Positions 1-64,000 of a DNA stretch of 64,000 nucleotides are shown one piece after another (within the stretch, counting starts at the first letter, position 1; each line of letters opens with the position of its first letter). The notes beneath the pieces are model-generated. The model worked only from the letters and a program-made list of their open reading frames with translations, was not told the DNA's origin and searched no databases. Where the stretch lies: the NCBI RefSeq assembly GCF_017583045.1, contig NZ_JAGFBF010000001.1, positions 558,001-622,000 of the forward strand. Direction: 5' to 3'. Position numbers and translations under genes: made by a program. The stretch comes from Leucobacter tardus. GTDB taxonomy: Bacteria; Actinomycetota; Actinomycetes; Actinomycetales; Microbacteriaceae.

Positions 1-98
1 TCTTCTCGGGCGAGACCGTCGTGACGATGACCGCGCACGACCACTTCGGTGCCGACGCGATCGCCGAGTTCATCGTGGAGACGATCGAGCGCGGGTGA
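1..98 (+). CDS. C-terminal fragment of an unidentified gene
   Basis: The open frame runs in from the left edge and stops with TGA at 96-98. About 31 residues are visible, beginning FSGETVVTMTAHDHFG and ending AEFIVETIERG. A beta-strand followed by an amphipathic helix weakly recalls the C-terminal end of an HPr phosphocarrier protein, but the fragment is too short to assign. The next 276 bases hold no gene and probably contain the promoter of the downstream lipoprotein gene. Confidence 0.5.
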   Translation, partial: FSGETVVTMTAHDHFGADAIAEFIVETIERG

Positions 99-374
99 AG
101 CGGACGCAGCGAGTGAATGCCCGCGACCTGTCGCTGGGTCTGGGCCGAACGATCCGTCCGCAAACGTGCTCTCGACGCGACAATCGTTCGGCTTACGGGG
201 CTGTTTCCGGCGTGCAGGGTACCGATCCGCAACCGTTCGATCACGAAACGCGGGGGCCGCATCGCCGGTAGGCTTGACGCGTCTACGATGCTGAGTGACG
301 CCGTTTCACGACGCGTTCGATTCGTACACCGTGGTACTCGCCGCGGTGACCCCTATGGTTCAAAGGACACCTCC

Positions 375-1385
375 ATGCGACAGACCTCGTTCCGACGCCG
401 CGCGTTCGCGCTCGTCGGCCTCTCCGCGGCCGCGGCCCTCACCCTCTCCTCCTGCGCCAGCGGCAACGATGCCGGCGACGCAGAGGCTGGCGGCGACGGC
501 GACAGCTACCGCATCGGTATCAGCCAGTTCGCCCCGCATCCCGCGCTCGACGCGGCGTCCGAGGGATTCAAGGCCGCGTTCGAGGAGGCCGGTCTCGAGG
601 TCGAGTTCGACGAGCAGAACGCTCAGGGCGAGCAGGCGACCGCGGTCACCATCGCCGAGTCGTTCGCGAACGAAGATCTCGATCTGGCCCTCGCGATCGC
701 GACGCCCGCCGCCCAGGCGCTCGCGAGCTCGGTCTCGACCTACCCCGTGCTGTTCACCGCGGTGACCGACGCCGTCGAGGCCGATCTCGTCGACTCCAAC
801 GAGGAGCCGGGCGGCAACATCACCGGCACCAGCGACGCCGTGCCGCCGGAGGCGCTGGAAGGCCAGTTCGACCTCATCACCGAGATGGTGCCCGACGCGA
901 AGAAGGTCGGCATCGTGTACGCCTCGGGTGAGGTCAACTCCGAGGTGCAGGTCGAGCAGGCGACCGAGGTCGCGGCGGATCGCGATCTCGAGGTCGTGAC
1001 CCAGACCGTCACCACCGCGAACGACATCGCTCAGGCCACCGAGGCGCTCGGCGACGTCGACGCCATCTACGTGCCGACCGACAACATGGTCGTCAACGGT
1101 ATCGCGGCGCTCGTGCAGGTCGCCGAGCAGAAGCAGATCCCCGTGATCGCCGCCGAGGCCGGCACCGTCGAGGGCGGCGCCATCGCCACCATGGGCATCG
1201 ACTACGAGGCGCTCGGCAAGCAGACCGGCGAGATGGCGATCGCGATCCTCGAGGGCGGCGACCCTGCGTCGACCCCCGTCGAGATGGCCGCGACGCTCGC
1301 GAACACCGTGAACCCCGCCGCAGCGGAGCGCATGGGTGTCGAGATCCCCGACTCCGTCATGGAGGGTGCAGACGTCGTCGAGTAA
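375..1385 (+). CDS. ABC transporter substrate-binding lipoprotein (TrpX-like)
   Basis: 336 residues. It starts at ATG 375 behind AAAGGA at suitable spacing; a longer in-frame opening upstream has no signal peptide or ribosome site. The N-terminus is a lipoprotein signal: basic RRR, a hydrophobic stretch, then the lipobox LSSC. After a Gly/Asp-rich linker comes a two-lobed periplasmic-binding fold of the PF04392 type (GISQFAPHPALDAASEGFKAA; later YVPTDNMV). In this family the protein captures an amino acid, tryptophan or tyrosine in characterised cases, or a related small molecule. It is followed by a BPD_transp_2 permease and an ATPase, the usual three-gene order. The ligand cannot be read from the sequence. 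Confidence 0.9.
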   Translation: MRQTSFRRRAFALVGLSAAAALTLSSCASGNDAGDAEAGGDGDSYRIGISQFAPHPALDAASEGFKAAFEEAGLEVEFDEQNAQGEQATAVTIAESFANEDLDLALAIATPAAQALASSVSTYPVLFTAVTDAVEADLVDSNEEPGGNITGTSDAVPPEALEGQFDLITEMVPDAKKVGIVYASGEVNSEVQVEQATEVAADRDLEVVTQTVTTANDIAQATEALGDVDAIYVPTDNMVVNGIAALVQVAEQKQIPVIAAEAGTVEGGAIATMGIDYEALGKQTGEMAIAILEGGDPASTPVEMAATLANTVNPAAAERMGVEIPDSVMEGADVVE

Positions 1386-1410
1386 CCACTCGACGACGCT
1401 CATCGAACTA

Positions 1411-1463
1411 CTCGGCCGGTCCCCGGCGCCGTCACGTACGGAGTCGGGGAACCGGTGGCCGAG
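1411..1463 (+). terminator. Intercistronic stem-loop between binding protein and permease
   Basis: CTCGGCC (1411-1417) pairs with GGCCGAG (1457-1463), and GGTCCCCG pairs with CGGGGAACC inside it. The stem has no T-tract. It lies in the 125-bp gap after the binding-protein gene, where ABC importers often carry a partial terminator or 3'-end protecting hairpin so that binding protein exceeds permease. Confidence 0.5.
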
Positions 1464-1510
1464 CGACGCCCCGGCGTCGCACTGCAAAGGATGCGTAAGG
1501 AAATGACGTC

Positions 1511-2569
1511 ATGATCGGCGCTCTCGAACTCGGAATCATCTACGGCGTCATGGCCCTGGGTGTCTACCTCACCTTCAAAGTGCTGAACTTCCCCGACCTC
1601 ACCGTCGACGGCAGCTTCACCACGGGTGCCGCCGTCGCGGCATCGATGATCACGCTCGGACAGAACCCCTGGCTCGCCACGCTCGCCGGAGGCGCTGCCG
1701 GCATCGTCGCCGGAATCATCACGGGCGTGCTCCACACCAAGGGAAAGATCGACGGCCTCCTGGCCGGGATCCTGACCATGATCGCGCTCTGGTCGGTGAA
1801 CCTGCGCATCATGGGGACGACCAAGGAAGACGCGGTGAGCACGTCGAACCTGCCGCTGCTGCGGGCCGACACCGTCTTCACACCGCTCGCCGACGCGGGC
1901 ATCTCGCGCACCTGGATGAGCATCGCGTTCGTCGCCGTCGCCGTGATCGTCGTGAAGCTCTTGGTCGACTGGTTCCTCTCGACGAACCAGGGCCTCGCCA
2001 TTCAGGCGACGGGCGACAACGGCCCGATGATTCGCAGCTTCGGGGTGAGCACCGACCGCACGACGATCCTGACGCTCGCGCTCTCGAACGGTCTCGTCGC
2101 ACTGTGCGGCGCACTCGTCGCCCAGTACCAGGGTTTCGCCGACATCAGCATGGGCATCGGGCTCATCCTGGTCGGGCTCGCCTCGGTGATCCTGGGTCAG
2201 GCCGTCTTCGGGCAGAAGTTCATCTGGATCGCGAGCCTCGCGGCCGTGCTCGGTGCTGTGCTCTACCGGCTCATCATCTTCTTCGCCCTGCAGGTCGGTC
2301 TCGATCCGAACGACATGAAGTTCGTCACCGCCGTCCTGGTCGTCGCCGCGCTGCTCCTGCCGCGCTGGGGCTTCCTGAAGCGGGTGCCCAGATTGCGTCG
2401 CGCCGCGGGAACCATCGTGCTCGACCAGCCCGCTCCCGCCGTCGCCGCCGCCGACTCAGCCGCCGATGTCACCGGCATCGGCGATGAAGGAACGGACCGC
2501 CCGGTGACCGCTGCAGCCGGATCCTCGGGCGCCGCGACCCGCACCACGACCCAGAACCAGGGGGAGTAA
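1511..2569 (+). CDS. ABC transporter permease (BPD_transp_2 family)
   Basis: 352 residues, ATG 1511 preceded by a purine-rich GTAAGGAAATG region. About eight to nine hydrophobic segments are visible, beginning LGIIYGVMALGVYLTF, with the LTVDGSF region and the GLVALCGALVAQYQGFADI loop typical of branched-chain-type permeases paired with PF04392 binding proteins. The last 60 or so residues form a hydrophilic Ala/Thr-rich cytoplasmic tail. Its stop overlaps the ATPase start by one base (TAATG), so the two are translationally coupled. Role: membrane channel of the importer encoded by the flanking genes. Confidence 0.9.
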   Translation: MIGALELGIIYGVMALGVYLTFKVLNFPDLTVDGSFTTGAAVAASMITLGQNPWLATLAGGAAGIVAGIITGVLHTKGKIDGLLAGILTMIALWSVNLRIMGTTKEDAVSTSNLPLLRADTVFTPLADAGISRTWMSIAFVAVAVIVVKLLVDWFLSTNQGLAIQATGDNGPMIRSFGVSTDRTTILTLALSNGLVALCGALVAQYQGFADISMGIGLILVGLASVILGQAVFGQKFIWIASLAAVLGAVLYRLIIFFALQVGLDPNDMKFVTAVLVVAALLLPRWGFLKRVPRLRRAAGTIVLDQPAPAVAAADSAADVTGIGDEGTDRPVTAAAGSSGAATRTTTQNQGE

Positions 2570-3360
2570 TGCTCGCCATCGACCAGGTCTCGAAAACATT
2601 CTTCCCCGGTACGGTCAACGAGCGCCGCGCGCTCGTCGAACTCGGACTCCGACTCGATGAGGGAGACTTCGTCACCGTCATCGGCTCCAACGGTGCCGGC
2701 AAATCGACGCTGCTGAACGCGATCTCCGGGCGCTACACCGTCGATAGCGGACGCATCGAGATCGACGGCAAGCTCGTCAACCGACTCAAGGAGTACCAGC
2801 GGGCGAAGTTCCTCGGCCGCGTGTTCCAGGATCCGATGGCGGGCACCGCTCCGAGCCTGACGATCGAGCAGAACCTCGCGCTCGCCTCGCGCCGCGGGCA
2901 GACGCGCGGTCTGGGCCGGAGTCTGTCCCGCGGACAGCGCGAGGGGTTCCGCGAGCACCTCGCGACGCTCGAGCTCGGCCTCGAGAACCGGCTGACCGCC
3001 AAGGTCGGACTGCTGTCGGGCGGTCAGCGCCAAGCGCTGTCCCTCTTGATGGCCGGGTTCACCAAGCCGCGGATCCTGCTGCTCGACGAGCACACCGCCG
3101 CGCTCGATCCGCAACGCGCCGCGCTCGTGACCGAGCTCACCGAGCGCATCGTCTCGCAGGGCAACCTCACGACGCTCATGGTGACGCACAACATGGAGCA
3201 GGCCCTTGCCCTCGGCAACCGCCTCATCATGATGCACGAGGGCCGGATCGTCTTTGAGGCGGACGCCGAGCGCAAGCGCACGCTGACCGTCGCCGGACTG
3301 CTCGACGAGTTCGCGAAGATCAAGGGAGCGACGCTCGACGACCGGGCGATGCTCGGATAA
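2569..3360 (+). CDS. ABC transporter ATP-binding protein
   Basis: 263 residues. Walker A is GSNGAGKST (about residues 39-47), the signature is LSGGQRQALSLL, Walker B is ILLLDEHTAALDP, and the switch histidine is in VTHNMEQA. The aspartate-glutamate pair of Walker B is intact, so it should hydrolyse ATP. The start overlaps the permease stop by one base. It powers the importer made by the two genes before it. The gene ends at a strong inverted repeat that also serves the convergent regulator gene. Confidence 0.93.
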   Translation: MLAIDQVSKTFFPGTVNERRALVELGLRLDEGDFVTVIGSNGAGKSTLLNAISGRYTVDSGRIEIDGKLVNRLKEYQRAKFLGRVFQDPMAGTAPSLTIEQNLALASRRGQTRGLGRSLSRGQREGFREHLATLELGLENRLTAKVGLLSGGQRQALSLLMAGFTKPRILLLDEHTAALDPQRAALVTELTERIVSQGNLTTLMVTHNMEQALALGNRLIMMHEGRIVFEADAERKRTLTVAGLLDEFAKIKGATLDDRAMLG

Positions 3361-3370
3361 CCGCGACGAT

Positions 3371-3410
3371 CGGCTGAGCGGCCGCTCCGATGCGGTCGGC
3401 CGCTCAGCCG
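3371..3410. terminator. Bidirectional terminator hairpin
   Basis: Perfect 14-bp arms, CGGCTGAGCGGCCG and its complement, separated by 12 bases. It lies between the convergent ABC importer and Lrp regulator genes and overlaps the last codons of the latter. There is no T-tract, as is usual in high-GC actinobacteria. Confidence 0.75.
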
Positions 3411-3874
3411 GCGACGTTCTGCGCGCCTGAATCGAGTGGAGCGATGTTCGGGAAGTCCTCGAAGATGAGCAGGGTCCGCGTGCCCCGCACCGAGGGGATC
3501 GACTGGATGCGTTCCAGCACCACGCGACGCAGGTCGCGGTTGTCGCGTGCGCGCACCAGCAGCATGACGTCGTACTCGCCGCCGACGAGCGCGATGTGCT
3601 CGACCTCCGGGATCTCGAGCAGACGGTCGCGCGCGTCCTGCCAGTCGGCTTGATCGACCGAGAGCGTGACGTAGGCGGAGGAGTGCTTGCCCGCCAGCAC
3701 CGGATCGGTGCGGACGGTGAACGCGGAGATCACGCCCTCCGCGACGAGCCGCTTGAAACGCGCGTGCGCGCTGGCGCGCGAGATGAACACCGACTCCGCG
3801 AGCGTGGTCATCGACGCCCGTGCGTCGCGTTTCAGTACCTCGATGATCTTGAGGTCGATGTGATCCGGTTCCAT
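3404..3874 (-). CDS. Lrp/AsnC family transcriptional regulator (BkdR-like)
   Basis: 156 residues. The chosen ATG at 3874 follows GAAGGGG at 4-nt spacing and gives MEPDHIDLKIIEVLKRD, the standard start of the family; the frame continues upstream without similarity. An N-terminal helix-turn-helix (LAESVFISRASAHARFKRL) is followed by the RAM/ACT-type ligand domain with EVEHIALVGGEYDVMLLV. Divergent from the 2-oxoacid dehydrogenase operon, the position of BkdR in other bacteria, so it probably senses a branched-chain amino or keto acid and controls that operon. Confidence 0.88.
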   Translation of the reverse strand: MEPDHIDLKIIEVLKRDARASMTTLAESVFISRASAHARFKRLVAEGVISAFTVRTDPVLAGKHSSAYVTLSVDQADWQDARDRLLEIPEVEHIALVGGEYDVMLLVRARDNRDLRRVVLERIQSIPSVRGTRTLLIFEDFPNIAPLDSGAQNVAG

Positions 3875-3940
3875 GGTGCCCCTTCGCTCCATCACAACTG
3901 CGGGCGATTTTGGACATCCGTTCGTCTTCGTCGCCGCAAC

Positions 3941-3954
3941 GTACGTATTCGTAC
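3941..3954. promoter_or_regulatory. Palindrome in the regulator/bkd divergent promoter
   Basis: GTACG-TATT-CGTAC is a perfect 5-bp inverted repeat in the 160-bp divergent gap. It is a candidate binding site for the neighbouring Lrp-type protein. The assignment rests on position only. Confidence 0.45.
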
Positions 3955-4034
3955 AGAGTATCAGCCGTCGAGCTGAACGGCCGCTCGGATCCGGGGCACT
4001 ATGGGAGCACATCATCTTCAAGGAGGAGGAGCGA

Positions 4035-5129
4035 GTGCTCAGCGCAGAATCGGCGATGCTTCCACGCAGCGCCCCGGTCACGCTCATCGACGCGGAGGGC
4101 TCGCCCCACGCCGACGATCAGTACCGCATGCCCGACGCGGACCGGCTCTCGGCCGCGTACGCCGCGCTCGTCGCCGGACGACGCATCAACGATCAGTGCA
4201 ACGCGCTCGTCCGTCAGGGGCGACTCGCGGTGTACCCGTCATCGAACGGGCAGGAGGCCTGCCAGGTCGCCGCCGCGCTCGCGCTCGGTGACGGCGACTG
4301 GCTCTTCCCGACCTACCGCGACTCGGTGGCGATCATCACGCGCGGCGTCACGGCGTCGGGCGCCCTGGTGCTGCTGCGCGGCGACTGGCACTCGGGGTAC
4401 GACCCTCACGAGTTCCGGGTCGCCCCGCAGGCGACGCCGCTCGCGACTCAGCTGCTGCACGCCGTCGGCTTCGCGCACGCCGCGAAGCTGCGCGGCGAAG
4501 ACACCGTCGTGCTCGCGATGTGCGGCGACGGGGCGACGAGCGAGGGCGACTTCCACGAGGCGATGAACTTCGCGGCGGTCTTCCGGCTGCCGGTCGTCTT
4601 CTTCGTGCAGAACAACGAGTTCGCGATCTCGGTGCCGCTCTCGCGGCAGACGGCGGCGCCCTCGCTCGCCCACAAGGCGATCGGCTACGGCATGCCCGGG
4701 CAGCGCGTCGACGGCAACGATGTCGCGGCGCTCCTCGCGGTGCTCGACGAAGCCGTCGATCGCGCGCGTTCGGGTGACGGGCCGAGTCTCATCGAGGCGC
4801 ACACCTACCGTATGCTCGCCCACACGAACGCTGACGACGATACCCGCTACCGGGAGCGTGACGCCGTCGAGGCGTGGGCCGATCGTGATCCGATCGTGCG
4901 CGTGCGCGCGTACCTCCGTGAGCAGGGTCGGCTCGATGACGCGCTCGAGACCGAGGTCGCCGAGGCGTCGGAGCAGGTCGCCGGTGAACTGCGGGCCGCC
5001 ATGAACGCGGATGCCGATCTCGATCCCGAGCAGTTGTTCTCGCACGTCTTCGCCGAGCGCCCCGCCCAGTTGGATGCGCAGTGGGCGCACTTGCACGACG
5101 AGCTCGATCGCACGGAGGCCGCATCATGA
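4035..5129 (+). CDS. 2-oxoacid dehydrogenase E1 component, alpha subunit
   Basis: 364 residues. GTG 4035 is chosen because AAGGAGGAGG lies just upstream; an ATG at 4056 is the alternative. The thiamin diphosphate motif GDGATSEGDFHEAMNF...VVFFVQNNEF is complete, and the phosphorylation-loop-like segment TYRMLAHTNADDD is present. The subunit decarboxylates a 2-oxoacid and, with E1beta, acylates the lipoyl group of E2. Context beside an Lrp regulator favours branched-chain keto acids over pyruvate, although relatives are often labelled pyruvate dehydrogenase. The stop overlaps the E1beta start (ATGA). Confidence 0.88.
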   Translation: MLSAESAMLPRSAPVTLIDAEGSPHADDQYRMPDADRLSAAYAALVAGRRINDQCNALVRQGRLAVYPSSNGQEACQVAAALALGDGDWLFPTYRDSVAIITRGVTASGALVLLRGDWHSGYDPHEFRVAPQATPLATQLLHAVGFAHAAKLRGEDTVVLAMCGDGATSEGDFHEAMNFAAVFRLPVVFFVQNNEFAISVPLSRQTAAPSLAHKAIGYGMPGQRVDGNDVAALLAVLDEAVDRARSGDGPSLIEAHTYRMLAHTNADDDTRYRERDAVEAWADRDPIVRVRAYLREQGRLDDALETEVAEASEQVAGELRAAMNADADLDPEQLFSHVFAERPAQLDAQWAHLHDELDRTEAAS

Positions 5130-6115
5130 CCGTCGAGACGATGACCATGGCCGGTGCGCTGAACCGAGCGCTCGCCGACGCCATCGAGTCCGATGAGCGC
5201 GTGCTCGTCTTCGGAGAGGATGTCGGAGCATTGGGCGGCGTGTTCCGCGTCACCGATGGGCTCACCGAGCGGTTCGGCGAGCAGCGGTGCTTCGACACGC
5301 CGCTCGCGGAGTCGGGGATCGTCGGCACCGCGGTCGGCATGGCGATGAACGGCATGCTGCCGGTCGTCGAGATGCAGTTCGACGCGTTCGCCCTCCCGGC
5401 GTTCGAGCAGATCGTGAGCCACGTCGCCAAGCTCGGCAACCGGACGCGCGGCGCGACGCGCATGCCGATGGTGATCCGGATCCCCTTCGGCGGCGGGATC
5501 GGAGGTGTCGAGCACCACTGCGACTCCTCCGAGGCCTACTACGCGCACACGCCGGGACTGACGGTCGTGTCGCCGGCGACGCCGCAGGACGCGTACTCGC
5601 TGCTGCGCGCAGCGATCGTCTCACCCGACCCCGTGATCTTCATGGAGCCGAAGAAGCTCTACTGGTCCAAGGGTCCGGTGGACACGTCGGCGGTCGTCGA
5701 CCTGCGTCGCGCGGCGGTGGTGCGCGAGGGCTCCGACGTCACCCTCATCGCCTACGGTCCATCCGTGCCGATCGCGCTCGAGGCCGCCGAGGCGCTGGCC
5801 ACGGATGGGCGGAGCGCGCAAGTCGTCGACGTGCGCACGCTCACCCCGTTCGACGATGCCACCGTCTGCGCGGCGGTGCGGAGCACCGGGCGCGCGGTCG
5901 TGATCGCGGAGGCGCCGGGCTTCGCCAGTGTGGCGTCCGAGATCCAGGCGCGCGTCTTCGAGCAGTGCTTCGAGTACCTCGAGGCGCCGGTGCGGCGCGT
6001 CACCGGCTTCGACACACCCTTCGCTTCGCCGAAGTTCGAGCACTGGTATCTGCCGGACGTCGATCGCGTGCTCGACGCGGTCGACTCGCTGCACTTCGCG
6101 GAGGTCGCCGCATGA
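5126..6115 (+). CDS. 2-oxoacid dehydrogenase E1 component, beta subunit
   Basis: 329 residues, ATG 5126 inside the E1alpha stop. Visible family motifs are VFGEDVGALGGVFRVTDGL, CFDTPLAESGIVGTAVGMA, EMQFDAFALPAFEQIVSH and the PHHCDSSEAYYAHTPGL-like region, with the transketolase C-terminal domain ending in FEYLEAPVRRVTGFDTPF. With E1alpha it forms the heterotetrameric thiamin-dependent decarboxylase. The stop overlaps the E2 start by four bases, so all three subunits are probably made from one coupled message. Confidence 0.92.
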   Translation: MTVETMTMAGALNRALADAIESDERVLVFGEDVGALGGVFRVTDGLTERFGEQRCFDTPLAESGIVGTAVGMAMNGMLPVVEMQFDAFALPAFEQIVSHVAKLGNRTRGATRMPMVIRIPFGGGIGGVEHHCDSSEAYYAHTPGLTVVSPATPQDAYSLLRAAIVSPDPVIFMEPKKLYWSKGPVDTSAVVDLRRAAVVREGSDVTLIAYGPSVPIALEAAEALATDGRSAQVVDVRTLTPFDDATVCAAVRSTGRAVVIAEAPGFASVASEIQARVFEQCFEYLEAPVRRVTGFDTPFASPKFEHWYLPDVDRVLDAVDSLHFAEVAA

Positions 6116-7500
6116 GCGCCGCCCAGGTCTTCCACCTGCCCGATCTGGGTGAGGGGCTCACGGAGGCGACCCTGATGCGCTGGCTCGTCGCCGTGGGTGA
6201 CGAGATCGCCGTCGATGCGCCGATCGCCGAGGTCGAGACGGCGAAGAGCGTCGTCGAGCTGCCCTCCCCGTTCGGTGGAGTGATCACGGCACTGCACGGT
6301 GCCGAGGGCGACACGATCAACACCGGTGCGCCGGTGCTCGAAGTCGGCGGAGACGCATCGGGGGGCCGGTCCGGCGCAGCCGTCGGGGACTCGCTCGCCT
6401 CAGCCGAGCACGAAGCCTACCGTGAAGAGGAACGAGCCGGATCGGGCAACGTGCTCATCGGCTACGGCACCGGCGCCGGACCGGCGAAAGGGCGTCGGCG
6501 TCGACGCACCGAGGTCGTTGCCGAGCGCGCCGCTGTCACGCCGGCGCAGGATGCCGCAGCTTCTCCCGCGCAACCGGTCGCGACGAGCGGGGAGCGACCC
6601 CGCACGGTCGCGGTGCGCTCGCCGATCGTGCGTCGGCTCGCCCGTGAACTCGGGATCGATCCCCGTGACGTCGACCCGACCGGAAGCGACGGAGCGGTGA
6701 CGCGAGACGATGTGCTCCGCGCAGCGGACGCTCGCGGACGCGCGGAGGCGAGGCGGACGGATGAGGCGGGTCAGGATCCGGTGCGCACTGCCGACGGACC
6801 GCTCGGCGTCCTGCGCACGGAACGGTTCTCGCCGCTGCGCAAGGTCGTCAGCGCGAAGCTCAGCCGCAGCCGGTCGGAGATTCCCGAGGCCACCGTGTGG
6901 GTCGACGTCGACATCACCGACCTGTGGGCCCTCCGCGGACAGATGGCGGCTGGGCCGGACGAGCGTCCCCCGTCGTTCACCGCGCTGCTCGCCCGGTTCG
7001 CGCTGCTCGGGCTCGAACGCTACCCGCACCTCGCCTCACGCGTCAGCGACCAGGGTGACGAGCTCATCGTCTTCGACGGTGTGAATCTCGGTGTCGCGGC
7101 CGACACCGAACGGGGACTGCTCGTGCCCATGATCGAGCGCGCCGACGCCCTGTCGCTCGCGCAGCTCGACGCCGCACTGCGGAGCCTCGGGGCGGACGCC
7201 CGCTCGGGCCGGATCCCACCCGAACGACTCAGCGGGTCGACTTTCACCGTCAACAACTACGGCAGCCTCGGGGTCGATGGCTCAGCCGCGATCATCAACC
7301 ACCCCGAGGTCGCGATTCTCGGTGCGGGTCGGGCCATCGAACGCCCCTGGGTCGTCGACGGCGAGATCGTACCGCGTCGCATCGTGCAGCTCTCGCTGGT
7401 CTTCGACCACCGCGTCTGCGACGGCGGATACGCCGCCGGGTTCCTCCGGGAGGTCGTGGGCCTGCTCGAGCACCCGCTGACCGCGTACTCGCGCGTCTGA
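6112..7500 (+). CDS. 2-oxoacid dehydrogenase E2, dihydrolipoyl acyltransferase
   Basis: 462 residues from ATG 6112. One N-terminal lipoyl domain carries the lysine in VETAKSVVELPSPFGG; a single peripheral-subunit-binding domain follows (SPIVRRLARELGIDPRDV), then a linker and the catalytic domain ending with the active-site DHRVCDGGYAAGFL. It transfers the acyl group from lipoyl to CoA. One lipoyl domain is usual for branched-chain enzymes. No dihydrolipoamide dehydrogenase (E3) gene follows, so E3 must be shared from elsewhere. Confidence 0.92.
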   Translation: MSAAQVFHLPDLGEGLTEATLMRWLVAVGDEIAVDAPIAEVETAKSVVELPSPFGGVITALHGAEGDTINTGAPVLEVGGDASGGRSGAAVGDSLASAEHEAYREEERAGSGNVLIGYGTGAGPAKGRRRRRTEVVAERAAVTPAQDAAASPAQPVATSGERPRTVAVRSPIVRRLARELGIDPRDVDPTGSDGAVTRDDVLRAADARGRAEARRTDEAGQDPVRTADGPLGVLRTERFSPLRKVVSAKLSRSRSEIPEATVWVDVDITDLWALRGQMAAGPDERPPSFTALLARFALLGLERYPHLASRVSDQGDELIVFDGVNLGVAADTERGLLVPMIERADALSLAQLDAALRSLGADARSGRIPPERLSGSTFTVNNYGSLGVDGSAAIINHPEVAILGAGRAIERPWVVDGEIVPRRIVQLSLVFDHRVCDGGYAAGFLREVVGLLEHPLTAYSRV

Positions 7501-7531
7501 TCGCCGGCGGGGAACGGGGCTCCGGCGATCA
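7498..7531 (+). terminator. Terminator hairpin of the E1-E2 operon
   Basis: Perfect 10-bp arms TGATCGCCGG and complement with a G-rich loop, beginning on the stop codon of the E2 gene. Confidence 0.7.
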
Positions 7532-7547
7532 GCGCCCCTCAAACGAC

Positions 7548-7587
7548 GATGTGCTCGTCCCGAACCGTGGTTCGAGACGAGCACATC
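7548..7587. terminator. Second long hairpin between convergent genes
   Basis: 12-bp arms GATGTGCTCGTC and complement enclose an inner 5-bp stem (CGAAC/GTTCG), giving almost continuous pairing over 40 bases. It lies 17 bases after the previous hairpin and before the 3' end of the minus-strand transporter, so it most likely terminates that gene. Confidence 0.65.
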
Positions 7588-7621
7588 TTCGGTTTCGCCG
7601 AGGGGCGAGGGTGAGCTCGAG

Positions 7622-8956
7622 TTACTGCTTGACGCCCATGACCTCGTTGGACCGCGTGTTGAGCGCGATGTCCTTCGGTTCCTTCACCAGAGAGACGGCG
7701 ACCAACGAGATGATCGTGACGCCCAGGATGTAGAGTCCGATGGTCCATGACGCCCCCGTCGCGCCGAAGACGAGGTCGGCGATGAGCGGTGCGAAGGCTC
7801 CGCCGAAGATCGCGCCGATGGCGTAACCGATCGAGACGCCGGAGTAGCGGATGTCCGCGGGGAACATCTCGGCGTAGAGGGCGGCTTGCGGGCCGTACGA
7901 GAGGCCGAGCCCCACCGTCATCAGGAACAGCGCCAGGAAGTACATCACGATGTTGCCGGTATCGATGAGGAACCACATCGGGATCGCCCAGATCGCCAGC
8001 AGCACGTACCCGATCTGGAAGGTGCGGACGCGACCGATCCGGTCGGAGATGATGCCGCCGAACAGGGTGAAGATCAGCCAACCGAACGACGCGAGGGTCG
8101 TCGCGAGGAGTACCGGCGGACGGGCGAGGCCGAGCCCGCCGTCCGCTTCGGGGCGAGTGGCGTACGCCGAGAAGAACGCGATGAGCAGGTAGCCGGCTGC
8201 GTTGTTCGCGATGAAGATGAGCGCCGCGAGAATGACCTCTTTGGCATGCTTCGCGAAGAGGATCTTGAGCGGTGCTGCCGACTCGCCCTTGCGCTGCTGG
8301 AGCTCCTTGAAGATCGGCGACTCCTCGACGGCGCGGCGGATGAGGTAGCCGACGGCGATGAGCACGATGGAGAAGAGGAACGGGATGCGCCAGCCCCACG
8401 CGAGGAACTGCTCCTCCGTCATGGCGGTGGTGATGATCCACATGGTGGCGGTCGCGAGGATCATGCCGACCGGCACGCCGATCTGCGGGTACGCGCCGAA
8501 GAGTCCGCGCTTGCCCTTCGGTGCGTGCTCGACCGACATGAGTGCGGCGCCACCCCACTCGCCGCCGGCGGAGAAGCCCTGGAGCACGCGCAGGAGCACG
8601 AGCAGTACGGGTGCGGCGACGCCGATCTGCGCGTAGGTGGGCAGGACGCCGATGAGTGCCGTGGCGAGGCCCATCATCACCAGCGTGAGCACGAGCATGC
8701 GCTTGCGACCGATGCGATCCCCGAGGTGACCGGCGACGACGGCACCGAGCGGGCGGAAGAGGAAGGAGATGCCGAGTGATGCCCACGCGACGATCTGGCC
8801 GACGGTCTCGCCTGCCGGTGCGAAGTAGAGCGTCGCGAAGACGGCTCCCGCCGCCTGCGCGTAGATGAAGAAGTCGTACCACTCGATCGAGGTGCCGACG
8901 AGGGTGCCGGCGAGCACTCTCCGTTCCTCGCGCGTGCGGACTGCGGTGTCTGACAT
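7622..8956 (-). CDS. MFS transporter, metabolite:H+ symporter type
   Basis: 444 residues from ATG 8956, preceded by GGAG; a longer frame upstream lacks family similarity. Twelve membrane segments are predictable. Signatures of the MHS/ProP-like branch are present: GTSIEWYDFFIYAQAAG in helix 1, RPLGAVVAGHLGDRIGRKRML in loop 2-3 and RVLQGFSAGGEWGGA in helix 4. It is divergent from the first paa operon across a region with PaaR-like sites, so uptake of phenylacetate or another aromatic acid is a reasonable inference. Substrate is not readable from sequence. Confidence 0.85.
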   Translation of the reverse strand: MSDTAVRTREERRVLAGTLVGTSIEWYDFFIYAQAAGAVFATLYFAPAGETVGQIVAWASLGISFLFRPLGAVVAGHLGDRIGRKRMLVLTLVMMGLATALIGVLPTYAQIGVAAPVLLVLLRVLQGFSAGGEWGGAALMSVEHAPKGKRGLFGAYPQIGVPVGMILATATMWIITTAMTEEQFLAWGWRIPFLFSIVLIAVGYLIRRAVEESPIFKELQQRKGESAAPLKILFAKHAKEVILAALIFIANNAAGYLLIAFFSAYATRPEADGGLGLARPPVLLATTLASFGWLIFTLFGGIISDRIGRVRTFQIGYVLLAIWAIPMWFLIDTGNIVMYFLALFLMTVGLGLSYGPQAALYAEMFPADIRYSGVSIGYAIGAIFGGAFAPLIADLVFGATGASWTIGLYILGVTIISLVAVSLVKEPKDIALNTRSNEVMGVKQ

Positions 8957-8997
8957 GTGAACTCCGTCGTTCGTGAAACCAGTGTCGGCGACCCTGT

Positions 8998-9019
8998 GCC
9001 GACCGACCGTTCGGACAGT
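8998..9019. promoter_or_regulatory. PaaR-like operator 1
   Basis: On the minus strand this 22-mer reads ACTGTCCG, AA, CG, GT, CGGTCGGC. It matches the two half-sites ACTNACCG and CGGTNAGT around a central CG, which I recall for the corynebacterial PaaR operator, with about three mismatches. It lies between the MFS gene and paaJ. Confidence 0.6.
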
Positions 9020-9021
9020 AA

Positions 9022-9032
9022 TGTACTGTACA
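9022..9032. promoter_or_regulatory. Short palindrome TGTACTGTACA
   Basis: A perfect 11-base palindrome next to the first PaaR-like site in the transporter/paaJ divergent region. Function unknown; it may be part of an operator or overlap a promoter element. Confidence 0.35.
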
Positions 9033-9050
9033 GGCATCAGTCGTTGCGTC

Positions 9051-9080
9051 ACAATATCGCGACGGCTATCGTGATATTGT
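9051..9080. promoter_or_regulatory. 12-bp inverted repeat in the transporter/paaJ promoter
   Basis: Arms ACAATATCGCGA (9051-9062) and TCGTGATATTGT (9069-9080) differ at one pair and are separated by six bases. The repeat is AT-rich against a GC-rich background and is distinct from the PaaR-like sites on either side. It looks like the operator of a further regulator. Confidence 0.55.
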
Positions 9081-9099
9081 TACCGAACGTTCAGTCATT
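9078..9099. promoter_or_regulatory. PaaR-like operator 2
   Basis: The core ACCGAACGTTCAGT differs from the symmetric core at one position, and the outer bases are weaker, with about four mismatches in 22. It lies 40 bases before the paaJ start. Confidence 0.5.
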
Positions 9100-9139
9100 A
9101 AATCGGTGCTGGGCGGGTGCGACAGGGAGGTCTCGACCC

Positions 9140-10339
9140 ATGGCAGATGCATATCTCGTGGGCGGTGTCCGCACGCCGGTCGGACGTTACGGCGGCGCCC
9201 TCGCCGGAGTTCGGCCCGACGATCTCGCCGCGATAGTGCTCGCCGCCGCGGCTGATCGCGCGGGGGCTCCACGCGATGCGTTCGACGAGGTGATCCTCGG
9301 CGCGGCGAACCAGGCAGGGGAAGACAACCGCAACGTGGCGCGCATGGCGACATTGCTCGCGGGATTCCCCGATGCTCTGCCCGGCTACACCGTGAACCGT
9401 CTCTGCGCCTCCGGGATGACCGCGGTCGCGAATGCGGGTCAGGCGGTCAGGGCCGGCGACGCCGACCTGATCCTCGCAGGGGGAGTCGAGTCGATGACCC
9501 GCGCCCCGTGGGTGCAGGCGAAACCCGCCAAGCCGTGGGCGAAGCCGGGCGAGCAGTTCGACACCTCCATCGGGTGGCGCTTCACGAACCCCGAGTTCTT
9601 GCGGCGCGAGAAGGCGACATTCGCGATGCCGGAGACGGCAGAAGAGGTCGCACGCGTCGATGGCATCAGTCGGGAGGACGCGGATGCGTTCGCCGCTGAG
9701 AGCCACCGCCGCGCGCTCGCGGCCATCGAGGCCGGTCGCTTCGACGACGAGATCGTCGCCGTCGAGGTGCCTGCGGGTCGCGGCACCACCGCGACCGTCG
9801 ACACGGATGAGGGCCCCCGCCCCGGTACGACGACCGAAGTACTCGCGGGACTGCGACCCGTGGTCGCCGGGGGCAGCGTCGTCACCGCCGGTAACTCGTC
9901 GTCGTTGAACGACGGGGCGAGCGCCCTGCTCGTGGCGAGCGAGCGCGCCATCGAGCAGCACGGACTCACGCCGCGCGCCCGCATCGTGACGAGTGTCTCG
10001 GCCGCGCTCGCGCCCGAGATCATGGGACTCGGACCCGTTCCCGCCACCGAAATCGCACTCCAGCGCGCCGGGCTCAGCTTCGACGACATCGGGTCGATCG
10101 AGATCAACGAGGCGTTCGCGACGCAGTCGCTCGCGTCGATTCGCCGACTCGGACTGGATCCGGCGCGTGTCAATGCCGACGGCGGCGCCATCGCGCTCGG
10201 GCATCCGCTCGGTTCGTCGGGCTCCCGCCTGCTCGTCACGCTGCTCGGCCGCATGGAGCGAGAGGGCTCCCGCTACGGACTCGCAACCATGTGCGTCGGC
10301 GTCGGGCAGGGCACCGCGACGATCGTGGAACGGGTGTGA
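9140..10339 (+). CDS. paaJ: Beta-ketoadipyl-CoA thiolase
   Basis: 399 residues. ATG 9140 follows AGGGAGG. The nucleophilic cysteine lies in NRLCASGMTAVANA, and the C-terminal GHPLGSSGSRLL and CVGVGQGTA motifs carry the catalytic His and Cys. It performs the last step of the phenylacetate route, splitting 3-oxoadipyl-CoA (and earlier 3-oxo-5,6-didehydrosuberyl-CoA) with CoA to acetyl-CoA and succinyl-CoA. It is the first gene of a four-gene paa operon. A general acetyl-CoA acetyltransferase is the alternative, but the company of paaH and paaZ decides. Confidence 0.88.
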   Translation: MADAYLVGGVRTPVGRYGGALAGVRPDDLAAIVLAAAADRAGAPRDAFDEVILGAANQAGEDNRNVARMATLLAGFPDALPGYTVNRLCASGMTAVANAGQAVRAGDADLILAGGVESMTRAPWVQAKPAKPWAKPGEQFDTSIGWRFTNPEFLRREKATFAMPETAEEVARVDGISREDADAFAAESHRRALAAIEAGRFDDEIVAVEVPAGRGTTATVDTDEGPRPGTTTEVLAGLRPVVAGGSVVTAGNSSSLNDGASALLVASERAIEQHGLTPRARIVTSVSAALAPEIMGLGPVPATEIALQRAGLSFDDIGSIEINEAFATQSLASIRRLGLDPARVNADGGAIALGHPLGSSGSRLLVTLLGRMEREGSRYGLATMCVGVGQGTATIVERV

Positions 10340-10344
10340 TCGGC

Positions 10345-11100
10345 ATGACTTCAGCATCCGCACCGCTGCGCCTCGAGGATCGCGGCACCCATGTTCTCGC
10401 GACGGTGAACCGTCCCGAGAAGCGGAACGCGATCGATCAGGATCTCATCGACGCGCTCCACGAACTCTGCGCTGAACTGGAAGCCTCCCCGCGGACGCTG
10501 ATCCTCCGCGGTGCCGGCGGCGACTTCGCCGCGGGGGCCGACATCGCTCAGCTGCGCGAACGCCGCGCTCCCGAGGCGCGGGCGGGTATCAACACCCGGG
10601 CATTCATGCGGGTCCACGCGCTTCCCATGCCCGTGATCGCGGTGCTCGACGGTTACGCGCTCGGCGGGGGAGCCGAGCTCGCCTACGCCGCAGACATCCG
10701 GTTCGGCACACCGACCCTCAAGATCGGGAATCCCGAGACCGGACTCGGCATCATCGCCGCCGCCGGTGCCTCGTGGCGGCTCCGCGAACTCGTCGGCGAA
10801 CCGCTGGCGGCGGAGATCCTGCTCGCCGGCCGTGTTCTGGATGCCGATGCGGCGCTCGCCGCGGGTCTCATCACGCGCCTCGCCGACGATGGCGACGCCG
10901 CGCTCGAGGCTGCCGAACGGACCGCCGGGCGCATCGCGAAGCTCGACGCGGCCGCGGTGCAGGCGACGAAGCGCGTGCTGGGAGCCCCGCGATCGGCGCA
11001 CCCCGAGATCGATCTCGCCGAGCAGGCGATCCTGTTCGACAGCCCGGAGAAGCACCGACGCATGACCGAATTCCTCGAACGGAAGCAGGAGCAGCGATGA
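10345..11100 (+). CDS. paaF: Enoyl-CoA hydratase (PaaF-type)
   Basis: 251 residues. ATG 10345 is taken; GTG 10336, overlapping the thiolase stop, is equally possible. The crotonase fold is clear, and both hydratase glutamates are present: in GGGAELAYAADIRF and in IGNPETGLGI. The oxyanion-hole segment is GAGGDFAAGADIAQL. It should hydrate 2,3-dehydroadipyl-CoA to 3-hydroxyadipyl-CoA. Its stop overlaps the next start (ATGA). The second crotonase in this window lacks these glutamates, so this copy is the better PaaF. Confidence 0.8.
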   Translation: MTSASAPLRLEDRGTHVLATVNRPEKRNAIDQDLIDALHELCAELEASPRTLILRGAGGDFAAGADIAQLRERRAPEARAGINTRAFMRVHALPMPVIAVLDGYALGGGAELAYAADIRFGTPTLKIGNPETGLGIIAAAGASWRLRELVGEPLAAEILLAGRVLDADAALAAGLITRLADDGDAALEAAERTAGRIAKLDAAAVQATKRVLGAPRSAHPEIDLAEQAILFDSPEKHRRMTEFLERKQEQR

Positions 11101-11954
11101 CCGAGACCATCCCCTCGCGCGTCGGCGTGCTCGGCGGCGGGCGCATGGGCGCTGGCATCGCGCATGCGTTCCTGCTGGCGGGCGCCTCCGTCGTCGTCGT
11201 CGAACGCGATGTGGCTGCGGCCGAGGCGGCGCAACAGCGCATCGAGAAGAGCGTCGACGCATCGATCGCGCGCGGGTTCGACGGCAGCGCGCAGCAGCTG
11301 AAGCAGGCGCTCACCGTGGCGACCGACCCCGGCGCGTTCGGCGCGTGCCGACTCGTGATCGAGGCGGTGCCCGAATCGCTCGAACTGAAGCTCGACGCCC
11401 TGCGCGAGATCGAACGACAGCTGCCGCAGGATGCCGTGCTGGCGTCGAACACCTCGTCGATCCCGCTCGGGCGCTTGGCCGACGCACTCGATCGACCCGA
11501 GCAGTTCATCGGGCTGCACTTCTTCAACCCGGTCCCGGCCTCCGCGCTCGTCGAGATCGTTGTGAGCGCGCACACGGCCCCGGTGCTCCCCGAGCGCGCG
11601 CGAACGTGGGTGGAGGCGCTCGGCAAGACGCCGATCACCGTCGCCGACGCCCCCGGATTCGCCTCGAGCCGTCTCGGCGTCGCACTCGCGCTCGAAGCCA
11701 TGCGCATGGTCGAGCAGGGCGTCGCGAGTGCGCGCGACATCGATCTCGCGATGGAACTCGGCTACCGCCACCCCACCGGCCCGCTGCGGACCACCGACAT
11801 CGTCGGTCTCGATGTGCGCCTCGGCATCGCAGACCAGCTCGAGCGCGAGCTCGGGGCGGGGTTCACCCCACCGCAGATTCTCCGCGACATGGTCTCGGAG
11901 GGAAAGCTCGGCCGGAAGAGTGGTCAGGGCTTCTACGACTGGAACGACGAGTGA
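11097..11954 (+). CDS. paaH: 3-hydroxyacyl-CoA dehydrogenase (3-hydroxyadipyl-CoA)
   Basis: 285 residues, ATG 11097 inside the preceding stop. The N-terminal Rossmann motif is VGVLGGGRMGAGIAHAF. The active-site region LIGLHFFNPVPASALVEIV supplies the catalytic His, and SSRLGVALALEAMRMVEQG begins the C-terminal dimer domain, with GYRHPTGPL typical of the family. It oxidises 3-hydroxyadipyl-CoA to 3-oxoadipyl-CoA with NAD. It is a single-domain enzyme, shorter than the fused E. coli PaaH, as in most actinobacteria. Confidence 0.9.
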   Translation: MTETIPSRVGVLGGGRMGAGIAHAFLLAGASVVVVERDVAAAEAAQQRIEKSVDASIARGFDGSAQQLKQALTVATDPGAFGACRLVIEAVPESLELKLDALREIERQLPQDAVLASNTSSIPLGRLADALDRPEQFIGLHFFNPVPASALVEIVVSAHTAPVLPERARTWVEALGKTPITVADAPGFASSRLGVALALEAMRMVEQGVASARDIDLAMELGYRHPTGPLRTTDIVGLDVRLGIADQLERELGAGFTPPQILRDMVSEGKLGRKSGQGFYDWNDE

Positions 11955-12012
11955 CCACGGCTCACTCGCACACACCCGAACGCGGCGGAGCCGCACGACT
12001 GGAGGAATCCCG

Positions 12013-14052
12013 ATGACGCGCACCCTGCAGAGTTATGTCCACGACGCCTGGTGGACCCCCGCCGATGACGTCTCGGGCACCGAAGTGCGCGACGCGTCGA
12101 CGGGCGAGGTGGTCGCCAGGGTGTCGAGCGAGGGGCTCGATCTCGCCGGCGCGATGGATTTCGCGCGCACGACGGGCCAGACGAGTCTCGGCGCGCTCAC
12201 CTTCCATCAGCGCGCCGTGATCCTGAAGCAGCTCGCGTTGGCGCTCACCGATCGCAAGCGCGAACTGTACGCGCTCTCGAGTCGCACGGGTGCGACGAAA
12301 GGCGATTCGTGGGTCGACGTCGACGGCGGGATCGGGGTGCTCTTCACCTACTCGGGCAAGGGGCGCCGTGAGCTGCCGAATGCGCGGGTGCAGCTCGACG
12401 GGCCCGTCGAGGTGCTGGCGAAGGACGGTTCATTCCTGGGGCGGCATATTCGCACCACGCTCCCGGGCGTCGCCGTGCAGATCAACGCCTTCAACTTCCC
12501 GGTGTGGGGTGCGCTCGAGAAGTTCGCACCGACGTTCCTCGCCGGCATGCCCACGATCGTGAAGCCAGCGACGCCCGGAGCGTACCTCGCCGAGCACCTG
12601 GTGCGGATCATGGTCGAATCCGAGCTGCTGCCCGCGGGGTCGCTGCAGCTGGTGTCGGGTTCGGTGCGCCACGTCTTCGATCACGCCCGGCTCGGCGACG
12701 TCGTCTCCTTCACCGGTTCCGCGTCGACGGCGGATCAGCTGCGCCGGCACGACGCCGTGCAGACGGGCGGGGTCATCTTCAACGCCGAGACGGACTCGAT
12801 CAACGCGTCCGTGCTCGGTCCGGACGCGGTCGAGGGCACACCCGAGTTCGATGCGTACGTGCGTCAGCTGGTCACCGAGATGACGTCGAAGGCGGGGCAG
12901 AAGTGCACCGCGATTCGCCGCGCGATCGTACCGGCCGCGTCAGCCGAGGCGATCGTTGCAGCGGTCGAATCGCGCATCGCCGAGAAGATCGTCGTCGGCG
13001 ACCCGCGCGAGGAGGGCGTCACGATGGGCGCGCTCGCCTCGGCGGAGCAGCGGGCCGAGGTCTTCCGGCAGGTGCAGCGCCTCGTCGACGGGGGCGGACG
13101 CGTCGTGGTCGGTGCGGGGCAGGATCCGGAGGCCGACGGCGCCTTCGCCGATCCGATGCTTCTCCGCTTCGACGACCCTGCCGCGCCGCGCGTCCACGAC
13201 ACCGAGGCCTTCGGGCCCGTGTCGTCCGTGATCACCTACGAGACGCCGGCGCAGGCCGCCGACCTCGTGGTGCGCGGCGGCGGATCCCTCGTTACGAGCG
13301 TGGCCTCGGCCGACCCGCAGTTCGTCGCCGAGCTGACGCGTCGCACGGCGGCGGCGAACGGACGCATCCTCGTGCTCGACCGGGTCGACGCGCGCAGCTC
13401 GACGGGACACGGGTCGCCCCTCCCGATGCTCGTGCACGGCGGCCCCGGCCGGGCCGGCGGCGGCGAAGAGCTCGGCGGCGTGCGCAGCGTGTTCCACTAC
13501 ATGCAGCGGACCGCGATCCAGGGCAGCCCCGAGATGCTCACCGCGATCACCGGTGTCTGGCACGCGGGCGCCGATACGCGCGACGACCAGCACCCCTTCC
13601 GCAAGCCGCTGCAGGATCTGCGCATCGGCGACCGGGTCGTCTCGGAGGAGCGCGAGATCACTCTCGACGACATCGCGCACTTCGCGCAGTTCACCGGCGA
13701 CACGTTCTACGCCCACACCGACGAGGAGGCGGCGGCGGCGAACCCGTTCTTCCCGGGCCGCGTCGCCCACGGGTACCTGTTGCTCTCGTTTGCCGCCGGT
13801 CTCTTCGTGTCCCCCGAGCCCGGCCCCGTGCTCGCGAACTACGGGCTCGAGTCGCTGCGGTTCGTGACGCCGGTCTCGCCGGGGGACCGGATCCGCGTCG
13901 CGCTCACGGCGAAGGAAATCATTCCCCGCGAGACCCACGATTACGGCGAGGTGCACTGGGACGCGGTGCTCACCAACCAGGAGGGTGAGACGGTCGCGAC
14001 CTACGACGTGCTCACCCTCGTGTCGAAGACCCCGGAGATCCCGGCCGAGTAG
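12013..14052 (+). CDS. paaZ: Oxepin-CoA hydrolase / 3-oxo-5,6-dehydrosuberyl-CoA semialdehyde dehydrogenase
   Basis: 679 residues, with GGAGG upstream of ATG 12013. An N-terminal aldehyde dehydrogenase domain (about residues 1-520) has its catalytic cysteine in KAGQKCTAIRR and the general base in NAETDSINASVLG. A C-terminal MaoC-type hydratase domain (about 535-679) has the Asp-x4-His pair in GDTFYAHTDEEAA and the PFFPGRVAHGYLLLS helix. The MaoC domain opens the oxepin-CoA ring, and the dehydrogenase oxidises the resulting aldehyde before it cyclises to a dead-end product. Length matches the E. coli enzyme. A terminator follows directly. Confidence 0.94.
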   Translation: MTRTLQSYVHDAWWTPADDVSGTEVRDASTGEVVARVSSEGLDLAGAMDFARTTGQTSLGALTFHQRAVILKQLALALTDRKRELYALSSRTGATKGDSWVDVDGGIGVLFTYSGKGRRELPNARVQLDGPVEVLAKDGSFLGRHIRTTLPGVAVQINAFNFPVWGALEKFAPTFLAGMPTIVKPATPGAYLAEHLVRIMVESELLPAGSLQLVSGSVRHVFDHARLGDVVSFTGSASTADQLRRHDAVQTGGVIFNAETDSINASVLGPDAVEGTPEFDAYVRQLVTEMTSKAGQKCTAIRRAIVPAASAEAIVAAVESRIAEKIVVGDPREEGVTMGALASAEQRAEVFRQVQRLVDGGGRVVVGAGQDPEADGAFADPMLLRFDDPAAPRVHDTEAFGPVSSVITYETPAQAADLVVRGGGSLVTSVASADPQFVAELTRRTAAANGRILVLDRVDARSSTGHGSPLPMLVHGGPGRAGGGEELGGVRSVFHYMQRTAIQGSPEMLTAITGVWHAGADTRDDQHPFRKPLQDLRIGDRVVSEEREITLDDIAHFAQFTGDTFYAHTDEEAAAANPFFPGRVAHGYLLLSFAAGLFVSPEPGPVLANYGLESLRFVTPVSPGDRIRVALTAKEIIPRETHDYGEVHWDAVLTNQEGETVATYDVLTLVSKTPEIPAE

Positions 14053-14060
14053 TCCGCGGC

Positions 14061-14096
14061 CCGCTGCCTCGGGGCCGTGCGGCCCTGAGGCAGCGG
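14061..14096 (+). terminator. Terminator of the paaJ-paaZ operon
   Basis: 10-bp arms CCGCTGCCTC/GAGGCAGCGG with an inner GGGCC/GGCCC stem, nine bases after the paaZ stop. Confidence 0.8.
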
Positions 14097-14130
14097 CAAT
14101 CGTCGCCGATCTCTGACTAGGATCTGGAGC

Positions 14131-14451
14131 ATGACTCAACGCCCATCACCGCGCGGTCGGCGGGTATTCATCTGGGGGATCACGTCGACGATCCTGTCGA
14201 CGATCGGGATCGTGCCCCTCATCGTCGTGTTCATCCTCGGGACGACCGTTGATCCGAATTACGGCTGGCTCCTGTTCGTCTGCATCCCCTTCTCGCTGCT
14301 CGCCGGCGGGCTCGGCGTGGTGTTCGGGATCATCGGGATCTTCGCCGCGCGCGACACGCAGCAACGGTCGGTGTGGCCGACGGTCGGTCTGCTCATCGGC
14401 GGTGTCCAACTGCTATACGCCATGATCTTCTTCAGCGGCGCCCTGAGCTGA
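14131..14451 (+). CDS. Small multi-pass membrane protein, function unknown
   Basis: 106 residues. After a short basic N-terminus (RGRRVF) there are three hydrophobic segments, roughly residues 15-37, 46-72 and 85-103, separated by a charged loop with RDTQQRS. It resembles DUF4190-like small membrane proteins of actinobacteria in size and layout, but I do not recognise the family. A TAGGAT hexamer ends 7 nt before the ATG, and a terminator separates it from paaZ, so it is probably transcribed on its own from a leaderless promoter. Confidence 0.65.
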   Translation: MTQRPSPRGRRVFIWGITSTILSTIGIVPLIVVFILGTTVDPNYGWLLFVCIPFSLLAGGLGVVFGIIGIFAARDTQQRSVWPTVGLLIGGVQLLYAMIFFSGALS

Positions 14452-14488
14452 CGGCGGCCGGGACAGCCGAGGTGCGCGCGGGTCGGCG

Positions 14489-15697
14489 TCACGGGCGCAG
14501 GGCGCCCCGCAGATCCTCGCTGATGCGACGTCGGCAGAGTTCGGTCAGCCACGCGGAGAACGCGAGGTGGCGATCGGGGCCGTGGGTGAGGTCGATTCCC
14601 GTGAGCTGCTTGATCTGCCGTTGGCGGTACAGGATCGTGGTTCGGTGGACCCGCAGGATCGCCGCGGCGCTTTCGCCGTGGTGGGCGTGGAAGAGCGCGG
14701 CGGTCGTCTCGAACGCGTAGCCCTCGGGTGCCCGCAGCAGACCGATGAACCGGGTGAGCCGTTCGCCTCCGGGCGCCGACGCCTCCGGTGGCACGTCCAC
14801 GGCGAAGCTCGCGATCTGCTCCCAGAGGATGAAAACATCGTCCGCGCAGAGTTCACTGCCGAGCGTCTGCGCCACCGCGGCACGCGCATAGCGACATCTC
14901 AGCGGCTCGTCCGCGCGAGACAGTGCGACACCGACCGTGCCGGAACGCACCTCGCGGTTCGCGGCCGACAACAGATCCGTGATCGCCGCGTCGTAGGACC
15001 GTGATGCGTGATCCGGGTAGTCGAGCACCGATACCAGTCGACCGTGATCCTCGATGCTCGCGACGGCACTGAATCCGAATATTCTGGCGATGCGCACGAC
15101 GGTGCTCAGCGTGCGTTCGGCATGATCGTGCGCACCGTCCCCGGAGATCGCGACGCACGCAACGGTGAGGGCTTGGTCGACGGACTCGACGGCGCCATCC
15201 ATCGGATCGCCCGGGGCGGGGTCATGAGCGCCGTCGTCGGTGCCCAGCAAGGAGCGTTCGATGTGCGCTCTGCGACGATTCCGTCGATCGACGGGCTCGA
15301 CGATGGACCGTTCGGCGAGCGCTGCGACGATCCGTTCCGCATACCGATCGATGATCGCGGCATCGGGGGCTGCGCCCTGGTCGAGAAGCCACAGGTACGC
15401 CATGCCGTTCCCGAGGTTGTAGCACCACCTGGCCTCGATGGAGAGGGCTGTGTTGCGAGGCACGTACGAGGGACGATTCGGGGTACTCTCCTGCATGCGC
15501 TTCCAGAAGTAGGTGCGCGCCTCCTCCGGCATCCGTCGCTGCAGCAGCAGGTTGATCCGGTAGGGGTCGGCGTCGCCGTAGTCCCGGGTGACGGCGATCA
15601 GCTCGCCGTCGGGAGTGTCGATCGCCACGGACTGGCCCAGTGTCGCTGCCAAGCCCTCGATGCTCGCCTGCAGCTCGTCGACCAGTCTCTTCTCCAT
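14489..15697 (-). CDS. PucR-family transcriptional regulator
   Basis: 402 residues from ATG 15697, behind GAAGG. The C-terminal helix-turn-helix of the PucR/CdaR type is clear: TTAALFHAHHGESAAAILRV followed by HRTTILYRQRQIKQLTGID. The N-terminal part contains a GAF/sensor-like segment (VAIDTPDGELIAVTRDYGD) and a middle region with no recognised motif. PucR-type proteins activate purine, proline, sugar-acid or amine catabolic genes. It lies directly downstream of an ornithine-cyclodeaminase-family gene and an MFS transporter on the same strand, so it likely controls them. Confidence 0.82.
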   Translation of the reverse strand: MEKRLVDELQASIEGLAATLGQSVAIDTPDGELIAVTRDYGDADPYRINLLLQRRMPEEARTYFWKRMQESTPNRPSYVPRNTALSIEARWCYNLGNGMAYLWLLDQGAAPDAAIIDRYAERIVAALAERSIVEPVDRRNRRRAHIERSLLGTDDGAHDPAPGDPMDGAVESVDQALTVACVAISGDGAHDHAERTLSTVVRIARIFGFSAVASIEDHGRLVSVLDYPDHASRSYDAAITDLLSAANREVRSGTVGVALSRADEPLRCRYARAAVAQTLGSELCADDVFILWEQIASFAVDVPPEASAPGGERLTRFIGLLRAPEGYAFETTAALFHAHHGESAAAILRVHRTTILYRQRQIKQLTGIDLTHGPDRHLAFSAWLTELCRRRISEDLRGALRP

Positions 15698-15737
15698 GGC
15701 ACCTTCGCTTCCGCCACGACACACGCTACCCGAATGC

Positions 15738-15772
15738 GCCGGGAGGGGTGGGACAGCCCACCTCCTCCCGGC
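15738..15772 (-). terminator. Terminator hairpin after the cyclodeaminase-family gene
   Basis: GCCGGGAGGGGTGGG pairs with CCCACCTCCTCCCGGC with one bulge and a four-base loop. It separates the cyclodeaminase-family gene from the PucR gene on the minus strand. Confidence 0.65.
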
Positions 15773-15779
15773 TTCGCGC

Positions 15780-16772
15780 TCAGAGCTCGAGCAGAGTCCC
15801 GGCGCCCTGCGCCTCAGCCGCCTCGTGAATCGCCTGCGCGACAGCCATATCGCAGACGGCCATACCGATGTTGCTGTTGACGATCAGCTGGTCGGCCGAG
15901 GTCCGACCGGGCTTCAGATCCGCGAGCACCTCGCCCGACTCGGCGGCGATTACCGGGCTGCCGCCGGGGTAGTACCCCATTTCGACGAAGAGGTCGTGCT
16001 CCTCGGTCGAGTCGGTGATGTAGACGTCTGCCCGAAGCGGGATCTCGGGATCCCAGAACGTGTTGAGGTCACAGGGCAGGATGGTCTGGCCGGCCGACAC
16101 CCACTCGCTCTTCGCGAGCGCCATGGGTTCACGCACGACCAGAGTGGCCGAGCTCAGTACCTCGCACTCCTTCACCACCTGCTCGATGGAGGTGCCGACA
16201 CGCAGACGCACGCCGACGTCGGGCTGCAGGTCGGCGACGAGCTTCTCGGCGACCTCGGGGAAGCGGTCGTAGACCACGATCTCGCTGAGCGAGTCCAGGT
16301 GCTCGGCGGCGTAGCGCACGTGCTCGCGACCCTGCACGCCGGCGCCGAACATGCCGAAGCGCTCCGCACCCGGGTGCAGCTTCTTCGCCATGAGCACGGT
16401 GACCGCCGGGGTGCGCGCTGCCGTCAGCCAGGTGCTGTCCATCAACGTGGTCGGAACACCGGTTTCGACGTCGTTCAGGCACAGGACGCCGGTGGTCTGC
16501 GGCAGGTTGAACTCGCGCGGGTTGCGGGGGTAGCACTCGATCCATTTGGCTCCGACGACCTTCATCTCCGGGATGTAGGCCGGCATCGCGTGGAAGAAGA
16601 CGTCCTCGTAGGGGTGCACCCCGATCTTCGCGGGCATCTCGTACCGCTTGTTGCCGTGCTCGACGAGTGCCTGGTGCACCTTTTCGAGAACGGTGGCCCT
16701 CGTGATGCCGAGGTTCACGACTTCGGCCCTCGAGAGGTAGCGCATGTTCTGGCCGAGGGTGAGTGCAGACAT
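15780..16772 (-). CDS. Ornithine cyclodeaminase / mu-crystallin family protein
   Basis: 330 residues from ATG 16772, preceded by GAAAGGA. The substrate-side motif MPAKIGVHP and the Rossmann motif MFGAGVQGREHVRYA are present. So are the segment AKWIECYPRN, which carries a conserved Lys, and TGVLCLNDVETGVP. The family includes ornithine cyclodeaminase, alanine dehydrogenase of archaea, ketimine reductase and opine-type dehydrogenases, so the reaction on an imine or amino acid cannot be fixed here. It is downstream of an MFS transporter and upstream of a PucR regulator. Confidence 0.82.
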   Translation of the reverse strand: MSALTLGQNMRYLSRAEVVNLGITRATVLEKVHQALVEHGNKRYEMPAKIGVHPYEDVFFHAMPAYIPEMKVVGAKWIECYPRNPREFNLPQTTGVLCLNDVETGVPTTLMDSTWLTAARTPAVTVLMAKKLHPGAERFGMFGAGVQGREHVRYAAEHLDSLSEIVVYDRFPEVAEKLVADLQPDVGVRLRVGTSIEQVVKECEVLSSATLVVREPMALAKSEWVSAGQTILPCDLNTFWDPEIPLRADVYITDSTEEHDLFVEMGYYPGGSPVIAAESGEVLADLKPGRTSADQLIVNSNIGMAVCDMAVAQAIHEAAEAQGAGTLLEL

Positions 16773-16799
16773 AGTGAGTCCTTTCGGGGTGATGCGTAT

Positions 16800-18095
16800 T
16801 CAGGCGAGCGCGCGTCGGCCGGTTTCGGGCGCGAGCAGGATCGAGGCGATCAGGCCGACGAGCGGGAAGATCGCGAGGAGGAGGAGCGAGGCGTTGATGC
16901 CGACGGCGGCGATGAGGATCGGCATCAGGTATGTCGCCAGTGCGGCGCCGAGACGACTCATGGCGGCAGAGAATCCGACGCCCGAGGTGCGGAGTCGGGT
17001 CGGGAACATCTCGGACGGATACACGAACTGCAGGTTCGAAGAGCCTGACGCGACGAAGAGGTAGACACCCGTGGCGATCGCGAGGATCGCGAGCGGAGCT
17101 GTCGGGAAGACGCCGAGAATCAGGAGCGCGACGAGGGTGATCGCGAACGTCGAGATCGCGAACGTGCGTCGCTTCGAGGCGACGAGCACCCAGATGAAGA
17201 CGACAGCGCCGGCGAACTGGAGCATGTTCATGATGAAGTCGCGGCTGAACCCGTCGGGGAGTCCGAGATCGTTGAGCACCGGGGTGATGAACGTGAAGAT
17301 CGCGAAGAGGGGCCCGACCTGGCACGCCCAGAAGATGCCGGCGTACGCCGAGGTCTTGCGGTTCTCGCGGTTGAAGAGTTCGCTGAACCTCGCCGATTCG
17401 ACCTTCTGCTCGACGGGCGGCAGGGCCGTGCCCTCCGGGAAGTGCCGATCGACGATCGCACGCGCTTCGTCGTCTCTGCCCTGACTGATGAGCCAGCGCG
17501 GGGATTCGGGCAGCCGGATGCGCGCGATCGCGATGGCGACCGCCGGGATTGCACTGCTCGCCAGCACGATGCGCCAGTTCACGTCGGCCCAGGCGAGCGC
17601 GACGAAGTTGGCACTGACGAAGCCGAGGAACCAGGTCGCCTGTAGCGCGGAGAGGAAGTACCCCCGCACGCGCGCGGGGAGGAACTCCGAGAGCAGCGCG
17701 GCGCCGACGGCGTACTCGACGCCGATGGCCACGCCGATCAGGATCCGGTAGACGGCGAGGTCCCACGTGGAGACTGCGAAGAGTTGCAGCAGTGACAGGA
17801 TGACGAAGGCGATGAGGTTCCACCGGAAGACCACGCGACGACCCCAGCGATCGGCCGCGCGACCCAGCACGAGACCGCCGATGAAGATGCCGATGAGTGC
17901 GCTGGCGCCGATGAGACCCTGGCTGACGGCGGTGTAGTGCATCTCTTCTGTCGCCGCGGCGATCGATCCGCCGACAACGCCGAGGATGTACCCGTCGAGG
18001 GCGGTGCCGCCGAGGGTGCAGATGGCGGCGAGCGTGTGGAGTCTGTTCCACCGCGCGCCATCCATCGTCCGATGGTGAACGCTCGTCGAGCTCAT
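16800..18095 (-). CDS. MFS transporter, sugar-porter-like
   Basis: 431 residues. ATG 18095 is chosen because AAAGGAG stands upstream; earlier in-frame starts add 31 residues without similarity. Twelve membrane segments, with the family motifs GGTALDGYILGVVGGSIA in helix 1, GLVLGRAADRWGRRVVF in loop 2-3 and AVGAALLSEFLPARVRGYF in helix 5. It resembles the aromatic-acid/sugar porter branch. The cyclodeaminase-family gene follows after 27 bases, suggesting uptake of that enzyme's substrate. Two inverted repeats lie in its upstream region. Confidence 0.85.
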   Translation of the reverse strand: MSSTSVHHRTMDGARWNRLHTLAAICTLGGTALDGYILGVVGGSIAAATEEMHYTAVSQGLIGASALIGIFIGGLVLGRAADRWGRRVVFRWNLIAFVILSLLQLFAVSTWDLAVYRILIGVAIGVEYAVGAALLSEFLPARVRGYFLSALQATWFLGFVSANFVALAWADVNWRIVLASSAIPAVAIAIARIRLPESPRWLISQGRDDEARAIVDRHFPEGTALPPVEQKVESARFSELFNRENRKTSAYAGIFWACQVGPLFAIFTFITPVLNDLGLPDGFSRDFIMNMLQFAGAVVFIWVLVASKRRTFAISTFAITLVALLILGVFPTAPLAILAIATGVYLFVASGSSNLQFVYPSEMFPTRLRTSGVGFSAAMSRLGAALATYLMPILIAAVGINASLLLLAIFPLVGLIASILLAPETGRRALA

Positions 18096-18124
18096 GGGAT
18101 TGCTCCTTTGCAATGAGGAAAGAG

Positions 18125-18151
18125 GGGTGTTCGGCGGGCGACCGAACACCC
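18125..18151. promoter_or_regulatory. 10-bp perfect inverted repeat upstream of the MFS gene
   Basis: GGGTGTTCGG and CCGAACACCC are separated by seven bases, about 30 bases upstream of the transporter start. This is a candidate PucR-type operator or a leader hairpin. Confidence 0.55.
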
Positions 18152-18194
18152 TGCACCCGAGTATTTCCGCATCGCGCCGCAGAATCATCCACGT

Positions 18195-18212
18195 CCGGAG
18201 AGACTTCTCCGG
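18195..18212. promoter_or_regulatory. 7-bp perfect inverted repeat CCGGAGA/TCTCCGG
   Basis: The arms are separated by GACT and lie 100 bases upstream of the MFS start. It does not resemble the PaaR-like sites and is a second candidate operator of the transporter/cyclodeaminase unit. Confidence 0.45.
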
Positions 18213-18307
18213 CGGCAGTGCAGCATTTGTAGCACAGAGCGGAATCGCGCGTACGCTGGCGTCTCAGTGCTGCGCAGCGTCGCGCCCGAAAGCGCCGATC
18301 TCGACCC

Positions 18308-18928
18308 TCAGCGGAAGTCGCGGCTCTCGTTGACGCGCAGACCGGAGCGGACGTAGGAGAGCACCGAATCCGCGAGGGATTCAGGCGTCACGGGCCCGTC
18401 CGGCCGGTACCACTCGACGAGGGAGTTCACGAGTCCGAAGGTGAATCGCGCGGCGAGACCCGGGTCGAGGTCGTCGCGCAACGATCCCTCGTCGCGCGCC
18501 TGGGCGAAGATCTCGCGCAGGCGACTGGTGAGCGCACGTCGCCGTTCCATCGACCGCCGTTCGGCATCGGAATTGCCGTGCAGGCGCAGCAGCAGGGTGA
18601 GGTATTCGCGCCGTTCGCAGGCGACGAGCACGGCCTCTCGCACGATGAAGCGGATGCGCGAGACGGCATCGCCCTCACGGGTTTCGGCCTCGTCGAACAC
18701 GCGCTCGAGTTCGCCGAGCGCGCGTTCGAGGGCGAGCTCGAGCATCTCGCCCTTCGAGGAGAAGTGGTGGTACACCGCCGACTTCGACAGTCCGAGTCGC
18801 TTGGCGATCATCTCGAGCGAGGAGGCGTCGTAGCCGTGATCCGTGAACACCTCGACGATGACGGCGAGCATGCTGTTCTGGTCATGGCCGGGTCGCCCGC
18901 GGCGCGGCGCGGGAGCGGTGTCGTTCAC
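18308..18928 (-). CDS. paaR: TetR-family repressor of phenylacetate catabolism
   Basis: 206 residues. GTG 18928 is chosen because AGAGGAG lies upstream; the frame opens 20 codons earlier without support. The N-terminal TetR helix-turn-helix is VFTDHGYDASSLEMIAKRLG then LSKSAVYHHFSSKGEML. A C-terminal ligand domain of the TetR_C type follows (LVNSLVEWYRPDGPVTPESL). It sits 61 bases after paaK on the same strand and close to three PaaR-like sites, so it is very likely the phenylacetyl-CoA-responsive repressor. The effector is inferred. Confidence 0.82.
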   Translation of the reverse strand: MNDTAPAPRRGRPGHDQNSMLAVIVEVFTDHGYDASSLEMIAKRLGLSKSAVYHHFSSKGEMLELALERALGELERVFDEAETREGDAVSRIRFIVREAVLVACERREYLTLLLRLHGNSDAERRSMERRRALTSRLREIFAQARDEGSLRDDLDPGLAARFTFGLVNSLVEWYRPDGPVTPESLADSVLSYVRSGLRVNESRDFR

Positions 18929-18989
18929 GTCCGGCTCCTCTCTCCTGCATCGCGCGACGGTCGACAGGGATCCTGCCGCCGCATCCAAG

Positions 18990-20348
18990 TTATCGCAGGT
19001 CGTAGAGGCGCTTCAGCTTGCCTTCGGAGCGCGGTAGCGATCCCGGATCGACGACCTCGATGCCGAGGGTCGTGCCGACCCGCTCCTTCACCCGGCTGCA
19101 GAGCAGCGTGCCCGCGACTTCGGCCACGGCGCGATCGACGTCTTCCCGTGGTTCGATCTTCACAGTGAGGTGGTCCATCGCCGCGTTCTTCGTGAGTTCC
19201 AGAATGAAGTGGCTGCTGAGTTCAGGGATCTCGAGTGCGATCTCCTCGATCTGCGTCGGGAAGAGATTCACCCCGCGCAGAATGATCATGTCGTCGTTGC
19301 GTCCCGTGATCTTCGCGATCCGGCGGAACGAGGGTCGCGCGGACCCCGGGTGCAGCGACGTCAGGTCGCGCGTCCGGTACCGGATCATCGGGAACGCCTC
19401 TTTCGTGAGCGTGGTGAAGACGAGTTCGCCGGTCGTGCCGTCCGGTACCTGGTGCAGTTCGTCGTCGATGATCTCGGGCAGGAAGTGGTCCTCCCAGATG
19501 TGGGGGCCGTCCTGGGTCTCCACGCACTCGTTGCCGACGCCCGGTCCCATGATCTCGGAGAGGCCGTAGATGTCGACGGCCTTAATGTCGAGGCGCTCCT
19601 CCAGCTCCGCGCGCATCGCGTCGGTCCAGGGCTCGGCGCCGCAGATCGCGACCTTCAAGCTGGTGCTGCGGGGATCGATCCCCGCCTGCTCGAACGCATC
19701 GGCGAGTGTGAGCAGGTAGCTCGGGGTGCACATGATGGCGTCGGGGCGGAAGTCGGTGATGAGCTGGATCTGCTTCGCCGTCTGCCCACCGGACATCGGG
19801 ATCACGGTGCACCCGAGTCGCTCGATGCCGGCGTGCACGCCGAGTCCGCCCGTGAAGAGACCGTAGCCGTAGGCGTTGTGCACCATCCACCCGGGACGCA
19901 CGCCCGAGGCGTACAGCGAGCGGGCGATCAGGTCGGCCCAGTTGTCAAGATCCTGCTCCGTGTAGCCGACGACCGTGAGCCGACCGGTCGTGCCCGACGA
20001 GGCGTGCACACGACGCACCTGGTCCATCGGCACGGCGAACAGGCCGAAGGGGTAGTGGTCGCGCAGGTCGCTCTTGGTGGTGAACGGGAGCTTCTCGATG
20101 TCGGAGAGCTGTCTGATGTCGTCCGGCGAGACGCCGACCTCATCGAACCGCTGCCGGTAGAACGGCACGTTCTCGTACGCGTGGCGCACCGTCCACTGCA
20201 GGCGTTCGAGCTGCAGCGCCTCGAGCTCGGGGCGACTCAGGTGCTCTTCGGAGTGGTAGCCCTGCTGCTCGGCTGTCGTCGTCATCGTTCGCTGTGCCTC
20301 TCTGCCGCTGCGCGTGGGGGTGGTCTGGGGGAGTTCGGTGAGGGTCAT
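18990..20348 (-). CDS. paaK: Phenylacetate-CoA ligase
   Basis: 452 residues from ATG 20348, overlapping the paaI stop; an ATG at 20285 would give the commoner length of about 431. Adenylate-forming motifs are the P-loop-like VHASSGTTGRLTVVGYTEQD, YGLSEIMGPGVGNECVE and RDLTSLHPGSARPSFRRI, with the C-terminal ITGRNDDMIILRGVNLFPTQIEEI hinge. It activates phenylacetate to phenylacetyl-CoA with ATP, the first pathway step. It is transcribed with paaI, divergent from paaA. Confidence 0.95.
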   Translation of the reverse strand: MTLTELPQTTPTRSGREAQRTMTTTAEQQGYHSEEHLSRPELEALQLERLQWTVRHAYENVPFYRQRFDEVGVSPDDIRQLSDIEKLPFTTKSDLRDHYPFGLFAVPMDQVRRVHASSGTTGRLTVVGYTEQDLDNWADLIARSLYASGVRPGWMVHNAYGYGLFTGGLGVHAGIERLGCTVIPMSGGQTAKQIQLITDFRPDAIMCTPSYLLTLADAFEQAGIDPRSTSLKVAICGAEPWTDAMRAELEERLDIKAVDIYGLSEIMGPGVGNECVETQDGPHIWEDHFLPEIIDDELHQVPDGTTGELVFTTLTKEAFPMIRYRTRDLTSLHPGSARPSFRRIAKITGRNDDMIILRGVNLFPTQIEEIALEIPELSSHFILELTKNAAMDHLTVKIEPREDVDRAVAEVAGTLLCSRVKERVGTTLGIEVVDPGSLPRSEGKLKRLYDLR

Positions 20349-20881
20349 GCGCGGACCTCCGTCGCGGTGGTGCCGTCGGTCCGGGTGTCCGATGGCAGGG
20401 GGATGGGTCGGTTCGTGGCGAGGGATCGACCGCGGAACTCGGCGACGATCCGACCCTCCTGGTCGGCGACCGTGACGTCGTAGAGTCCGTTCCGGCCCGA
20501 CAGCCAGCGACGCTCGGCGGTGGCGGTGAGGGTGTCGCCCGCGTGGCTCGCCCGGGTGAAGGTGATGTCGACGCCGGAGGCGACCACGGCCGTGTCCGCC
20601 TCATTGCACGCGTAGGCGAATGCGGTGTCCGCGAGGGTGAAGACCATGCCGCCGTGAGTGATGCCGAACCCGTTGGCCATGTCGTCGCGCACGCGCATCG
20701 ACAGCACGGCGCGTCCGCGCTCGAGTTCGTGAATGGTGATGCCGAAGGCCCGTTTGGTGTTGTCCGTGAGCAGCATCGCGGTCGCCGACCAGCTCGGGTC
20801 GAGCGAGATGTCGCCCTCGATGCCCGTCGGGGGGTGCGTCGTCCCGGTGGCCTCGGCCTGCGTATTCGTCGATGAACTCAT
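20345..20881 (-). CDS. paaI: Hydroxyphenylacetyl-CoA thioesterase
   Basis: 178 residues from ATG 20881, with GGAG upstream. Hotdog fold with the PaaI motif [24 protein letters not shown], where Asn, His-Gly-Gly and the Asp of LAD form the active site. The N-terminal 30 residues are a variable Thr/Pro tail. It releases CoA from dead-end acyl-CoAs that would otherwise lock the pathway's CoA. It overlaps paaK by four bases and shares a divergent promoter with paaA that contains the best PaaR-like site. Confidence 0.9.
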
Positions 20882-20954
20882 GTGCGCTCCATTGCGTTCC
20901 GGTCAGGGCTTCTCCCGCCCCGGCACCGATTGCGGCCGAAGCGAAAAGCGGTAT

Positions 20955-20976
20955 ACTCACTGAATGGTCGGTAAGT
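20955..20976. promoter_or_regulatory. PaaR-like operator 3 (paaI/paaA divergent promoter)
   Basis: The 22-mer reads ACTCACTG, AA, TG, GT, CGGTAAGT. The right half is a perfect CGGTNAGT and the left half has one mismatch to ACTNACCG, making this the strongest copy in the window. It lies midway between the paaI and paaA starts and can control both directions. Confidence 0.72.
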
Positions 20977-21057
20977 AATTTCCCTCGTGAAGACTACCAC
21001 CACCTGACCGAAGAAGAGCAAAACCCGATGCGCAAGTCTGACGCGAGGAGGCAGCAG

Positions 21058-22032
21058 ATGTCGATCACGGCGACCACCGAACCGGCCGAACAGGCGGGGC
21101 AGGAGCACTTCGATGCGATCATCGCGGCCGATCAGCGGATCGAGCCGCGCGACTGGATGCCCGAGAAGTACCGGCGTACGCTCATCCGTCAGATCTCGCA
21201 GCACGCGCATTCGGAGATCATCGGCATGCAGCCCGAAGCGAACTGGATCACCCGTGCACCGAGCCTCAAGCGCAAAGCGATCCTCACCGCCAAGGTGCAG
21301 GACGAGGCGGGCCACGGGCTCTACCTGTACGCCGCGGCGCAGACGCTCGGCATCACGCGCGACGAGATGACGATGCAGCTCATCGAGGGTCGCGCCCGCT
21401 ACTCCTCGATCTTCAACTACCACACGCCGACCTGGGCCGACATGGGCGCCATCGGGTGGCTCGTCGACGGTGCCGCGATCTGCAACCAGGTGCCGCTCTG
21501 CCGCGCGTCGTACGGCCCGTACGGTCGCGCGATGGTGCGCATCTGCAAGGAGGAGTCCTTCCATCAGCGCCAAGGGTTCGAGATCTTGATGGAGCTGTCG
21601 AACGGCACCCCGGAGCAGAAGCAGATGGCGCAGGATGCCGTCGACCGCTGGTACTGGCCCGCGCTGATGATGTTCGGTCCGAGTGACGAGCACTCGCCCA
21701 ACTCGGCGCAGTCGATGGCATGGAAGATCAAGCGGTTCTCGAACGATGAACTGCGCAACCGGTTCGTCGGCATGTGCGTGCCGCAGTTCGAGGCGCTCGG
21801 GCTGGAGTGCCCGGACAAGGACCTCCGCTTCGATGAGGAGACCGGTACCTGGATCACCGGCGAGATCGACTGGGACGAGTTCAATGCCATTCTCGACGGG
21901 CGCGGGCCGGCGAACACGCAGCGGCTGCGTCACCGTCGCGAAGCGCACGAGTCGGGGGCCTGGGTCCGTGAGGCCGCCGCCGAGTACGCCCGGAAGCAGC
22001 GCGAGCGCGACCAGCAGCCGATCGCGGCCTGA
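21058..22032 (+). CDS. paaA: 1,2-phenylacetyl-CoA epoxidase subunit A (di-iron)
   Basis: 324 residues. ATG 21058 is preferred because AGGAGG lies 6 nt upstream; an ATG at 21028 has a weaker site. Di-iron ligands sit in [17 protein letters not shown] and [17 protein letters not shown], the two carboxylate-x2-His pairs of the ferritin-like fold. PaaA is the catalytic subunit of the multicomponent oxygenase that epoxidises the ring of phenylacetyl-CoA. It heads paaABCDE on the plus strand, behind a PaaR-like site. Confidence 0.96.
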
Positions 22033-22125
22033 CCGCTTGCGGCACAGCCGCACCACTTCCCGCCGCCCGGGCGGAGCGGCGTTCGCGCCGCACGATACGC
22101 AGACGAACACATCAAGGAGACGACG

Positions 22126-22431
22126 ATGTCGACACCCGGCGAGACCGGCACCGAGACCTGGCCACTGTGGGAGGTCTTCGTGCGGGCGGGGCGCGGCCTG
22201 AGCCACGTGCACGTGGGGTCGCTGCACGCCCCCGACGAGACGATGGCCCTGCGCAACGCGCGCGACCTGTACACGCGGCGCAACGAGGGTCTCTCCATCT
22301 GGGTGGTGCCCGCCGCGGCGATCACGACGAGTGATCCCGATGCCAAGGGCGTGTTCTTCGAATCGCCCGCGGGCAAGAACTACCGGCACGCGGTGTACTA
22401 CACCCGTGCCGAGGGGGTGAAGCACCTGTGA
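22126..22431 (+). CDS. paaB: 1,2-phenylacetyl-CoA epoxidase subunit B
   Basis: 101 residues, AAGGAGA before ATG 22126. Family motifs PLWEVFVRAGRGLSHVHVGSL and DLYTRRNEGLSIWVVPAAAI, plus FFESPAGKNYRHAVYYT, are complete. PaaB is a small structural protein needed for epoxidase assembly and electron transfer. It follows paaA after 93 bases, the largest gap in the operon, and its stop overlaps the paaC GTG start. Confidence 0.95.
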   Translation: MSTPGETGTETWPLWEVFVRAGRGLSHVHVGSLHAPDETMALRNARDLYTRRNEGLSIWVVPAAAITTSDPDAKGVFFESPAGKNYRHAVYYTRAEGVKHL

Positions 22432-23258
22432 ACGATGCGCACGTCGACGATCTGCACGGTGATGTCAGCGTCGATCAGCTGCAGCTCTCGGAGGAGCTGC
22501 TCGGGGTCTCGGGCACGGCATCGGAGGACGTCGCCGAGTACGCCATGCGGCTCGGTGATGACGCGCTGATCCTCGCCCAGCAGCTGGGGTGGTGGATCTC
22601 GCGCGCCCCCGAGCTCGAAGAGGATCTGGCGCTCGGCAACATCGGCCTCGACCTGCTGGGGCACGCGCGAGCGCTGCTCCACTACGCGGGCACCGCCTCC
22701 GGTCGCTCCGAGGACGACCTGGCGTACTGGCGCGACGAGACCGAGTTCCGCAGCTGCTGGCTCGTCGAGCAGCCGAACGGACACTTCGGCGACACGATCG
22801 CGCGCCAGTTCCTGTTCTCCGCGTACCAGGCCGAGCTCTACCGCGACCTGCAGCGCAGCGACGACGCGTCGCTCGTCGCGATCGCCGGGAAGGCCGATCG
22901 CGAAGTCAGGTATCACCTCGATCACGCGACGCAGTGGATCCTGCGACTCGCGGGCGGCACCGACGAGTCGCGCGAGAAGATCTCCGTCTCGCTCGCCGAG
23001 GTGTGGCCGTACGTCGAGGAGCTCTTCACGGATGACGCGCTGACCGAACGACTGACGGGTACGGTACCGCAGCCCTCGGCGCTGCGCGCGGGCTTCGACG
23101 CGACGATCGACGCCGTGCTGGCGGAGGCCGAACTCGAGCGCCCCGCTGCCAAGCCCGCCATGGCCGCCGGCCGCGAGGGGCGGCACAGCACCCAGCTCGG
23201 CTACATTCTGGCCGAGATGCAGTGGCTCGCCAGGCGGCACCCGGGAGCGACGTGGTGA
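22428..23258 (+). CDS. paaC: 1,2-phenylacetyl-CoA epoxidase subunit C
   Basis: 276 residues, GTG 22428 overlapping the paaB stop. It has a ferritin-like helical fold with LGDDALILAQQLGWWISRAPE and EDLALGNIGLDLLGHARALL near the N-terminus and KADREVRYHLDHATQWILRL in the middle. PaaC pairs with PaaA in the AC subcomplex but does not carry the active di-iron site. Length is slightly above the E. coli protein owing to an N-terminal extension. Confidence 0.94.
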   Translation: MNDAHVDDLHGDVSVDQLQLSEELLGVSGTASEDVAEYAMRLGDDALILAQQLGWWISRAPELEEDLALGNIGLDLLGHARALLHYAGTASGRSEDDLAYWRDETEFRSCWLVEQPNGHFGDTIARQFLFSAYQAELYRDLQRSDDASLVAIAGKADREVRYHLDHATQWILRLAGGTDESREKISVSLAEVWPYVEELFTDDALTERLTGTVPQPSALRAGFDATIDAVLAEAELERPAAKPAMAAGREGRHSTQLGYILAEMQWLARRHPGATW

Positions 23259-23773
23259 CCGCGGAGCTCACGGGCGTCAGGCCGACCGACGCCGCCGACG
23301 CGCGGGCCTGGGATCTCGCCGCCGAGGTGCTGGATCCCGAGGTGCCCGCGCTGACCATCGAGGATCTCGGCGTGCTGCGCGAAGCGCACGTGGACGGCAC
23401 CGCGGCGCGCATCGTGCTGACGCCCACCTACTCGGGGTGCCCGGCGATCGATCAGATGCGCGACGACGTCCGCGCGAAACTGCGCGAGGCGGGATTCACC
23501 GAGATCGAGGTCGACACGACGCTCAGTCCCGCATGGACCACCGACTGGATGACCGAGGCGGGCAAGCGCAAGCTCGAGGCCTACGGCATCGCGCCGCCCA
23601 ACTTCCGGTCGGCGATGCATCGCGGACCGATCCCGGTGCAGATCGCCGTGAAGTGCCCGCAGTGCCAGTCGCTGCGCACGCGCGAGATCGCCCGGTTCGG
23701 CTCGACCTCGTGCAAGGCGCTCTACGAGTGCCTCGACTGCCTCGAGCCCTTCGACTACTTCAAAGTCCACTAG
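23255..23773 (+). CDS. paaD: PaaD, DUF59/MIP18-type maturation factor
   Basis: 172 residues. GTG 23255 overlaps the paaC stop and follows GGGAG at 7 nt; GTG 23252 is one codon earlier. An N-terminal DUF59 domain (DPEVPALTIEDLGVL) carries the reactive cysteine in TPTYSGCPAID. A C-terminal zinc ribbon has CPQC, then STSCKALYECLDC. PaaD is thought to help load the iron-sulfur or di-iron cofactors of the epoxidase. Confidence 0.93.
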   Translation: MTAELTGVRPTDAADARAWDLAAEVLDPEVPALTIEDLGVLREAHVDGTAARIVLTPTYSGCPAIDQMRDDVRAKLREAGFTEIEVDTTLSPAWTTDWMTEAGKRKLEAYGIAPPNFRSAMHRGPIPVQIAVKCPQCQSLRTREIARFGSTSCKALYECLDCLEPFDYFKVH

Positions 23774-23790
23774 GCCGCGAGAGGATCACC

Positions 23791-24903
23791 ATGGCCGCCA
23801 TCAATCTCGGCAGGACTCGGCGCGCGACATTCCACGACCTCACGGTCGCCGATGTCCGCCCGCTCACCGAGTCGAGCGTCGAGGTCACGTTTGCCGTGCC
23901 CGACGACCTCGTCGACGACTACCGCTACGCCGCGGGTCAGTACCTGGCGCTGCGCACGACCATCGACGGCGAAGACGTGCGCCGCTCGTACTCCATCTGC
24001 CGCCCACCCGCAGACGGCAGCATCTCCGTCGCGATCAAGCGCGATCTCGGCGGGGTGTTCTCCAGCTGGGCCAACGAGCAGCTGCATCCGGGCGACACCC
24101 TGCAGGTGATGACCCCGCAGGGCGCGTTCACATCGAACCTCGCAGAACTCGACGGCAAGCGCGTCGTCGGCGTCGCGGCCGGATCGGGCATCACTCCGGT
24201 CATCACGATGGCGCACCGCGTGCTCAGCCAGAGCGACACCGCTCGCTTCGACCTGCTCTTCACGAACCGGTCGTCGCTCGACGTCATGTTCGTCGAAGAG
24301 CTCGCGGATCTCAAGGATCGCTACCCGCAGCGCTTCGCCCTGCACCACGTGCTCTCGCGCGAGCAGCGGGCGGCACCCATCATGTCGGGCCGACTCGATG
24401 AGGAGAAGCTGCGCACCATCCTCACCACGCTCATTCCGCCGAGCATGGTCGACGAGTGGGTGCTCTGCGGTCCCTTCGAGCTCGTGCAGCTCTGCCGCGA
24501 TCTGCTCGCCGAATTCGGCGTCGAGTCATCGCACATCCGCTTCGAACTCTTCACGACCGGCGAGCCGGGTCAGGCGACGCCGACGCGCGCCCGACCCGTG
24601 GAGGTGCAGCAGGGCGAGCGGACGGTCGCCATCGACTTCCGACTCGACGGCACATCGGGCTCCGTCGCGAGCCCCGTGAGCGCGAACGAGACGATCCTGA
24701 ACGCTGCGCTGCGCGTGCGCGCCGACGTGCCGTTCGCCTGCGCCGGCGGCGTGTGCGGCACCTGCCGTGCGAAGGTCGTCGAGGGTTCGGTCTCGATGAC
24801 CGAGAACTACGCGCTCGAGGCCGACGAGATCGAGCGCGGCTACGTGCTCACCTGCCAGTCGCATCCCACGTCCGAACGCGTGTTCGTCGACTACGACGCC
24901 TGA
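23791..24903 (+). CDS. paaE: 1,2-phenylacetyl-CoA epoxidase reductase subunit E
   Basis: 370 residues, GAGAGG upstream of ATG 23791. An FAD-binding domain (RRSYSICRPPADGSISVAIK) is followed by an NAD(P)-binding domain (GVAAGSGITPVITMAHRVL; WVLCGPFELVQLC) and a C-terminal plant-type 2Fe-2S ferredoxin domain with CAGGVCGTCRAK and the fourth cysteine in LTCQSH. It passes electrons from NADPH to the PaaA di-iron centre. Confidence 0.95.
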   Translation: MAAINLGRTRRATFHDLTVADVRPLTESSVEVTFAVPDDLVDDYRYAAGQYLALRTTIDGEDVRRSYSICRPPADGSISVAIKRDLGGVFSSWANEQLHPGDTLQVMTPQGAFTSNLAELDGKRVVGVAAGSGITPVITMAHRVLSQSDTARFDLLFTNRSSLDVMFVEELADLKDRYPQRFALHHVLSREQRAAPIMSGRLDEEKLRTILTTLIPPSMVDEWVLCGPFELVQLCRDLLAEFGVESSHIRFELFTTGEPGQATPTRARPVEVQQGERTVAIDFRLDGTSGSVASPVSANETILNAALRVRADVPFACAGGVCGTCRAKVVEGSVSMTENYALEADEIERGYVLTCQSHPTSERVFVDYDA

Positions 24904-24928
24904 CCCACGCCCGCTCGAGAGGAGCCCC

Positions 24929-25699
24929 GTGATCGACCTCACCATCGCCGACGACGTCGCCGAGATCACCCTGAACGCCCCCCAGAAGCTCAACGCGCTC
25001 GACGCCGCAGCCGTCGATGAGCTTTCCGACGCCTACGCGCGCGCCGCCGAGTCCGGTGTGCGGGCCCTCGTGCTCAGAGGCGAGGGGCGCGCGTTCTGCG
25101 CCGGCCGCGACATCTCGGGCGTCGACCCCCGTGAGGACGACGTGCTCGGATACCTCGAGGGACGCATCCAGCCGCTGATGGAGCGCATGGCCGCGTTCCC
25201 GGCACCCACGTTCGCGGTCGCGCACGGCGCCTGTCTCGGTGTCGGGCTCGGGCTGCTCATCGCGAGCGACGTCGTCTACGTCGCCGAATCCGCGAAGATC
25301 GGCAGTCCGTTCGCGAACCTCGGCGCCACCCTGGATTCGGGCGGGCACGCGCTGTTCGTCGAACGGCTCGGCGCGCACCGCACGCTCGACCTCATCTACA
25401 CGGGCCGACTGATGTCGGGGGCCGAAGCGGTGACGGCAGGACTGTTCTCACGCGTCTGCGCCGACGACGACGTACTCGACACCACGCGCGAGACGGCGAC
25501 GCGGGCTGCGGGTGGAGCGACGCGCGCCTTCCTGGCGTCCCGCGCACTGGTGCGCGACCTCCGCGACCGCCGCATCGGCCTCTGGGAGTCGATGGCCGAT
25601 GAGAACCGCGCCCAGGCGGCGCTCTGCGACACGGACGACTACCGCGAAGGCTTCGCCGCCTTCCAGGAGAAGCGGAAGCCGGTCTTCCATGGTCGGTGA
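24929..25699 (+). CDS. paaG: Crotonase-fold isomerase (PaaG-like)
   Basis: 256 residues, GTG 24929 after GAGAGGAG. It has a crotonase fold with oxyanion loop GRAFCAGRDISGVD, but the two hydratase glutamates are absent: the equivalent segments read CLGVGLGLLIASDV and IGSPFANLG. An aspartate in GATLDSGGHALF matches the catalytic Asp of PaaG. It therefore fits 1,2-epoxyphenylacetyl-CoA isomerase (to oxepin-CoA) better than an enoyl-CoA hydratase. It follows paaE by 25 bases and overlaps the thioesterase gene by 11. Confidence 0.82.
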   Translation: MIDLTIADDVAEITLNAPQKLNALDAAAVDELSDAYARAAESGVRALVLRGEGRAFCAGRDISGVDPREDDVLGYLEGRIQPLMERMAAFPAPTFAVAHGACLGVGLGLLIASDVVYVAESAKIGSPFANLGATLDSGGHALFVERLGAHRTLDLIYTGRLMSGAEAVTAGLFSRVCADDDVLDTTRETATRAAGGATRAFLASRALVRDLRDRRIGLWESMADENRAQAALCDTDDYREGFAAFQEKRKPVFHGR

Positions 25700-26111
25700 C
25701 GGACTCGAGTCGGGCAACTGGGTCGCGCAGAACGGATCGGGTGAGCTCGCCGACGCCATGGGCATCGAGTTCACCGAGTACACGGTGGAGCGCACGGTCG
25801 CCCGGATGCCGGTCGTCGGCAACCGTCAGACAGTGGGGTTTCTGCACGGCGGCGCGTACGTCGTGCTCGGGGAGTCGCTGGGATCGATGGCGGCGAACCT
25901 CCACGCGGGCGCCGGCAGGCTCGCGGTCGGCATCGACGTCAACGCGACACACGTGCGCTCCGCGACGTCCGGATACGTGACCGGCATCTGCACGCCGATC
26001 CATCTCGGCCGCACGCTGACCGTGCACGAGATCGTCGTCGAGGACGACGAGGGGCGCCGGTGCTGCACCGTGCGCATCACGAACCTCATCAAGGACGCCC
26101 CGTCCGACTGA
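25689..26111 (+). CDS. Hotdog-fold thioesterase (second, MenI/PaaI-like)
   Basis: 140 residues, ATG 25689 inside the 3' end of the isomerase gene. The motif TVGFLHGGAYVVLGESLGSM, with HGG and a glutamate rather than aspartate in the helix, is nearer the 1,4-dihydroxy-2-naphthoyl-CoA (MenI/YdiI) branch than PaaI. The first 22 residues have no similarity. Overlap with paaG makes co-expression with phenylacetate catabolism likely, perhaps as an extra CoA-releasing valve. Substrate unknown. Confidence 0.8.
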   Translation: MVGDGLESGNWVAQNGSGELADAMGIEFTEYTVERTVARMPVVGNRQTVGFLHGGAYVVLGESLGSMAANLHAGAGRLAVGIDVNATHVRSATSGYVTGICTPIHLGRTLTVHEIVVEDDEGRRCCTVRITNLIKDAPSD

Positions 26112-26149
26112 CCGCTGCGCGTCGCCGCGGGAATCCCTGATCCGCCGCC

Positions 26150-26155
26150 TACAGT
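26150..26155 (+). promoter_or_regulatory. -10 hexamer TACAGT of the PutA-like gene
   Basis: TACAGT ends six bases before ATG 26162, with no ribosome site between, as expected for a leaderless message. It implies the large gene has its own promoter although it follows the paa operon closely. Confidence 0.55.
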
Positions 26156-26161
26156 GTGGGT

Positions 26162-29100
26162 ATGGCAGAGCTTCCGGAAGGTGTCGGGGACGCCGCCGAG
26201 GCGCGAGTCGTCGAATGGGCGCGGACGCTCAGCGAGGCCAGGCATGCCGGCCGCGGGCATCCCGATCTCGTCGGCGGCGCGCGTCACGACGCGAGCGGAT
26301 TGGCGTTCACGCAGCGGGTCATGGACCTGCTCGCCGGGTCCGACGACGCGTTCGCCACGGCGTTCGGCCTGCGGGAGGCTTCACGCGACCTCCCGCGGAC
26401 GCTGCCCGTGCGCGACCGTCTCGCGGTGCGCGCCGGCGGCCTCGCATCGCTCGGGCTGCCATGGGCCGTCGTGCCGATCGCGAAGCGCTGGTTGCGCGAC
26501 CGGGCGAAGCACCTCGTGCTGCCCGCCCGTCTCCCGACCGACCCCGACCACCCGAATCGGGCCGCAGCCCTCGCCATGGCTCTCGAGCGGCGCTCGACCG
26601 CCGGGCTGAGGCCGTCGGTCCGCCTCCTCGGCACGCCCGTTCACGGACCCGCGGCGGCCGAACGGGAGATCGAGCGACTGACGGCGCTCGCCGGCTTCCC
26701 GGGAGTGACCGACCTCATCGTGGACGCCCGCAGGGTCATGCCAGGCGGAACGGACTGGTCGACCGAGGCGGACGTGACCGACGCCGTCGCGCGACTCCGC
26801 CCGCTCTTTGACGCGGCCCTCGCGCACGAGGTGGGGGTCACCCTCGAGCCCGGCTCCTATCGGGAGGCGCGGCTCGTCCCCGAGGTCCTGCTGCGCGCCC
26901 TCGCCGATCCGGCCCTCGACCGCGTGCGCGCGGGTGTCGGGATCCTCGCCGAGCTGCCGGACTCCCGCGACATTCTGGAGCGCGTGCTGCGCTGGGCCGG
27001 CCTGCGCGCCGCTGAAGGCGGCGCCGCACTCGAGGTCGTGCTGGGCACGGGCGGCATCGTCGGCGCCGAACGGATCGCATCGATCCAGTCGGGCCTCGCG
27101 ATCCCCGCGTTCGAGCACCGGACCGAGATCGATGGGCAGCTGCTCAGACTCGCCGACCTCGCACTGCACCCCGAGCACGCCGCGCACGTGCGGGTCGTCG
27201 TCGCGAGCGACGACCCCCACCTCATCGCTGCCGTCGAGGCCATCGCGCTCGAGCGCGACCTCGTCGGCATGCTCCGATTCCGGCTGCGCGCCGGCATCGG
27301 CGACGACCTCGCCGAGCACCTTGCACGCACGCGAACCGGGGTCAGGATCGCGCAGCCCGTCGTGCGCCCCGCCGAGTTCACCGGTGCCGTCGACCTGCTG
27401 CTCGCGCTCGCCGCGGAGGCAGCCGACCCCGATTCCGCACTGGCCGGACTCGATGGCGTGCTGCGCGGCGACAACGAGGCGCTCGCAGCCGAGCGCGAAC
27501 GTCTCGCGGCCGCGCTGAGCGCCGCAGCCGACCCGTTCCCGCCCGTGCGACGCACGCAGCAGCGCACGCGGGAGTGGGACCCCAGCGAACGCGACAGCGC
27601 CCTCTTCTACCGCGCCCCAGACGATCCGTCACCGTTCCACACGGGCGGACTGACCGCAGCGGTGCTCGGACTCGGTCGTGCAGACACGGGCGAGGTGCAG
27701 CTCGAGGCGATGGGCACGCCCATCGCGATCCCCGTGGTCTCGCAATCGGGGTTCGCAGCTGAGCCCATCACCGACGCGACGGTGACGACGAACCGGGACT
27801 GGGCGCGCAAACTCCTCGACCGTGCGGCACAGGTGCGAGAGACCACCTCCGCGACGGAAGCACCGAGTGTCGGTGCTCCCGAGGTCGAGGAGATCCTGGG
27901 CGCCGCCCGCAGTGCCGGGGAGCGCTGGGCGAGCCAGAACCACACTCTGCGCGCCACTCGCCTGCGCCGTGCCGCGCTCGCCACAGTCGCCGCTCGCGAC
28001 CGGCTCACGGAGGCGCTCGCCGCCGACACCGGAGCACCGATCACGGTCATCGACGCGACCGTCACCGACATCGTCGACACGGCCAGATACACCGGTCAGC
28101 TCGCCGAGAACCTGAACGCGGTGCGCGGGGCGAGCTTCCACCCCGACGGGCTCGGCGTCGTGATCGCGGGTGCCGCCGCACCGTTCGCCGAGCAGGTCGA
28201 GAGCGTCGTCGCCCTGCTCGCCGCGGGCAGCGCCGTGGTGTGGGCGTTCCCCGAGGGGCAGCGTCGTGCAGCTGCCGTGCTGGTTGAGGAATGGGTACGG
28301 TCAGGACTCCCGGTCGAGACCGTGACGACGATCGCGCTCCCATCGGGTGAGGCTCCGGACCTCGACGGAGCGGTCGCGTTCGCGCGCGCGCTGGGTGCCG
28401 CGGAGACGGCGATCGACCGCGCGACGGTGTTCGCGAACCCCGGCGCGTCGCGCGCCCTCGCGCAGCGACGACCCGACCTGCGCCTCGACAGCCGCTTCCC
28501 CGCCATCGGCAGCATCGTGGTCACCCCTGCCGCCGAGATCGACTCGGCCATCGCCGATGTCGTCGCCTCCGCCTTCGGTCAGCCGGGGCCGCGAGCGGCT
28601 GGCCGCGCGATCCTCGTCGGCGCCGTGCACCGGTCGCGTCGCTTTCGCGAGGGTCTCGCCGACGCCGTGCGCGCGCTGCGCGTCGGGGATTCGGCCGCCT
28701 CCGGCAGTGATGATCCACTGGCACTGCAGGTCGGCCCGCTGCCGATCCAGCCGTCCGATGCCCAATTGCGGGCGCTCACCCGGCTCGAGAAGGGCGAGGA
28801 GTGGCTCGTCGAGCCGCGCCGACTCGACGACACCGGACGACTGTGGAGCCCCGGCGTGCGCACCGGCGTCGCCAGCAATGCGCAGTTCTGGGAGGACGCA
28901 CGCGGCGTCCCCGTGCTCGGCATCGCCCATGCCTTCACGCTCGGTGATGCGATCGCCGCGCAGACGGCCGGCGGGGGAGCGGTCGCGGGGCTCCAATCGC
29001 TCGACCCCCGTGAGATGCTGCACTGGCTCGATCGCGCGCAGGCGGCGTCGCTCGCCGTGAATCGTCCGACCACGGCGGCCCGCGTCGAACGGCACCCCGG

Positions 29101-29851
29101 TGGCGCGTGGAACGACGCAGGTGCCGGTATCTCCGCGCTGTCGGGCGGTCCCCAGCGGCTGCTGACGCTCGGGACCTGGCACGTGCGCGAGGGGACGCGC
29201 AGTTCGACCCTGCACCTGCGCGGGCTCGATCCCGAAGTGCAGATTCTCATCGAGGTCGCGCAGGAGGCGCTCTCGTACGAGGAGTTCGACGAGCTCAGAC
29301 GCGCCGCACTCGCCGATGTGCTCGCCTGGCGCACCTCGCTCGGGGTGGTGCGCGACACGATCGGGCTCGGCATCGAGCGCAACGCGCTGCGCCACTGGCC
29401 CGTACCGGTGCAGATCCGACTGTCCGAGGGGGCACCGGTGGCCGAGCTCTTGCGGGTCATCGCCGCGGCACTGCTCGTGCGGGCCCCCTTCACAGTGTCG
29501 ACGGGACACGTGCTGCCCGAAGCGGTCACCGCGTTCCTGCGGACGCAGGGCATCGCGCTCTCGCTCGAGAGCGACAGCGACTGGCTCGAACGCGTCGTCG
29601 TCACGCCGCCCGCCGTCGACGGGACCCCCGTCGTGCGCGTGCGCATGATCGGGGGCGATCGGGTGCGCACGGCCGAGTGGATGAGCGGCGGCGCCGACCT
29701 CGCACTGTGGGCGGAGCCCGTCACCATGGCCGGACCGGTCGAGCTCATCAGCCTGCTCCGCGAGCAGGCGATCTCCGTGCGCACGCACCGTCACGCCATG
29801 GGCGCGCCGTCCCCCGAACTCGACGAGTGGATGGCTGAATTCGAGCGTTGA
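26162..29851 (+). CDS. PutA-family bifunctional proline dehydrogenase homologue, predicted pseudoenzyme
   Basis: 1229 residues from ATG 26162. The layout matches actinobacterial PutA: a PRODH-like barrel (about residues 30-450), an aldehyde-dehydrogenase-like domain (about 560-1010) and the C-terminal PutA tail. Key sites are lost. Where PutA has GQKCS, this protein has GPRAA (Ala812 for the catalytic Cys), and the upstream ETSGKN segment reads RFPAIGS. The NAD-ribose Glu of EYFGP is lost in ARGVPVLG. In the barrel, the KVRLVKGAN strand reads EVVLGTGG and the NLDMEEY strand reads TLEPGSY. Regions such as VHRSRRFREGL, TRLEKGEEWLVEPRRLDD and GRLWSPGVRTGV are well kept. The frame is uninterrupted, so this looks like a maintained non-catalytic paralogue, possibly regulatory or structural. 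Annotation as active PutA would be misleading. Confidence 0.82.
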   Translation: MAELPEGVGDAAEARVVEWARTLSEARHAGRGHPDLVGGARHDASGLAFTQRVMDLLAGSDDAFATAFGLREASRDLPRTLPVRDRLAVRAGGLASLGLPWAVVPIAKRWLRDRAKHLVLPARLPTDPDHPNRAAALAMALERRSTAGLRPSVRLLGTPVHGPAAAEREIERLTALAGFPGVTDLIVDARRVMPGGTDWSTEADVTDAVARLRPLFDAALAHEVGVTLEPGSYREARLVPEVLLRALADPALDRVRAGVGILAELPDSRDILERVLRWAGLRAAEGGAALEVVLGTGGIVGAERIASIQSGLAIPAFEHRTEIDGQLLRLADLALHPEHAAHVRVVVASDDPHLIAAVEAIALERDLVGMLRFRLRAGIGDDLAEHLARTRTGVRIAQPVVRPAEFTGAVDLLLALAAEAADPDSALAGLDGVLRGDNEALAAERERLAAALSAAADPFPPVRRTQQRTREWDPSERDSALFYRAPDDPSPFHTGGLTAAVLGLGRADTGEVQLEAMGTPIAIPVVSQSGFAAEPITDATVTTNRDWARKLLDRAAQVRETTSATEAPSVGAPEVEEILGAARSAGERWASQNHTLRATRLRRAALATVAARDRLTEALAADTGAPITVIDATVTDIVDTARYTGQLAENLNAVRGASFHPDGLGVVIAGAAAPFAEQVESVVALLAAGSAVVWAFPEGQRRAAAVLVEEWVRSGLPVETVTTIALPSGEAPDLDGAVAFARALGAAETAIDRATVFANPGASRALAQRRPDLRLDSRFPAIGSIVVTPAAEIDSAIADVVASAFGQPGPRAAGRAILVGAVHRSRRFREGLADAVRALRVGDSAASGSDDPLALQVGPLPIQPSDAQLRALTRLEKGEEWLVEPRRLDDTGRLWSPGVRTGVASNAQFWEDARGVPVLGIAHAFTLGDAIAAQTAGGGAVAGLQSLDPREMLHWLDRAQAASLAVNRPTTAARVERHPGGAWNDAGAGISALSGGPQRLLTLGTWHVREGTRSSTLHLRGLDPEVQILIEVAQEALSYEEFDELRRAALADVLAWRTSLGVVRDTIGLGIERNALRHWPVPVQIRLSEGAPVAELLRVIAAALLVRAPFTVSTGHVLPEAVTAFLRTQGIALSLESDSDWLERVVVTPPAVDGTPVVRVRMIGGDRVRTAEWMSGGADLALWAEPVTMAGPVELISLLREQAISVRTHRHAMGAPSPELDEWMAEFER

Positions 29852-29929
29852 CACTCGGTGGGGGCCGGGATTTCCGTTTGCGGTGGCGAAACGGTAATGT
29901 GGGTTCTCGGCTGCGGTGACGCGGCCACT

Positions 29930-30011
29930 GGCGGGTTGCCCGAGCGGCCAAAGGGAGCTGACTGTAAATCAGCCGGCACAGCCTACGGGGGTTCGAATCC
30001 CTCACCCGCCA
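29930..30011 (+). tRNA. tRNA-Tyr (GTA)
   Basis: Acceptor arms GGCGGGT (29930-29936) and ACCCGCC (30004-30010) pair perfectly. The anticodon stem GCTGA/TCAGC holds the loop CTGTAAA with anticodon GTA at 29964-29966. A long variable arm makes it type II, as bacterial tyrosine tRNA should be. GTTCGAATC is the T-loop. CCA is not encoded. Confidence 0.97.
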
Positions 30012-30018
30012 CAACATC

Positions 30019-30057
30019 AGCCCCCGGCTCGAGTCTGCGGAACCGAGTCCGGGGGCT
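30019..30057 (+). terminator. Terminator after tRNA-Tyr
   Basis: AGCCCCCGG and CCGGGGGCT pair, with an inner CTCG/CGAG, eight bases after the tRNA. It may also serve the convergent hydrolase gene. Confidence 0.78.
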
Positions 30058-30065
30058 GTGTCGTG

Positions 30066-30842
30066 TCAGGCCGCGTTCTCCGCGTTCGGCTCGATCTCAC
30101 TGCCCGCACCGATGAATTCCAGGATCATCGATGCCACCGGTTCCGGACTCTTGATGATGGCCTCATGGCCGCGGTCATCGATCTGCTGCGCGGTCGCGTT
30201 CGGGAAGGTGTCGGCGAGTTCGGCGACCCACTCCGGCGGGCAGACCGGATCCGTCTCGCCGCGCAGCAGGAGCGTCGGCGCCGTGATGTCCGTGCAGATG
30301 CCCTCGAGCCGGTGGTTCAGCATGAACTTCAGCTTGTTGACGAACCACATCGGGTTCGTCTTCGCGTACTGCCACAGACCCAGCAGCAGCACCCTGGGTC
30401 CTTCATCCACCAGGTCCTGCGCCATGCGGAGGCCCTGCCGCAGGGCGGTCCGCTCCCAACGGTTGACCGTCGGAGCGATCAGCACGAGTGCCTCCACCAG
30501 ATCGGGGTGATGCAGCGCGATCTCGGAGACCACCTGAGTCCCCATCGAGTGCCCGACGAGTATGACGCCGCTCGCAGCCTCCTGTCGAACGAATCGGGCC
30601 ACGTTCTCCGCCGTGTCTGCGATGCTCGTCAAGGATCCCGGTTCGGGGGAGTCACCGAATCCGGGCATGTCGATGGCGAGCACGCGGCCGGAGCGCGAGA
30701 GCGCCTCCCCGAGCTCGGCGAACACGACCCGGCCCATGCCGATCCCGTGCACGAGGACGAAGGTCCGGCCTGGGGGTCCAGGGGTGTCCGTGAACGCGAT
30801 CTCGACCTCGCCGTTTCGGTGGGTGCGATGACGGCTCTCCAT
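30066..30842 (-). CDS. Alpha/beta hydrolase
   Basis: 258 residues. Oxyanion segment FVLVHGIGMG, nucleophile elbow VGHSMGTQ, acid in RGETDPVCP and catalytic His in DDRGHEAII make a complete Ser-Asp-His triad. No signal peptide, so it is cytoplasmic. A TATTCT hexamer (minus strand, 30849-30854) ends six bases before the ATG with no ribosome site, suggesting a leaderless message. The family includes esterases, C-C hydrolases and haloperoxidase-like enzymes; the substrate is unknown. Confidence 0.88.
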   Translation of the reverse strand: MESRHRTHRNGEVEIAFTDTPGPPGRTFVLVHGIGMGRVVFAELGEALSRSGRVLAIDMPGFGDSPEPGSLTSIADTAENVARFVRQEAASGVILVGHSMGTQVVSEIALHHPDLVEALVLIAPTVNRWERTALRQGLRMAQDLVDEGPRVLLLGLWQYAKTNPMWFVNKLKFMLNHRLEGICTDITAPTLLLRGETDPVCPPEWVAELADTFPNATAQQIDDRGHEAIIKSPEPVASMILEFIGAGSEIEPNAENAA

Positions 30843-30932
30843 GCATCCAGAATACCGTTATCCATCGTAACCGTGCGGCTCGTGCAGGACGTCTCCGCGA
30901 AGGAGTCCGGCGAACCGGAAACTGTCGCGAGG

Positions 30933-31409
30933 TTAGAGCGCCTGCGCGGCCCGTCGGCCGGCGGTGCGGTTCGCGCGCACACGGAACCAGAGGTTGAGTT
31001 CGCGTGCGGCCCGCAGGGCGGCGACCGCGTCGTCCGAACCCTGCACGTCGGTGAACGCATTGCGCACGCCCGGAAGGAGCGGCTCGCGGGGCGCGGGCAG
31101 CGGCACGTAGCCCATGGTCCAGTCCGAGAAGCGTCGCTCGACGATCGACTCCTGGTTCAAGACGTGGACGTCGGTGTGCCGGTCGTCGGCGCGGATCCGA
31201 TCCATGACCTCGTGCACGGCGTCCGGGGTGCCCTCGAGTGTCTGGAAGAACCGGTTGTCGCGGAAGAGCAGCATCCCCGTCAGTCCGTTGCGTTCGTTCG
31301 CGGCCCGCGCCTGCGCAAGGAGCGCCGAGAGCTCGGGCTCGCCGAACGTTGCGACCGCAGTGCTGGAGTACATGACGGTGAGGAGAGGGTCCTGCTGCAA
31401 CGTGGTCAT
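30933..31409 (-). CDS. BLUF-domain blue-light sensor protein
   Basis: 158 residues (ATG 31409; a GTG lies one codon earlier). A BLUF domain fills residues 9-105. The flavin-contacting Tyr is in LTVMYSSTAV, the Asn in RAANERNGLTGMLLF and the essential Gln in FFQTLEGTPDAV, followed by the RHTDVHVL strand and FSDWTMGY, with the Trp/Met pair of the photocycle. The C-terminal 50 residues are Ala/Arg-rich helix without an enzyme domain, so it is a short BLUF protein acting through protein contacts. It follows a 78-residue gene by 15 bases on the same strand. Confidence 0.9.
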   Translation of the reverse strand: MTTLQQDPLLTVMYSSTAVATFGEPELSALLAQARAANERNGLTGMLLFRDNRFFQTLEGTPDAVHEVMDRIRADDRHTDVHVLNQESIVERRFSDWTMGYVPLPAPREPLLPGVRNAFTDVQGSDDAVAALRAARELNLWFRVRANRTAGRRAAQAL

Positions 31410-31424
31410 CACTTCCGGTAGGGG

Positions 31425-31661
31425 CTACTGAGCCGTCTCGAGCGGTGCCGATGGGCCGTCGCTGACGACCTGCATGGCGGACGGAAGGTCGGTGAACACG
31501 CCGATCTCCCGTGAGAACATGTCGCAGGCCAGAAACTGGTCATCGCTGCGCCGGTCGATGTACCCGAGGAACTCGCCGTTGCGGCTGCCCACATGAAAGC
31601 CGTCTTCGACCATCGACCAGAGAACGCCGTCGTCGGCGGATGGTTCAGGTACTGCGGTCAT
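31425..31661 (-). CDS. Small protein upstream of the BLUF gene, unknown
   Basis: 78 residues from ATG 31661, with GAGGA 12 bases upstream; a TTG at 31679 is possible. It is acidic and compact, with WSMVEDGFHVGSRNGEFLGY, IDRRSDDQFLACDMFSREIG and VFTDLPSAMQVV, which suggest a small beta-rich fold. I recognise no family. The 15-base gap to the BLUF gene and shared strand point to a two-gene operon, so it is a candidate signalling partner of the light sensor. Confidence 0.7.
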   Translation of the reverse strand: MTAVPEPSADDGVLWSMVEDGFHVGSRNGEFLGYIDRRSDDQFLACDMFSREIGVFTDLPSAMQVVSDGPSAPLETAQ

Positions 31662-31796
31662 GGCGTTGGCCGTCCTCAAGTTGCATGCCGGCGAAGTTCA
31701 CCGGCGATCGAGCGGGTTCCACTGTAGCCGACGGAGACGGAAGGACGGTGAGGGTTCCTTTTCGAACAGTAATGCGGTACGCGCTTCTCGAAGCGC

Positions 31797-32303
31797 TCAG
31801 GGCGCGGGAACCGTATGGGCGAGGGCCCGCAGCGCGGCTCCGTCGAGGCGATAGACCTCCCACTCGTCCTGCGCCTGTCCGCCGACGCTGCGGTACAGAC
31901 CGAGCGCAAGCTCATTCCACTTCAGTACTTTCCACTCGAGGCGAGCGTAGCCGCGCGCGTCGCACTCTCCGGCGAGCGACCCCATGAGCCGACGGCCCAG
32001 CCCAGAACCCCTGGTGGTCGGACGCACGTACAGATCTTCGAGGTGGATCCCGTGCACGCCCTCCCACGTGGAGTAGGTGAGGAACCAGATCGCGAACCCC
32101 GCCAGTTGGTGCTCACCGCCGGCCTCAGCCTCGGCGACGTGCGCGAAGACGGCGGGCGACGGAGCGAAGAGGGTGTCGCGCAGTTGGTCGACGGTGGTCT
32201 TGACGGCATCGGGTTCCCGCTCGTAGACCGCGAGCTCGTGGATCATGTCCAGGATCTCGGCGACGTCATCGGGGCGGGCGGCGCGAATCGTGTGGCGGGT
32301 CAC
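31797..32303 (-). CDS. GNAT-family N-acetyltransferase (diamine-acetyltransferase-like)
   Basis: 168 residues, GTG 32303 overlapping the stop of the upstream regulator gene. Motifs TIRAARPDDVAEILDMIHEL, GIHLEDLYVRPTTRGSGLGR (acetyl-CoA pyrophosphate loop RGSGLGRRL) and KVLKWNELALGLYRSVGGQ match the SSAT-like branch that acetylates diamines or thialysine. It is the last gene of a three-gene minus-strand operon with a winged-helix regulator and a membrane protein. The substrate is inferred from the family only. Confidence 0.87.
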   Translation of the reverse strand: MTRHTIRAARPDDVAEILDMIHELAVYEREPDAVKTTVDQLRDTLFAPSPAVFAHVAEAEAGGEHQLAGFAIWFLTYSTWEGVHGIHLEDLYVRPTTRGSGLGRRLMGSLAGECDARGYARLEWKVLKWNELALGLYRSVGGQAQDEWEVYRLDGAALRALAHTVPAP

Positions 32304-32617
32304 GCGTCCATCGTAGACGTCGTGCGGTCGGGGGCGTCGATGAGCTCCTGCAGTGCCGCCTTGTGGGCGGCGTAGGCCTCGCGGCCCTCGGGTGTGAGCG
32401 CGAGCAGCTGGCGTGAGCGGCGATCGCGCACGATCGCCGTCTCACTGATGTACCCCGCCTCGGTCAATTGGGCGACCTGTTTACTCAGAGCCGACTTGGT
32501 GAGACCGATGCGATCCAAGATCTCGCCGAACTCGATCCCATCCGCACGCGAGAGCATCGCGCAGATGCGCAACCGGTGCGGGGCGTGGATGAGCGGGTTG
32601 AACGCCGGCTCAGGCAC
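32300..32617 (-). CDS. Winged-helix transcriptional regulator (MarR/HTH_34-like)
   Basis: 105 residues, GTG 32617 overlapping the upstream membrane-protein gene by eight bases. A single winged helix fills the protein: LRICAMLSRADGIEFGEIL, RIGLTKSALSKQVAQLTEAG as helix-turn-helix, then the wing DRRSRQLLALTPEG. No metal-site cysteines are seen, which argues against ArsR. It is coupled at both ends, so it probably reports on or controls the membrane protein and acetyltransferase. Confidence 0.85.
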   Translation of the reverse strand: MPEPAFNPLIHAPHRLRICAMLSRADGIEFGEILDRIGLTKSALSKQVAQLTEAGYISETAIVRDRRSRQLLALTPEGREAYAAHKAALQELIDAPDRTTSTMDA

Positions 32618-33068
32618 GGCGGGTCTGCTGCCAGTAGCGCGTGCCGGCTGTCGCGATAAGCGCGGCGAGCACGGTGCCGCACGCGGCCCAGACCCACGCT
32701 CCCGCCGTCTCCGCGAAGAGCACGGGTACGAGCGCGAGAATCGCGGCGATCACGATGCCCGGCAGGGCTCGCGTCCAGCTGATGTGCACGCGACGATACG
32801 GCGAGCTGCCGAAGGTGACGCGGCCCACCAGAACCGCGACGAGGATCGCGCACGCGATCGCGAATCCGCCGATAATGCCCCGAATCGGTTGCTCCGGCTT
32901 TCCGAGGGCATTCAGGAGGAACATGACCCAGATCAGGGCGGCGAGTATCGGGAAGTACCAGCCGGGAACCGGGCGGTTGACGGTGCTCGATTCCTCGCGC
33001 GCGGCGAGATCGAGGGACTGGCGAGCCTCTTCCGGGGTGGGCTCGGCACCCGTATCTCGTGTTTCCAT
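32610..33068 (-). CDS. Four-pass membrane protein, unknown
   Basis: 152 residues from ATG 33068. A hydrophilic acidic N-terminus of about 33 residues is followed by four hydrophobic segments, about residues 36-54, 62-82, 99-117 and 121-143. TATTGT (minus strand, 33076-33081) ends seven bases before the start with no ribosome site, so the operon is probably leaderless. The arrangement membrane protein plus small winged-helix regulator is common in actinobacteria, but the role is unknown. Confidence 0.72.
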   Translation of the reverse strand: METRDTGAEPTPEEARQSLDLAAREESSTVNRPVPGWYFPILAALIWVMFLLNALGKPEQPIRGIIGGFAIACAILVAVLVGRVTFGSSPYRRVHISWTRALPGIVIAAILALVPVLFAETAGAWVWAACGTVLAALIATAGTRYWQQTRRA

Positions 33069-33113
33069 GAAGGCAACAATAGCATGAGTTGCCGTGCGGG
33101 AAACAGTGAGGTT

Positions 33114-33902
33114 TCATTCCCACCGGAAGAACAGCGCCGACACGGCAGCGCCGACCACGATCGTGACGGTGAGTGAGACGAGGTTCGCCGCATCGATCTG
33201 CTGCCCGGCCCACGCCGCACCGAGCGCATCGACCCCCGCGCCGAACGGCAGCGCATCTCCGATGCGGGCCACCCAGTCGGGCAGGGCGTCGCGCGGACCG
33301 AACATGCCGCCGAGCGCCCCGAGCCCGAGAAACCCGACGAGTCCGATGGCGACCGCAGAGTTCGGGGTCGGCGCGACGGCGGCGACGACCATACCGATGG
33401 CGTACATGGCGAGCATCGTGGCGAGGAGCACGCCGACGGCCGCGGCGATCCGGTGCGGGGGGTTCGCACCGAACACGGTCACGGCGAATACGTAGGCGAT
33501 CCCGATCCCGAGCGCCGCCTGCACGAAGCTCACGACCACCTGCGCCGCGAGCACCATGAATGGCGAGAGCGGCGTCGTCGCGAGCCGCTTCAGCACGCCG
33601 GACCGGCGGTAGGAGGCGAGGAAGCTCGGCATGTTGAGCACCCCGATCATCGTCGAGATCATGACGCAGACGAGCGGGAGCACGACGAGGTCGAGTGCCG
33701 TGCGACCGGCGAATACGATGTCGCTGCTCGCGCCGGACGCCGACATGATCAGGATCAGGATCGGTAGCGCGAACGGGACCACGAGGCCCGCCGTGTCGCG
33801 TGCGGTCATCTTCGCCTCGCAGACGCAGAGGCGCATCCACGCCCGGAGGCCCGGTCGGTGGGGTCGCGCGGCACGCGAGCGGGTGTGTGCGATGGTGGTC
33901 AT
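33114..33902 (-). CDS. ABC-2 type transporter permease
   Basis: 262 residues from ATG 33902, which sits in the ATPase stop (ATGA) and behind GAGGAGGAA. Six membrane segments, with LKRLATTPLSPFMVLAAQVV (ABC-2 family loop) and MFGPRDALPDWVARIGDALPFGAGVDAL near the C-terminus. It forms an exporter with the ATPase upstream. The genes are divergent from a DesK/NarL pair, an organisation known from LnrLMN/LnrJK-type resistance systems that sense and expel membrane-active antibiotics. Confidence 0.88.
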   Translation of the reverse strand: MTTIAHTRSRAARPHRPGLRAWMRLCVCEAKMTARDTAGLVVPFALPILILIMSASGASSDIVFAGRTALDLVVLPLVCVMISTMIGVLNMPSFLASYRRSGVLKRLATTPLSPFMVLAAQVVVSFVQAALGIGIAYVFAVTVFGANPPHRIAAAVGVLLATMLAMYAIGMVVAAVAPTPNSAVAIGLVGFLGLGALGGMFGPRDALPDWVARIGDALPFGAGVDALGAAWAGQQIDAANLVSLTVTIVVGAAVSALFFRWE

Positions 33903-34678
33903 GCGGATTCCTCCTCGAGTTCGATGGCTCGTCCGGTGAGTGCGACGAACGCGGCCTCCAGATCGGTGACGCCTGCCTCGCGCACCAGCGCGGTCGGCGC
34001 ACCCGACGCGATGACTCGTCCCTTGTCGAGCAGAATCACCCGGTCGCAGAGTCGCTCGACCTCGTCCATGGCGTGACTCACCAGGATGACGGTGCATCCC
34101 TCGTCGCGGATCTGTTCGATGGTGTCCCACATGCGACGCCGGGCTCGCGGGTCGAGTCCGGTGGTGAGCTCATCGAGGATCACGAGGCGCGGACGGCCGG
34201 TCAGCGCGAGCGCGATGGAGACCCGCTGCTGCTGGCCGCCCGAGAGGCGGTCGAAGCGCACCCGCTGGTGGTCGTGCAGGTCGACGAGACCGAGCAGATC
34301 CTCGCGAGAACGCGGGTTCGGGTAGAAGGTGCGATAGAGGTCGATGAGCTCGCGCACCGTGAGGTCTCCGTGCAGCGTGGCGGTCTGCAGCTGCACGCCG
34401 AGGATCTCCCGGAGTCGTGCGCGATCACGTTGCGGATCCAGCCCGAAGACGCGCACGGTACCGCGATCGTGCGCTCTGCGACGTCGGAGGCCGGCAATCA
34501 ACTCGACGGTCGTCGTCTTACCCGCGCCGTTCGCCCCGAGCACGCCGAGGATCTCCCCGGGGTCCACTCGCAGACTGACGTCGTCGACGGCGACGCGCGT
34601 GCGGTAGCGCTGGTGCAGGTGCTCCACGAGCACCGCGGGATCCGAGTGCGGTTCGGTCATCGTGCCTGAGGTGTCCAT
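33899..34678 (-). CDS. ABC transporter ATP-binding protein (drug-export type)
   Basis: 259 residues from ATG 34678; a second ATG at 34660 is possible. Walker A GANGAGKTTTV, signature LSGGQQQRVSIALAL, Walker B LVILDELTTGLDP and switch SHAMDEVERLCDRV are intact. A TAGCCT hexamer (minus strand, 34685-34690) ends six bases before the first ATG, so the message may be leaderless. It works with the downstream ABC-2 permease. Confidence 0.9.
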   Translation of the reverse strand: MDTSGTMTEPHSDPAVLVEHLHQRYRTRVAVDDVSLRVDPGEILGVLGANGAGKTTTVELIAGLRRRRAHDRGTVRVFGLDPQRDRARLREILGVQLQTATLHGDLTVRELIDLYRTFYPNPRSREDLLGLVDLHDHQRVRFDRLSGGQQQRVSIALALTGRPRLVILDELTTGLDPRARRRMWDTIEQIRDEGCTVILVSHAMDEVERLCDRVILLDKGRVIASGAPTALVREAGVTDLEAAFVALTGRAIELEEESA

Positions 34679-34714
34679 GGCAGCAGGCTACGAGGGTGCG
34701 CGTCACGTGCGCGT

Positions 34715-34752
34715 GTGCCGACAGTCACCTGTCGAGCAGTGACTTTCGGCAC
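34715..34752. promoter_or_regulatory. 14-bp inverted repeat between exporter and two-component genes
   Basis: GTGCCGACAGTCAC (34715-34728) and GTGACTTTCGGCAC (34739-34752) match as inverted repeats at 13 of 14 positions with a 10-base spacer. It lies between two divergent -10 boxes and is a strong candidate site for the NarL-type regulator encoded nearby, controlling both exporter and kinase. Confidence 0.7.
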
Positions 34753-34777
34753 CTGTACTCGGACGAACCCGCACCTC

Positions 34778-34783
34778 TACGCT
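34778..34783 (+). promoter_or_regulatory. -10 hexamer TACGCT of the kinase gene
   Basis: TACGCT ends six bases before ATG 34790, a leaderless arrangement. Confidence 0.5.
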
Positions 34784-34789
34784 GAACAG

Positions 34790-35929
34790 ATGCGACGCTT
34801 CGATCCTGAGATCTGGGCCGGCGGGTTCATGCTCGCGGTGACGCTCGTCCCCGTGACCCCGGTCCTGTTCGGTGCGCTGCCGCTCGATATTCCCCGCGCC
34901 GCGTGGATCGCGATCTACGCCGTTCTGGTGCTCGCGGTGATCGGCGCGTTCTGGGGGGTCGGCGACCGGTGGTGGCCGCGCATCTCGTTCGGGATCGTCG
35001 TCGTCGCCAGCTGGGCGCTCGTGCTCACGGCGACGCACACGGGTCTGCTGCCGGTGCTCTTCGTCGTCACGGTGGCGCTGAGTCCGTATCTCGTGCCGGT
35101 CTGGGTGGGCATCGGGCTCGTCGTGGCGAACTCGGCGGTGCTGACCGTCGCGCTGCTGAGCGTTCCCGATCGCTCGGGTTCGCTCGCCGACGGGTGGGGT
35201 GAACTCGCCCTGGGGCTCGGCTTCTACATCATGATCCAGGCGGCGTCACTGCTCAGCTCGGTGGCGATGCTCCGTGAGCAGCATGCGCGTCGCGAACTCG
35301 CCGAGGCGCACGTGGAGCTGCAGGCGGCGACCGTGCTCCTCGCCGAGTCCGCGCGAGTGAACGAGCGACTGCGCATCTCGAGGGATCTGCACGACCTCAT
35401 CGGACACCAGCTCACGGTGCTCACCCTCGAGCTCGAGGCCGCCAAACACCGGGCCGGCGCGAGTGCGGACGCCGCTGTCGCGGTCTCCGCACACGTGGAA
35501 CGGGCCGGCGGCGTCGCTCGCGACCTGCTCTCGAGCGTGCGCGAGACGGTCGGGGAGCTGCGCACCGAGAGCACCGACCTCGCTGAGACGCTGCAGCGCA
35601 TCGTGCAGGATCTGCGGGAGCCCCGCGTCGAGCTCGACATCGACGCCGACCTCGCGCTCGACGAAGACCGGACGCAGTTGCTCGTGCGCGCGGTGCAGGA
35701 GATCGTGACGAACACGATCAGGCACGCCGAGGCGCGCACGTTGCGCATCGCCGTGCAGGCGACCCCGACGGGTATCGAGCTGCGGGCGCACGACGACGGC
35801 TGGGGAGCCGGGGACGTCGAACCGGGCAACGGATTGCGCGGTCTGCGCGAGCGCTTCGCCGCGTTCGGCGGCGACGTCTCATTCGACGGGTCGCGCGGGT
35901 TCACCGTGGTCGCAAGGGCGGAGCGATGA
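34790..35929 (+). CDS. Sensor histidine kinase, DesK/NarX type
   Basis: 379 residues from ATG 34790. Five or six membrane segments occupy residues 10-165 with almost no extracellular loop, as in intramembrane-sensing kinases. The phosphoacceptor His lies in RISRDLHDLIGHQLTVLTLE, and the ATPase domain has VQEIVTNTIRHAEA and DDGWGAGDVEPGNGLRGLRE. It overlaps its response regulator by four bases and is divergent from an ABC-2 exporter, so it probably senses a substrate of that pump in the membrane. Confidence 0.9.
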   Translation: MRRFDPEIWAGGFMLAVTLVPVTPVLFGALPLDIPRAAWIAIYAVLVLAVIGAFWGVGDRWWPRISFGIVVVASWALVLTATHTGLLPVLFVVTVALSPYLVPVWVGIGLVVANSAVLTVALLSVPDRSGSLADGWGELALGLGFYIMIQAASLLSSVAMLREQHARRELAEAHVELQAATVLLAESARVNERLRISRDLHDLIGHQLTVLTLELEAAKHRAGASADAAVAVSAHVERAGGVARDLLSSVRETVGELRTESTDLAETLQRIVQDLREPRVELDIDADLALDEDRTQLLVRAVQEIVTNTIRHAEARTLRIAVQATPTGIELRAHDDGWGAGDVEPGNGLRGLRERFAAFGGDVSFDGSRGFTVVARAER

Positions 35930-36570
35930 CCCGCGTCGTCGTGGTCGACGATCAGGCACTGGTGCGTCAGGGGATCCGGACGCTGCTCGAACTGGCCGGC
36001 GTCGACGTCGCCGGTGAGGCGGCCGACGGGGGTGAAGCACTGGCAGTGATTGCTCAGTGCGATCCCGATGTCGTGCTGCTCGATCTGCGCATGCCGGGGC
36101 ATGACGGCATCTGGACGCTGCGGCAACTGCGGGAGCGCGAGGTCGACGTGCCCGTGCTCGTGCTCACGACGTTCGACGACGACGCCCTGGTGCTCGAGGC
36201 GTTGCACGCCGGGGCGCGCGGGTACCTGCTGAAGGATGTCACCCTCGAGCGCCTCACCCGCGCGGTCGACGTGCTCGCCGACGGCGGCACGCTCATCGCC
36301 CCGACGATCACCGAGCGGCTGCTGCGCACGATCCGGTCGACGCCGCCCCCGCTCGGGTCCCCGGACGCACCGCTCGAATCGTTGACGGATCGCGAGCTCG
36401 AGGTGCTCCGACTGATGGCCGAGGGGTACGGCAACCGCGAGATCGCCGAAGCGCTGTTCCTCGCCGAAGGTACTGTGAAGAACCGGGTGTCCGTCATTCT
36501 GCTGAAGCTCGGCGCCCGGGACCGCACCAAGGCCGTCCTGCGCGCACTGCACGAGGGGGTCCTCGACTGA
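35926..36570 (+). CDS. NarL/LuxR-family response regulator
   Basis: 214 residues. The receiver domain has acidic residues in VVVDDQALVR, the phospho-acceptor Asp in DVVLLDLRMPG and the Lys in GYLLKDVTLERL. The C-terminal LuxR helix-turn-helix is LTDRELEVLRLMAEGYGN then REIAEALFLAEGTVKNRVSV. The start overlaps the kinase stop. It probably binds the inverted repeat upstream of the kinase. Confidence 0.93.
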   Translation: MTRVVVVDDQALVRQGIRTLLELAGVDVAGEAADGGEALAVIAQCDPDVVLLDLRMPGHDGIWTLRQLREREVDVPVLVLTTFDDDALVLEALHAGARGYLLKDVTLERLTRAVDVLADGGTLIAPTITERLLRTIRSTPPPLGSPDAPLESLTDRELEVLRLMAEGYGNREIAEALFLAEGTVKNRVSVILLKLGARDRTKAVLRALHEGVLD

Positions 36571-36613
36571 GGACGACGCCTCGCGGCATATTCCGCTTCC
36601 AGGTCGCATCGCC

Positions 36614-36619
36614 TATTCT
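36614..36619 (+). promoter_or_regulatory. -10 hexamer TATTCT of a 55-residue gene
   Basis: TATTCT ends six bases before ATG 36626, which supports the small gene downstream as a leaderless transcript. Confidence 0.5.
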
Positions 36620-36625
36620 CAGAGC

Positions 36626-36793
36626 ATGGAAACGAAGACCGTCGACGGAGTGACCTACACCCTCACTCGTCGCGACGCCCCGCAGAACGACCTGCACAAC
36701 TGGTACTGGCTCGGGTCGGACGGCACGGTGCTCGAGCTCGACGAGCCGGAGCAGCGCGCGCTGCGCGCCAGCGACGTCATCCTCGACGAGTAG
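36626..36793 (+). CDS. Small 55-residue protein, unknown
   Basis: The frame ATG 36626 to TAG 36793 encodes 55 residues, starting METKTVDGVTYTLTRRDAPQ with NWYWLGSDGTVLELDEPEQR in the middle and an acidic end. Codon third positions are G/C-rich as in neighbouring genes, and a good -10 box stands at leaderless spacing. It is acidic, without signal peptide or membrane segment. No family recognised. It is separate from the two-component operon by 55 bases. Confidence 0.6.
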   Translation: METKTVDGVTYTLTRRDAPQNDLHNWYWLGSDGTVLELDEPEQRALRASDVILDE

Positions 36794-36837
36794 CACTGCT
36801 CGCCGAGCGGCCAATGCGTACGGACAGCACCTGCAAC

Positions 36838-36856
36838 TAAGGTTCGCCATACCTCA
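36838..36856. promoter_or_regulatory. DtxR/IdeR-like iron box, distal
   Basis: TAAGGTTCGCCATACCTCA agrees with the 19-base palindromic DtxR consensus at about 14 positions. It lies 34 bases upstream of a better box before dps. Confidence 0.5.
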
Positions 36857-36889
36857 CAAAGCTGCTCTCATCTGCATTTTTCACCGTCT

Positions 36890-36908
36890 TTAGGTCAGCC
36901 TAGCCTTG
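36890..36908. promoter_or_regulatory. DtxR/IdeR-like iron box, proximal
   Basis: TTAGGTCAGCCTAGCCTTG agrees with the DtxR/IdeR consensus at about 15-16 of 19 positions. It abuts the -35 region of dps, so bound regulator would affect polymerase entry. Confidence 0.68.
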
Positions 36909-36909
36909 C

Positions 36910-36937
36910 TTGCGAACGAATCTCAGAAGCGTATTCT
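36910..36937 (+). promoter_or_regulatory. Promoter of dps
   Basis: TTGCGA (36910-36915) and TATTCT (36932-36937) are spaced by 16 bases and lie 43 bases before the dps start. Confidence 0.5.
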
Positions 36938-36980
36938 TGAGGCAGTAGCGGGCACGAGGCCCGGTGAGAAGGAGGCAGAC

Positions 36981-37469
36981 ATGAAGACCGAACAGGCACA
37001 GTCGAAGACCGGTGACAACGGGTTCAACCGCCCCTCGGGTGTCGCACAGTACCTCACCCCCGTGGTGCAGGATCTGGTGGCGCTGCACGTGAACGGCAAG
37101 CAGGCCCATTGGCACGTGCGCGGTCACAACTTCATCGGCGTGCACGAGTTCCTCGACGACGTCGTATCGCACGCTCAGGACGCTGCAGACACAGTCGCCG
37201 AGCGGATCGTCGCTCTGGGTCTCCCCGTCGATGCCCGGGTCGAGACCGTGGCGAAGAAGACCACCACGCCGACACTGTCCGACGGTTTCCAGAAGTCGGA
37301 TGTCACGATCCGCGAGATCGTCGCGCAGATCGATGCGACCTCCGAGACGGTTCTCGAAGCCGTCCGCGGGCTCGAAGAGCTCGATCCGGTGAGCCAGGAC
37401 ATCGTCATCGCGGTGGCCCAGCAGCTCGATAAGGATCGTTGGTTCCTCTTCTCCCACATCGCCGAGTAA
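36981..37469 (+). CDS. dps: Dps-family ferritin-like DNA-protection protein
   Basis: 162 residues. ATG 36981 follows AAGGAGG. The intersubunit ferroxidase site is complete: KQAHWHVRGHNFIGVHEFLDD supplies His and Asp/Glu ligands, and the second helix carries the DDVVSHAQDAADTVAERI segment. It stores iron and shields DNA from peroxide as a dodecamer. Two DtxR-like boxes upstream suggest iron-dependent control. A long terminator hairpin follows. Confidence 0.93.
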   Translation: MKTEQAQSKTGDNGFNRPSGVAQYLTPVVQDLVALHVNGKQAHWHVRGHNFIGVHEFLDDVVSHAQDAADTVAERIVALGLPVDARVETVAKKTTTPTLSDGFQKSDVTIREIVAQIDATSETVLEAVRGLEELDPVSQDIVIAVAQQLDKDRWFLFSHIAE

Positions 37470-37482
37470 TCCGCTACTCGTT

Positions 37483-37528
37483 CGAACGGCCCCCGCTGCA
37501 CCGATCACGGTGCGTCGGGGGCCGTTCG
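37483..37528 (+). terminator. Terminator of dps
   Basis: Perfect 13-bp arms CGAACGGCCCCCG and complement with an inner GCACC/GGTGC stem, 13 bases after the stop codon. Confidence 0.85.
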
Positions 37529-37579
37529 CGTGCGAGGCGGGCTGCTCACCCGCGACTGGGCAGTCTCCGCGACGGCGGC

Positions 37580-37585
37580 TAGAGT
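37580..37585 (+). promoter_or_regulatory. -10 hexamer TAGAGT of the YajQ-family gene
   Basis: TAGAGT ends six bases before ATG 37592 without a ribosome site; leaderless. Confidence 0.5.
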
Positions 37586-37591
37586 ATCGGC

Positions 37592-38080
37592 ATGGCTGAT
37601 TCTTCGTTTGACGTAGTGAGCAAGATCGACGGCATGGAGGTCGAGAACGCGGTCAACCAGGCCCGCAAGGAGATCGAGCAGCGATACGACTTCAAGGGTG
37701 TCGGCGCCGATGTGACGCTGAGCGGTGAGGCGATCCTCATCAAGGCGAACACCGAAGAGCGGGCGAACGCCGTACTCGACGTGCTTCAGTCGAAGTTCAT
37801 CAAGCGGGGTCTCTCGCTGAAGTCGCTCGAAACCGGCGACCCGTTCGCGAGCGGCAAGGAATACCGCATCGAGTCGAAGCTCAAAGAGGGCATCGATCAG
37901 CCCACCGCGAAACAGCTGAACAAGCTGATCCGCGATGAGGCACCGAAGACCGTGAAGAGCCAGATCCAGGGTGACGAACTGCGGGTGAGCTCGAAGAGCC
38001 GTGACGATCTGCAGGACACGATCACGCTGCTGAAGGGGGCCGATGTCGACGTCGCCCTCCAGTTCGTCAACTTCCGCTGA
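37592..38080 (+). CDS. YajQ-family cyclic-dinucleotide/nucleotide-binding protein
   Basis: 162 residues. Family start ADSSFDVVSKIDGMEVENAV, then YDFKGVGADVTLSG and the C-terminal KSQIQGDELRVSSKSRDDLQ. Two ferredoxin-like repeats are implied. Some proteobacterial members bind cyclic di-GMP and act as transcription co-factors; binding in actinobacteria is not established. Single gene, probably leaderless. Confidence 0.92.
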   Translation: MADSSFDVVSKIDGMEVENAVNQARKEIEQRYDFKGVGADVTLSGEAILIKANTEERANAVLDVLQSKFIKRGLSLKSLETGDPFASGKEYRIESKLKEGIDQPTAKQLNKLIRDEAPKTVKSQIQGDELRVSSKSRDDLQDTITLLKGADVDVALQFVNFR

Positions 38081-38136
38081 GTCCGCGGCGCACTGAGCTG
38101 AACATTGGCTCCGCGACGCGGCAAGGGCCATCCGGA

Positions 38137-38142
38137 TAGACT
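38137..38142 (+). promoter_or_regulatory. -10 hexamer TAGACT of the DUF3151 gene
   Basis: TAGACT ends six bases before GTG 38149; leaderless spacing, which also supports the GTG as start. Confidence 0.5.
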
Positions 38143-38148
38143 GATCTG

Positions 38149-38592
38149 GTGATCGGCGAAAACCTGCTCGGCCCCGAGCCCACTCGGCTCGCAGCCGAAC
38201 CCACTGTGACCGAGGCGCTGCACGACGGCGCCGATCCGCACGGACTGGTGCGGGAGCACCCCGAGTCACCGCTCGTCTGGGCGGAGCTCGCGGATCTCGC
38301 CGACGCCGGTGGCCGCGAAGTCGAGGCGTACGCCTACGCCCGCGTCGGGTATCACCGCGGGCTCGACGCCCTCCGCAAGTCGGGGTGGCGCGGTGCCGGG
38401 CCGATTCCCTGGGATCACGAGCCGAACCGGGGTGTGCTGCGCGCGCTGTATGCGCTGCGTCGTGCCGCCGGCCGCATCGGCGAGGAGTCGGAGGTCGAGC
38501 GCCTGACCGAGTTCCTGAACGGTGCCGATCCGTCCGCGATCGAGCGCATCGAAGCGCGTGAGCGCGCGCAAGCAGAAGCAGAAAGAGGCTGA
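38149..38592 (+). CDS. DUF3151 family protein
   Basis: 147 residues, GTG 38149. Helical, TPR-like: [40 protein letters not shown] and [20 protein letters not shown] are the conserved blocks of this actinobacterial family. Function is not known. It ends one base before the purA start, the common actinobacterial order, so the two are probably co-transcribed. Confidence 0.85.
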
Positions 38593-38593
38593 C

Positions 38594-39880
38594 ATGCCAG
38601 CTGTCCTGATCACCGGTGCCCAGTGGGGCGACGAGGGGAAGGGGCGCGCGACCGATCTGCTCGGCAGCCGCGTCGACTACGTCGTCAAGTTCAACGGGGG
38701 CAACAACGCCGGCCACACGGTCGTCGTCGGTGCAGAGAAGTACGCACTCCACCTGCTGCCCTCCGGCATTCTCACGCCCGGCGTGACTCCGATCATCTCC
38801 AACGGTGTCGTGGTCGACCTCGACGTGCTCAAGGAGGAGCTCGACGGGCTCTCCGGGCGCGGCGTGGACGTGTCGAAGCTGAAGCTCAGCGCCAATGCGC
38901 ACGTCATCACGGCGTACCATCGCACCCTCGACAAGGTCACCGAGCGCTTCCTCGGCAAGCGTCAGATCGGCACGACCGGACGCGGCATCGGCCCGGCGTA
39001 CGCCGACAAGATCAACCGCGTCGGCATTCGCGTGCAAGATCTCTTCGACGAGAACATCCTGCGCCAGAAGGTCGAGGCCGCGCTCGACTTCAAGAACCAG
39101 ATCCTCGTGAAGATCTACAATCGTCGCGCCATCGAGGCCGACGAGGTCATCAACGACCTGATCCAGTACCGCGAGATGCTCGAGCCGATGGTGTGCGACA
39201 CCGGGTTGCTGCTGCACGAGGCCATGCAGGCGGGCAAGAACGTGCTTTTCGAGGCGGGCCAGGCGACGATGCTCGACATCGATCACGGCACCTACCCGTT
39301 CGTGACCTCGTCGAATGCCACCGCCGGCGGGGCGAGCACGGGCTCCGGGCTGCCGCCGCACAGCATCGACCGCGTCATCTCGGTGATCAAGGCGTACACG
39401 ACCCGCGTCGGCGCCGGCCCGTTCCCCACCGAACTCTTCGACGAGTACGGCGACCACCTCGCTCAGGTCGGCCACGAGTTCGGCACGACGACGGGTCGCC
39501 CGCGGCGGTGCGGATGGTACGACGCCCCGATCGCGCGGTACGCCGCCCGCATCAACGGCGTCACCGACTTCGTGCTCACGAAGCTCGACGTGCTCTCCGG
39601 GCTCGAGACGATCCCGGTCTGCGTCGCCTACGACGTGAACGGCGTGCGTCACGACGAGGTGCCGGTCAATCAGACCGACTTCCACCACGCGAAGCCGATC
39701 TACGAAGAGTTCCCCGGGTGGACCGAGGACATCACGACCGCGCGCCGATTCGAGGACCTGCCGCAGAACGCGCAGGACTACATCCTGGCGCTCGAGCGGA
39801 TGAGCGGATCCCGCATCTCCGCGATCGGCGTCGGCCCGGAGCGCGAGCAGGTCGTGGTGCGCCACGATCTGCTGGACTAG
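38594..39880 (+). CDS. purA: Adenylosuccinate synthetase
   Basis: 428 residues, the usual length; ATG 38594 follows AGAAAGAGG. The GTP P-loop is [14 protein letters not shown] with the catalytic Asp, and [12 protein letters not shown] carries the catalytic His. [18 protein letters not shown] and [12 protein letters not shown] are further signatures. It joins IMP and aspartate with GTP in AMP synthesis. In the IMP-site region one signature residue varies (GRATD for GKIVD), which is also seen in related actinobacteria. Confidence 0.97.
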
Positions 39881-39889
39881 GCGGCGCAC

Positions 39890-40195
39890 GTGTCGGAGCG
39901 GACGCCCGAGGAGCAGCTGCAGCGCCTGCGCTCGAGCATCGACAACATCGATGCAGCGCTCGTGCACATGCTCGCCGAGCGGTTCAAGGCGACGCAGCAG
40001 GTCGGTGAGCTGAAGGCGGAGCATCGCATGCCGCCGTCCGATCCGGCGCGCGAGGCGCGGCAGATCGAACGTCTGCGCGAGCTCGCGGAGGCGGCGCACC
40101 TCGACCCCGAGTTCGCTGAGAAGTGGTTCAATTTCGTCGTGGCCGAGGTGATCCAGCACCACACGCGGATCGCGGACGAGGCGGCCGCCGAGTAG
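39890..40195 (+). CDS. Chorismate mutase, AroQ class
   Basis: 101 residues, GTG 39890. A single all-helical AroQ domain: LQRLRSSIDNIDAALVHMLA, RFKATQQVGELKAEH with the catalytic Arg and Lys, and PAREARQIERLRELAEAA. It rearranges chorismate to prephenate for Phe/Tyr synthesis. It is free-standing, with no DAHP synthase or prephenate dehydratase fusion, like the partner-activated mutase of mycobacteria. Cytoplasmic: no signal peptide. Confidence 0.92.
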   Translation: MSERTPEEQLQRLRSSIDNIDAALVHMLAERFKATQQVGELKAEHRMPPSDPAREARQIERLRELAEAAHLDPEFAEKWFNFVVAEVIQHHTRIADEAAAE

Positions 40196-40212
40196 TCCCG
40201 GGTGCGCGGGCG

Positions 40213-41391
40213 CTAGGGAGTCTCGGCCGAGAGCACGAGACGATCCGGTGCTCCGCTCGATGCGCCGAAACGGTTCGGGTGCATGAACGCGATGTCTTCC
40301 TGCACCGCGACTCCGGTCGCCAGGTCGGCCGCCGCGGCGCCGAGCGCGGGGGCCATCTTGAACCCGTGCCCTGAGAGTCCGACGGCCGCGATGAGGCCGT
40401 CGAGACCGTCGATCTCGCCGAGCAGTGCGGTGTCGTCGCTGGTGTAGGCGTCGGCGCACGGGCTCACCCGAACCGCCCGCGGTTCGACACCCGGCAGATA
40501 GTCCCGCACGTACCGGGTGACGGTGTCGATGTACTCGGGGTGCACCGCCATCGGATGGTCGTAGTGGTCGACGGGCGGCAGGTAGACGCTGCCCGCGACC
40601 TTGATGGTCCACCCGTCGCTCGACGGGAACCCGTAGAAGCTGCCGTCCGGTTCGTTGCGCAGAAAGATGGTCTGCTCGCCGGCAGCGGCGTAGGCCGCGG
40701 GGTCCCGCAGCGGGAACCAGGTGAGCACCTGCGGGCGGATCTCGGTGCGGGCGCCGAGATCGCGGCTGAACTGCCGGGCCCCGGTTCCGGTCGACACGAT
40801 GACGCGCGGGGCGGTCAGGGTGCCTTCACCCGTGCGGACGGTCCAGGCGTCGCCGTCGCGCACGATCTCGTGCACCTCGCGCTGCTCGAGGAAGGTGGCG
40901 CCGTGCCGCTGGGCGGCCTGCACCGCGCTGAGCACGGCCCGCTCGCTCTTGAGATACCCGCTCTGCGGGTCGAACAGGGCGAGCGAGTCGGCATCGAGCC
41001 GGTGCATCGGCAATCGCGCTGCAGCGGCGTCGCCCGAGAGGAGTTCGAAGTCGTAGTCCTGATCCTGCGTGGACTCGAGCAGCCGCTCGAACGACGGGAC
41101 CCCGCGGCGGCCGATCGTGACGCCACCGCAGATGCGCAGCAGGTCGGTGCCGCTCTCCGACTCGAGCTCGCGCCAGAGCGACACGGCGCGGGAGAGAATG
41201 CCGCGGTAGTGGCTGCCCTCGCGGTAGATGGTGCGGAAGAGCCGCGATTCGCCGGCGTAGGCCGAGAACGGACCGGGAATCGTCGAGCGATCCACGGCGA
41301 TGACCCGGTGGCCCCGCTTCGCGAGCTGCCACGCGGCCATCGTGCCGACCGAGCCCGCACCGACGACGATCACGTCGGCGTGCAGGTTCAT
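40213..41391 (-). CDS. SolA-type FAD-dependent oxidase (N-methyl amino acid oxidase)
   Basis: 392 residues. The N-terminal FAD Rossmann motif is DVIVVGAGSVGTMAAWQLAK; SAYAGESRLFRTIYREG is the MTOX/sarcosine-oxidase segment. The cysteine that binds FAD covalently in the family is in VSPCADAYTSDDTALLG, and GLSGHGFKMAPALG is the C-terminal signature. It should oxidise N-methyl-amino acids such as N-methyltryptophan or sarcosine. A GntR-like palindrome lies upstream of the start. Confidence 0.87.
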   Translation of the reverse strand: MNLHADVIVVGAGSVGTMAAWQLAKRGHRVIAVDRSTIPGPFSAYAGESRLFRTIYREGSHYRGILSRAVSLWRELESESGTDLLRICGGVTIGRRGVPSFERLLESTQDQDYDFELLSGDAAAARLPMHRLDADSLALFDPQSGYLKSERAVLSAVQAAQRHGATFLEQREVHEIVRDGDAWTVRTGEGTLTAPRVIVSTGTGARQFSRDLGARTEIRPQVLTWFPLRDPAAYAAAGEQTIFLRNEPDGSFYGFPSSDGWTIKVAGSVYLPPVDHYDHPMAVHPEYIDTVTRYVRDYLPGVEPRAVRVSPCADAYTSDDTALLGEIDGLDGLIAAVGLSGHGFKMAPALGAAAADLATGVAVQEDIAFMHPNRFGASSGAPDRLVLSAETP

Positions 41392-41548
41392 TTCCGGTCT
41401 CGCTCTCGGGGCAGCGTGTCGATCACGTCGACGGAGATGCGTTTCGGGCGGGGGAGCTGCAGTGTCACCGGGGTTCCAATCTCGCAGGCGAGGAGTCGTC
41501 GGGTGACCGGGGTGGGCGGGCGTCGCTGCCGTGCCGCGGTCTCCCGCC

Positions 41549-41578
41549 AGGCTAGAACCGCCGCAGTATGATTGTCAA
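41549..41578 (-). promoter_or_regulatory. Promoter of the SolA-type oxidase gene
   Basis: On the minus strand TTGACA (41573-41578) and TAGCCT (41549-41554) are spaced by 18 bases. The transcript would have a leader of about 150 bases before ATG 41391. Confidence 0.6.
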
Positions 41579-41590
41579 CAATTTACAATC
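41570..41590. promoter_or_regulatory. Palindromic operator GATTGT-N9-ACAATC
   Basis: Perfect 6-bp arms flank CAACAATTT and overlap the -35 box of the oxidase promoter. The half-sites TTGT/ACAA resemble GntR/FadR-type operators, so it is probably a repressor site. The regulator is not encoded in the immediate neighbourhood. Confidence 0.55.
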
Positions 41591-41641
41591 GACGTGAACG
41601 CGGTGAGCGCGTCGGAAGACTTCCCGGTGCGCCGCAAGCGG

Positions 41642-41923
41642 TCAGTTCGCCTCGGACTCCTCGGTGGCGGTGTCGCCCGACAGCTCGTCGTCGACGACCT
41701 CTTCCTCGAGATTCCAGATCGGGTCGCCGCTGTCGCTCTCGGCGAGTCTCAAGAGGAGTGCGTGATGATCGGGCTCATCGTCGCCCAGGATCTTGCGCCC
41801 GCGCTCGATGACCTCGGCGCGCGTCGCATCCGAGCCCAGCTCGGTACGCGCGTCGGAAAGCGCCCACCGGTAGCTCTCAAGCGCGGCGTGCAGTTCGTCC
41901 TCGGTGATGTGCGTCTGATCCAT
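41642..41923 (-). CDS. Small acidic protein, unknown
   Basis: 93 residues from ATG 41923, behind GGGAGG. Strongly acidic, with the blocks TEDELHAALESYRWALSDAR, EVIERGRKILGDDEPDHHAL and a Glu/Asp-rich C-terminal tail (NLEEEVVDDELSGDTATEES). No cysteines, signal peptide or membrane segments. I recognise no family. It is convergent with nothing and separated from the oxidase gene by its promoter. Confidence 0.65.
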   Translation of the reverse strand: MDQTHITEDELHAALESYRWALSDARTELGSDATRAEVIERGRKILGDDEPDHHALLLRLAESDSGDPIWNLEEEVVDDELSGDTATEESEAN

Positions 41924-42034
41924 GCCCCACCTCCCTGAGCGGAGTTCCGGCCCCGACGCGGTGTCGGACTGTACCGGCTGCGCTCAGCCTAACGCCGGAG
42001 CACGGGTCGGTGAAAGTCCAGTCCGAGCCGCCCG

Positions 42035-42130
42035 CGGGTTCGGTGGAGAACCCGTTCGCAGGTGGTACCTGGGTACGAGTCTGACCGAAGAGGTCGGTAC
42101 CTGCAGGGGATCCGGACCACCCCCGGTGGT
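42035..42130 (+). ncRNA. Structured leader upstream of an ABC exporter operon, unassigned
   Basis: Several stems can be drawn in the leader before ATG 42189. CGGGTTC/GAACCCG closes a six-base loop (42035-42054), GCAGGT (42058-42063) pairs with ACCTGC (42099-42104), GACC/GGTC (42083-42095) forms an inner hairpin, and ACCACC/GGTGGT (42116-42130) follows. GGTACC at 42064 and 42096 can pair with each other instead, giving mutually exclusive folds. I match it to no known riboswitch. It may be an attenuator or cis-regulatory RNA. Confidence 0.4.
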
Positions 42131-42188
42131 TCGTAAGTTGGGACTCACCGTCGACACCGACGACACCGCCCGCGATCCGAGGAGCATC

Positions 42189-43109
42189 ATGATCGAGACA
42201 CACGGACTCACCAAGCAGTACGGTCGCAAGACGGCCGTCAACGATGTGTCCTTCACCGTCCGTCCGGGGCAGGTCACCGGATTCCTCGGCCCGAACGGTG
42301 CCGGCAAGTCGACCACCATGCGGCTGATCCTGGGGCTGGATCGTCCCACGTCCGGGACCGTCACGGTGCTGGGCAGGTCGTACGCCGATCATCCCGCACC
42401 CCTGCATGCCCTCGGGGCGCTGCTCGACGCGAAGGGCGTGCATCCCGGACGCTCGGCCCGCAGCCACCTCAGCGCTCTCGCCGCGACGCACCGGATCCCC
42501 GTGTCCCGTGTCGACGAGGTACTCGAGATGACCGGGCTCTCGAGCGTCGCGGGCAAGCGGGTCGGCGGCTTCTCGCTGGGCATGGGGCAGCGGCTCGGGA
42601 TCGCCGCGGCGATGCTCGGCGACCCGCAGGTGCTGCTGCTCGACGAACCCGTGAACGGTCTCGATCCCGACGGCGTCTACTGGGTGCGCCGCCTCGTGCG
42701 CCAGCTGGCGGCCGAGGGGCGCACGGTGCTGCTCTCCAGCCACCTCATGAGCGAGATGGCGCAGACCGCCGACCACGTGATCGTGCTCGGTCGCGGCAAG
42801 GTCGTCGCCGATGCGCCGATCGGCGAGTTCGTCGGCGGGAGCGGCCAGCGGGTCACTGTCGGCAGCCCCGACGCGGCTCGTCTCGCAGCGGTGCTGACCG
42901 ATCCCGGCGCGCACCCCGGTCTCGACATCGAATCGCTCGGCGAGCACCGTTTCAGCGTCGCGGGCATGACCGCAGCTGAGATCGGCCGTGCGGCAGTGGA
43001 GCACGGCATCGAGCTGCACGAGCTGACGCCCGTGGCGTCGAGTCTCGAGGACGCGTACCTCGCGCTCACCCGCGACGAGGTCGAGTACACGACGCCGCAG
43101 GCCGCCTGA
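42189..43109 (+). CDS. ABC transporter ATP-binding protein (bacitracin-export type)
   Basis: 306 residues. ATG 42189 follows GAGGAG; the frame extends upstream into the leader without similarity. Walker A GPNGAGKSTTMRLI, signature FSLGMGQRLGIAAAM (LSLGM form usual in the BcrA branch), Walker B VLLLDEPVNGLDPDG and the switch SSHLMSEMAQ. The last 80 residues are the DUF4162-like C-terminal extension. It pairs with the ABC-2 permease 26 bases downstream. Confidence 0.93.
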   Translation: MIETHGLTKQYGRKTAVNDVSFTVRPGQVTGFLGPNGAGKSTTMRLILGLDRPTSGTVTVLGRSYADHPAPLHALGALLDAKGVHPGRSARSHLSALAATHRIPVSRVDEVLEMTGLSSVAGKRVGGFSLGMGQRLGIAAAMLGDPQVLLLDEPVNGLDPDGVYWVRRLVRQLAAEGRTVLLSSHLMSEMAQTADHVIVLGRGKVVADAPIGEFVGGSGQRVTVGSPDAARLAAVLTDPGAHPGLDIESLGEHRFSVAGMTAAEIGRAAVEHGIELHELTPVASSLEDAYLALTRDEVEYTTPQAA

Positions 43110-43135
43110 ACCGCATCACGACAAAGGATTCCATC

Positions 43136-44002
43136 ATGACGACACTCACCGTCTCCGCTTCCGATCACATCAACTCGGGCAATGTCGGGCTGCGCACCGA
43201 CGCCGGTCGCCGCGTCGCCTTCGGCGGCGTACTCAAGTCGGAGTGGATCAAGCTCTGGTCGCTGCGCAGCATCAAGATCACGATCGCCATCACCCTCCTC
43301 ATGGGGCTCGGCATGAGCGCGCTCATGGCGTTCAACCTGAACACGGAGTACGCCGGAGCTCCTGCCGAGGCGCTCTCGGGGTTCCTCCTCTTCTCCGCCA
43401 CGTTCACGGGGTCCTTCATCGCGCTGGTCTTCGGCGTGCTGGGGGTGTTCACCATCACGAGCGAGTACGCGAGCGGCATGATCCTCTCCTCGCTCGCCGC
43501 CGTGCCACGGCGCGGCCCGGTGTTCGCGGCGAAGGCCCTCATGCTCGCCCTCATCTCCGCGGTGACGGCGCTCATCGTCGTCGGCGGCGGACTCGGGATC
43601 GCGACTGCGGCGCTTCCCGAAGCCGCGAGCCGGCTCACCGACCCGATCGTGATCGCCGGTGCGCTCGGCACGGTCGCCTTCCTGGTGCTCATCGCGCTGA
43701 TGGCGTTCGGGATCGCCGCGCTGCTGCGCAGCACCGCGGGCGGCATCGCGCTCGTGGCCGGCATCTGCTTCGTCGTGCCGCTCGCCCTGAACGTCATGCA
43801 GTTCACCGGTTGGGAGTGGGTGAGCACCGTCTCGGCGTACGTGCCGACGGCGCTCGGCAGCACGCTCGGCCAGGGCACGGCTCCGCTGCCTCCAGGAGCG
43901 GAGGGGCCGACCTTCTGGGTGGCGCTCGCCGGCATGGCGGCGTGGGCCGCGGTGGCACTGATTCCCGCGGCGATCGCGTTCCAGCGCCGCGACGCCAAGT
44001 AG
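43136..44002 (+). CDS. ABC-2 permease
   Basis: 288 residues, AAAGGA before ATG 43136. A 30-residue cytoplasmic N-terminus leads to GVLKSEWIKLWSLRSIKITI, the typical start of ABC-2 permeases of the BcrB/NatB kind; about six membrane segments follow with ITSEYASGMILSSLAAVPRRG in the first cytoplasmic loop. It completes an exporter with the preceding ATPase. A 14-bp hairpin lies just after the stop. Confidence 0.9.
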   Translation: MTTLTVSASDHINSGNVGLRTDAGRRVAFGGVLKSEWIKLWSLRSIKITIAITLLMGLGMSALMAFNLNTEYAGAPAEALSGFLLFSATFTGSFIALVFGVLGVFTITSEYASGMILSSLAAVPRRGPVFAAKALMLALISAVTALIVVGGGLGIATAALPEAASRLTDPIVIAGALGTVAFLVLIALMAFGIAALLRSTAGGIALVAGICFVVPLALNVMQFTGWEWVSTVSAYVPTALGSTLGQGTAPLPPGAEGPTFWVALAGMAAWAAVALIPAAIAFQRRDAK

Positions 44003-44005
44003 CGG

Positions 44006-44995
44006 TCAGTCGGAACGACCCGCGCAGGCTTCGGCCTCCGCGGGTCGTTCCGCGCGTGCGACCGAGATCGCGGCGAGCACCTGTCGGCGCAGCGCGTCAC
44101 CGCGAGCGGCGAATCCGCGCTGCAGATCCGCGTACTCCCGTTTGCCCTCGGGCGTCTCGATCGGGATCGCCGCCAACCCGAATCCGCTCACCTCGTAGGG
44201 AGACGCCCGCATGTCGACCTCGCGGATCTCGCTCGCCAACACGAACGCGTCGAGCAGTACCGCACCCGGCACGATGGGTCCGAGCTTGGCGGCCCACTTG
44301 TACACGTCCATGCCGGCGTGCAGACAGCCGGACTGCTCGAGATCGCGCTGCGACTCGCGGGTCGGAGTGAGCTCGTTGAGCGGCAGCGCCGCGTCGGTGA
44401 AGAAACGATACGCATCGAAGTGGGTGCAGACGATCGGGTGCGCGTCGACGACCGCGTCGGTCGCCTCGTGACCGACGCGCAGTTCGAGACCGCGATGTCG
44501 GAGGTGCTCGGGGCTCATGCGGTAGACCATCGCCCACTCGTGCAACCCGAAGCAGCCGAACCGGGGCGGTCGGTCCAGCGTGCGCTCGAGCAACGACTCC
44601 ACGTAGTCGACGGTGCCTGACCGTTTCGCGAAGTACTCCTCGAGATCCACCGCAGCGTCGGCGACCGCGTCGCCCGCCGGTTCCGGCCGGTAGTGCCGCC
44701 AGCTCGCGCGCTCCTCACCGGCACCCGCCAGGGCGACGCCCGCCCCGGGATGCCAGCGGCGCAGTTGCCCCGGCGTGGTCGTGTAGTAGGTGAACAGGAA
44801 GTCTTCGATCGGGTGCCGCTCGCCGCGCGACTTCCGTTCCCGGTGCGCGGCGGTCAGCGCGTCCGCGCGCTCGGCGTGCGCGCGCTCGAGGGCACGCCAC
44901 TCGTGCTCCGGCAGGCGCGTCGGGTCCGATGCGGTCCCAGCGCGGGCGTGGCGATCCGCGCGGGCGGGAGCCAGGGTCGATCCGACACCGCTCAC
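44006..44995 (-). CDS. Conserved actinobacterial protein (often labelled 3-methyladenine DNA glycosylase)
   Basis: 329 residues. GTG 44995 overlaps the stop of the S4 gene (GTGA). Conserved blocks are HPIEDFLFTYYTTTPGQLRRWHPG (internal stretch), FGCFGLHEWAMVYRM, RHRGLELRVGHEATDAVVD, CTHFDAYRFFTDAALPLNEL and AGMDVYKWAAKLGPIVPG. Relatives carry the glycosylase label, but I see no helix-hairpin-helix or AlkA/AAG motif, so that name is doubtful. The conserved His/Asp/Tyr pattern suggests an enzyme. Cytoplasmic. Confidence 0.75.
   Translation of the reverse strand: MSGVGSTLAPARADRHARAGTASDPTRLPEHEWRALERAHAERADALTAAHRERKSRGERHPIEDFLFTYYTTTPGQLRRWHPGAGVALAGAGEERASWRHYRPEPAGDAVADAAVDLEEYFAKRSGTVDYVESLLERTLDRPPRFGCFGLHEWAMVYRMSPEHLRHRGLELRVGHEATDAVVDAHPIVCTHFDAYRFFTDAALPLNELTPTRESQRDLEQSGCLHAGMDVYKWAAKLGPIVPGAVLLDAFVLASEIREVDMRASPYEVSGFGLAAIPIETPEGKREYADLQRGFAARGDALRRQVLAAISVARAERPAEAEACAGRSD
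44011..44052. terminator. Bidirectional terminator hairpin
   Basis: Perfect 14-bp arms CGGAACGACCCGCG and complement, with an inner AGGC/GCCT stem closing TTCG. It lies nine bases after the permease stop and inside the last codons of the convergent gene, so those codons are constrained by structure. Confidence 0.8.
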
Positions 44996-45369
44996 TCCGC
45001 CTCGCGTCCCCTCAACCGGTCGATCTCGCGGCGCTCGCGCTTGGTCGGCCTGCCGGCGCCGCGATCCCGGACGATGGCGGCCGGACGCTCCACCCGGGGC
45101 GGTGGCGGCGGCGTGAGATCGTCGAAGTACCGCGCGGCCTCCGTCGCGCTGCCGCGGCGCGTGGCGAGACCGGTGACGCGGTAGACGCGATCGAAGCCGT
45201 GCAGACGCACCTTCACCTCGTCGCCGACGCGCACGGACTGCGACGCCTTGGCCGTGCTGTCGTTCAGGCGCACATGGCCGGCGCGGCAGGCCGCCGTCGC
45301 CTGACTCCGGGTCTTCGCCAAGCGCACCGCCCAGACCCAGGCATCGATGCGCACCGAGTCGCTCGCCAT
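44992..45369 (-). CDS. RNA-binding S4 domain protein (Hsp15-like)
   Basis: 125 residues from ATG 45369; TACCAT (minus strand, 45377-45382) stands seven bases upstream, a leaderless arrangement, with a second ATG at 45378. The S4 domain is RIDAWVWAVRLAKTRSQATA, CRAGHVRLNDSTAKAS and VRVGDEVKVRL. The C-terminus is a basic tail (GRPTKRERREIDRLRGR) as in Hsp15, which rescues stalled 50S subunits in E. coli. The overlap with the next gene couples them. Confidence 0.87.
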   Translation of the reverse strand: MASDSVRIDAWVWAVRLAKTRSQATAACRAGHVRLNDSTAKASQSVRVGDEVKVRLHGFDRVYRVTGLATRRGSATEAARYFDDLTPPPPPRVERPAAIVRDRGAGRPTKRERREIDRLRGREAE

Positions 45370-45440
45370 GCCCACCATGGTATCGAGCCCCGCCCGACGT
45401 CGCGCTCGCCGCCGTGCTCCGGGTCGGGCAGAATCGAGGG

Positions 45441-46067
45441 GTGACCAGCGCATACGACACCATCGCCGCGACGGTCGACGTCGAGATGGAGGTGACGCGA
45501 TCCCGCTTTCTGACGCGGCTCGCCCGGGTCGAGACGGAGGAGCACGCGAGAGCGGTCATCGCGGCGGTGCGCGCCGAGCACCCGCGTGCACGGCACCACT
45601 GCTCCGCGTTCGTGATCGGCGCAGACGGCCGGGTGCGTCGGTCGAACGATGACGGAGAGCCGAACGGCACAGCTGGAGCGCCGATGCTCGATGCGCTGAC
45701 TTCCGCCGGACTCAGCGACATCGTCGCCGTGGTGACGCGCTACTTCGGGGGCGTGCTGCTCGGCGCGGGCGGGCTCACCCGCGCCTACCGGGGTGCGGTC
45801 GCCGAGGCGATCCTCTCGGCTCGCCGTGTGCGCCGCGAGATCAGACACGAGGTGCGGGTGACAGGCGGGTACGACATCGCCGGAGGCATCGAAGCCGAGG
45901 CCAGACGGCGCGGGTACGGTGTGGGATCCGCCGAGTACGGCGCGGAGGTGACGCAGACGTACCTGGTCGCGGAGACCGAGGTGGACGCGCTCTTCGCGCT
46001 CGCCGCCGAGATGAGCGCGGGCGCCGCCGGTACGGTACTCGGTGACGCGGGCTACGTCGACGTGTGA
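45441..46067 (+). CDS. YigZ/IMPACT family protein
   Basis: 208 residues, GTG 45441, with CAGAAT six bases upstream, suggesting a leaderless message. N-terminal UPF0029 fold: EVTRSRFLTRLARVETEEHA, RARHHCSAFVIG, RSNDDGEPNGTAGAPMLDAL and VVTRYFGGVLLGAGGLTRAY are the family blocks; a C-terminal DUF1949-like ferredoxin fold follows. Function is uncertain; eukaryotic IMPACT regulates GCN2. Confidence 0.9.
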   Translation: MTSAYDTIAATVDVEMEVTRSRFLTRLARVETEEHARAVIAAVRAEHPRARHHCSAFVIGADGRVRRSNDDGEPNGTAGAPMLDALTSAGLSDIVAVVTRYFGGVLLGAGGLTRAYRGAVAEAILSARRVRREIRHEVRVTGGYDIAGGIEAEARRRGYGVGSAEYGAEVTQTYLVAETEVDALFALAAEMSAGAAGTVLGDAGYVDV

Positions 46068-46189
46068 GACGTGGCACTCTGGCATGACGCGACGATCCCG
46101 CGTGATGCTTATTCTGGTGAGGACGCGCTCGACCGACCGAACGCCCCGAACGCACGACCACCCCGACCGCCCGGAGATGAGAGCCGCCC

Positions 46190-47668
46190 GTGAACGACCG
46201 CAGTGAATCGCTGCCCCGGTACTCCGGTGCCGAGGGGAGCGGGGTGCGACTGCCCCGACCGCCGGGGATGCTGCGACGCTGGGTCACCAACCACGGCCGC
46301 GCGGTCGACATCACGATCGTCGTCGTGTACCTCTTCGGGTGCGCGCTCGCGGTGCTCCTCGACCTGATCGCGGGGAGCGCGGATCCCGAGCCGCTCACCG
46401 GGATCTTCCTGCCCGCCCTTCCCGGGTACCTCACGTGGCCGTGGATCCTGGTGGCGCTCTTCCGCGCGGCAGCCGTGGCGACGGCGCTGCTCTTCCGTCG
46501 GCGGTTCCCGCTGATCGGACTCGCGATCGTCGCGGTCATGCTCTTCGGCGAGCAGGGGGCCCAGACGCTCCCGAACTCGGTCGCCATCTGGTTCATGCTC
46601 TACGCCGTCCCGGTCTACCGCAGCGTCGCCGCCGGATGGGTGGGGTTCGGCATCGCCGTCGGCGCCTACGCCCTGCAGGTCTTCATCAACGAGATGTGGG
46701 GGCCGTTCACGGTCGGCAGCCCCGGCGCGATCGTCACGGCGGAGGCTCCGGGGGAGAGCCGCGACCTGTTCGTCATCATCGTCGGTATCTTCATGACGGC
46801 GCTCTTCTATCTCGCGATCCTGCTCGTCGCGATCAACCTCGGCAATCGTCGCCGCTATCTCAGCGCCATCATCGATCGGGCCCATCAACTGGCGCGGGAG
46901 CGCGACCAGCTGGCGCAGCTGGCCGTCGCCGAAGAGCGCTCGCGCATCGCGAGAGAGATGCACGACATCGTCGCCCACTCCGTCTCCGTCATGATCGCGC
47001 TCTCGGAGGGTGCAGCACGCGTCGCCGAGAAAGCTCCGGACGCCGCGGCGGACGCGATGGTGCGCAGCGCCGAGACGGGACGCACGGCGCTCGCTGAAAT
47101 GCGCAGGCTTCTCGGAGCGCTCACAGAACCCGCCGCATCGGAAGTCGAGTACGTGCCGCAGCCGGGTGTGGACGAATTGCCCGAACTCATCCGCGGCTTC
47201 ACCGATGCCGGTATCCAGCCGCGCCTCACCGTGCTCGGCAGCGCCGCGGGCGACCGCGGCCAGGACCTCGCTGTCTACCGGATCGTGCAGGAGGGGCTCA
47301 CCAACGTGCTCCGCTACGCCGGCCCGGGGGCACGGGTCGACGTCACCGTGGACCGGTCGGCCGACCGTACCGATGTGACGGTGCGCGACTTCGGCGTGGT
47401 GCCCGGCGGGCCAGGTCCCCTCTCCGGCGTCGGATCGGGGCGCGGCCTGCGCGGGCTCGAAGAACGCGTTCGCGTGTTCGGCGGGCACATCGAGTCGGGG
47501 CCGGTGCCGGGAGGCGGATGGCAGCTCCGCGCGATCCTCCCCGTGAGCGCGGACGCCCGTGAACGCCCGAGGGACGCCTCCCCGGGCTCGGAAGCAGTAG
47601 CGGCGCCCCCGGCGCCGACACCGACCGCGCCGGAACCGCCGGTGCCGAACCCGGAGGAACCCTCATGA
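46190..47668 (+). CDS. Sensor histidine kinase (NarL-pair type)
   Basis: 492 residues, GTG 46190; a TATTCT at 46110-46115 gives a plausible promoter with a 70-base leader. Four or five membrane segments lie between residues 40 and 220. The phosphoacceptor His is in RIAREMHDIVAHSVSVMIAL, and the ATPase domain has YRIVQEGLTNVLRYAG and SGRGLRGLEERVRVFG. A Pro/Ala-rich disordered tail (APPAPTPTAPEPPVPNPEEP) ends the protein. The stop overlaps its response regulator start. Signal unknown. Confidence 0.9.
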   Translation: MNDRSESLPRYSGAEGSGVRLPRPPGMLRRWVTNHGRAVDITIVVVYLFGCALAVLLDLIAGSADPEPLTGIFLPALPGYLTWPWILVALFRAAAVATALLFRRRFPLIGLAIVAVMLFGEQGAQTLPNSVAIWFMLYAVPVYRSVAAGWVGFGIAVGAYALQVFINEMWGPFTVGSPGAIVTAEAPGESRDLFVIIVGIFMTALFYLAILLVAINLGNRRRYLSAIIDRAHQLARERDQLAQLAVAEERSRIAREMHDIVAHSVSVMIALSEGAARVAEKAPDAAADAMVRSAETGRTALAEMRRLLGALTEPAASEVEYVPQPGVDELPELIRGFTDAGIQPRLTVLGSAAGDRGQDLAVYRIVQEGLTNVLRYAGPGARVDVTVDRSADRTDVTVRDFGVVPGGPGPLSGVGSGRGLRGLEERVRVFGGHIESGPVPGGGWQLRAILPVSADARERPRDASPGSEAVAAPPAPTPTAPEPPVPNPEEPS

Positions 47669-48384
47669 GCGCAGCACCGATCCGAGTGATGCTGGTCGAC
47701 GATCAGGATCTGATCCGCACCGGATTCCGGCTCGTGCTCTCGGCGGAGTCGGACATCGATGTGGTCGGCGAGGCCACCGACGGTGCCACCGCGCTCGAGG
47801 TGCTCGCCCGCCTCGACGGGGCCTGCGATGTGATCCTGATGGACGTCCGCATGCCGGGCATGAACGGCATCGACGCGTCGGCCGAGGTGGCGCGGCGGTT
47901 TCCGCAGACGAAGGTGCTCGTGCTCACCACGTTCGACCTCGACGAATACGCGACGGCGGCCATCCAGGCGGGTGCGAGCGGCTTCCTGTTGAAGGACGCC
48001 CGACCCAGCGAACTGCTCGACGCCATCCAGCGGGTGGCCGACGGAGACGCGGTCATGGCGCCGAGCGTGACGCGGCGCATGCTCGAGCAGATGCGCACCG
48101 GCGGTGGAGCGAGCGAACTGAACGGCTTGGCGGTGGCGCCCGCGTCGCAGATCGCCAGCGCGGGGACCGCCGATGAACCGGGCGCCGACCTCTCCGAGGT
48201 GCTCACCGAACGCGAGATCGAGGTGCTCAAGCTCATCGCCGAGGGCAAGAACAACGCCGAGATCAGCGGCGAGCTCTTCCTCTCCGAGTCGACGGTGAAG
48301 ACGCACGTGGGGCGGATCCTGTCGAAGCTCGCACTGCGCGACCGCGTGCACGCCGTCATCTACGCCCGCACCCACGGCCTGTAA
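47665..48384 (+). CDS. NarL/LuxR-family response regulator
   Basis: 239 residues, ATG 47665 within the kinase stop. Receiver with VMLVDDQDLIRTGF, phospho-acceptor Asp in DVILMDVRMPGMNG and Lys in GFLLKDARPSELL. The C-terminal helix-turn-helix is LTEREIEVLKLIAEGKNN then AEISGELFLSESTVKTHVG. The linker (about residues 135-170) is longer than usual and Ala/Gly-rich. Target genes are not evident nearby. Confidence 0.93.
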   Translation: MSAAPIRVMLVDDQDLIRTGFRLVLSAESDIDVVGEATDGATALEVLARLDGACDVILMDVRMPGMNGIDASAEVARRFPQTKVLVLTTFDLDEYATAAIQAGASGFLLKDARPSELLDAIQRVADGDAVMAPSVTRRMLEQMRTGGGASELNGLAVAPASQIASAGTADEPGADLSEVLTEREIEVLKLIAEGKNNAEISGELFLSESTVKTHVGRILSKLALRDRVHAVIYARTHGL

Positions 48385-48452
48385 CCGAGGCGATCGTCTG
48401 CCGCACGCATTGTCGAGACTGCGCGACCGTGCCCGCTGTCAGTCGTACCGGA

Positions 48453-48458
48453 TACCCT
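48453..48458 (+). promoter_or_regulatory. -10 hexamer TACCCT of the delta' gene
   Basis: TACCCT ends six bases before GTG 48465 without a ribosome site, and decides that start against an earlier ATG at 48429-48431. Confidence 0.5.
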
Positions 48459-48464
48459 GAACGG

Positions 48465-49631
48465 GTGGACCACTGGGCAGAGATCGTCGGGCAGACCGCG
48501 GCAGTCGCAGCGCTCGAGCGCGCCGCGTCACCCGAGGGCGCCGGCGAACTCGCGCACGCCTGGCTCATCACCGGCCCCCCGGGGTCGGGGCGCTCGAATC
48601 TGGCGGAGCGCTTCGCGGCGGCGTTGATCGCGCGCGACCCCTCCGAGCGCGGCCGCATCTTCGACCAGGTGCACGCGCGCACCCACCCCGACTACGCGCT
48701 GCTGACGACGCAGGCCGTGACGATCCGCGTCGACGACGTGCGCGAGTTCATCAAGAACGCCTACTACGCCCCCGCCGACGGGCGATACCGGGTCATCGTG
48801 GTCGAAGACGCCGACCGGATGCCCGAGCGCACCTCCAACGTCCTGCTGAAAGTGTTGGAAGAGCCGCCCGAGCGAACGATCTGGATCCTGTGCGCGCCGA
48901 GTGAGGCCGACCTGCTGCCGACCATCCGATCGCGGACGCGGTCGGTGCGCCTCGTGACCCCGTCGGCCGACGACATCGCGCGCCTGCTGCACGCCCGCGA
49001 CGGCATCGACCTCGACGCGGCCGAGCGAGCGGCGAGGCTCTCGCAGAACCACATCGGCATGGCACGACGACTCGCGACCAGCCCCGAAGCCCTCGACCGG
49101 CGTGCGCAGAGCATCGCCGCCGCACTCGCCGTCACGACCCTCGGCGATGCGATGCGTGCCGCGAGCGAACTGCTGAAAGTGGCCGAAGCCGACGCCGCCG
49201 CGTTGACGGAGCAGCTCGACACGCGCGAACGCGCCGAAGCGATGCGCAATCTCGGGCTCGAACCCGGCGCGGCGATCCCCCCGCAGTTGCGCGGTCAGAT
49301 GAAAGCGCTCGAAGAAGATCAGAAGCGCCGTGCGACGCGGAGCCTGCGCGACGGTATCGACCGTGTGCTCACCGACCTGCTCTCGCTGTACCGGGATGTG
49401 CTGCTCACCGCGATCTCCGTGACTGACGCCACCGCAGGCGCCGCGCTCATCAACAGCGAAGAACGCGATCGTATCGTCGAGCTCGCCGAGCGCTGGGGTC
49501 CGCGCCGCGCGCTCGCCGCGATCGATGCGCTCGAGCAGGCGCGCGATCGACTGTCGCGCGGCGTGACCCCGGGTCTCGTGCTCGAAGCGCTCTTCGCCGG
49601 ACTCATCGTCGACCCGGCCGGTGCCGAGTGA
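48465..49631 (+). CDS. holB: DNA polymerase III subunit delta'
   Basis: 388 residues from GTG 48465. Clamp-loader AAA+ motifs: WAEIVGQTAAVAALERA, a P-loop-like GPPGSGRSNLAERFA, VVEDADRMPERTSNVLLK (the DEADRM-type box) and EEPPERTIWILCAP with the sensor segment IRSRTRSVRLVTP. The glycine-serine-arginine form of the P-loop lacks the usual Lys, in keeping with delta' as the non-hydrolysing subunit. It overlaps the next gene by four bases. Thymidylate kinase, the usual neighbour, is absent. Confidence 0.9.
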   Translation: MDHWAEIVGQTAAVAALERAASPEGAGELAHAWLITGPPGSGRSNLAERFAAALIARDPSERGRIFDQVHARTHPDYALLTTQAVTIRVDDVREFIKNAYYAPADGRYRVIVVEDADRMPERTSNVLLKVLEEPPERTIWILCAPSEADLLPTIRSRTRSVRLVTPSADDIARLLHARDGIDLDAAERAARLSQNHIGMARRLATSPEALDRRAQSIAAALAVTTLGDAMRAASELLKVAEADAAALTEQLDTRERAEAMRNLGLEPGAAIPPQLRGQMKALEEDQKRRATRSLRDGIDRVLTDLLSLYRDVLLTAISVTDATAGAALINSEERDRIVELAERWGPRRALAAIDALEQARDRLSRGVTPGLVLEALFAGLIVDPAGAE

Positions 49632-51199
49632 CCGACGACGAGACGCCGCGACGACGCGGGCCTCGCGCCGTCATCGTCACGGTCGCGATCCTGGTGGTCG
49701 TCGCGCTCGGGGTCTACGGAATCCTGCCGCTGTTCATCGGATCGCGCGCCGCGACCGACCCCGAGCCCGGGCCGCTCCCCGAGGCGCCAGCCGCCAGCGT
49801 CGAGGCGTTCGGCGCGCAAGAGCCCGAATGGTGGGACTGCGCCGACGGCACGCAATGCGCCGATGTGTACGCCCCGATCGACTGGGCCGACCCGGCAGGA
49901 GACCGCATCACGCTCCGCCTCGTCAAGCAACCCGCCACCGGGGGTGAGGCGGTGGGCACGCTCTTCGTGAACCCCGGAGGTCCCGGTGCATCGGGGGCGG
50001 GGTTCGTCGCCGGAGGCGTCGACGGCTCGGTGACCCAGCAGGTGCAGGCCGCGTACGACATCGTGGGCTGGGATCCGCGGGGCGTCGGCGCCTCGACCCC
50101 GGTGGACTGCTACGACGACGCCCAGATGGACGACTACCTGTTCGGCGACGATGAGGCCGAGAATCTCGAACCGGGCAGCGACGAGTGGATCGCCGCAGCG
50201 GTCGACGAGTCGACGAAGTTCGGCGAAGCCTGCGCCGCCGAAACCGGGCCGCTCATCGCCCACGTGGGCACCGATGAGACGGTGCGCGACCTCGATATGC
50301 TGCGCGCCATCTTCGGTGAGGACACGCTCGACTACATCGGCTACTCGTACGGCACGATGATCGGCGCTCGCTACGCCGACGCCTACCCCGAACGGGTCGG
50401 CCGGTTGGTGCTCGACGGTGCCATGGATCCCGACACGAGCGAGTTCGATGTCGTCCGCGAGCAGACCCGAGGATTCGAGGCAGCCCTGCGGGCGTACGTG
50501 GCCGACTGCCTCGAGCGCGACGGCTGTCCCTTGACCGGGAACGTCGACACGGCGATGTCGCAGATCGGCGACCTGCTGCAACGCGTCGACGCAGAGCCAG
50601 TGACCGGCGACGACGGACGCATCGTCACGGTGAACACGCTGCTCACCGCCATCATCACGCCGCTGTACTCGCCGGACTCGTGGTCAGCGCTCGACGACCT
50701 CTTCAGCACGGTATCGGCTGGGGACGCTCAGGTCGCGCTCGGCCTCGCCGACTTCTACTTCAACCGTGAAGACGGTCAGTACACCGACAACCAGACGGAA
50801 GCGTTCTCCGCCATCAACTGCGCCGACTACGGCAGCGACTTCGACGCCGAACGCATGCGTGAGCAAGCGGACGAGCTTGCACGCATCGCCCCGACCATCG
50901 GCCCGTACCAGGGCTACGGCGAGGTGAGCTGCGCCCGCTGGCCCTCGGCCGGCGAGAGCCAGCGGTCGGCGGTGAGCGGGGCGGGGGCGGCACCGATCCT
51001 GGTCGTCGGCACGACCGGCGACCCCGCCACCCCCTACCGCTGGGCTGAGTCGCTTGCCGAGCAGCTCGAGAGCGGCGTGCTCGTCACCTACGAGGGTGAG
51101 GGTCACACCGCCTACGGCGAAAACGCCTGCGTCGATGAGACGGTGGACGCCTACCTGCTGGAGGGAACGGTCCCCGCAACGGACCCCCGCTGCGCGTAG
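49628..51199 (+). CDS. Membrane-anchored/secreted alpha/beta hydrolase, tripeptidyl aminopeptidase type
   Basis: 523 residues, GTG 49628 overlapping holB. After a charged start, one hydrophobic segment (VIVTVAILVVVALGVYGIL) anchors or exports the protein; no lipobox is present. Hydrolase motifs are FVNPGGPGASGAGFV (oxyanion loop), nucleophile elbow DYIGYSYGTMIG, acid in VVGTTGDPATPY and His in EGEGHTAYG. The C-terminal TAP-like domain holds the last two. Likely an extracytoplasmic exopeptidase or esterase. Confidence 0.88.
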   Translation: MTDDETPRRRGPRAVIVTVAILVVVALGVYGILPLFIGSRAATDPEPGPLPEAPAASVEAFGAQEPEWWDCADGTQCADVYAPIDWADPAGDRITLRLVKQPATGGEAVGTLFVNPGGPGASGAGFVAGGVDGSVTQQVQAAYDIVGWDPRGVGASTPVDCYDDAQMDDYLFGDDEAENLEPGSDEWIAAAVDESTKFGEACAAETGPLIAHVGTDETVRDLDMLRAIFGEDTLDYIGYSYGTMIGARYADAYPERVGRLVLDGAMDPDTSEFDVVREQTRGFEAALRAYVADCLERDGCPLTGNVDTAMSQIGDLLQRVDAEPVTGDDGRIVTVNTLLTAIITPLYSPDSWSALDDLFSTVSAGDAQVALGLADFYFNREDGQYTDNQTEAFSAINCADYGSDFDAERMREQADELARIAPTIGPYQGYGEVSCARWPSAGESQRSAVSGAGAAPILVVGTTGDPATPYRWAESLAEQLESGVLVTYEGEGHTAYGENACVDETVDAYLLEGTVPATDPRCA

Positions 51200-51254
51200 G
51201 CGGCCCCGCCCCTCGGGCCCGCCCCCGGGCGCTTGCACCGCGACAGCGTCGCCC

Positions 51255-51308
51255 GCCCCGCGGCCCCGCCCTGCCCCGCGGCCCCGCCCTGCCCCGCGGC
51301 CCCACCCT
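51255..51308. repeat. Three tandem 18-bp GC-rich repeats
   Basis: The unit GCCCCGCGGCCCCGCCCT occurs at 51255, 51273 and 51291, the last with one change. It lies 56 bases after the hydrolase gene in noncoding DNA. Function unknown; probably slippage-derived. Confidence 0.75.
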
Positions 51309-51342
51309 GCACCCCCGTCGCCGAGATTGCAGTTCGTCTGGC

Positions 51343-51366
51343 TTCGCACCACGCGAAGGGTGCGAA
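51343..51366. terminator. Hairpin TTCGCACC-N8-GGTGCGAA
   Basis: Perfect 8-bp arms downstream of the GC repeats and before tRNA-Thr. Probably the terminator of the hydrolase transcript, although 143 bases from its stop. Confidence 0.45.
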
Positions 51367-51489
51367 AGTGAGCTTTCGGCGGGGTTAGCGCGGCGCGGGC
51401 GCAGGCCCGCGCGCTCGTTGCGCCCGATGTGCTTCGCAGCTCACGAGGTGCTACAGTAATCACTTGTGCGCGGCGCTGTCTGCGTGCAG

Positions 51490-51565
51490 GCCGCCTTAGC
51501 TCAGTCGGTAGAGCGATTCACTCGTAATGAATAGGTCGCCGGTTCGATTCCGGCAGGCGGCTCCA
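51490..51565 (+). tRNA. tRNA-Thr (CGT)
   Basis: Acceptor arms GCCGCCT (51490-51496) and AGGCGGC (51555-51561) pair; anticodon stem ATTCA/TGAAT holds loop CTCGTAA with anticodon CGT, reading ACG. D-loop AGTCGGTAGA and T-loop TTCGATT are normal. The discriminator is T, followed by an encoded CCA. Confidence 0.97.
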
Positions 51566-51635
51566 CTCTTCTTTCCCTCTCTCGCACCGCGTGCGATTCG
51601 AGCGGTGACCTGCGAGCCCGGTTCACGCACCACGC

Positions 51636-52025
51636 TCAGACTTCGGGTGTCTGCCCGAAGGTCTCGGGGTTCACGGGCCGCTGGTATTTCGGGAGGTTCG
51701 CGACCACGAGCAGGTACGATTCGGTGACGAGATCGTCAAGCAGGTCGGGATCGATGCGCCCGCCCGCCCGCACCGTGATCCAGTGCCGCTTGTTCATGTG
51801 GTAGCCCGGTGTGATGTCGGTGTGGGACTCGCGCAGGGCACGTCCGTCGGCCGGCGAGGCTTTGAGGTTGACGATCGGCACGCCGTCGAGTGCGGACTGC
51901 AACATGAAGACCTTGCCGCGAACCTTGTAGACGTCCCATTCGTCTCCGAAGGGGTGCGTGAGTTCGGCGCCCGGGAGTTCCTCGCATCGGGCGGCGGTGC
52001 GGGCGTGGAGTTCTCGTCCGTCCAC
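51636..52025 (-). CDS. MmcQ/YjbR family protein
   Basis: 129 residues. GTG 52025 is chosen because AAAGGA lies five bases upstream; an ATG at 52043 is possible. Family blocks: ELTHPFGDEWDVYKVRGKVF, DGVPIVNLKASPADGRALRE, TPGYHMNKRHWITVRAGG and DLVTESYLLVVANLPKYQR. The fold is a CyaY-like, double-wing DNA-binding type; cellular role unclear. Stand-alone gene. Confidence 0.9.
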   Translation of the reverse strand: MDGRELHARTAARCEELPGAELTHPFGDEWDVYKVRGKVFMLQSALDGVPIVNLKASPADGRALRESHTDITPGYHMNKRHWITVRAGGRIDPDLLDDLVTESYLLVVANLPKYQRPVNPETFGQTPEV

Positions 52026-52127
52026 AGTGTTCCTTTCGTGCATCGTGCCGGCTGCAGACGGGGCGGCCCGACGTGCGCTCCTGATCGTATGCCGACGAGT
52101 GGCAGATGGTCTACAGGGCCCGCGGGC

Positions 52128-52133
52128 TACACT
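52128..52133 (+). promoter_or_regulatory. -10 hexamer TACACT of a small membrane-protein gene
   Basis: TACACT ends six bases before GTG 52140; leaderless. Confidence 0.5.
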
Positions 52134-52139
52134 GCGAGG

Positions 52140-52601
52140 GTGTTGAGCGCCTCCCCACCCCGTCGACGATCGGGTGCGGCCCGATGGTCGGGAACGCGAT
52201 CATCGACGGCGACGGTATTTGCCCGGGTGTTGACCGGGGTGCTCGCCGCGCTGCTCATCGTCGCCGGTATCAGTGCTGTCGCGCACGGGGAGTCGGCTGG
52301 TGCCGAGACCGTGCGCGGTTCACACGCGCCGATGGTCAGCGAGATCACTCCGACCCCCGCCGAGCCGACCCCCGCCGAGCCGACCGCCGCCGAGCCGACC
52401 GCCGCCGAAACGATCGCCTGCGTGATCGGCGCGCTCTGCGCGATCGTCATCGTGGCGGTGGCGCGTCACCGGCTGCTGCGGGTGCCGCGGCGTGCACCGG
52501 GCCTGCGACCGCGACTGCAAGACATCCGCCCGACGGGCCCCACGGATCCCGGTCTGGCGAGGATCCCGATCCTGCTTCGCCTCGGCGTGCTCCGTATCTG
52601 A
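52140..52601 (+). CDS. Small membrane protein with Pro-Ala-Glu repeats
   Basis: 153 residues, GTG 52140. An N-terminal basic stretch precedes a membrane segment (VLTGVLAALLIVAGISAVAH), then an exposed linker with four PT[PA]AE repeats, a second segment (ACVIGALCAIVIVAVA) and a basic C-terminal tail. Layout resembles DUF6153-like actinobacterial proteins, but the match is weak. It is 58 bases upstream of a DsbA-like gene and may be co-transcribed with it. Confidence 0.6.
   Translation: MLSASPPRRRSGAARWSGTRSSTATVFARVLTGVLAALLIVAGISAVAHGESAGAETVRGSHAPMVSEITPTPAEPTPAEPTAAEPTAAETIACVIGALCAIVIVAVARHRLLRVPRRAPGLRPRLQDIRPTGPTDPGLARIPILLRLGVLRI
52350..52409 (+). repeat. Four tandem 15-bp repeats inside the membrane-protein gene
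   Basis: Units at 52350, 52365, 52380 and 52395 (CCGACC-C/G-CCGCCGAG type) encode PTPAE, PTPAE, PTAAE and PTAAE. In-frame repeat units can vary in number between strains. Confidence 0.85.
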
Positions 52602-52659
52602 ACACGGGAGGTTCGACTCACCCCCCCCATTCATAGATCCCACCCCACGGAGTTCTTTC

Positions 52660-53388
52660 ATGTCTCGACCCACCCACCCCGCTCGCCTATCTCACACATC
52701 GCCGTCTCGGTGGCAGCGTCTCAGTACATCGACGAAAACGATGCTCATCGCGATCCCGTCTCTCATCCTCGTCGTCGGCATCATCATCCTCGTCGCGGTG
52801 CTGAACCGCCCGGCTGCCGGTGATGCCGGAAGCGCCGGGGTCGACGCCGTGCAACCCAATTCTCGCTATCTCGATGAGGTGGGGGAGGACGCCCCCACGC
52901 TCGTCGAGTTCCTCGACTTCGAGTGCGGCGCTTGCGGCGGCATTTATCCGGCGATGGAGCAGATTCGGGAGCGCTACGACGGCGAGATCAACTATGCGAT
53001 CCGGTACTTCCCGATCCCGAGCCACGCGAACGGGTTGACCTCCGCTATCGCGGTCGAGGCCGCGGCCGAGCAGGGTGAACTCGAGGCGATGTATCGCATG
53101 ATGTTCGAGACGCAGTCCGAGTGGGGTGGCCAGCAGGAGTCGCAGGCCGACCGCTTCCGCGGGTACGCCGAGCAGATCGGTCTCGATATGGAGGCCTACG
53201 ATGCGGCGGTCGCCGATCCTGAGACGGAAGCGCGCGTCGAGCAGGATCGCCTGGCCGGGCAAGCCCTCGGCATCTCCGGCACCCCGACGTTCTTCTTGGA
53301 TGGTGAGGTGCTCGAGTTGACGCAGGAGAGCGACCTCACCGGCGCACTCGATCGCGCCATCGAGGATCGCGGGGGCGAAGCCCCCTGA
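52660..53388 (+). CDS. DsbA-family thioredoxin-like protein, membrane-anchored
   Basis: 242 residues from ATG 52660 with a GGAG upstream. A membrane segment (LIAIPSLILVVGIIILVAVL) is followed by an extracytoplasmic thioredoxin fold of the DsbA_2/Thioredoxin_4 type: FLDFECGACGGIYPAMEQ with the active CGAC pair, a helical insert, and the cis-Pro loop ISGTPTFFLDG. It likely oxidises or reduces disulfides in secreted proteins. It is convergent with the PBP gene across a shared hairpin. Confidence 0.92.
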   Translation: MSRPTHPARLSHTSPSRWQRLSTSTKTMLIAIPSLILVVGIIILVAVLNRPAAGDAGSAGVDAVQPNSRYLDEVGEDAPTLVEFLDFECGACGGIYPAMEQIRERYDGEINYAIRYFPIPSHANGLTSAIAVEAAAEQGELEAMYRMMFETQSEWGGQQESQADRFRGYAEQIGLDMEAYDAAVADPETEARVEQDRLAGQALGISGTPTFFLDGEVLELTQESDLTGALDRAIEDRGGEAP

Positions 53389-53430
53389 TCCCCGCACCGT
53401 TTCCGGATGGTGCGCGCTCGCGGATCAGGG
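53383..53430. terminator. Shared terminator between DsbA-like and PBP genes
   Basis: CCCTGATCC/GGATCAGGG outer arms and GCACC/GGTGC inner arms form one long hairpin between the convergent stops. Confidence 0.7.
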
Positions 53431-55638
53431 CGTGGGCGCCACCACCGGGAACGGTTCGCCGCCGTATCGCTCGTCCGCGACGTTCATGATCGCCGGCCAG
53501 ATCGATTGATCGGCCTGTTGGAGCCCCGCGAAGTTCTGCGTGGACACGTTGCCGCTTACGTTGCCGACCCAGGTGGCGGTGGAGACCTCGGTGCTCGCTC
53601 CGACCGTCCAGTTGTCGCCCTGGTCGTCGGTCGTGCCGGTCTTCGCGAGGTGCGGCACGCCGGTCGCCGACTGGGCGTGCGTTGCGAGGCCCTGGTTCAC
53701 GGTGTACTCGAGGGTCGAAGCGACTCCAGCCGCGACCTCGGGTTCGATCCCCTCCGAGCACTCGCTCTGCGAGAAGGCGACGTCGTTGCCCTCCGGGTCG
53801 GCGATCGATTCGATCGGCACCGGGGTGCACACCGTGCCGTCTCCGGCGAACGCGCCGTACGCGGATGCCATGGTGATCGGCGCAATCTCGTCGATGCCGC
53901 CGTACACGTTGGAGGGGACTCGACTGAGCTCTCGCGTGCCGAAGCTCGGCAGATCCTCGTTCGTCTGGTCCGACGCGCGATGGATGCCCAGCTTCTCGGC
54001 GGTGTCGAAGGTGCCGCAGAGATCCATCTGCTGCTGCATGGAGACGAGTCCGCCGTTCAGCGACTGAGCGATCGCGGTCTGCACCGTCTGGGTGCCGCGA
54101 ACATCCTCGTTGTCGTTCGTGAACTCGAAGGTGCCCGACCCATATACTCCGCCGGGCATGCAAGACGCGGGGAACGAGCTCTCGTCGACGGAGCGCCCGT
54201 CGACGTCGACCGTATCCTGCACCGAATGTCCGGTGCGCAGCCATTCGGCGAGCGTGACGGGCTTGAAGGTGGACCCGACCTGGAATCCGCCGGATCCGCC
54301 GTACTCGAAGTCGGTGTTGTAGTTCACACTCGTGTAGCCGGGGTTCGCCTCGATGAACGCGTCATCCTCGCTGAATGGACGGTTCTGGGCCATCGCGCGC
54401 ACCTTGCCGGTCCCGACTTCGACGCTGGAGCTCGCCGAGCCGACGTCGATCCCGTCCATCTCGGCAGGGACCGCATCGCGGGTGGCGTCGACGGCGGCGC
54501 GCTGCATGTCGGGGTCGAGGGTGGTCTCGATCTCGTAGCCGCCGCGGATGAACGTGAAGTACCGTTCCTCCGGGGTATCGCCGAAGGCCGGATCATTCAG
54601 AATGTACTGCTGCACGTAGTTGCAGAAGTGACCCATTCCTTTCTCCTCCGCCACCGAGCAGCCCGACGGGCGCGGGGAGATGTCGGGTTCGACCGGCGTG
54701 GCGACCGCCTCGTCATGTTCGGTCTGAGAGATGCGATCCTGCTTGAGCATCGAGTCGAGGATCTGGTCGCGCCGCTGCTGATTCGCCTCGATGTTTTCGT
54801 CGATGTCGATCTGCAGGTTCGACGGGTCGTTCACCATCGCGACGAGGCTCGCCGACTCCGCGATCGAGAGATCCTGAGCGCTCTTGCCGTAGTAGTACTG
54901 CGCCGCCGACTCGATGCCGTAGATCTGCCGGCCGAACAGCGCGATGTTCAAGTAGCCGAGCAGGATGTCCTCCTTCGAGTACTCCTTCTCGATGCTGACG
55001 GCGTACCGCATCTCCTGCAGTTTCCGGTCCATGTCCTGGCGCATCGCGTCCTCGTAGGCGGCTTCGCGCTCATCCGGGTCGGCGATCGACTCGGCCTCCT
55101 GCACGAGTACGTTCCGCACGTACTGCATGGTGATGGTCGAGGCGCCGGAGAGGTTCTGGCCGGCGACGTTCTGCACGACGGCGCGCCCGGCCGCGAGCAC
55201 GTCGATGCCGCTGTGCGAGTAGAAGCGGGGATCCTCCTCGGCCACGGCGGCGTCCTTCACCGTCTGAGGGATGTCCTCCCACTCGACGGGCTCGCGATCC
55301 TGCGCGTAGAACGTCGCGATCTCTTCGCGCTCGCCGTCGCTGTCCGCGTAAATCGTCGAGGGCTGCGCGAGTGCGCCGGGGTCGAGGTGTTCGGGCAGAT
55401 TCTCGAAGACGTTGATGGCGGTCGTCGCCGCCGCACCGCTCACCGCCACCACCGGAGTGACGGCGGCGGTGAGGAGTACGCCCGCGACGGCGCTCATCGC
55501 GACGGCGCCGAGCACTCCGGTGATGCGTCGGCCGGGCCGCTCGGGCTCACCGGTGGCCTCGGCCTCCTCGGGCGGCTCGAGCTCGGTTTCGGGATCGGTG
55601 TCGGGCTGGCCGAGATCCGGATCTTGTGGTTCGCTCAT
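53425..55638 (-). CDS. Bifunctional penicillin-binding protein (transglycosylase/transpeptidase)
   Basis: 737 residues from ATG 55638, with GGAGG upstream. An acidic cytoplasmic tail of about 37 residues leads to one membrane segment (GVLGAVAMSAVAGVLLTAAV). The GT51 domain has its catalytic Glu in VAEEDPRFYSHSGID and the second motif GASTITMQYVRNVL. The transpeptidase has SxxK in GSTFKPVTLAEW, SxN in AQSLNGGLVSM and KTG in LAKTGTTDDQGD. A class A PBP that polymerises and crosslinks peptidoglycan. Two extra cysteine pairs (SGCSVAEEKGMGHFC) may form disulfides, fitting the DsbA-like neighbour. Confidence 0.95.
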   Translation of the reverse strand: MSEPQDPDLGQPDTDPETELEPPEEAEATGEPERPGRRITGVLGAVAMSAVAGVLLTAAVTPVVAVSGAAATTAINVFENLPEHLDPGALAQPSTIYADSDGEREEIATFYAQDREPVEWEDIPQTVKDAAVAEEDPRFYSHSGIDVLAAGRAVVQNVAGQNLSGASTITMQYVRNVLVQEAESIADPDEREAAYEDAMRQDMDRKLQEMRYAVSIEKEYSKEDILLGYLNIALFGRQIYGIESAAQYYYGKSAQDLSIAESASLVAMVNDPSNLQIDIDENIEANQQRRDQILDSMLKQDRISQTEHDEAVATPVEPDISPRPSGCSVAEEKGMGHFCNYVQQYILNDPAFGDTPEERYFTFIRGGYEIETTLDPDMQRAAVDATRDAVPAEMDGIDVGSASSSVEVGTGKVRAMAQNRPFSEDDAFIEANPGYTSVNYNTDFEYGGSGGFQVGSTFKPVTLAEWLRTGHSVQDTVDVDGRSVDESSFPASCMPGGVYGSGTFEFTNDNEDVRGTQTVQTAIAQSLNGGLVSMQQQMDLCGTFDTAEKLGIHRASDQTNEDLPSFGTRELSRVPSNVYGGIDEIAPITMASAYGAFAGDGTVCTPVPIESIADPEGNDVAFSQSECSEGIEPEVAAGVASTLEYTVNQGLATHAQSATGVPHLAKTGTTDDQGDNWTVGASTEVSTATWVGNVSGNVSTQNFAGLQQADQSIWPAIMNVADERYGGEPFPVVAPTP

Positions 55639-55903
55639 TCGGAAGGTTCCTCCGAGGTCCTGAGTCCGGACCCGTCAACCGGTGTGCCGGCGTTCGCTCG
55701 TTGTTCGATCGTGTGTGCTCTCCGTCTTCCAGGCTAAGCAGACCGACCTGAGAGCGACCGCAATCGGTGCACCTGAGCGGTGCTTGCGATGGACACAGCG
55801 CACCCTCCGTGCGGGCACACCCCCCGAAGGACGCTCGAGCGCGTCACACAAATTCAGTGTGGTGTATAGAGAATGGCGCAACCGGGAAAGTCAGCGGAGA
55901 ATG

Positions 55904-56593
55904 CTACTCGCATCCCACGCCGTCACCGTCGCGATCCAAGTGAGGTCCGTAACCGGGGTCACCCGCATACACCGGAGCAGCGCCCGCGGCTCGTGCGGCG
56001 GAGCAGTTCTGGAAGTAGGTGGGTGTGGGCGATGTCGCGGGCTCCGATTCCGTGCTGGGAACTGCCGCGGCCGCCTGGGCTTCGGCGGCGTCTGCGCGTT
56101 GTTTCTCCGACGAGGTCTTCGCTTCTGCTTCGGCGACCTTCGCGGTGAGGTCCTCGACAGACTTCGTCAGGGTCTCGATTTCGTCCGAGAGATCGTCCCG
56201 CTCCTCGGTGAGAGCCGCTGCTTGCTCATCATGAGACTTCACGGCGTCGTCGAGCGCGGTTGCTGCAGTGGTGTTCTCTTCCTGACTGAGGGTGAGCTGC
56301 TGCTCGAGATCGCTGATGGTGCTGCGATTGGCAGCATCTGCATCGCTTCCCGCGCCGATCCCGACGCCGAGGAGCAGGGCGGCAGCGCCTGTGGTCGCAA
56401 CGACCCAGATCGGCGCACGTCGCTTCTGCGTGTTCCCGCGTCCCGTGCGGCGTTTGCGCGGGCGGGAGCTTGGAGCATCGGACTTTTCGGCCACGGCGTT
56501 CTGCACATGTGTCGTCCACTGCAGGCCGTCCCAGTACCGAACCTCGAGATCGTTCTCAGGGTTCGGGTACCAACCTGCTGGGATGCTCGTCAT
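55904..56593 (-). CDS. DUF2510 - coiled coil - Excalibur membrane protein
   Basis: 229 residues from ATG 56593; further in-frame ATGs lie at 56599, 56602 and 56614. The N-terminal DUF2510 domain is PAGWYPNPENDLEVRYWDG then QWTTHV, followed by a basic linker, one membrane segment (IWVVATTGAAALLLGVGIGA), an extracytoplasmic coiled coil of about 90 residues (LEQQLTLSQEE, ALTEERDDLSDEIETL) and a C-terminal Excalibur calcium-binding motif (DPGYGPHLDRDGDGVGC). The role is probably at the cell surface and unknown. It lies behind the PBP gene's promoter region. Confidence 0.85.
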   Translation of the reverse strand: MTSIPAGWYPNPENDLEVRYWDGLQWTTHVQNAVAEKSDAPSSRPRKRRTGRGNTQKRRAPIWVVATTGAAALLLGVGIGAGSDADAANRSTISDLEQQLTLSQEENTTAATALDDAVKSHDEQAAALTEERDDLSDEIETLTKSVEDLTAKVAEAEAKTSSEKQRADAAEAQAAAAVPSTESEPATSPTPTYFQNCSAARAAGAAPVYAGDPGYGPHLDRDGDGVGCE

Positions 56594-56764
56594 GAGCATC
56601 ATCTTGCCAAGCATCGAGTGTTGTTTTTGTGCCGTCTCGGAAACGTGTCCAATACGTTACCGACGATTCAACGTGCGGTCTCTGGCCCCCCGCCTCAACA
56701 CCCCGCCGCGATAGACTGTGGCCGCGCAACTGCGCGGGTCTGCCAATGAAGTGAGAGGTTCGAG

Positions 56765-58141
56765 ATGTCGCAGTATCGGGTTCAGAATCCCGCCACCGGT
56801 GAGGTCGTCGAGACGTTCGAGACGGCCACCGATCAGCAGATCGAGGAGGCGTTGGCGCAGGCCCATGACGCGTACATCGGGTGGCGCGAGCGCAGCATTC
56901 AGGATCGCGCCGCGGTGGTGCGCCGCGTGGCCGAGCTCTTCGAGGAGCGGAAGCAGGAGCTCGCCGAGATCATCTCGCTCGAGATGGGCAAGCCGCTCGC
57001 CGAGAGCATCGACGAGGTCGAGTTCGCGGCATCGATCATCGACTACTACGGGGTGCACGGTCCCGGTCTCGCCACGGACTATGAGATTCCGAGCACGATC
57101 CCTGGCAAGGCGGTCATCGAGCAGCGGCCGGTGGGTGCGCTGCTGGGGGTGATGCCGTGGAACTTCCCGTACTACCAGGTGGCCAGATTCGCTGCGCCGA
57201 ACCTCGTGCTCGGCAACACCATCATGTTGAAGCACGCGGAGATCTGCGCGCGGTCGGCGCTCGCGATCGAGCAGATCATGCGCGACGCCGGTGTGCCGGT
57301 GGGCGGGTATCAGAACCTCTTCGCCTCGCACGATCAGATCGCCGAGATCATCGCCGATGCACGAGTGCAGGGCGTCTCGCTCACGGGTTCGGAGCGCGCG
57401 GGCGCGATCATCGGCGAGCAGGCGGGCCGGAACCTCAAGAAGGCGGTGCTCGAGCTCGGTGGGATCGACCCGATGATCGTGCTCGACGCCGACGATGTCG
57501 CCGAGGTGGCTCGTGAGGCGTGGGGGTTCCGTGTGAGCAACGGCGGGCAGGTCTGCAACTCGAACAAGCGCCTCATCGTGATGGACGACATCTACGACGA
57601 CTTCGTCGCCGAGCTCGAGCGACTCGCGACGGGCCTCGAGCCCGGTGATCCGCTCGATCTGTCCGACGGTCAGTTCACGCCGCTGTCGACGCGCGAGGCC
57701 GCCGAGAAGGTGCACAGCCAGGTGCAGCAGGCCGTGGCCGAGGGAGCGACCCTGCGGGTGGGCGGCGTGCTCTCCGACGGGCCGGCCGCGTACTACTCGC
57801 CCGCGGTGCTGACCGGGGTGCCCCGCGACTCCGCGACGTACCGTCAAGAGATCTTCGGTCCGGTCGCGACGGTGTACCGGGTCTCGAGCGACGAAGAGGC
57901 GATCGCACTCGCCAACGACTGCGATTTCGGTCTCGGCGGATCGGTGTTCTCGACCGATCCCGCTCGCGCGAAGCGGCTCTCGGATCGGCTTGAGGTCGGT
58001 ATGACGCATGTGAACACCATCGCGGCCGAATCGGCCGAGCTGCCGTTCGGCGGCGTGAAGTACTCGGGCTTCGGGCGCGAGATGGGGCCGCTCGGCATGG
58101 GCGAGTTCGTGAACCGCCGCCTGCACTTCATCGCCGAGTAA
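56765..58141 (+). CDS. gabD: NAD(P)-dependent succinate-semialdehyde dehydrogenase
   Basis: 458 residues, GAGAGG before ATG 56765. Aldehyde dehydrogenase with catalytic Glu in LELGGIDPMIVLD, catalytic Cys in GGQVCNSNKRLIV and the NAD motif GVMPWNFPYYQVAR; C-terminal VKYSGFGREMGP. The length and IDPMIVLDADD segment fit the short succinate-semialdehyde branch (Sad/GabD2-like). It converts succinate semialdehyde to succinate. No GABA transaminase is adjacent. Confidence 0.88.
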   Translation: MSQYRVQNPATGEVVETFETATDQQIEEALAQAHDAYIGWRERSIQDRAAVVRRVAELFEERKQELAEIISLEMGKPLAESIDEVEFAASIIDYYGVHGPGLATDYEIPSTIPGKAVIEQRPVGALLGVMPWNFPYYQVARFAAPNLVLGNTIMLKHAEICARSALAIEQIMRDAGVPVGGYQNLFASHDQIAEIIADARVQGVSLTGSERAGAIIGEQAGRNLKKAVLELGGIDPMIVLDADDVAEVAREAWGFRVSNGGQVCNSNKRLIVMDDIYDDFVAELERLATGLEPGDPLDLSDGQFTPLSTREAAEKVHSQVQQAVAEGATLRVGGVLSDGPAAYYSPAVLTGVPRDSATYRQEIFGPVATVYRVSSDEEAIALANDCDFGLGGSVFSTDPARAKRLSDRLEVGMTHVNTIAAESAELPFGGVKYSGFGREMGPLGMGEFVNRRLHFIAE

Positions 58142-58210
58142 CCGGGTCGCGCCCCGCGAACCGCGAGTCGCGAGTCGCGAGCTCAGCCAACCTCGGCGCA
58201 CCCGCGCACG

Positions 58211-58261
58211 CGAGCGGGCGTGCTGCCGGATCCTGAAGGATCGCTGCAGCACGCCCGCTCG
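58211..58261. terminator. Shared terminator between gabD and aceB
   Basis: Perfect 16-bp arms beginning CGAGCGGGCG, with an inner GATCC/GGATC stem; it lies between the convergent stops. Confidence 0.88.
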
Positions 58262-58283
58262 GTGAAGTGGCCGGGGCGCGGGG

Positions 58284-59951
58284 CTACTCGGCGTCGACGA
58301 GGTAGCGGCTGTACGCCGGAACAGTGAGGAAGTTCGCGAACGTGTCGGCGAGTGCCACCTCGCGGAAGACCGCGACGGCGTCGTCGAAGCGGTCTCCGCG
58401 GGTGCGCTCCAGTCGGCCCATGAACTCGTCGACGAGTCCGGAGACCCACTCGCGAGTGACGGAGGTGCCGTCGGCGGTGACCTGACCCTGCTGGATCCAC
58501 TGCCAGATCTGCGAGCGGCTGATCTCGGCGGTGGCGGCGTCCTCCATCATGTGGTCGATGGCGGCCGCGCCGATCCCGCGCAGCCAGGATTCGATGTAGC
58601 GGATGCCGATCGCGATGTTGTCGCGCACTCCGGTCTCGGTGACGTCGCGGCCGATGCGCACGTCGAGGAGCTGTTCGGCGGTGACGTGCACGTCGTCGCG
58701 CTGTCGCGAGATCTGGTGCGGCTCGATTCCCAGTACGGCATCGAACTCGGCGCGCGCGATGGGAACGAGGTCGGGGTGCGCCACCCACGTGCCGTCGAAT
58801 CCGTCACCGGCTTCGCGCTGCTTGTCGGCGCGGACCTGCTCCTCGGCATGATGCGTCACCTCGGGGTCGCGACGGTTCGGAATGAAGGCGCTCATGCCGC
58901 CGATCGCGTGGGCGCCGCGCCGATGGCAGGTCTGCACGAGGAGTTCGGTGTACGCCCGCATGAACGGCACCGTCATCGTGACTTCGCTGCGGTCGGGGAG
59001 CACGAAGCGAGCGCCGCGACCGCGGTAGTTCTTCACGATGGAGAAAATGTAGTCCCAGCGTCCCGCGTTCAGTCCGGCGCAGTGGTCGCGCAGCACGTAC
59101 AGGATCTCCTCCATCTCGAACGCGGCAGGCAGCGTCTCGATGAGTACGGTGGCGCGGATGGTGCCGTGGGGCAGCCCGAGCTGCTCCTCGGTGTCGGTGA
59201 AGATGTCGTCCCAGAGCTTCGCCTCTTCGCTCGACTCGATCTTCGGCAGGTAGAAGTAGGGGCCGCGGCCACGCGACACGAGTTCGCGCGCGTTGTGGAA
59301 CGCGTAGAGTCCGAAGTCCACGAGACTCGCGGAGGCCGCGCCCGATCGGCCGCTCCGGTCGGTGTAGCGGAGGTGCTTCTCGACGAGGTGCCACCCGCGG
59401 GGACGCATGATGATGGTGGGCGTGCGTTCGGCGGTCACCCGGTACTCGCGGCCCTCGGGAGTGGTGAAGTCGAGGCGGTCGCGGATCGCGTCGAACAGCG
59501 AGCGCTGTCCGCCGATGATGTTGTGCCAGGTCGGGCTCGTCGCATCCTCGAAGTCGGCGAGCCAGACGTGGGCCCCAGAGTTCAGCGCGTTCACGGTCAT
59601 CTTCGGACCGACGGGCCCGGTGATCTCGACCCGCCGATCCTCGAGGCCGGGTGCCGGGGGAGCGACGCGCCACGACTCGTCCTCACGGATGTGACGGGTG
59701 TCGTCGCGGAACTGGGGGTCCCTTCCGTTGCCGATCTCGTAGCGCTTGCGCTGACGGTCGGCGAGACGGTCGTGCCGTGCGCCGGCGAAGCGGTCGTGGA
59801 GGTGCGCGACGAAGGCGATGGCGTCGGGAGTCAGGATCCGGTCCTCGCCCGCGATCGGGCGAGCGATGACCTCGAGGCGCGATCCGACGGTCGCGGTCTG
59901 CTCGCGCGTCTCGGTGAATGGTGGTGCAGTGGTGGTCTGGGTGGGAGACAT
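58284..59951 (-). CDS. aceB: Malate synthase A
   Basis: 555 residues, ATG 59951 behind AAAGG. Family blocks: NALNSGAHVWLADFEDATSP with acidic metal ligands, RPRGWHLVEKHL, GPYFYLPKIESSEEAKLWDD, RATVLIETLPAAFEMEEILY (catalytic Arg and Glu), GRWDYIFSIVKNYR, and the catalytic Asp near the C-terminus in MMEDAATAEISRSQIWQW. It condenses glyoxylate with acetyl-CoA to malate. It is 61 bases downstream of aceA on the same strand. Confidence 0.96.
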   Translation of the reverse strand: MSPTQTTTAPPFTETREQTATVGSRLEVIARPIAGEDRILTPDAIAFVAHLHDRFAGARHDRLADRQRKRYEIGNGRDPQFRDDTRHIREDESWRVAPPAPGLEDRRVEITGPVGPKMTVNALNSGAHVWLADFEDATSPTWHNIIGGQRSLFDAIRDRLDFTTPEGREYRVTAERTPTIIMRPRGWHLVEKHLRYTDRSGRSGAASASLVDFGLYAFHNARELVSRGRGPYFYLPKIESSEEAKLWDDIFTDTEEQLGLPHGTIRATVLIETLPAAFEMEEILYVLRDHCAGLNAGRWDYIFSIVKNYRGRGARFVLPDRSEVTMTVPFMRAYTELLVQTCHRRGAHAIGGMSAFIPNRRDPEVTHHAEEQVRADKQREAGDGFDGTWVAHPDLVPIARAEFDAVLGIEPHQISRQRDDVHVTAEQLLDVRIGRDVTETGVRDNIAIGIRYIESWLRGIGAAAIDHMMEDAATAEISRSQIWQWIQQGQVTADGTSVTREWVSGLVDEFMGRLERTRGDRFDDAVAVFREVALADTFANFLTVPAYSRYLVDAE

Positions 59952-60012
59952 GACGTGGCCTTTCACGTGTGGGGTCAGTACGGGGTGCGGGGTCGGTGAC
60001 AGCGTTGGAGGC

Positions 60013-61296
60013 TCAGTGGAACTGTCCCTCTTCGGTGGAGCCGACGAGCGCGAGGGTCGACGCGTCGGGGTTCAGTGCCGTGGAGACGGCGTCGAAGTAT
60101 CCGGTGCCGACTTCGCGCTGGTGCTTCGTGGCGGTGTAACCGCGGGCCTCATCGGCGAACTCGCGTTCCTGCAACTCGACGTAGGCGCTCATGCCGTTGC
60201 GGGCGTAGCCGTGCGCGAGGTCGAACATCGACGAGTTCAACGCGTGGAATCCGGCGAGGGTGATGAACTGGAACGTGAAGCCCATCGCTCCGAGCTCGCG
60301 CTGGAACTTCGCGATGGTGTCGTCGTCGAGGTGGCGGCGCCAGTTGAACGACGGCGAGCAGTTGTAGGCGAGCATCTGGTCGGGGAACTCGGCTTTCACC
60401 CCCTCGGCGAAGCGGCGCGCCAGGTCGAGGTCTGGGGTGCCCGTCTCCATCCAGATGAGGTCGGAGTAGGGGGCGTAGGCGCGAGCGCGGGCGATGCAGG
60501 GCTGCAAGCCGTTGCGGACCTTGTAGAAGCCTTCGGCGGTGCGCTCGCCGGTGATGAACTCGCGATCGCGCTCATCGACATCCGAGGTGATGAGGGTCGC
60601 GGCCTCGGCATCGGTGCGTGCGACGACCACCGACGGGACGCCGGCGACGTCCGCTGCGAGGCGAGCCGCGTTCAGCGTGCGCACGTGCTGCTGCGTGGGG
60701 ATCAGCACCTTGCCTCCGAGGTGGCCGCACTTCTTCTCGCTCGCCAGCTGATCCTCCCAGTGCACGCCCGCGGCGCCGGCGGTGATCATCGACTTCATGA
60801 GCTCGTACGCATTGAGCGGACCGCCGAAGCCGGCCTCTGCGTCCGCGACGATCGGCACGAGCCAGTCCTCGACGCTGCGCTCGCCCTCGGCGTGTTCGAT
60901 CTGATCGGCACGGAGCAAAGCGTTGTTGATGCGGCGCACCACCTGCGGTACCGAGTTCGCGGGGTAGAGCGACTGGTCGGGGTAGGTCTGGCCGGCGAGG
61001 TTCGCGTCGGCGGCCACCTGCCACCCGGAGAGGTAGATCGCGCGGAGACCGGCTTTCACCTGCTGCACGGCCTGGTTGCCGGTGAGTGCGCCGAGGGCGT
61101 GCGTGTACCCGCCGTTCGGGGCCTCCGCGGTGAGCTGCGTCCAGAGCTGTTCGGCTCCGCGCCGGGCGAGAGTGTGCTCCTCCTGCACGGTGCCGCGCAG
61201 ACGGACGACGTCTTCCGCTCGGTAGTCGCGGGTGGTCTGCTCCCACCGCGGGTCGTTGTTCCATTCCCACTCGAGTTGCGTCGCTGCGTCGTTCAC
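60013..61296 (-). CDS. aceA: Isocitrate lyase
   Basis: 427 residues. GTG 61296 follows GAAGGAG, and the frame's upstream extension has no similarity. Catalytic motif [11 protein letters not shown] with the nucleophilic Cys; other blocks are [54 protein letters not shown] and [14 protein letters not shown]. It splits isocitrate to succinate and glyoxylate. It heads an aceA-aceB operon, divergent from a RamB-type regulator with two palindromes between. Confidence 0.97.
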
Positions 61297-61369
61297 GGTG
61301 TCTCCTTCGATCGTGTGTGTTCCGGGATATTTTCCATTCTTGGGTGCGACCTCCGCGGCTGTGCCCGAC

Positions 61370-61381
61370 TTCTGCGCAGAA
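61370..61381. promoter_or_regulatory. Perfect palindrome TTCTGCGCAGAA
   Basis: A 12-base palindrome in the aceA/regulator divergent region. It shares TCTGCG/CGCAGA half-sites with a second copy 20 bases away, pointing to a common protein, most simply the adjacent RamB-type regulator. Confidence 0.6.
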
Positions 61382-61401
61382 TTTCGACCGTTCTTCTCTT
61401 T

Positions 61402-61415
61402 CGCAGAAATCTGCG
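61402..61415. promoter_or_regulatory. Inverted repeat CGCAGA-AA-TCTGCG
   Basis: Perfect 6-bp arms with a two-base spacer. The half-sites are those of the neighbouring palindrome in the opposite order. It lies just upstream of the regulator's own -10 (CACAAT, 61423-61428). Confidence 0.6.
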
Positions 61416-61435
61416 GGTGTGTCACAATGAGCGGC

Positions 61436-62929
61436 ATGTCACCGCAGACGTTCACCTCTCAGCGCGGCGGGTCGCTCGCCAAACCCGCCGCAGACACGGC
61501 CCCCGAGACGGATGCTCTCCTTCTGGGACGCCGGATCCGCGCTCGCCGCACCGCACGGAGCCTCACGCTCGAACAGCTGGCGAGTGCCGTCGATCGCGCG
61601 CCGTCGCAGCTCTCGGCGATCGAGAACGGCAAGCGCGAGCCGAGATTGCCGGTACTCCGGGCCATCGCGAAGACGCTGGGCACCACCGTCGACCACCTGC
61701 TGGGTGACGACGAGCTCGACGAGCGGTCCGCGCTCGAGGTGGAGGTGGAGCGGGCGCAGCGCGGAACGGTGTTCACCTCGTTGGGCCTGCCGCCGATCCG
61801 CGTCTCGAAGGGCGTGAGCGATGACGTGCTGCGCACGATTCTCGGGCTCCACCAGGCGATCGAGCGCATGCATCGGGAGCGCGCTGCGACTCCTGAGGAA
61901 GCGAGGCGCGCGAACACCGAATTGCGCGCGGAGATGCGGGTGCGCGGCAACTACTACGTCGAGCTCGAACGCGCCGCGGGCGAACTGCTGCAGCGCGCCG
62001 GGTACACGGGAGGGCCGGTCTCGCAGGGCATCGTCTCCCGCATCGCGGAGGAGCTCGGGTTCTCCCTGCACTACGTCCCCGACCTGCCGCATTCCACGCG
62101 GTCCGTCATCGATCGGCGCAACCATCGCATCTACCTCGGCGCCGCGGTGCCGTCGCGCGATGCGCGGGCACCGATTCTGCGTGCCATGGCGAGCATCGTG
62201 TGCGGTCATGAGGAACCGCGGAACTACCGTGACTTTCTGCGTCAGCGCATCGAATCGAACTACCTCGCGGGCGCCGTGCTGCTGCCCGAGGAGGCGGCGG
62301 TGACGCTGCTCACCGCAGCGAAGCAGCAGCGGCAGATCTCGATGGAGGATCTGCGCGATGCCTTCGCGGTCTCGTACGAGATGGCCGCGCACCGATTCAC
62401 CAACCTCGCGACGGAGCGACTCGATCTGCGGGTCCACTTCATGAAGGCCCATGAATCCGGGACCCTCATCAAGGCGTACGAGAACGACGGGGTGCGGTTT
62501 CCGTCGGACGCGCTCGGCAACCTCGAAGGAGCGACCGTGTGCCGCAACTGGACCGCGCGGAGCGTCTTCGGCCAGCCGGACCGCTTCAACCCCTGGTACC
62601 AGTACACCGACATGGCCGACGGCGGCACCTACTGGTGCACGTCACGGGTGGAGAAGGCGCGCGAGGGCATGTACTCCGTGAGCGTCGGCGTGGGATTCGA
62701 CGGTGTGAAGTGGTTCCGCGGTCGTGACACCCCGCACCGGGCGCAATCGTTCTGCCCCGACGAGGCGTGCTGCCGCCGGGCCTCGGACGACCTCACGCAG
62801 AAATGGGAGCAGGCTGCTTGGCCGGAGGCCGCGACACCGACGAGTCTGCTCGCCGCGCTGCCGACGGGCACCTTCCCCGGGGTGGACGCCCACGAGGTGT
62901 ACGCGTTCCTCGAGGAGCACGAGGGCTGA
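61436..62929 (+). CDS. ramB: RamB/ScfR-type transcriptional regulator
   Basis: 497 residues. ATG 61436 stands seven bases after CACAAT (leaderless); ATG 61427 overlaps that box. An N-terminal XRE helix-turn-helix ([38 protein letters not shown]) is followed by the ImmA/IrrE-like central domain ([32 protein letters not shown]) and the C-terminal DUF2083 domain with cysteines ([22 protein letters not shown]). RamB represses glyoxylate-cycle and acetate genes in corynebacteria. Position next to aceA supports the same role. Confidence 0.87.
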
Positions 62930-62946
62930 CGCGCGGGCCGGTGCGG

Positions 62947-64000
62947 TCAGGCGAGCAGCGCCACCGCCGGTGTGAGCAGCACGACCACGCCGAGGTTCGC
63001 GAGGATCGTGATGCCCGCGGCGCGTCGCAGGTTCGCGGCGGGCTCTTCGACCGTGCGCATGGAGTTCGCGAGTGAGACCGCGAGCGCGACGCGGGCGGGC
63101 GAGGCCATCACGGCGGCGCCGACGCCGGCGGTCTGGGCGCCGAGCGCGAGCAGCGGATTGGCCCCGATCGCGGTGGTGGCGTGGGTGGTGCCGAGGGCGA
63201 GCATCGCCGCGGCGGAGGTGTTCGATCCGGTGAGGTACCCGGTCAGCGCGCCGAGGGCGGGCATGAGCAGGAGGAAGCCGAACCCGAGACTGGATGCTCC
63301 CTCGGCGAGGGTATCGCCCATGCCGTTCACCGAGAGCAGACCACCGAAGAGCACGAAGAGCACGGTGACCAGGCAGACCGGCGCGAACGTGCGCAGGCCG
63401 CGGCTCAGCACCGGAAGCATCTCGGAACGCGAGAGTTTGACGAGCAGCGGGGCGATGAGCGCGGTGACGACGAGCCACAGGCCAGGATTCGTGAGCACGG
63501 TCTCGACGGCTCCGAGGTCGACGATGTTCGCCAGGCCGATGACCGTGAGCATGGCGCCCACCAGCACCGCGTACGGCGAGAACGATCGCAGGGTCGCCCG
63601 CGACATGCGCGGCAGCGGTCCCGTGAGGCGAGCGAGCGCGAGCAGGGTCAGGACTCCGGCGCCTGCCGTGAAGACGCCGCCGAGGGCGGGGGCGAGCCAC
63701 AGGTTGGTGACGAGGAGCACCGGCCACATCACCGCGATCGTGACGGCGAGCTCCGCGAAGGTCCGTCCGCGCCGACCGCGTTGTACGCCGACGAGGGTGA
63801 TCGTGACACCCATGACGATGAGGACGGGCAGGTTGCAGAGCGCGATCCAGAATCCCAGATCATGCATGGGGAGTCCGCTCATGCTCTGAATGAGCAGCAG
63901 GCTCGGTCCGAGAGACCCCCAGGGGCAGAGTGTGAGCCCGAGCAGGGAGACCGTCGCGGCGCGCGTGGTGTCGAGGCCGGCGCGCATGAGCAGTGGGACC
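62947..64000 (-). CDS. L-lactate permease family protein, 5' end beyond the window
   Basis: At least 350 residues; the frame is open through 64000, so the N-terminal part is missing. About ten hydrophobic segments are visible. Blocks typical of LctP/LldP are GPSLLLIQSMSGLPMHDLGF, YLTGSNTSAAAMLALGTTHA and GVGAAVMASPARVALAVSLA. It should import lactate or glycolate with protons. Glycolate uptake would feed the adjacent glyoxylate genes, but lactate is equally likely. Full LctP proteins have about 500-560 residues. Confidence 0.82.
   Translation of the reverse strand, partial: VPLLMRAGLDTTRAATVSLLGLTLCPWGSLGPSLLLIQSMSGLPMHDLGFWIALCNLPVLIVMGVTITLVGVQRGRRGRTFAELAVTIAVMWPVLLVTNLWLAPALGGVFTAGAGVLTLLALARLTGPLPRMSRATLRSFSPYAVLVGAMLTVIGLANIVDLGAVETVLTNPGLWLVVTALIAPLLVKLSRSEMLPVLSRGLRTFAPVCLVTVLFVLFGGLLSVNGMGDTLAEGASSLGFGFLLLMPALGALTGYLTGSNTSAAAMLALGTTHATTAIGANPLLALGAQTAGVGAAVMASPARVALAVSLANSMRTVEEPAANLRRAAGITILANLGVVVLLTPAVALLA

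Follow-up and report, generated by a model that had tools for sequence, protein, structure and literature searches.

PutA is the textbook bifunctional enzyme with substrate channelling. In the PutA of Sinorhizobium meliloti, Cys844 and Glu810 are described as the catalytic residues of the aldehyde dehydrogenase (ALDH) site, with the C844S substitution disabling activity (PMC12398946), and the C792A variant of BjPutA is reported to lose ALDH activity while proline dehydrogenase (PRODH) activity is spared (PMC5786444). Larger PutAs are further described as carrying a C-terminal domain (PMC5293562). Two described proteins offer parallels for the loss of catalytic function: human ALDH16A1, an ALDH fold reported to lack the entire catalytic triad and thought to act via protein interactions (PMC10650815), and the prozyme, a catalytically dead paralogue of trypanosome S-adenosylmethionine decarboxylase (AdoMetDC; PMC6221367). 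No description of a PutA family lacking both active sites was found in the literature searched.

The window analyzed here, the whole 64,000-nucleotide stretch of Leucobacter tardus DNA, encodes such a protein in one uninterrupted open reading frame of 1229 codons (26162-29851, plus strand). A first-pass annotation, made from the letters alone, had called it a full-length PutA homologue with both centres erased and proposed that it is a selected pseudoenzyme. We refer to it as the dead copy, for its predicted lack of both activities. Its features are as follows.

26162..29851, plus strand: coding sequence of the doubly dead PutA homologue, 1229 aa (Pfam, phmmer, alignment, AlphaFold2/Foldseek)
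26597..27481, plus strand: PRODH (beta-alpha)8 barrel, residues 146-440, FAD/proline residues replaced (Pfam match 148-405, model secondary structure, residue tables; limits set by us)
27524..27796, plus strand: interdomain linker, residues 455-545, best conserved region of the family (conservation, model)
27839..29191, plus strand: ALDH domain, residues 560-1010, without the Cys, the general-base Glu and the EYFGP Glu (Pfam, alignment; limits set by us)
28493..28510, plus strand: RFPAIG replacing ETSGKN, general-base Glu lost (alignment)
28586..28600, plus strand: GPRAA replacing GQKCS, nucleophile lost (alignment, phmmer, Cys count)
29192..29848, plus strand: C-terminal domain of the kind carried by larger PutAs, residues 1011-1229, under strong constraint (dN/dS 0.04)

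Four approaches bear out the full-length PutA homology. Pfam assigns Aldedh at 92.8 bits and Pro_dh at 43.5 bits, each above its gathering score, and the top phmmer match in the PDB is 5ux5, the Corynebacterium freiburgense PutA (E 7e-90, in two stretches). The AlphaFold2 model, a check that the first-pass annotation had proposed, shows a complete PutA fold (pLDDT 85.7, pTM 0.89), and Foldseek again places 5ux5 first as a whole-chain match (TM 0.90 normalized to the target length and 0.73 to that of the query). A distant member from the L. chinensis group, 39% identical, was also modeled with confidence (pLDDT 81.8, pTM 0.84). Linker residues 476-530 are predicted to be disordered (pLDDT <50), and the same stretch scores low in the second model. 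A single chain thus carries PRODH and ALDH domains homologous to those of PutA, arranged in the PutA fold. The NCBIfam equivalog NF008869 discriminates little here: the window protein scores 52.2 bits against a cut-off of 747, and the canonical PutA of the same genome also falls below it (370).

Both sets of catalytic residues are missing from this fold. Residues were counted in 48 of the 54 genus genomes (G260, G273, G277, G281, G286 and G290 were left out), using the best family match per genome, so that the count is not circular. In the ALDH domain of the window protein, RFPAIG (residues 778-783) stands at the ETSGKN position, as claimed earlier, G-PRAA (approximately residues 809-813) at the GQKCS position, and DARGVPV in place of TEYFGPI, in agreement with the reported disappearance of the EYFGP Glu. 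The Cys, the base Glu and the EYFGP Glu are kept in 0/48 Leucobacter genomes, and the ALDH catalytic positions are variable or changed to Ala across the family. The earlier claim about the nucleophile stands as to its loss; the naming of Ala812 as its exact counterpart depends on the alignment, since HMMER opens a two-residue gap there and MAFFT places Pro810. This ambiguity is immaterial because the 1229-residue protein contains no cysteine at all, which also rules out a migrated nucleophile.

The barrel strands read TLEPGSY, EVVLGTGG and VVVASDDP, and the erasure of the FAD/proline residues claimed for them was upheld. In the numbering of E. coli PutA, which we take as the reference for these positions, with Lys329 assumed to be the catalytic Lys, the window protein has replacements at the Lys329, Asp370, Gln404, Arg431, Lys434, His487, Arg555 and Arg556 sites and retains the Glu559 site. 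Across the genus, the Lys329, Gln404, Arg431, Lys434 and His487 sites, presumably the FAD/proline shell, are retained in 0/47 genomes. Retention is rare at the Asp370 (2/47), Arg556 (1/47) and Arg555 (4/47) sites; the Asp370 site is Glu in 37/47, and the Glu559 site is kept in 44/47. Taken by itself, the Lys329 site discriminates poorly, since 4 of 40 proteins with the eight other markers intact do not have Lys there. Judged from the sequences, the losses in the window protein are more than chance, because the same sites are lost or nearly lost across the genus (0/48 for the three ALDH residues, 0/47 for five PRODH sites and at most 4/47 for the Asp370, Arg555 and Arg556 sites).

In place of the lost residues, the barrel has acquired conserved charges. 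For the alignment, already-listed loci and 22 short matches were skipped, and the removal of 26 duplicates by core sequence took it from 124 to 98 entries. Conservation was compared between 50 dead and 31 canonical proteins out of 100 rows, sets hand-picked after the residue table had been seen, which makes the following residue differences partly circular; the finding that all 31 canonical proteins keep eight marker residues accordingly describes that set and does not test it. The 19 remaining rows comprised copies in an intermediate state, Agrococcus, Brevibacterium, more distant proteins and a second entry for the source genome's own canonical PutA. The new charges, all placed from the residue table and the model, are listed below.

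26723..26725, plus strand: Asp188, end of strand 2, replacing the catalytic Lys (Lys329 site); D in 46/50 members
26951..26953, plus strand: Glu264, just after strand 4, replacing Tyr (31/31 canonical); E in 46/50
27032..27034, plus strand: Glu291, start of strand 5, replacing Lys (31/31 canonical); E in 48/50
27209..27214, plus strand: Asp350-Asp351, just after strand 6, replacing His-Asn (31/31 canonical); acidic in 49/50 and 47/50
27287..27289, plus strand: Arg376, end of strand 7, replacing Leu (31/31 canonical); R in 47/50
27344..27346, plus strand: Arg395, in strand 8, replacing Leu (27/31 canonical); R in 47/50

Near-invariant swaps (46-49/50 members) thus run from Lys to Asp, His to Glu or Asp, Tyr to Glu and Leu to Arg. 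Altogether the barrel has 22 new conserved residues, ten of them Glu, Asp or Arg; the location of the charges on the catalytic face is read only from strand ends in the model. The charged set is incomplete in the basal member, from G047, and also in the L. chinensis group, where Asp188 and Arg376 are missing. These charges, which lay outside what the first-pass annotation could see, could merely plug an empty FAD cavity. The ALDH domain has 19 new conserved residues, including five Arg and five Ala.

The gene is under purifying selection, as a dN/dS comparison suggested by the first-pass annotation indicated (0.04-0.19 in ten pairs): the window gene gives 0.118 against its counterpart in G014, and nine other pairs give 0.039-0.189. 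For the same species pair, canonical PutA gives 0.064, i.e., the dead copy evolves faster. Constraint is also inverted relative to canonical PutA, with the linker and the C-terminal domain best kept and the PRODH barrel least (mean identity 0.484). In 200 subsamples of 12, drawn from the two hand-picked sets, C-terminal identity exceeded PRODH identity in the dead family (ratio 1.36, 1.22-1.48) but fell short of it in canonical PutA (0.71, 0.66-0.76), and the linker behaved likewise (ratio to PRODH 1.37, 1.25-1.49, against 0.68, 0.64-0.71).

The family profile matches 54/54 Leucobacter genomes. Of the 48 that were read, 47 show the match in a single frame; in G261 and G265 the flagged stop is the terminal one. 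Frameshifts in close relatives, which the first-pass annotation had named as grounds for abandoning its reading, are rare, with apparent splits in 3/54 genus genomes: G267, G260 and G277, the last two being weaker assemblies. Canonical PutA is intact in G267 and split too in G260. Outside the genus, the copy in G247 also appears frame-split. An enzyme homologue without the required catalytic residues is therefore maintained under selection, and purifying selection, a family member in every genus genome and a PutA fold in the model make the selected-pseudoenzyme reading well supported, with the absence of catalysis itself predicted from sequence.

A second, canonical putA, for which the first-pass annotation had recommended a search, is present in the source genome at a separate locus, next to a sodium:solute symporter-like gene and a LysR-type regulator (named by inspection), and its product is only 29% identical to the dead copy. 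A canonical-type proline dehydrogenase occurs in 45/54 Leucobacter genomes, the source genome included; these matches rest on the Pro_dh score, and at least those in G260 and G263 look split. None was found in the other nine, all of which hold the dead copy. Completeness is 92% or more in seven of the nine, three of which are assembled as a single contig, and only 72% and 76% in the other two; assembly gaps could explain some of the nine absences. In two of the genomes without canonical PutA (G280 and G292), the only Pro_dh match over the cut-off is the dead copy itself. A reduced relative, G005, lacks the dead copy. An order-wide search of 297 sampled genomes (20 matches at E 1e-180) revealed no further family member, the best score besides the window being 872 bits versus 1339-1923 for full-length genus members.

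The dead family forms one clade in both trees (support 0.961 and 1.0), grouping with the second PutA copies of G024, G003 and G019. Eroded PutA copies occur elsewhere in Microbacteriaceae, in G234/G073/G136, in G210/G098/G160, in G019 and in Agrococcus; such partial losses were also beyond the view of the first-pass annotation. A fixed order in which the ALDH site always dies first was rejected: the Lys329 site is already altered in the ALDH-damaged copies of G017, G003, G019 and three Agrococcus, as well as in the 4/40 otherwise intact proteins mentioned above.

Two groups of neighbours on the same strand were considered.

375..3360, plus strand: TrpX-like ABC transporter cassette (binding protein, permease, ATPase), 22.8 kb upstream of the dead copy
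21058..26111, plus strand: phenylacetate genes, then enoyl-CoA hydratase and thioesterase (paaA, paaC and paaE above NCBIfam cut-offs; genes between by inspection)

The second run ends 50 bp before the dead copy. Among the compared loci, only the window and G014 have paa genes directly upstream, and a strict functional tie to phenylacetate genes was rejected on this basis. The second PutA copy of G019 is also near paa genes. Of 47 loci, 36 offer the 5 kb of upstream sequence needed for this comparison, and at 19 of them the TrpX-like cassette lies directly upstream of the dead copy; L112 was counted as a miss though its cassette is adjacent. The linkage is absent at 17/36, including the window, and at 6/36 no tested neighbour lies within 5 kb.

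The main reading, to which we give a probability of about 0.5, is that a duplicated PutA was converted into a protein without redox function, one that binds a ligand or serves as a scaffold, and that selection has kept it. The duplicate would be related to the second copies in some other Microbacteriaceae; its ALDH and PRODH sites would have been lost stepwise, and the conversion may have taken place in the ancestry of Leucobacter and Canibacter. The old FAD/proline cavity, once rich in Lys, Arg and His, would now carry conserved acids and two Arg, and may bind a different ligand or be occupied by a network of salt bridges. A partner might dock on the flexible, conserved linker and the C-terminal domain. 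The protein would then be a ligand-responsive scaffold or sensor independent of proline oxidation, close to two of the roles that the first-pass annotation had named (scaffold and metabolite sensor), with a possible link to amino-acid uptake because the gene is often sited behind the TrpX-like transporter. We put forward more tentatively, as a possibility short of even odds, that the charge inversion of the cavity created a site for new chemistry or for a new and perhaps cationic ligand, read out via the linker and C-terminal domain, and that this wholly non-redox protein persisted in several Leucobacter lineages after their catabolic PutA was lost.

That the acids and Arg on the catalytic face support a new, flavin-free reaction is unlikely, although positions constant in 31 canonical proteins now hold other near-invariant charges and not random residues, Glu, Asp or Arg make up ten of the 22 residues newly conserved in the barrel, and the Glu559 site persists in 44/47 genomes. 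The ALDH domain also gained conserved residues, yet its catalytic positions vary or are Ala, so new conservation is not peculiar to a catalytic pocket; moreover, the barrel is the least conserved domain, unusual for an enzyme, and the neighbours point to no substrate with confidence. A little less credible still is a dead regulatory or assembly subunit of canonical PutA, in which the shared fold permits mixed oligomers, as with the AdoMetDC prozyme. A dead activating paralogue is a described mode of action (PMC6221367), 45/54 genomes have a canonical-type Pro_dh, and the conservation of the linker and C-terminal domain would fit a role in assembly. Against this stand the 29% identity and separate locus of the canonical PutA and the nine genomes (seven at least 92% complete) that keep the dead copy where no canonical-type match was found; because of these nine, PutA regulation cannot be the whole story, and the first-pass suggestion of a regulator of the real PutA was rejected as the main role.

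Continued FAD or NAD+ binding, with the protein sensing redox state like other PutAs but without turnover, is improbable: the fold is retained and the Asp370 site is Glu in 37/47 genomes, but five FAD/proline sites are kept in 0/47 and the base Glu, Cys and EYFGP Glu in 0/48. Slow decay of a remnant kept by chance can be rejected with near confidence on dN/dS (0.04-0.19 in ten pairs) and presence in 54/54 genomes, with 47/48 read in one frame, the two flagged stops terminal and the strongest constraint in the linker and C-terminal domain; the counter-evidence consists of the frame splits in 3/54 genomes (G267, G260 and G277) and the higher dN/dS than canonical PutA for the same species pair (0.118 vs 0.064). 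The dead PutA of Leucobacter probably has a new, non-redox job, because the genus keeps a site-less PutA even where no working PutA was found.

The retention of a 1200-residue architecture across approximately 50 sequenced species with both centres gone raises the question of what other uses the PutA architecture has. The path of loss can be studied in a natural series of related copies, in which erosion has reached one site or both, and the genomes in which no canonical PutA was found allow the function of the dead protein to be tested free of interference. Proline catabolism could also be wrongly inferred during annotation, since Pfam calls Pro_dh and Aldedh above cut-offs in the window protein and the Pro_dh match in G280 and G292 is the dead copy alone.

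Compared with known systems, the window protein shares domain order and whole-chain fold with 5ux5 and S. meliloti PutA, but it has neither the FAD/proline residues of the PRODH site nor the Cys and Glu of the ALDH site, both of which the compared canonical PutAs retain. Like ALDH16A1, it is an ALDH fold without catalytic residues; ALDH16A1, unlike the window protein, is human and, to our knowledge, ALDH only, with no proline dehydrogenase domain. The prozyme acts by pairing with a live partner, whereas for the dead PutA no live paralogue was found in 9/54 genomes. The other eroded Microbacteriaceae copies likewise keep the PutA architecture with the ALDH site or both sites eroded, but the Asp188/Glu264/Glu350/Arg376/Arg395 set is a mark of the dead family that they do not share.

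The PutA-like gene of the window, here called dead PutA, was compared with solved PutA structures and with canonical PutA, the copy that keeps its catalytic residues:
26162-29851, + strand: dead PutA, 1229 codons
Both Pfam domains of the encoded protein scored above their curated cut-offs (Pro_dh, residues 148-405, 43.5 bits; Aldedh, residues 564-990, 92.8 bits), and the closest solved structure by sequence was Corynebacterium freiburgense PutA (5ux5, E 7e-90). An AlphaFold2 model of residues 30-1229, built from a 39-row alignment, reached a mean pLDDT of 85.7 and a pTM of 0.89, with 5ux5 again the top match in Foldseek (TM 0.90 by target length and 0.73 by query length; 26% identity). A distant family member (L139, 39% identical) was modelled with pLDDT 81.8 and pTM 0.84. 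The PutA architecture is thus retained in both models, in keeping with the full-length PutA described in the first-pass annotation.

Both active sites, in contrast to those of canonical PutA, have been lost. Relative to the canonical PutA of the same genome, the ETSGKN, GQKCS, EYFGP, KGAN, and RRLEE motifs are substituted, and a nucleophile that has moved elsewhere in the window protein is ruled out because the protein contains no cysteine. The PRODH sites presumed to correspond to E. coli PutA residues Lys329, Asp370, Gln404, Arg431, Lys434, His487, Arg555, and Arg556 carry D, E, L, V, T, D, A, and L, respectively; the Glu559 site (Glu) is the sole tested PRODH site kept. The loss is uniform across the genus, inferred to be Leucobacter: in a residue-by-residue reading, none of 48 genomes retains the catalytic Cys, the base Glu, or the EYFGP Glu, and none of 47 retains the Lys329, Gln404, Arg431, Lys434, or His487 site; of the 47, two retain Asp370, four Arg555, one Arg556, and 44 the Glu559 site. 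In other PutAs the effect of ALDH losses has been shown: C844S disables ALDH activity in S. meliloti PutA, where Glu810 assists hydrolysis (PMC12398946), and C792A abolishes that of BjPutA while proline oxidation stays (PMC5786444). Motif comparison, site tables, and the absence of cysteine therefore confirm the double loss claimed at first pass, and the case is stronger than could be known from the sequence alone.

The gene is under selection, as had also been proposed. Between the window species and genome G014 (86% identity), dN/dS is 0.118 for dead PutA (PRODH 0.115, ALDH 0.173, linker 0.059, C-terminal domain 0.040) and 0.064 for canonical PutA; nine other dead-family pairs gave 0.039-0.189. 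Apparent frameshifts in relatives, which would point to a decaying pseudogene, were seen, but in just 3 of 54 genus genomes (G267, G260, and G277), with a fourth apparent split outside the genus (G247); the flagged stops of G261 and G265 proved to be terminal ones. Canonical PutA appears split as well in G260. In G267, a single-contig genome, dead PutA (L178) is split across two frames near residues 727-746 and canonical PutA is intact in one frame, reflecting either lineage-specific loss or sequencing error.

Constraint in the dead family is inverted relative to canonical PutA. In 50 dead versus 31 canonical proteins, mean pairwise identity is 0.484 versus 0.751 in PRODH, 0.661 versus 0.507 in the linker, and 0.650 versus 0.532 in the C-terminal domain, giving ratios to PRODH (ranges, 95% of 200 subsamples) of 1.37 (1.25-1.49) versus 0.68 (0.64-0.71) for the linker and 1.36 (1.22-1.48) versus 0.71 (0.66-0.76) for the C-terminal domain. 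The GLTxxVLGL linker motif is partly present in canonical relatives too. Disorder is predicted (pLDDT < 50) for the most conserved linker segment, residues 476-530, as well as for the corresponding stretch in the L139 model; this segment may serve for docking.

In the PRODH barrel, positions constant or near-constant in the 31 canonical proteins were compared with the dead family; both sets had been picked by hand after the residue table, which makes residue differences between them partly circular.

Charged residues of the PRODH barrel in the dead family
Asp188: 46/50 dead; canonical Lys
Glu264: 46/50 dead; canonical Tyr
Glu291: 48/50 dead; canonical Lys
Glu/Asp350: 49/50 dead; canonical His
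Asp/Glu351: 47/50 dead; canonical Asn
Arg376: 47/50 dead; canonical Leu
Arg395: 47/50 dead; canonical Leu

By the strand ends in the model, strands 2, 4, 6, and 7 have positions 188, 264, 350-351, and 376, respectively, on their C-terminal side. The barrel face at these strand ends carries FAD and proline in PutA, and the new charges at these four places probably face this former ligand side. The charged set is common to Leucobacter and mostly also to Canibacter and the L. chinensis group (the latter without charged residues 188 and 376); it is partial in the basal genome G047 and absent in the other eroded PutA copies compared. Newly conserved residues occur in the ALDH domain as well (19, including five Arg), but no ALDH catalytic position in the dead family has turned into a conserved charge. 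Judged by its residues, the barrel site appears re-tooled as well as erased. The charges may bind a new ligand or form salt bridges that fill an empty cavity; that the barrel serves a new function in binding a ligand or partner, beyond a filled cavity, is an even bet.

A search for a second, canonical putA, suggested at first pass, was successful: the genome that contains the window (7 contigs totalling 2.95 Mb) has two Pro_dh matches, dead PutA and the following:
C1:178,253-181,822: canonical PutA, 1189 aa, all motifs present
This copy is 29% identical to dead PutA and adjoins a symporter-like gene and a LysR-type regulator (named by inspection). A profile built from nine dead-family members matched all 54 genus genomes (best match per genome > 700 bits; canonical copies at most 612), as well as Canibacter, the L. 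chinensis group, and G047, and no further genome had a member-like score among 297 drawn from the order; the profile search found no dead copy in a small genome of the Canibacter group (G005), which has canonical PutA only. Canonical-type Pro_dh matches (at least 121 bits) are present in 45 of the 54 genomes and were not found in nine, all of which carry the dead copy: G286, G290, and seven that are each at least 92% complete (G268, G280, G292, G296, and the single-contig G249, G271, and G096). Of the twelve dead-copy sites tested in these seven, the Glu559 site is unchanged, as is the Arg555 site of G271 and G296; all the others are changed. Since nine genomes keep the dead copy with no canonical-type match, a role purely as PutA regulator or partner is unlikely, which tells against the earlier suggestion of a regulator of the real PutA. 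Three Leucobacter genomes have a third, short Pro_dh-like frame of ~400 aa (64-69 bits) additional to canonical and dead PutA (G287:C4:371530-372225, G278:C11:251309-251989, and G262:C6:81975-82646).

In both of two trees the dead family groups with the second PutA of G024, G003, and G019. Its closest neighbour changes from the G210 copy in the first to the G234/G073/G136 group in the second, a group that the first did not include; the position of the G035 copy also differs between the trees. The copies span a series of states. Eight markers, five in PRODH, are intact in the G024 copy; the ALDH Glu is gone in G003, and in G019 ALDH is lost and one PRODH Arg altered. Three Agrococcus proteins (L127, L128, and L134) keep PRODH Arg/Lys markers but have another residue in place of the ALDH Cys or the base Glu. 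A single genus shows two states of the second PutA: it is damaged in ALDH with five PRODH markers kept (Lys329 site Arg) in G017 (L156), and eroded in both domains in G210, G098, and G160 (L053, L157, and L158). Both are also eroded in G234, G073, and G136 (L163, L164, and L166), where several PRODH positions have become Arg and the ALDH Cys is lost; the G136 copy, a separate case, is its genome's only Pro_dh match. A simple order in which the ALDH site dies first is contradicted by the Lys329 site, which lies outside the eight markers and is already changed in the ALDH-damaged copies (G017, G003, G019, and three Agrococcus) and in 4 of 40 proteins with all markers intact.

A usual Leucobacter gene order is a presumably TrhO-like gene (-), an FCD-type GntR regulator (-), a PEBP-like gene (+), sometimes an aminotransferase, a TrpX-like ABC cassette, dead PutA, and a GNAT gene (-). 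Of the 36 distinct loci that extend 5 kb upstream, 19 have the cassette directly before dead PutA, 22 have PEBP within 5 kb, and 19 have GntR; six, the window among them, have none of the tested neighbours. With 280.7 bits for TrpX, the binding protein of the cassette stays below the cut-off of 390, too low for a substrate assignment. In the window, 22.8 kb separate cassette and dead PutA:
375-3360: TrpX-like ABC cassette
3404-26111: Lrp-like regulator, keto-acid dehydrogenase genes, transporter, phenylacetate genes (partly by inspection)
TrhO-, GntR-, and PEBP-like genes were recognized by inspection farther upstream in the genome. In four loci (L086, L089, L100, and L109) the cassette occurs twice in tandem, the outer copy partly cut by the locus end.

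Taken together, dead PutA is with about 95% probability a selected, redox-dead PutA derivative; any named function would be speculative. A literature search covering few subscription papers found none on a PRODH/ALDH pseudoenzyme, on a bifunctional pseudoenzyme with both active sites affected, or linking Leucobacter to proline dehydrogenase, and no such protein was apparent among titles on related topics. Among known systems, ALDH16A1 is described as an ALDH-fold pseudoenzyme (PMC10650815), and pseudoenzyme modes of action are the subject of a review (PMC10211241).
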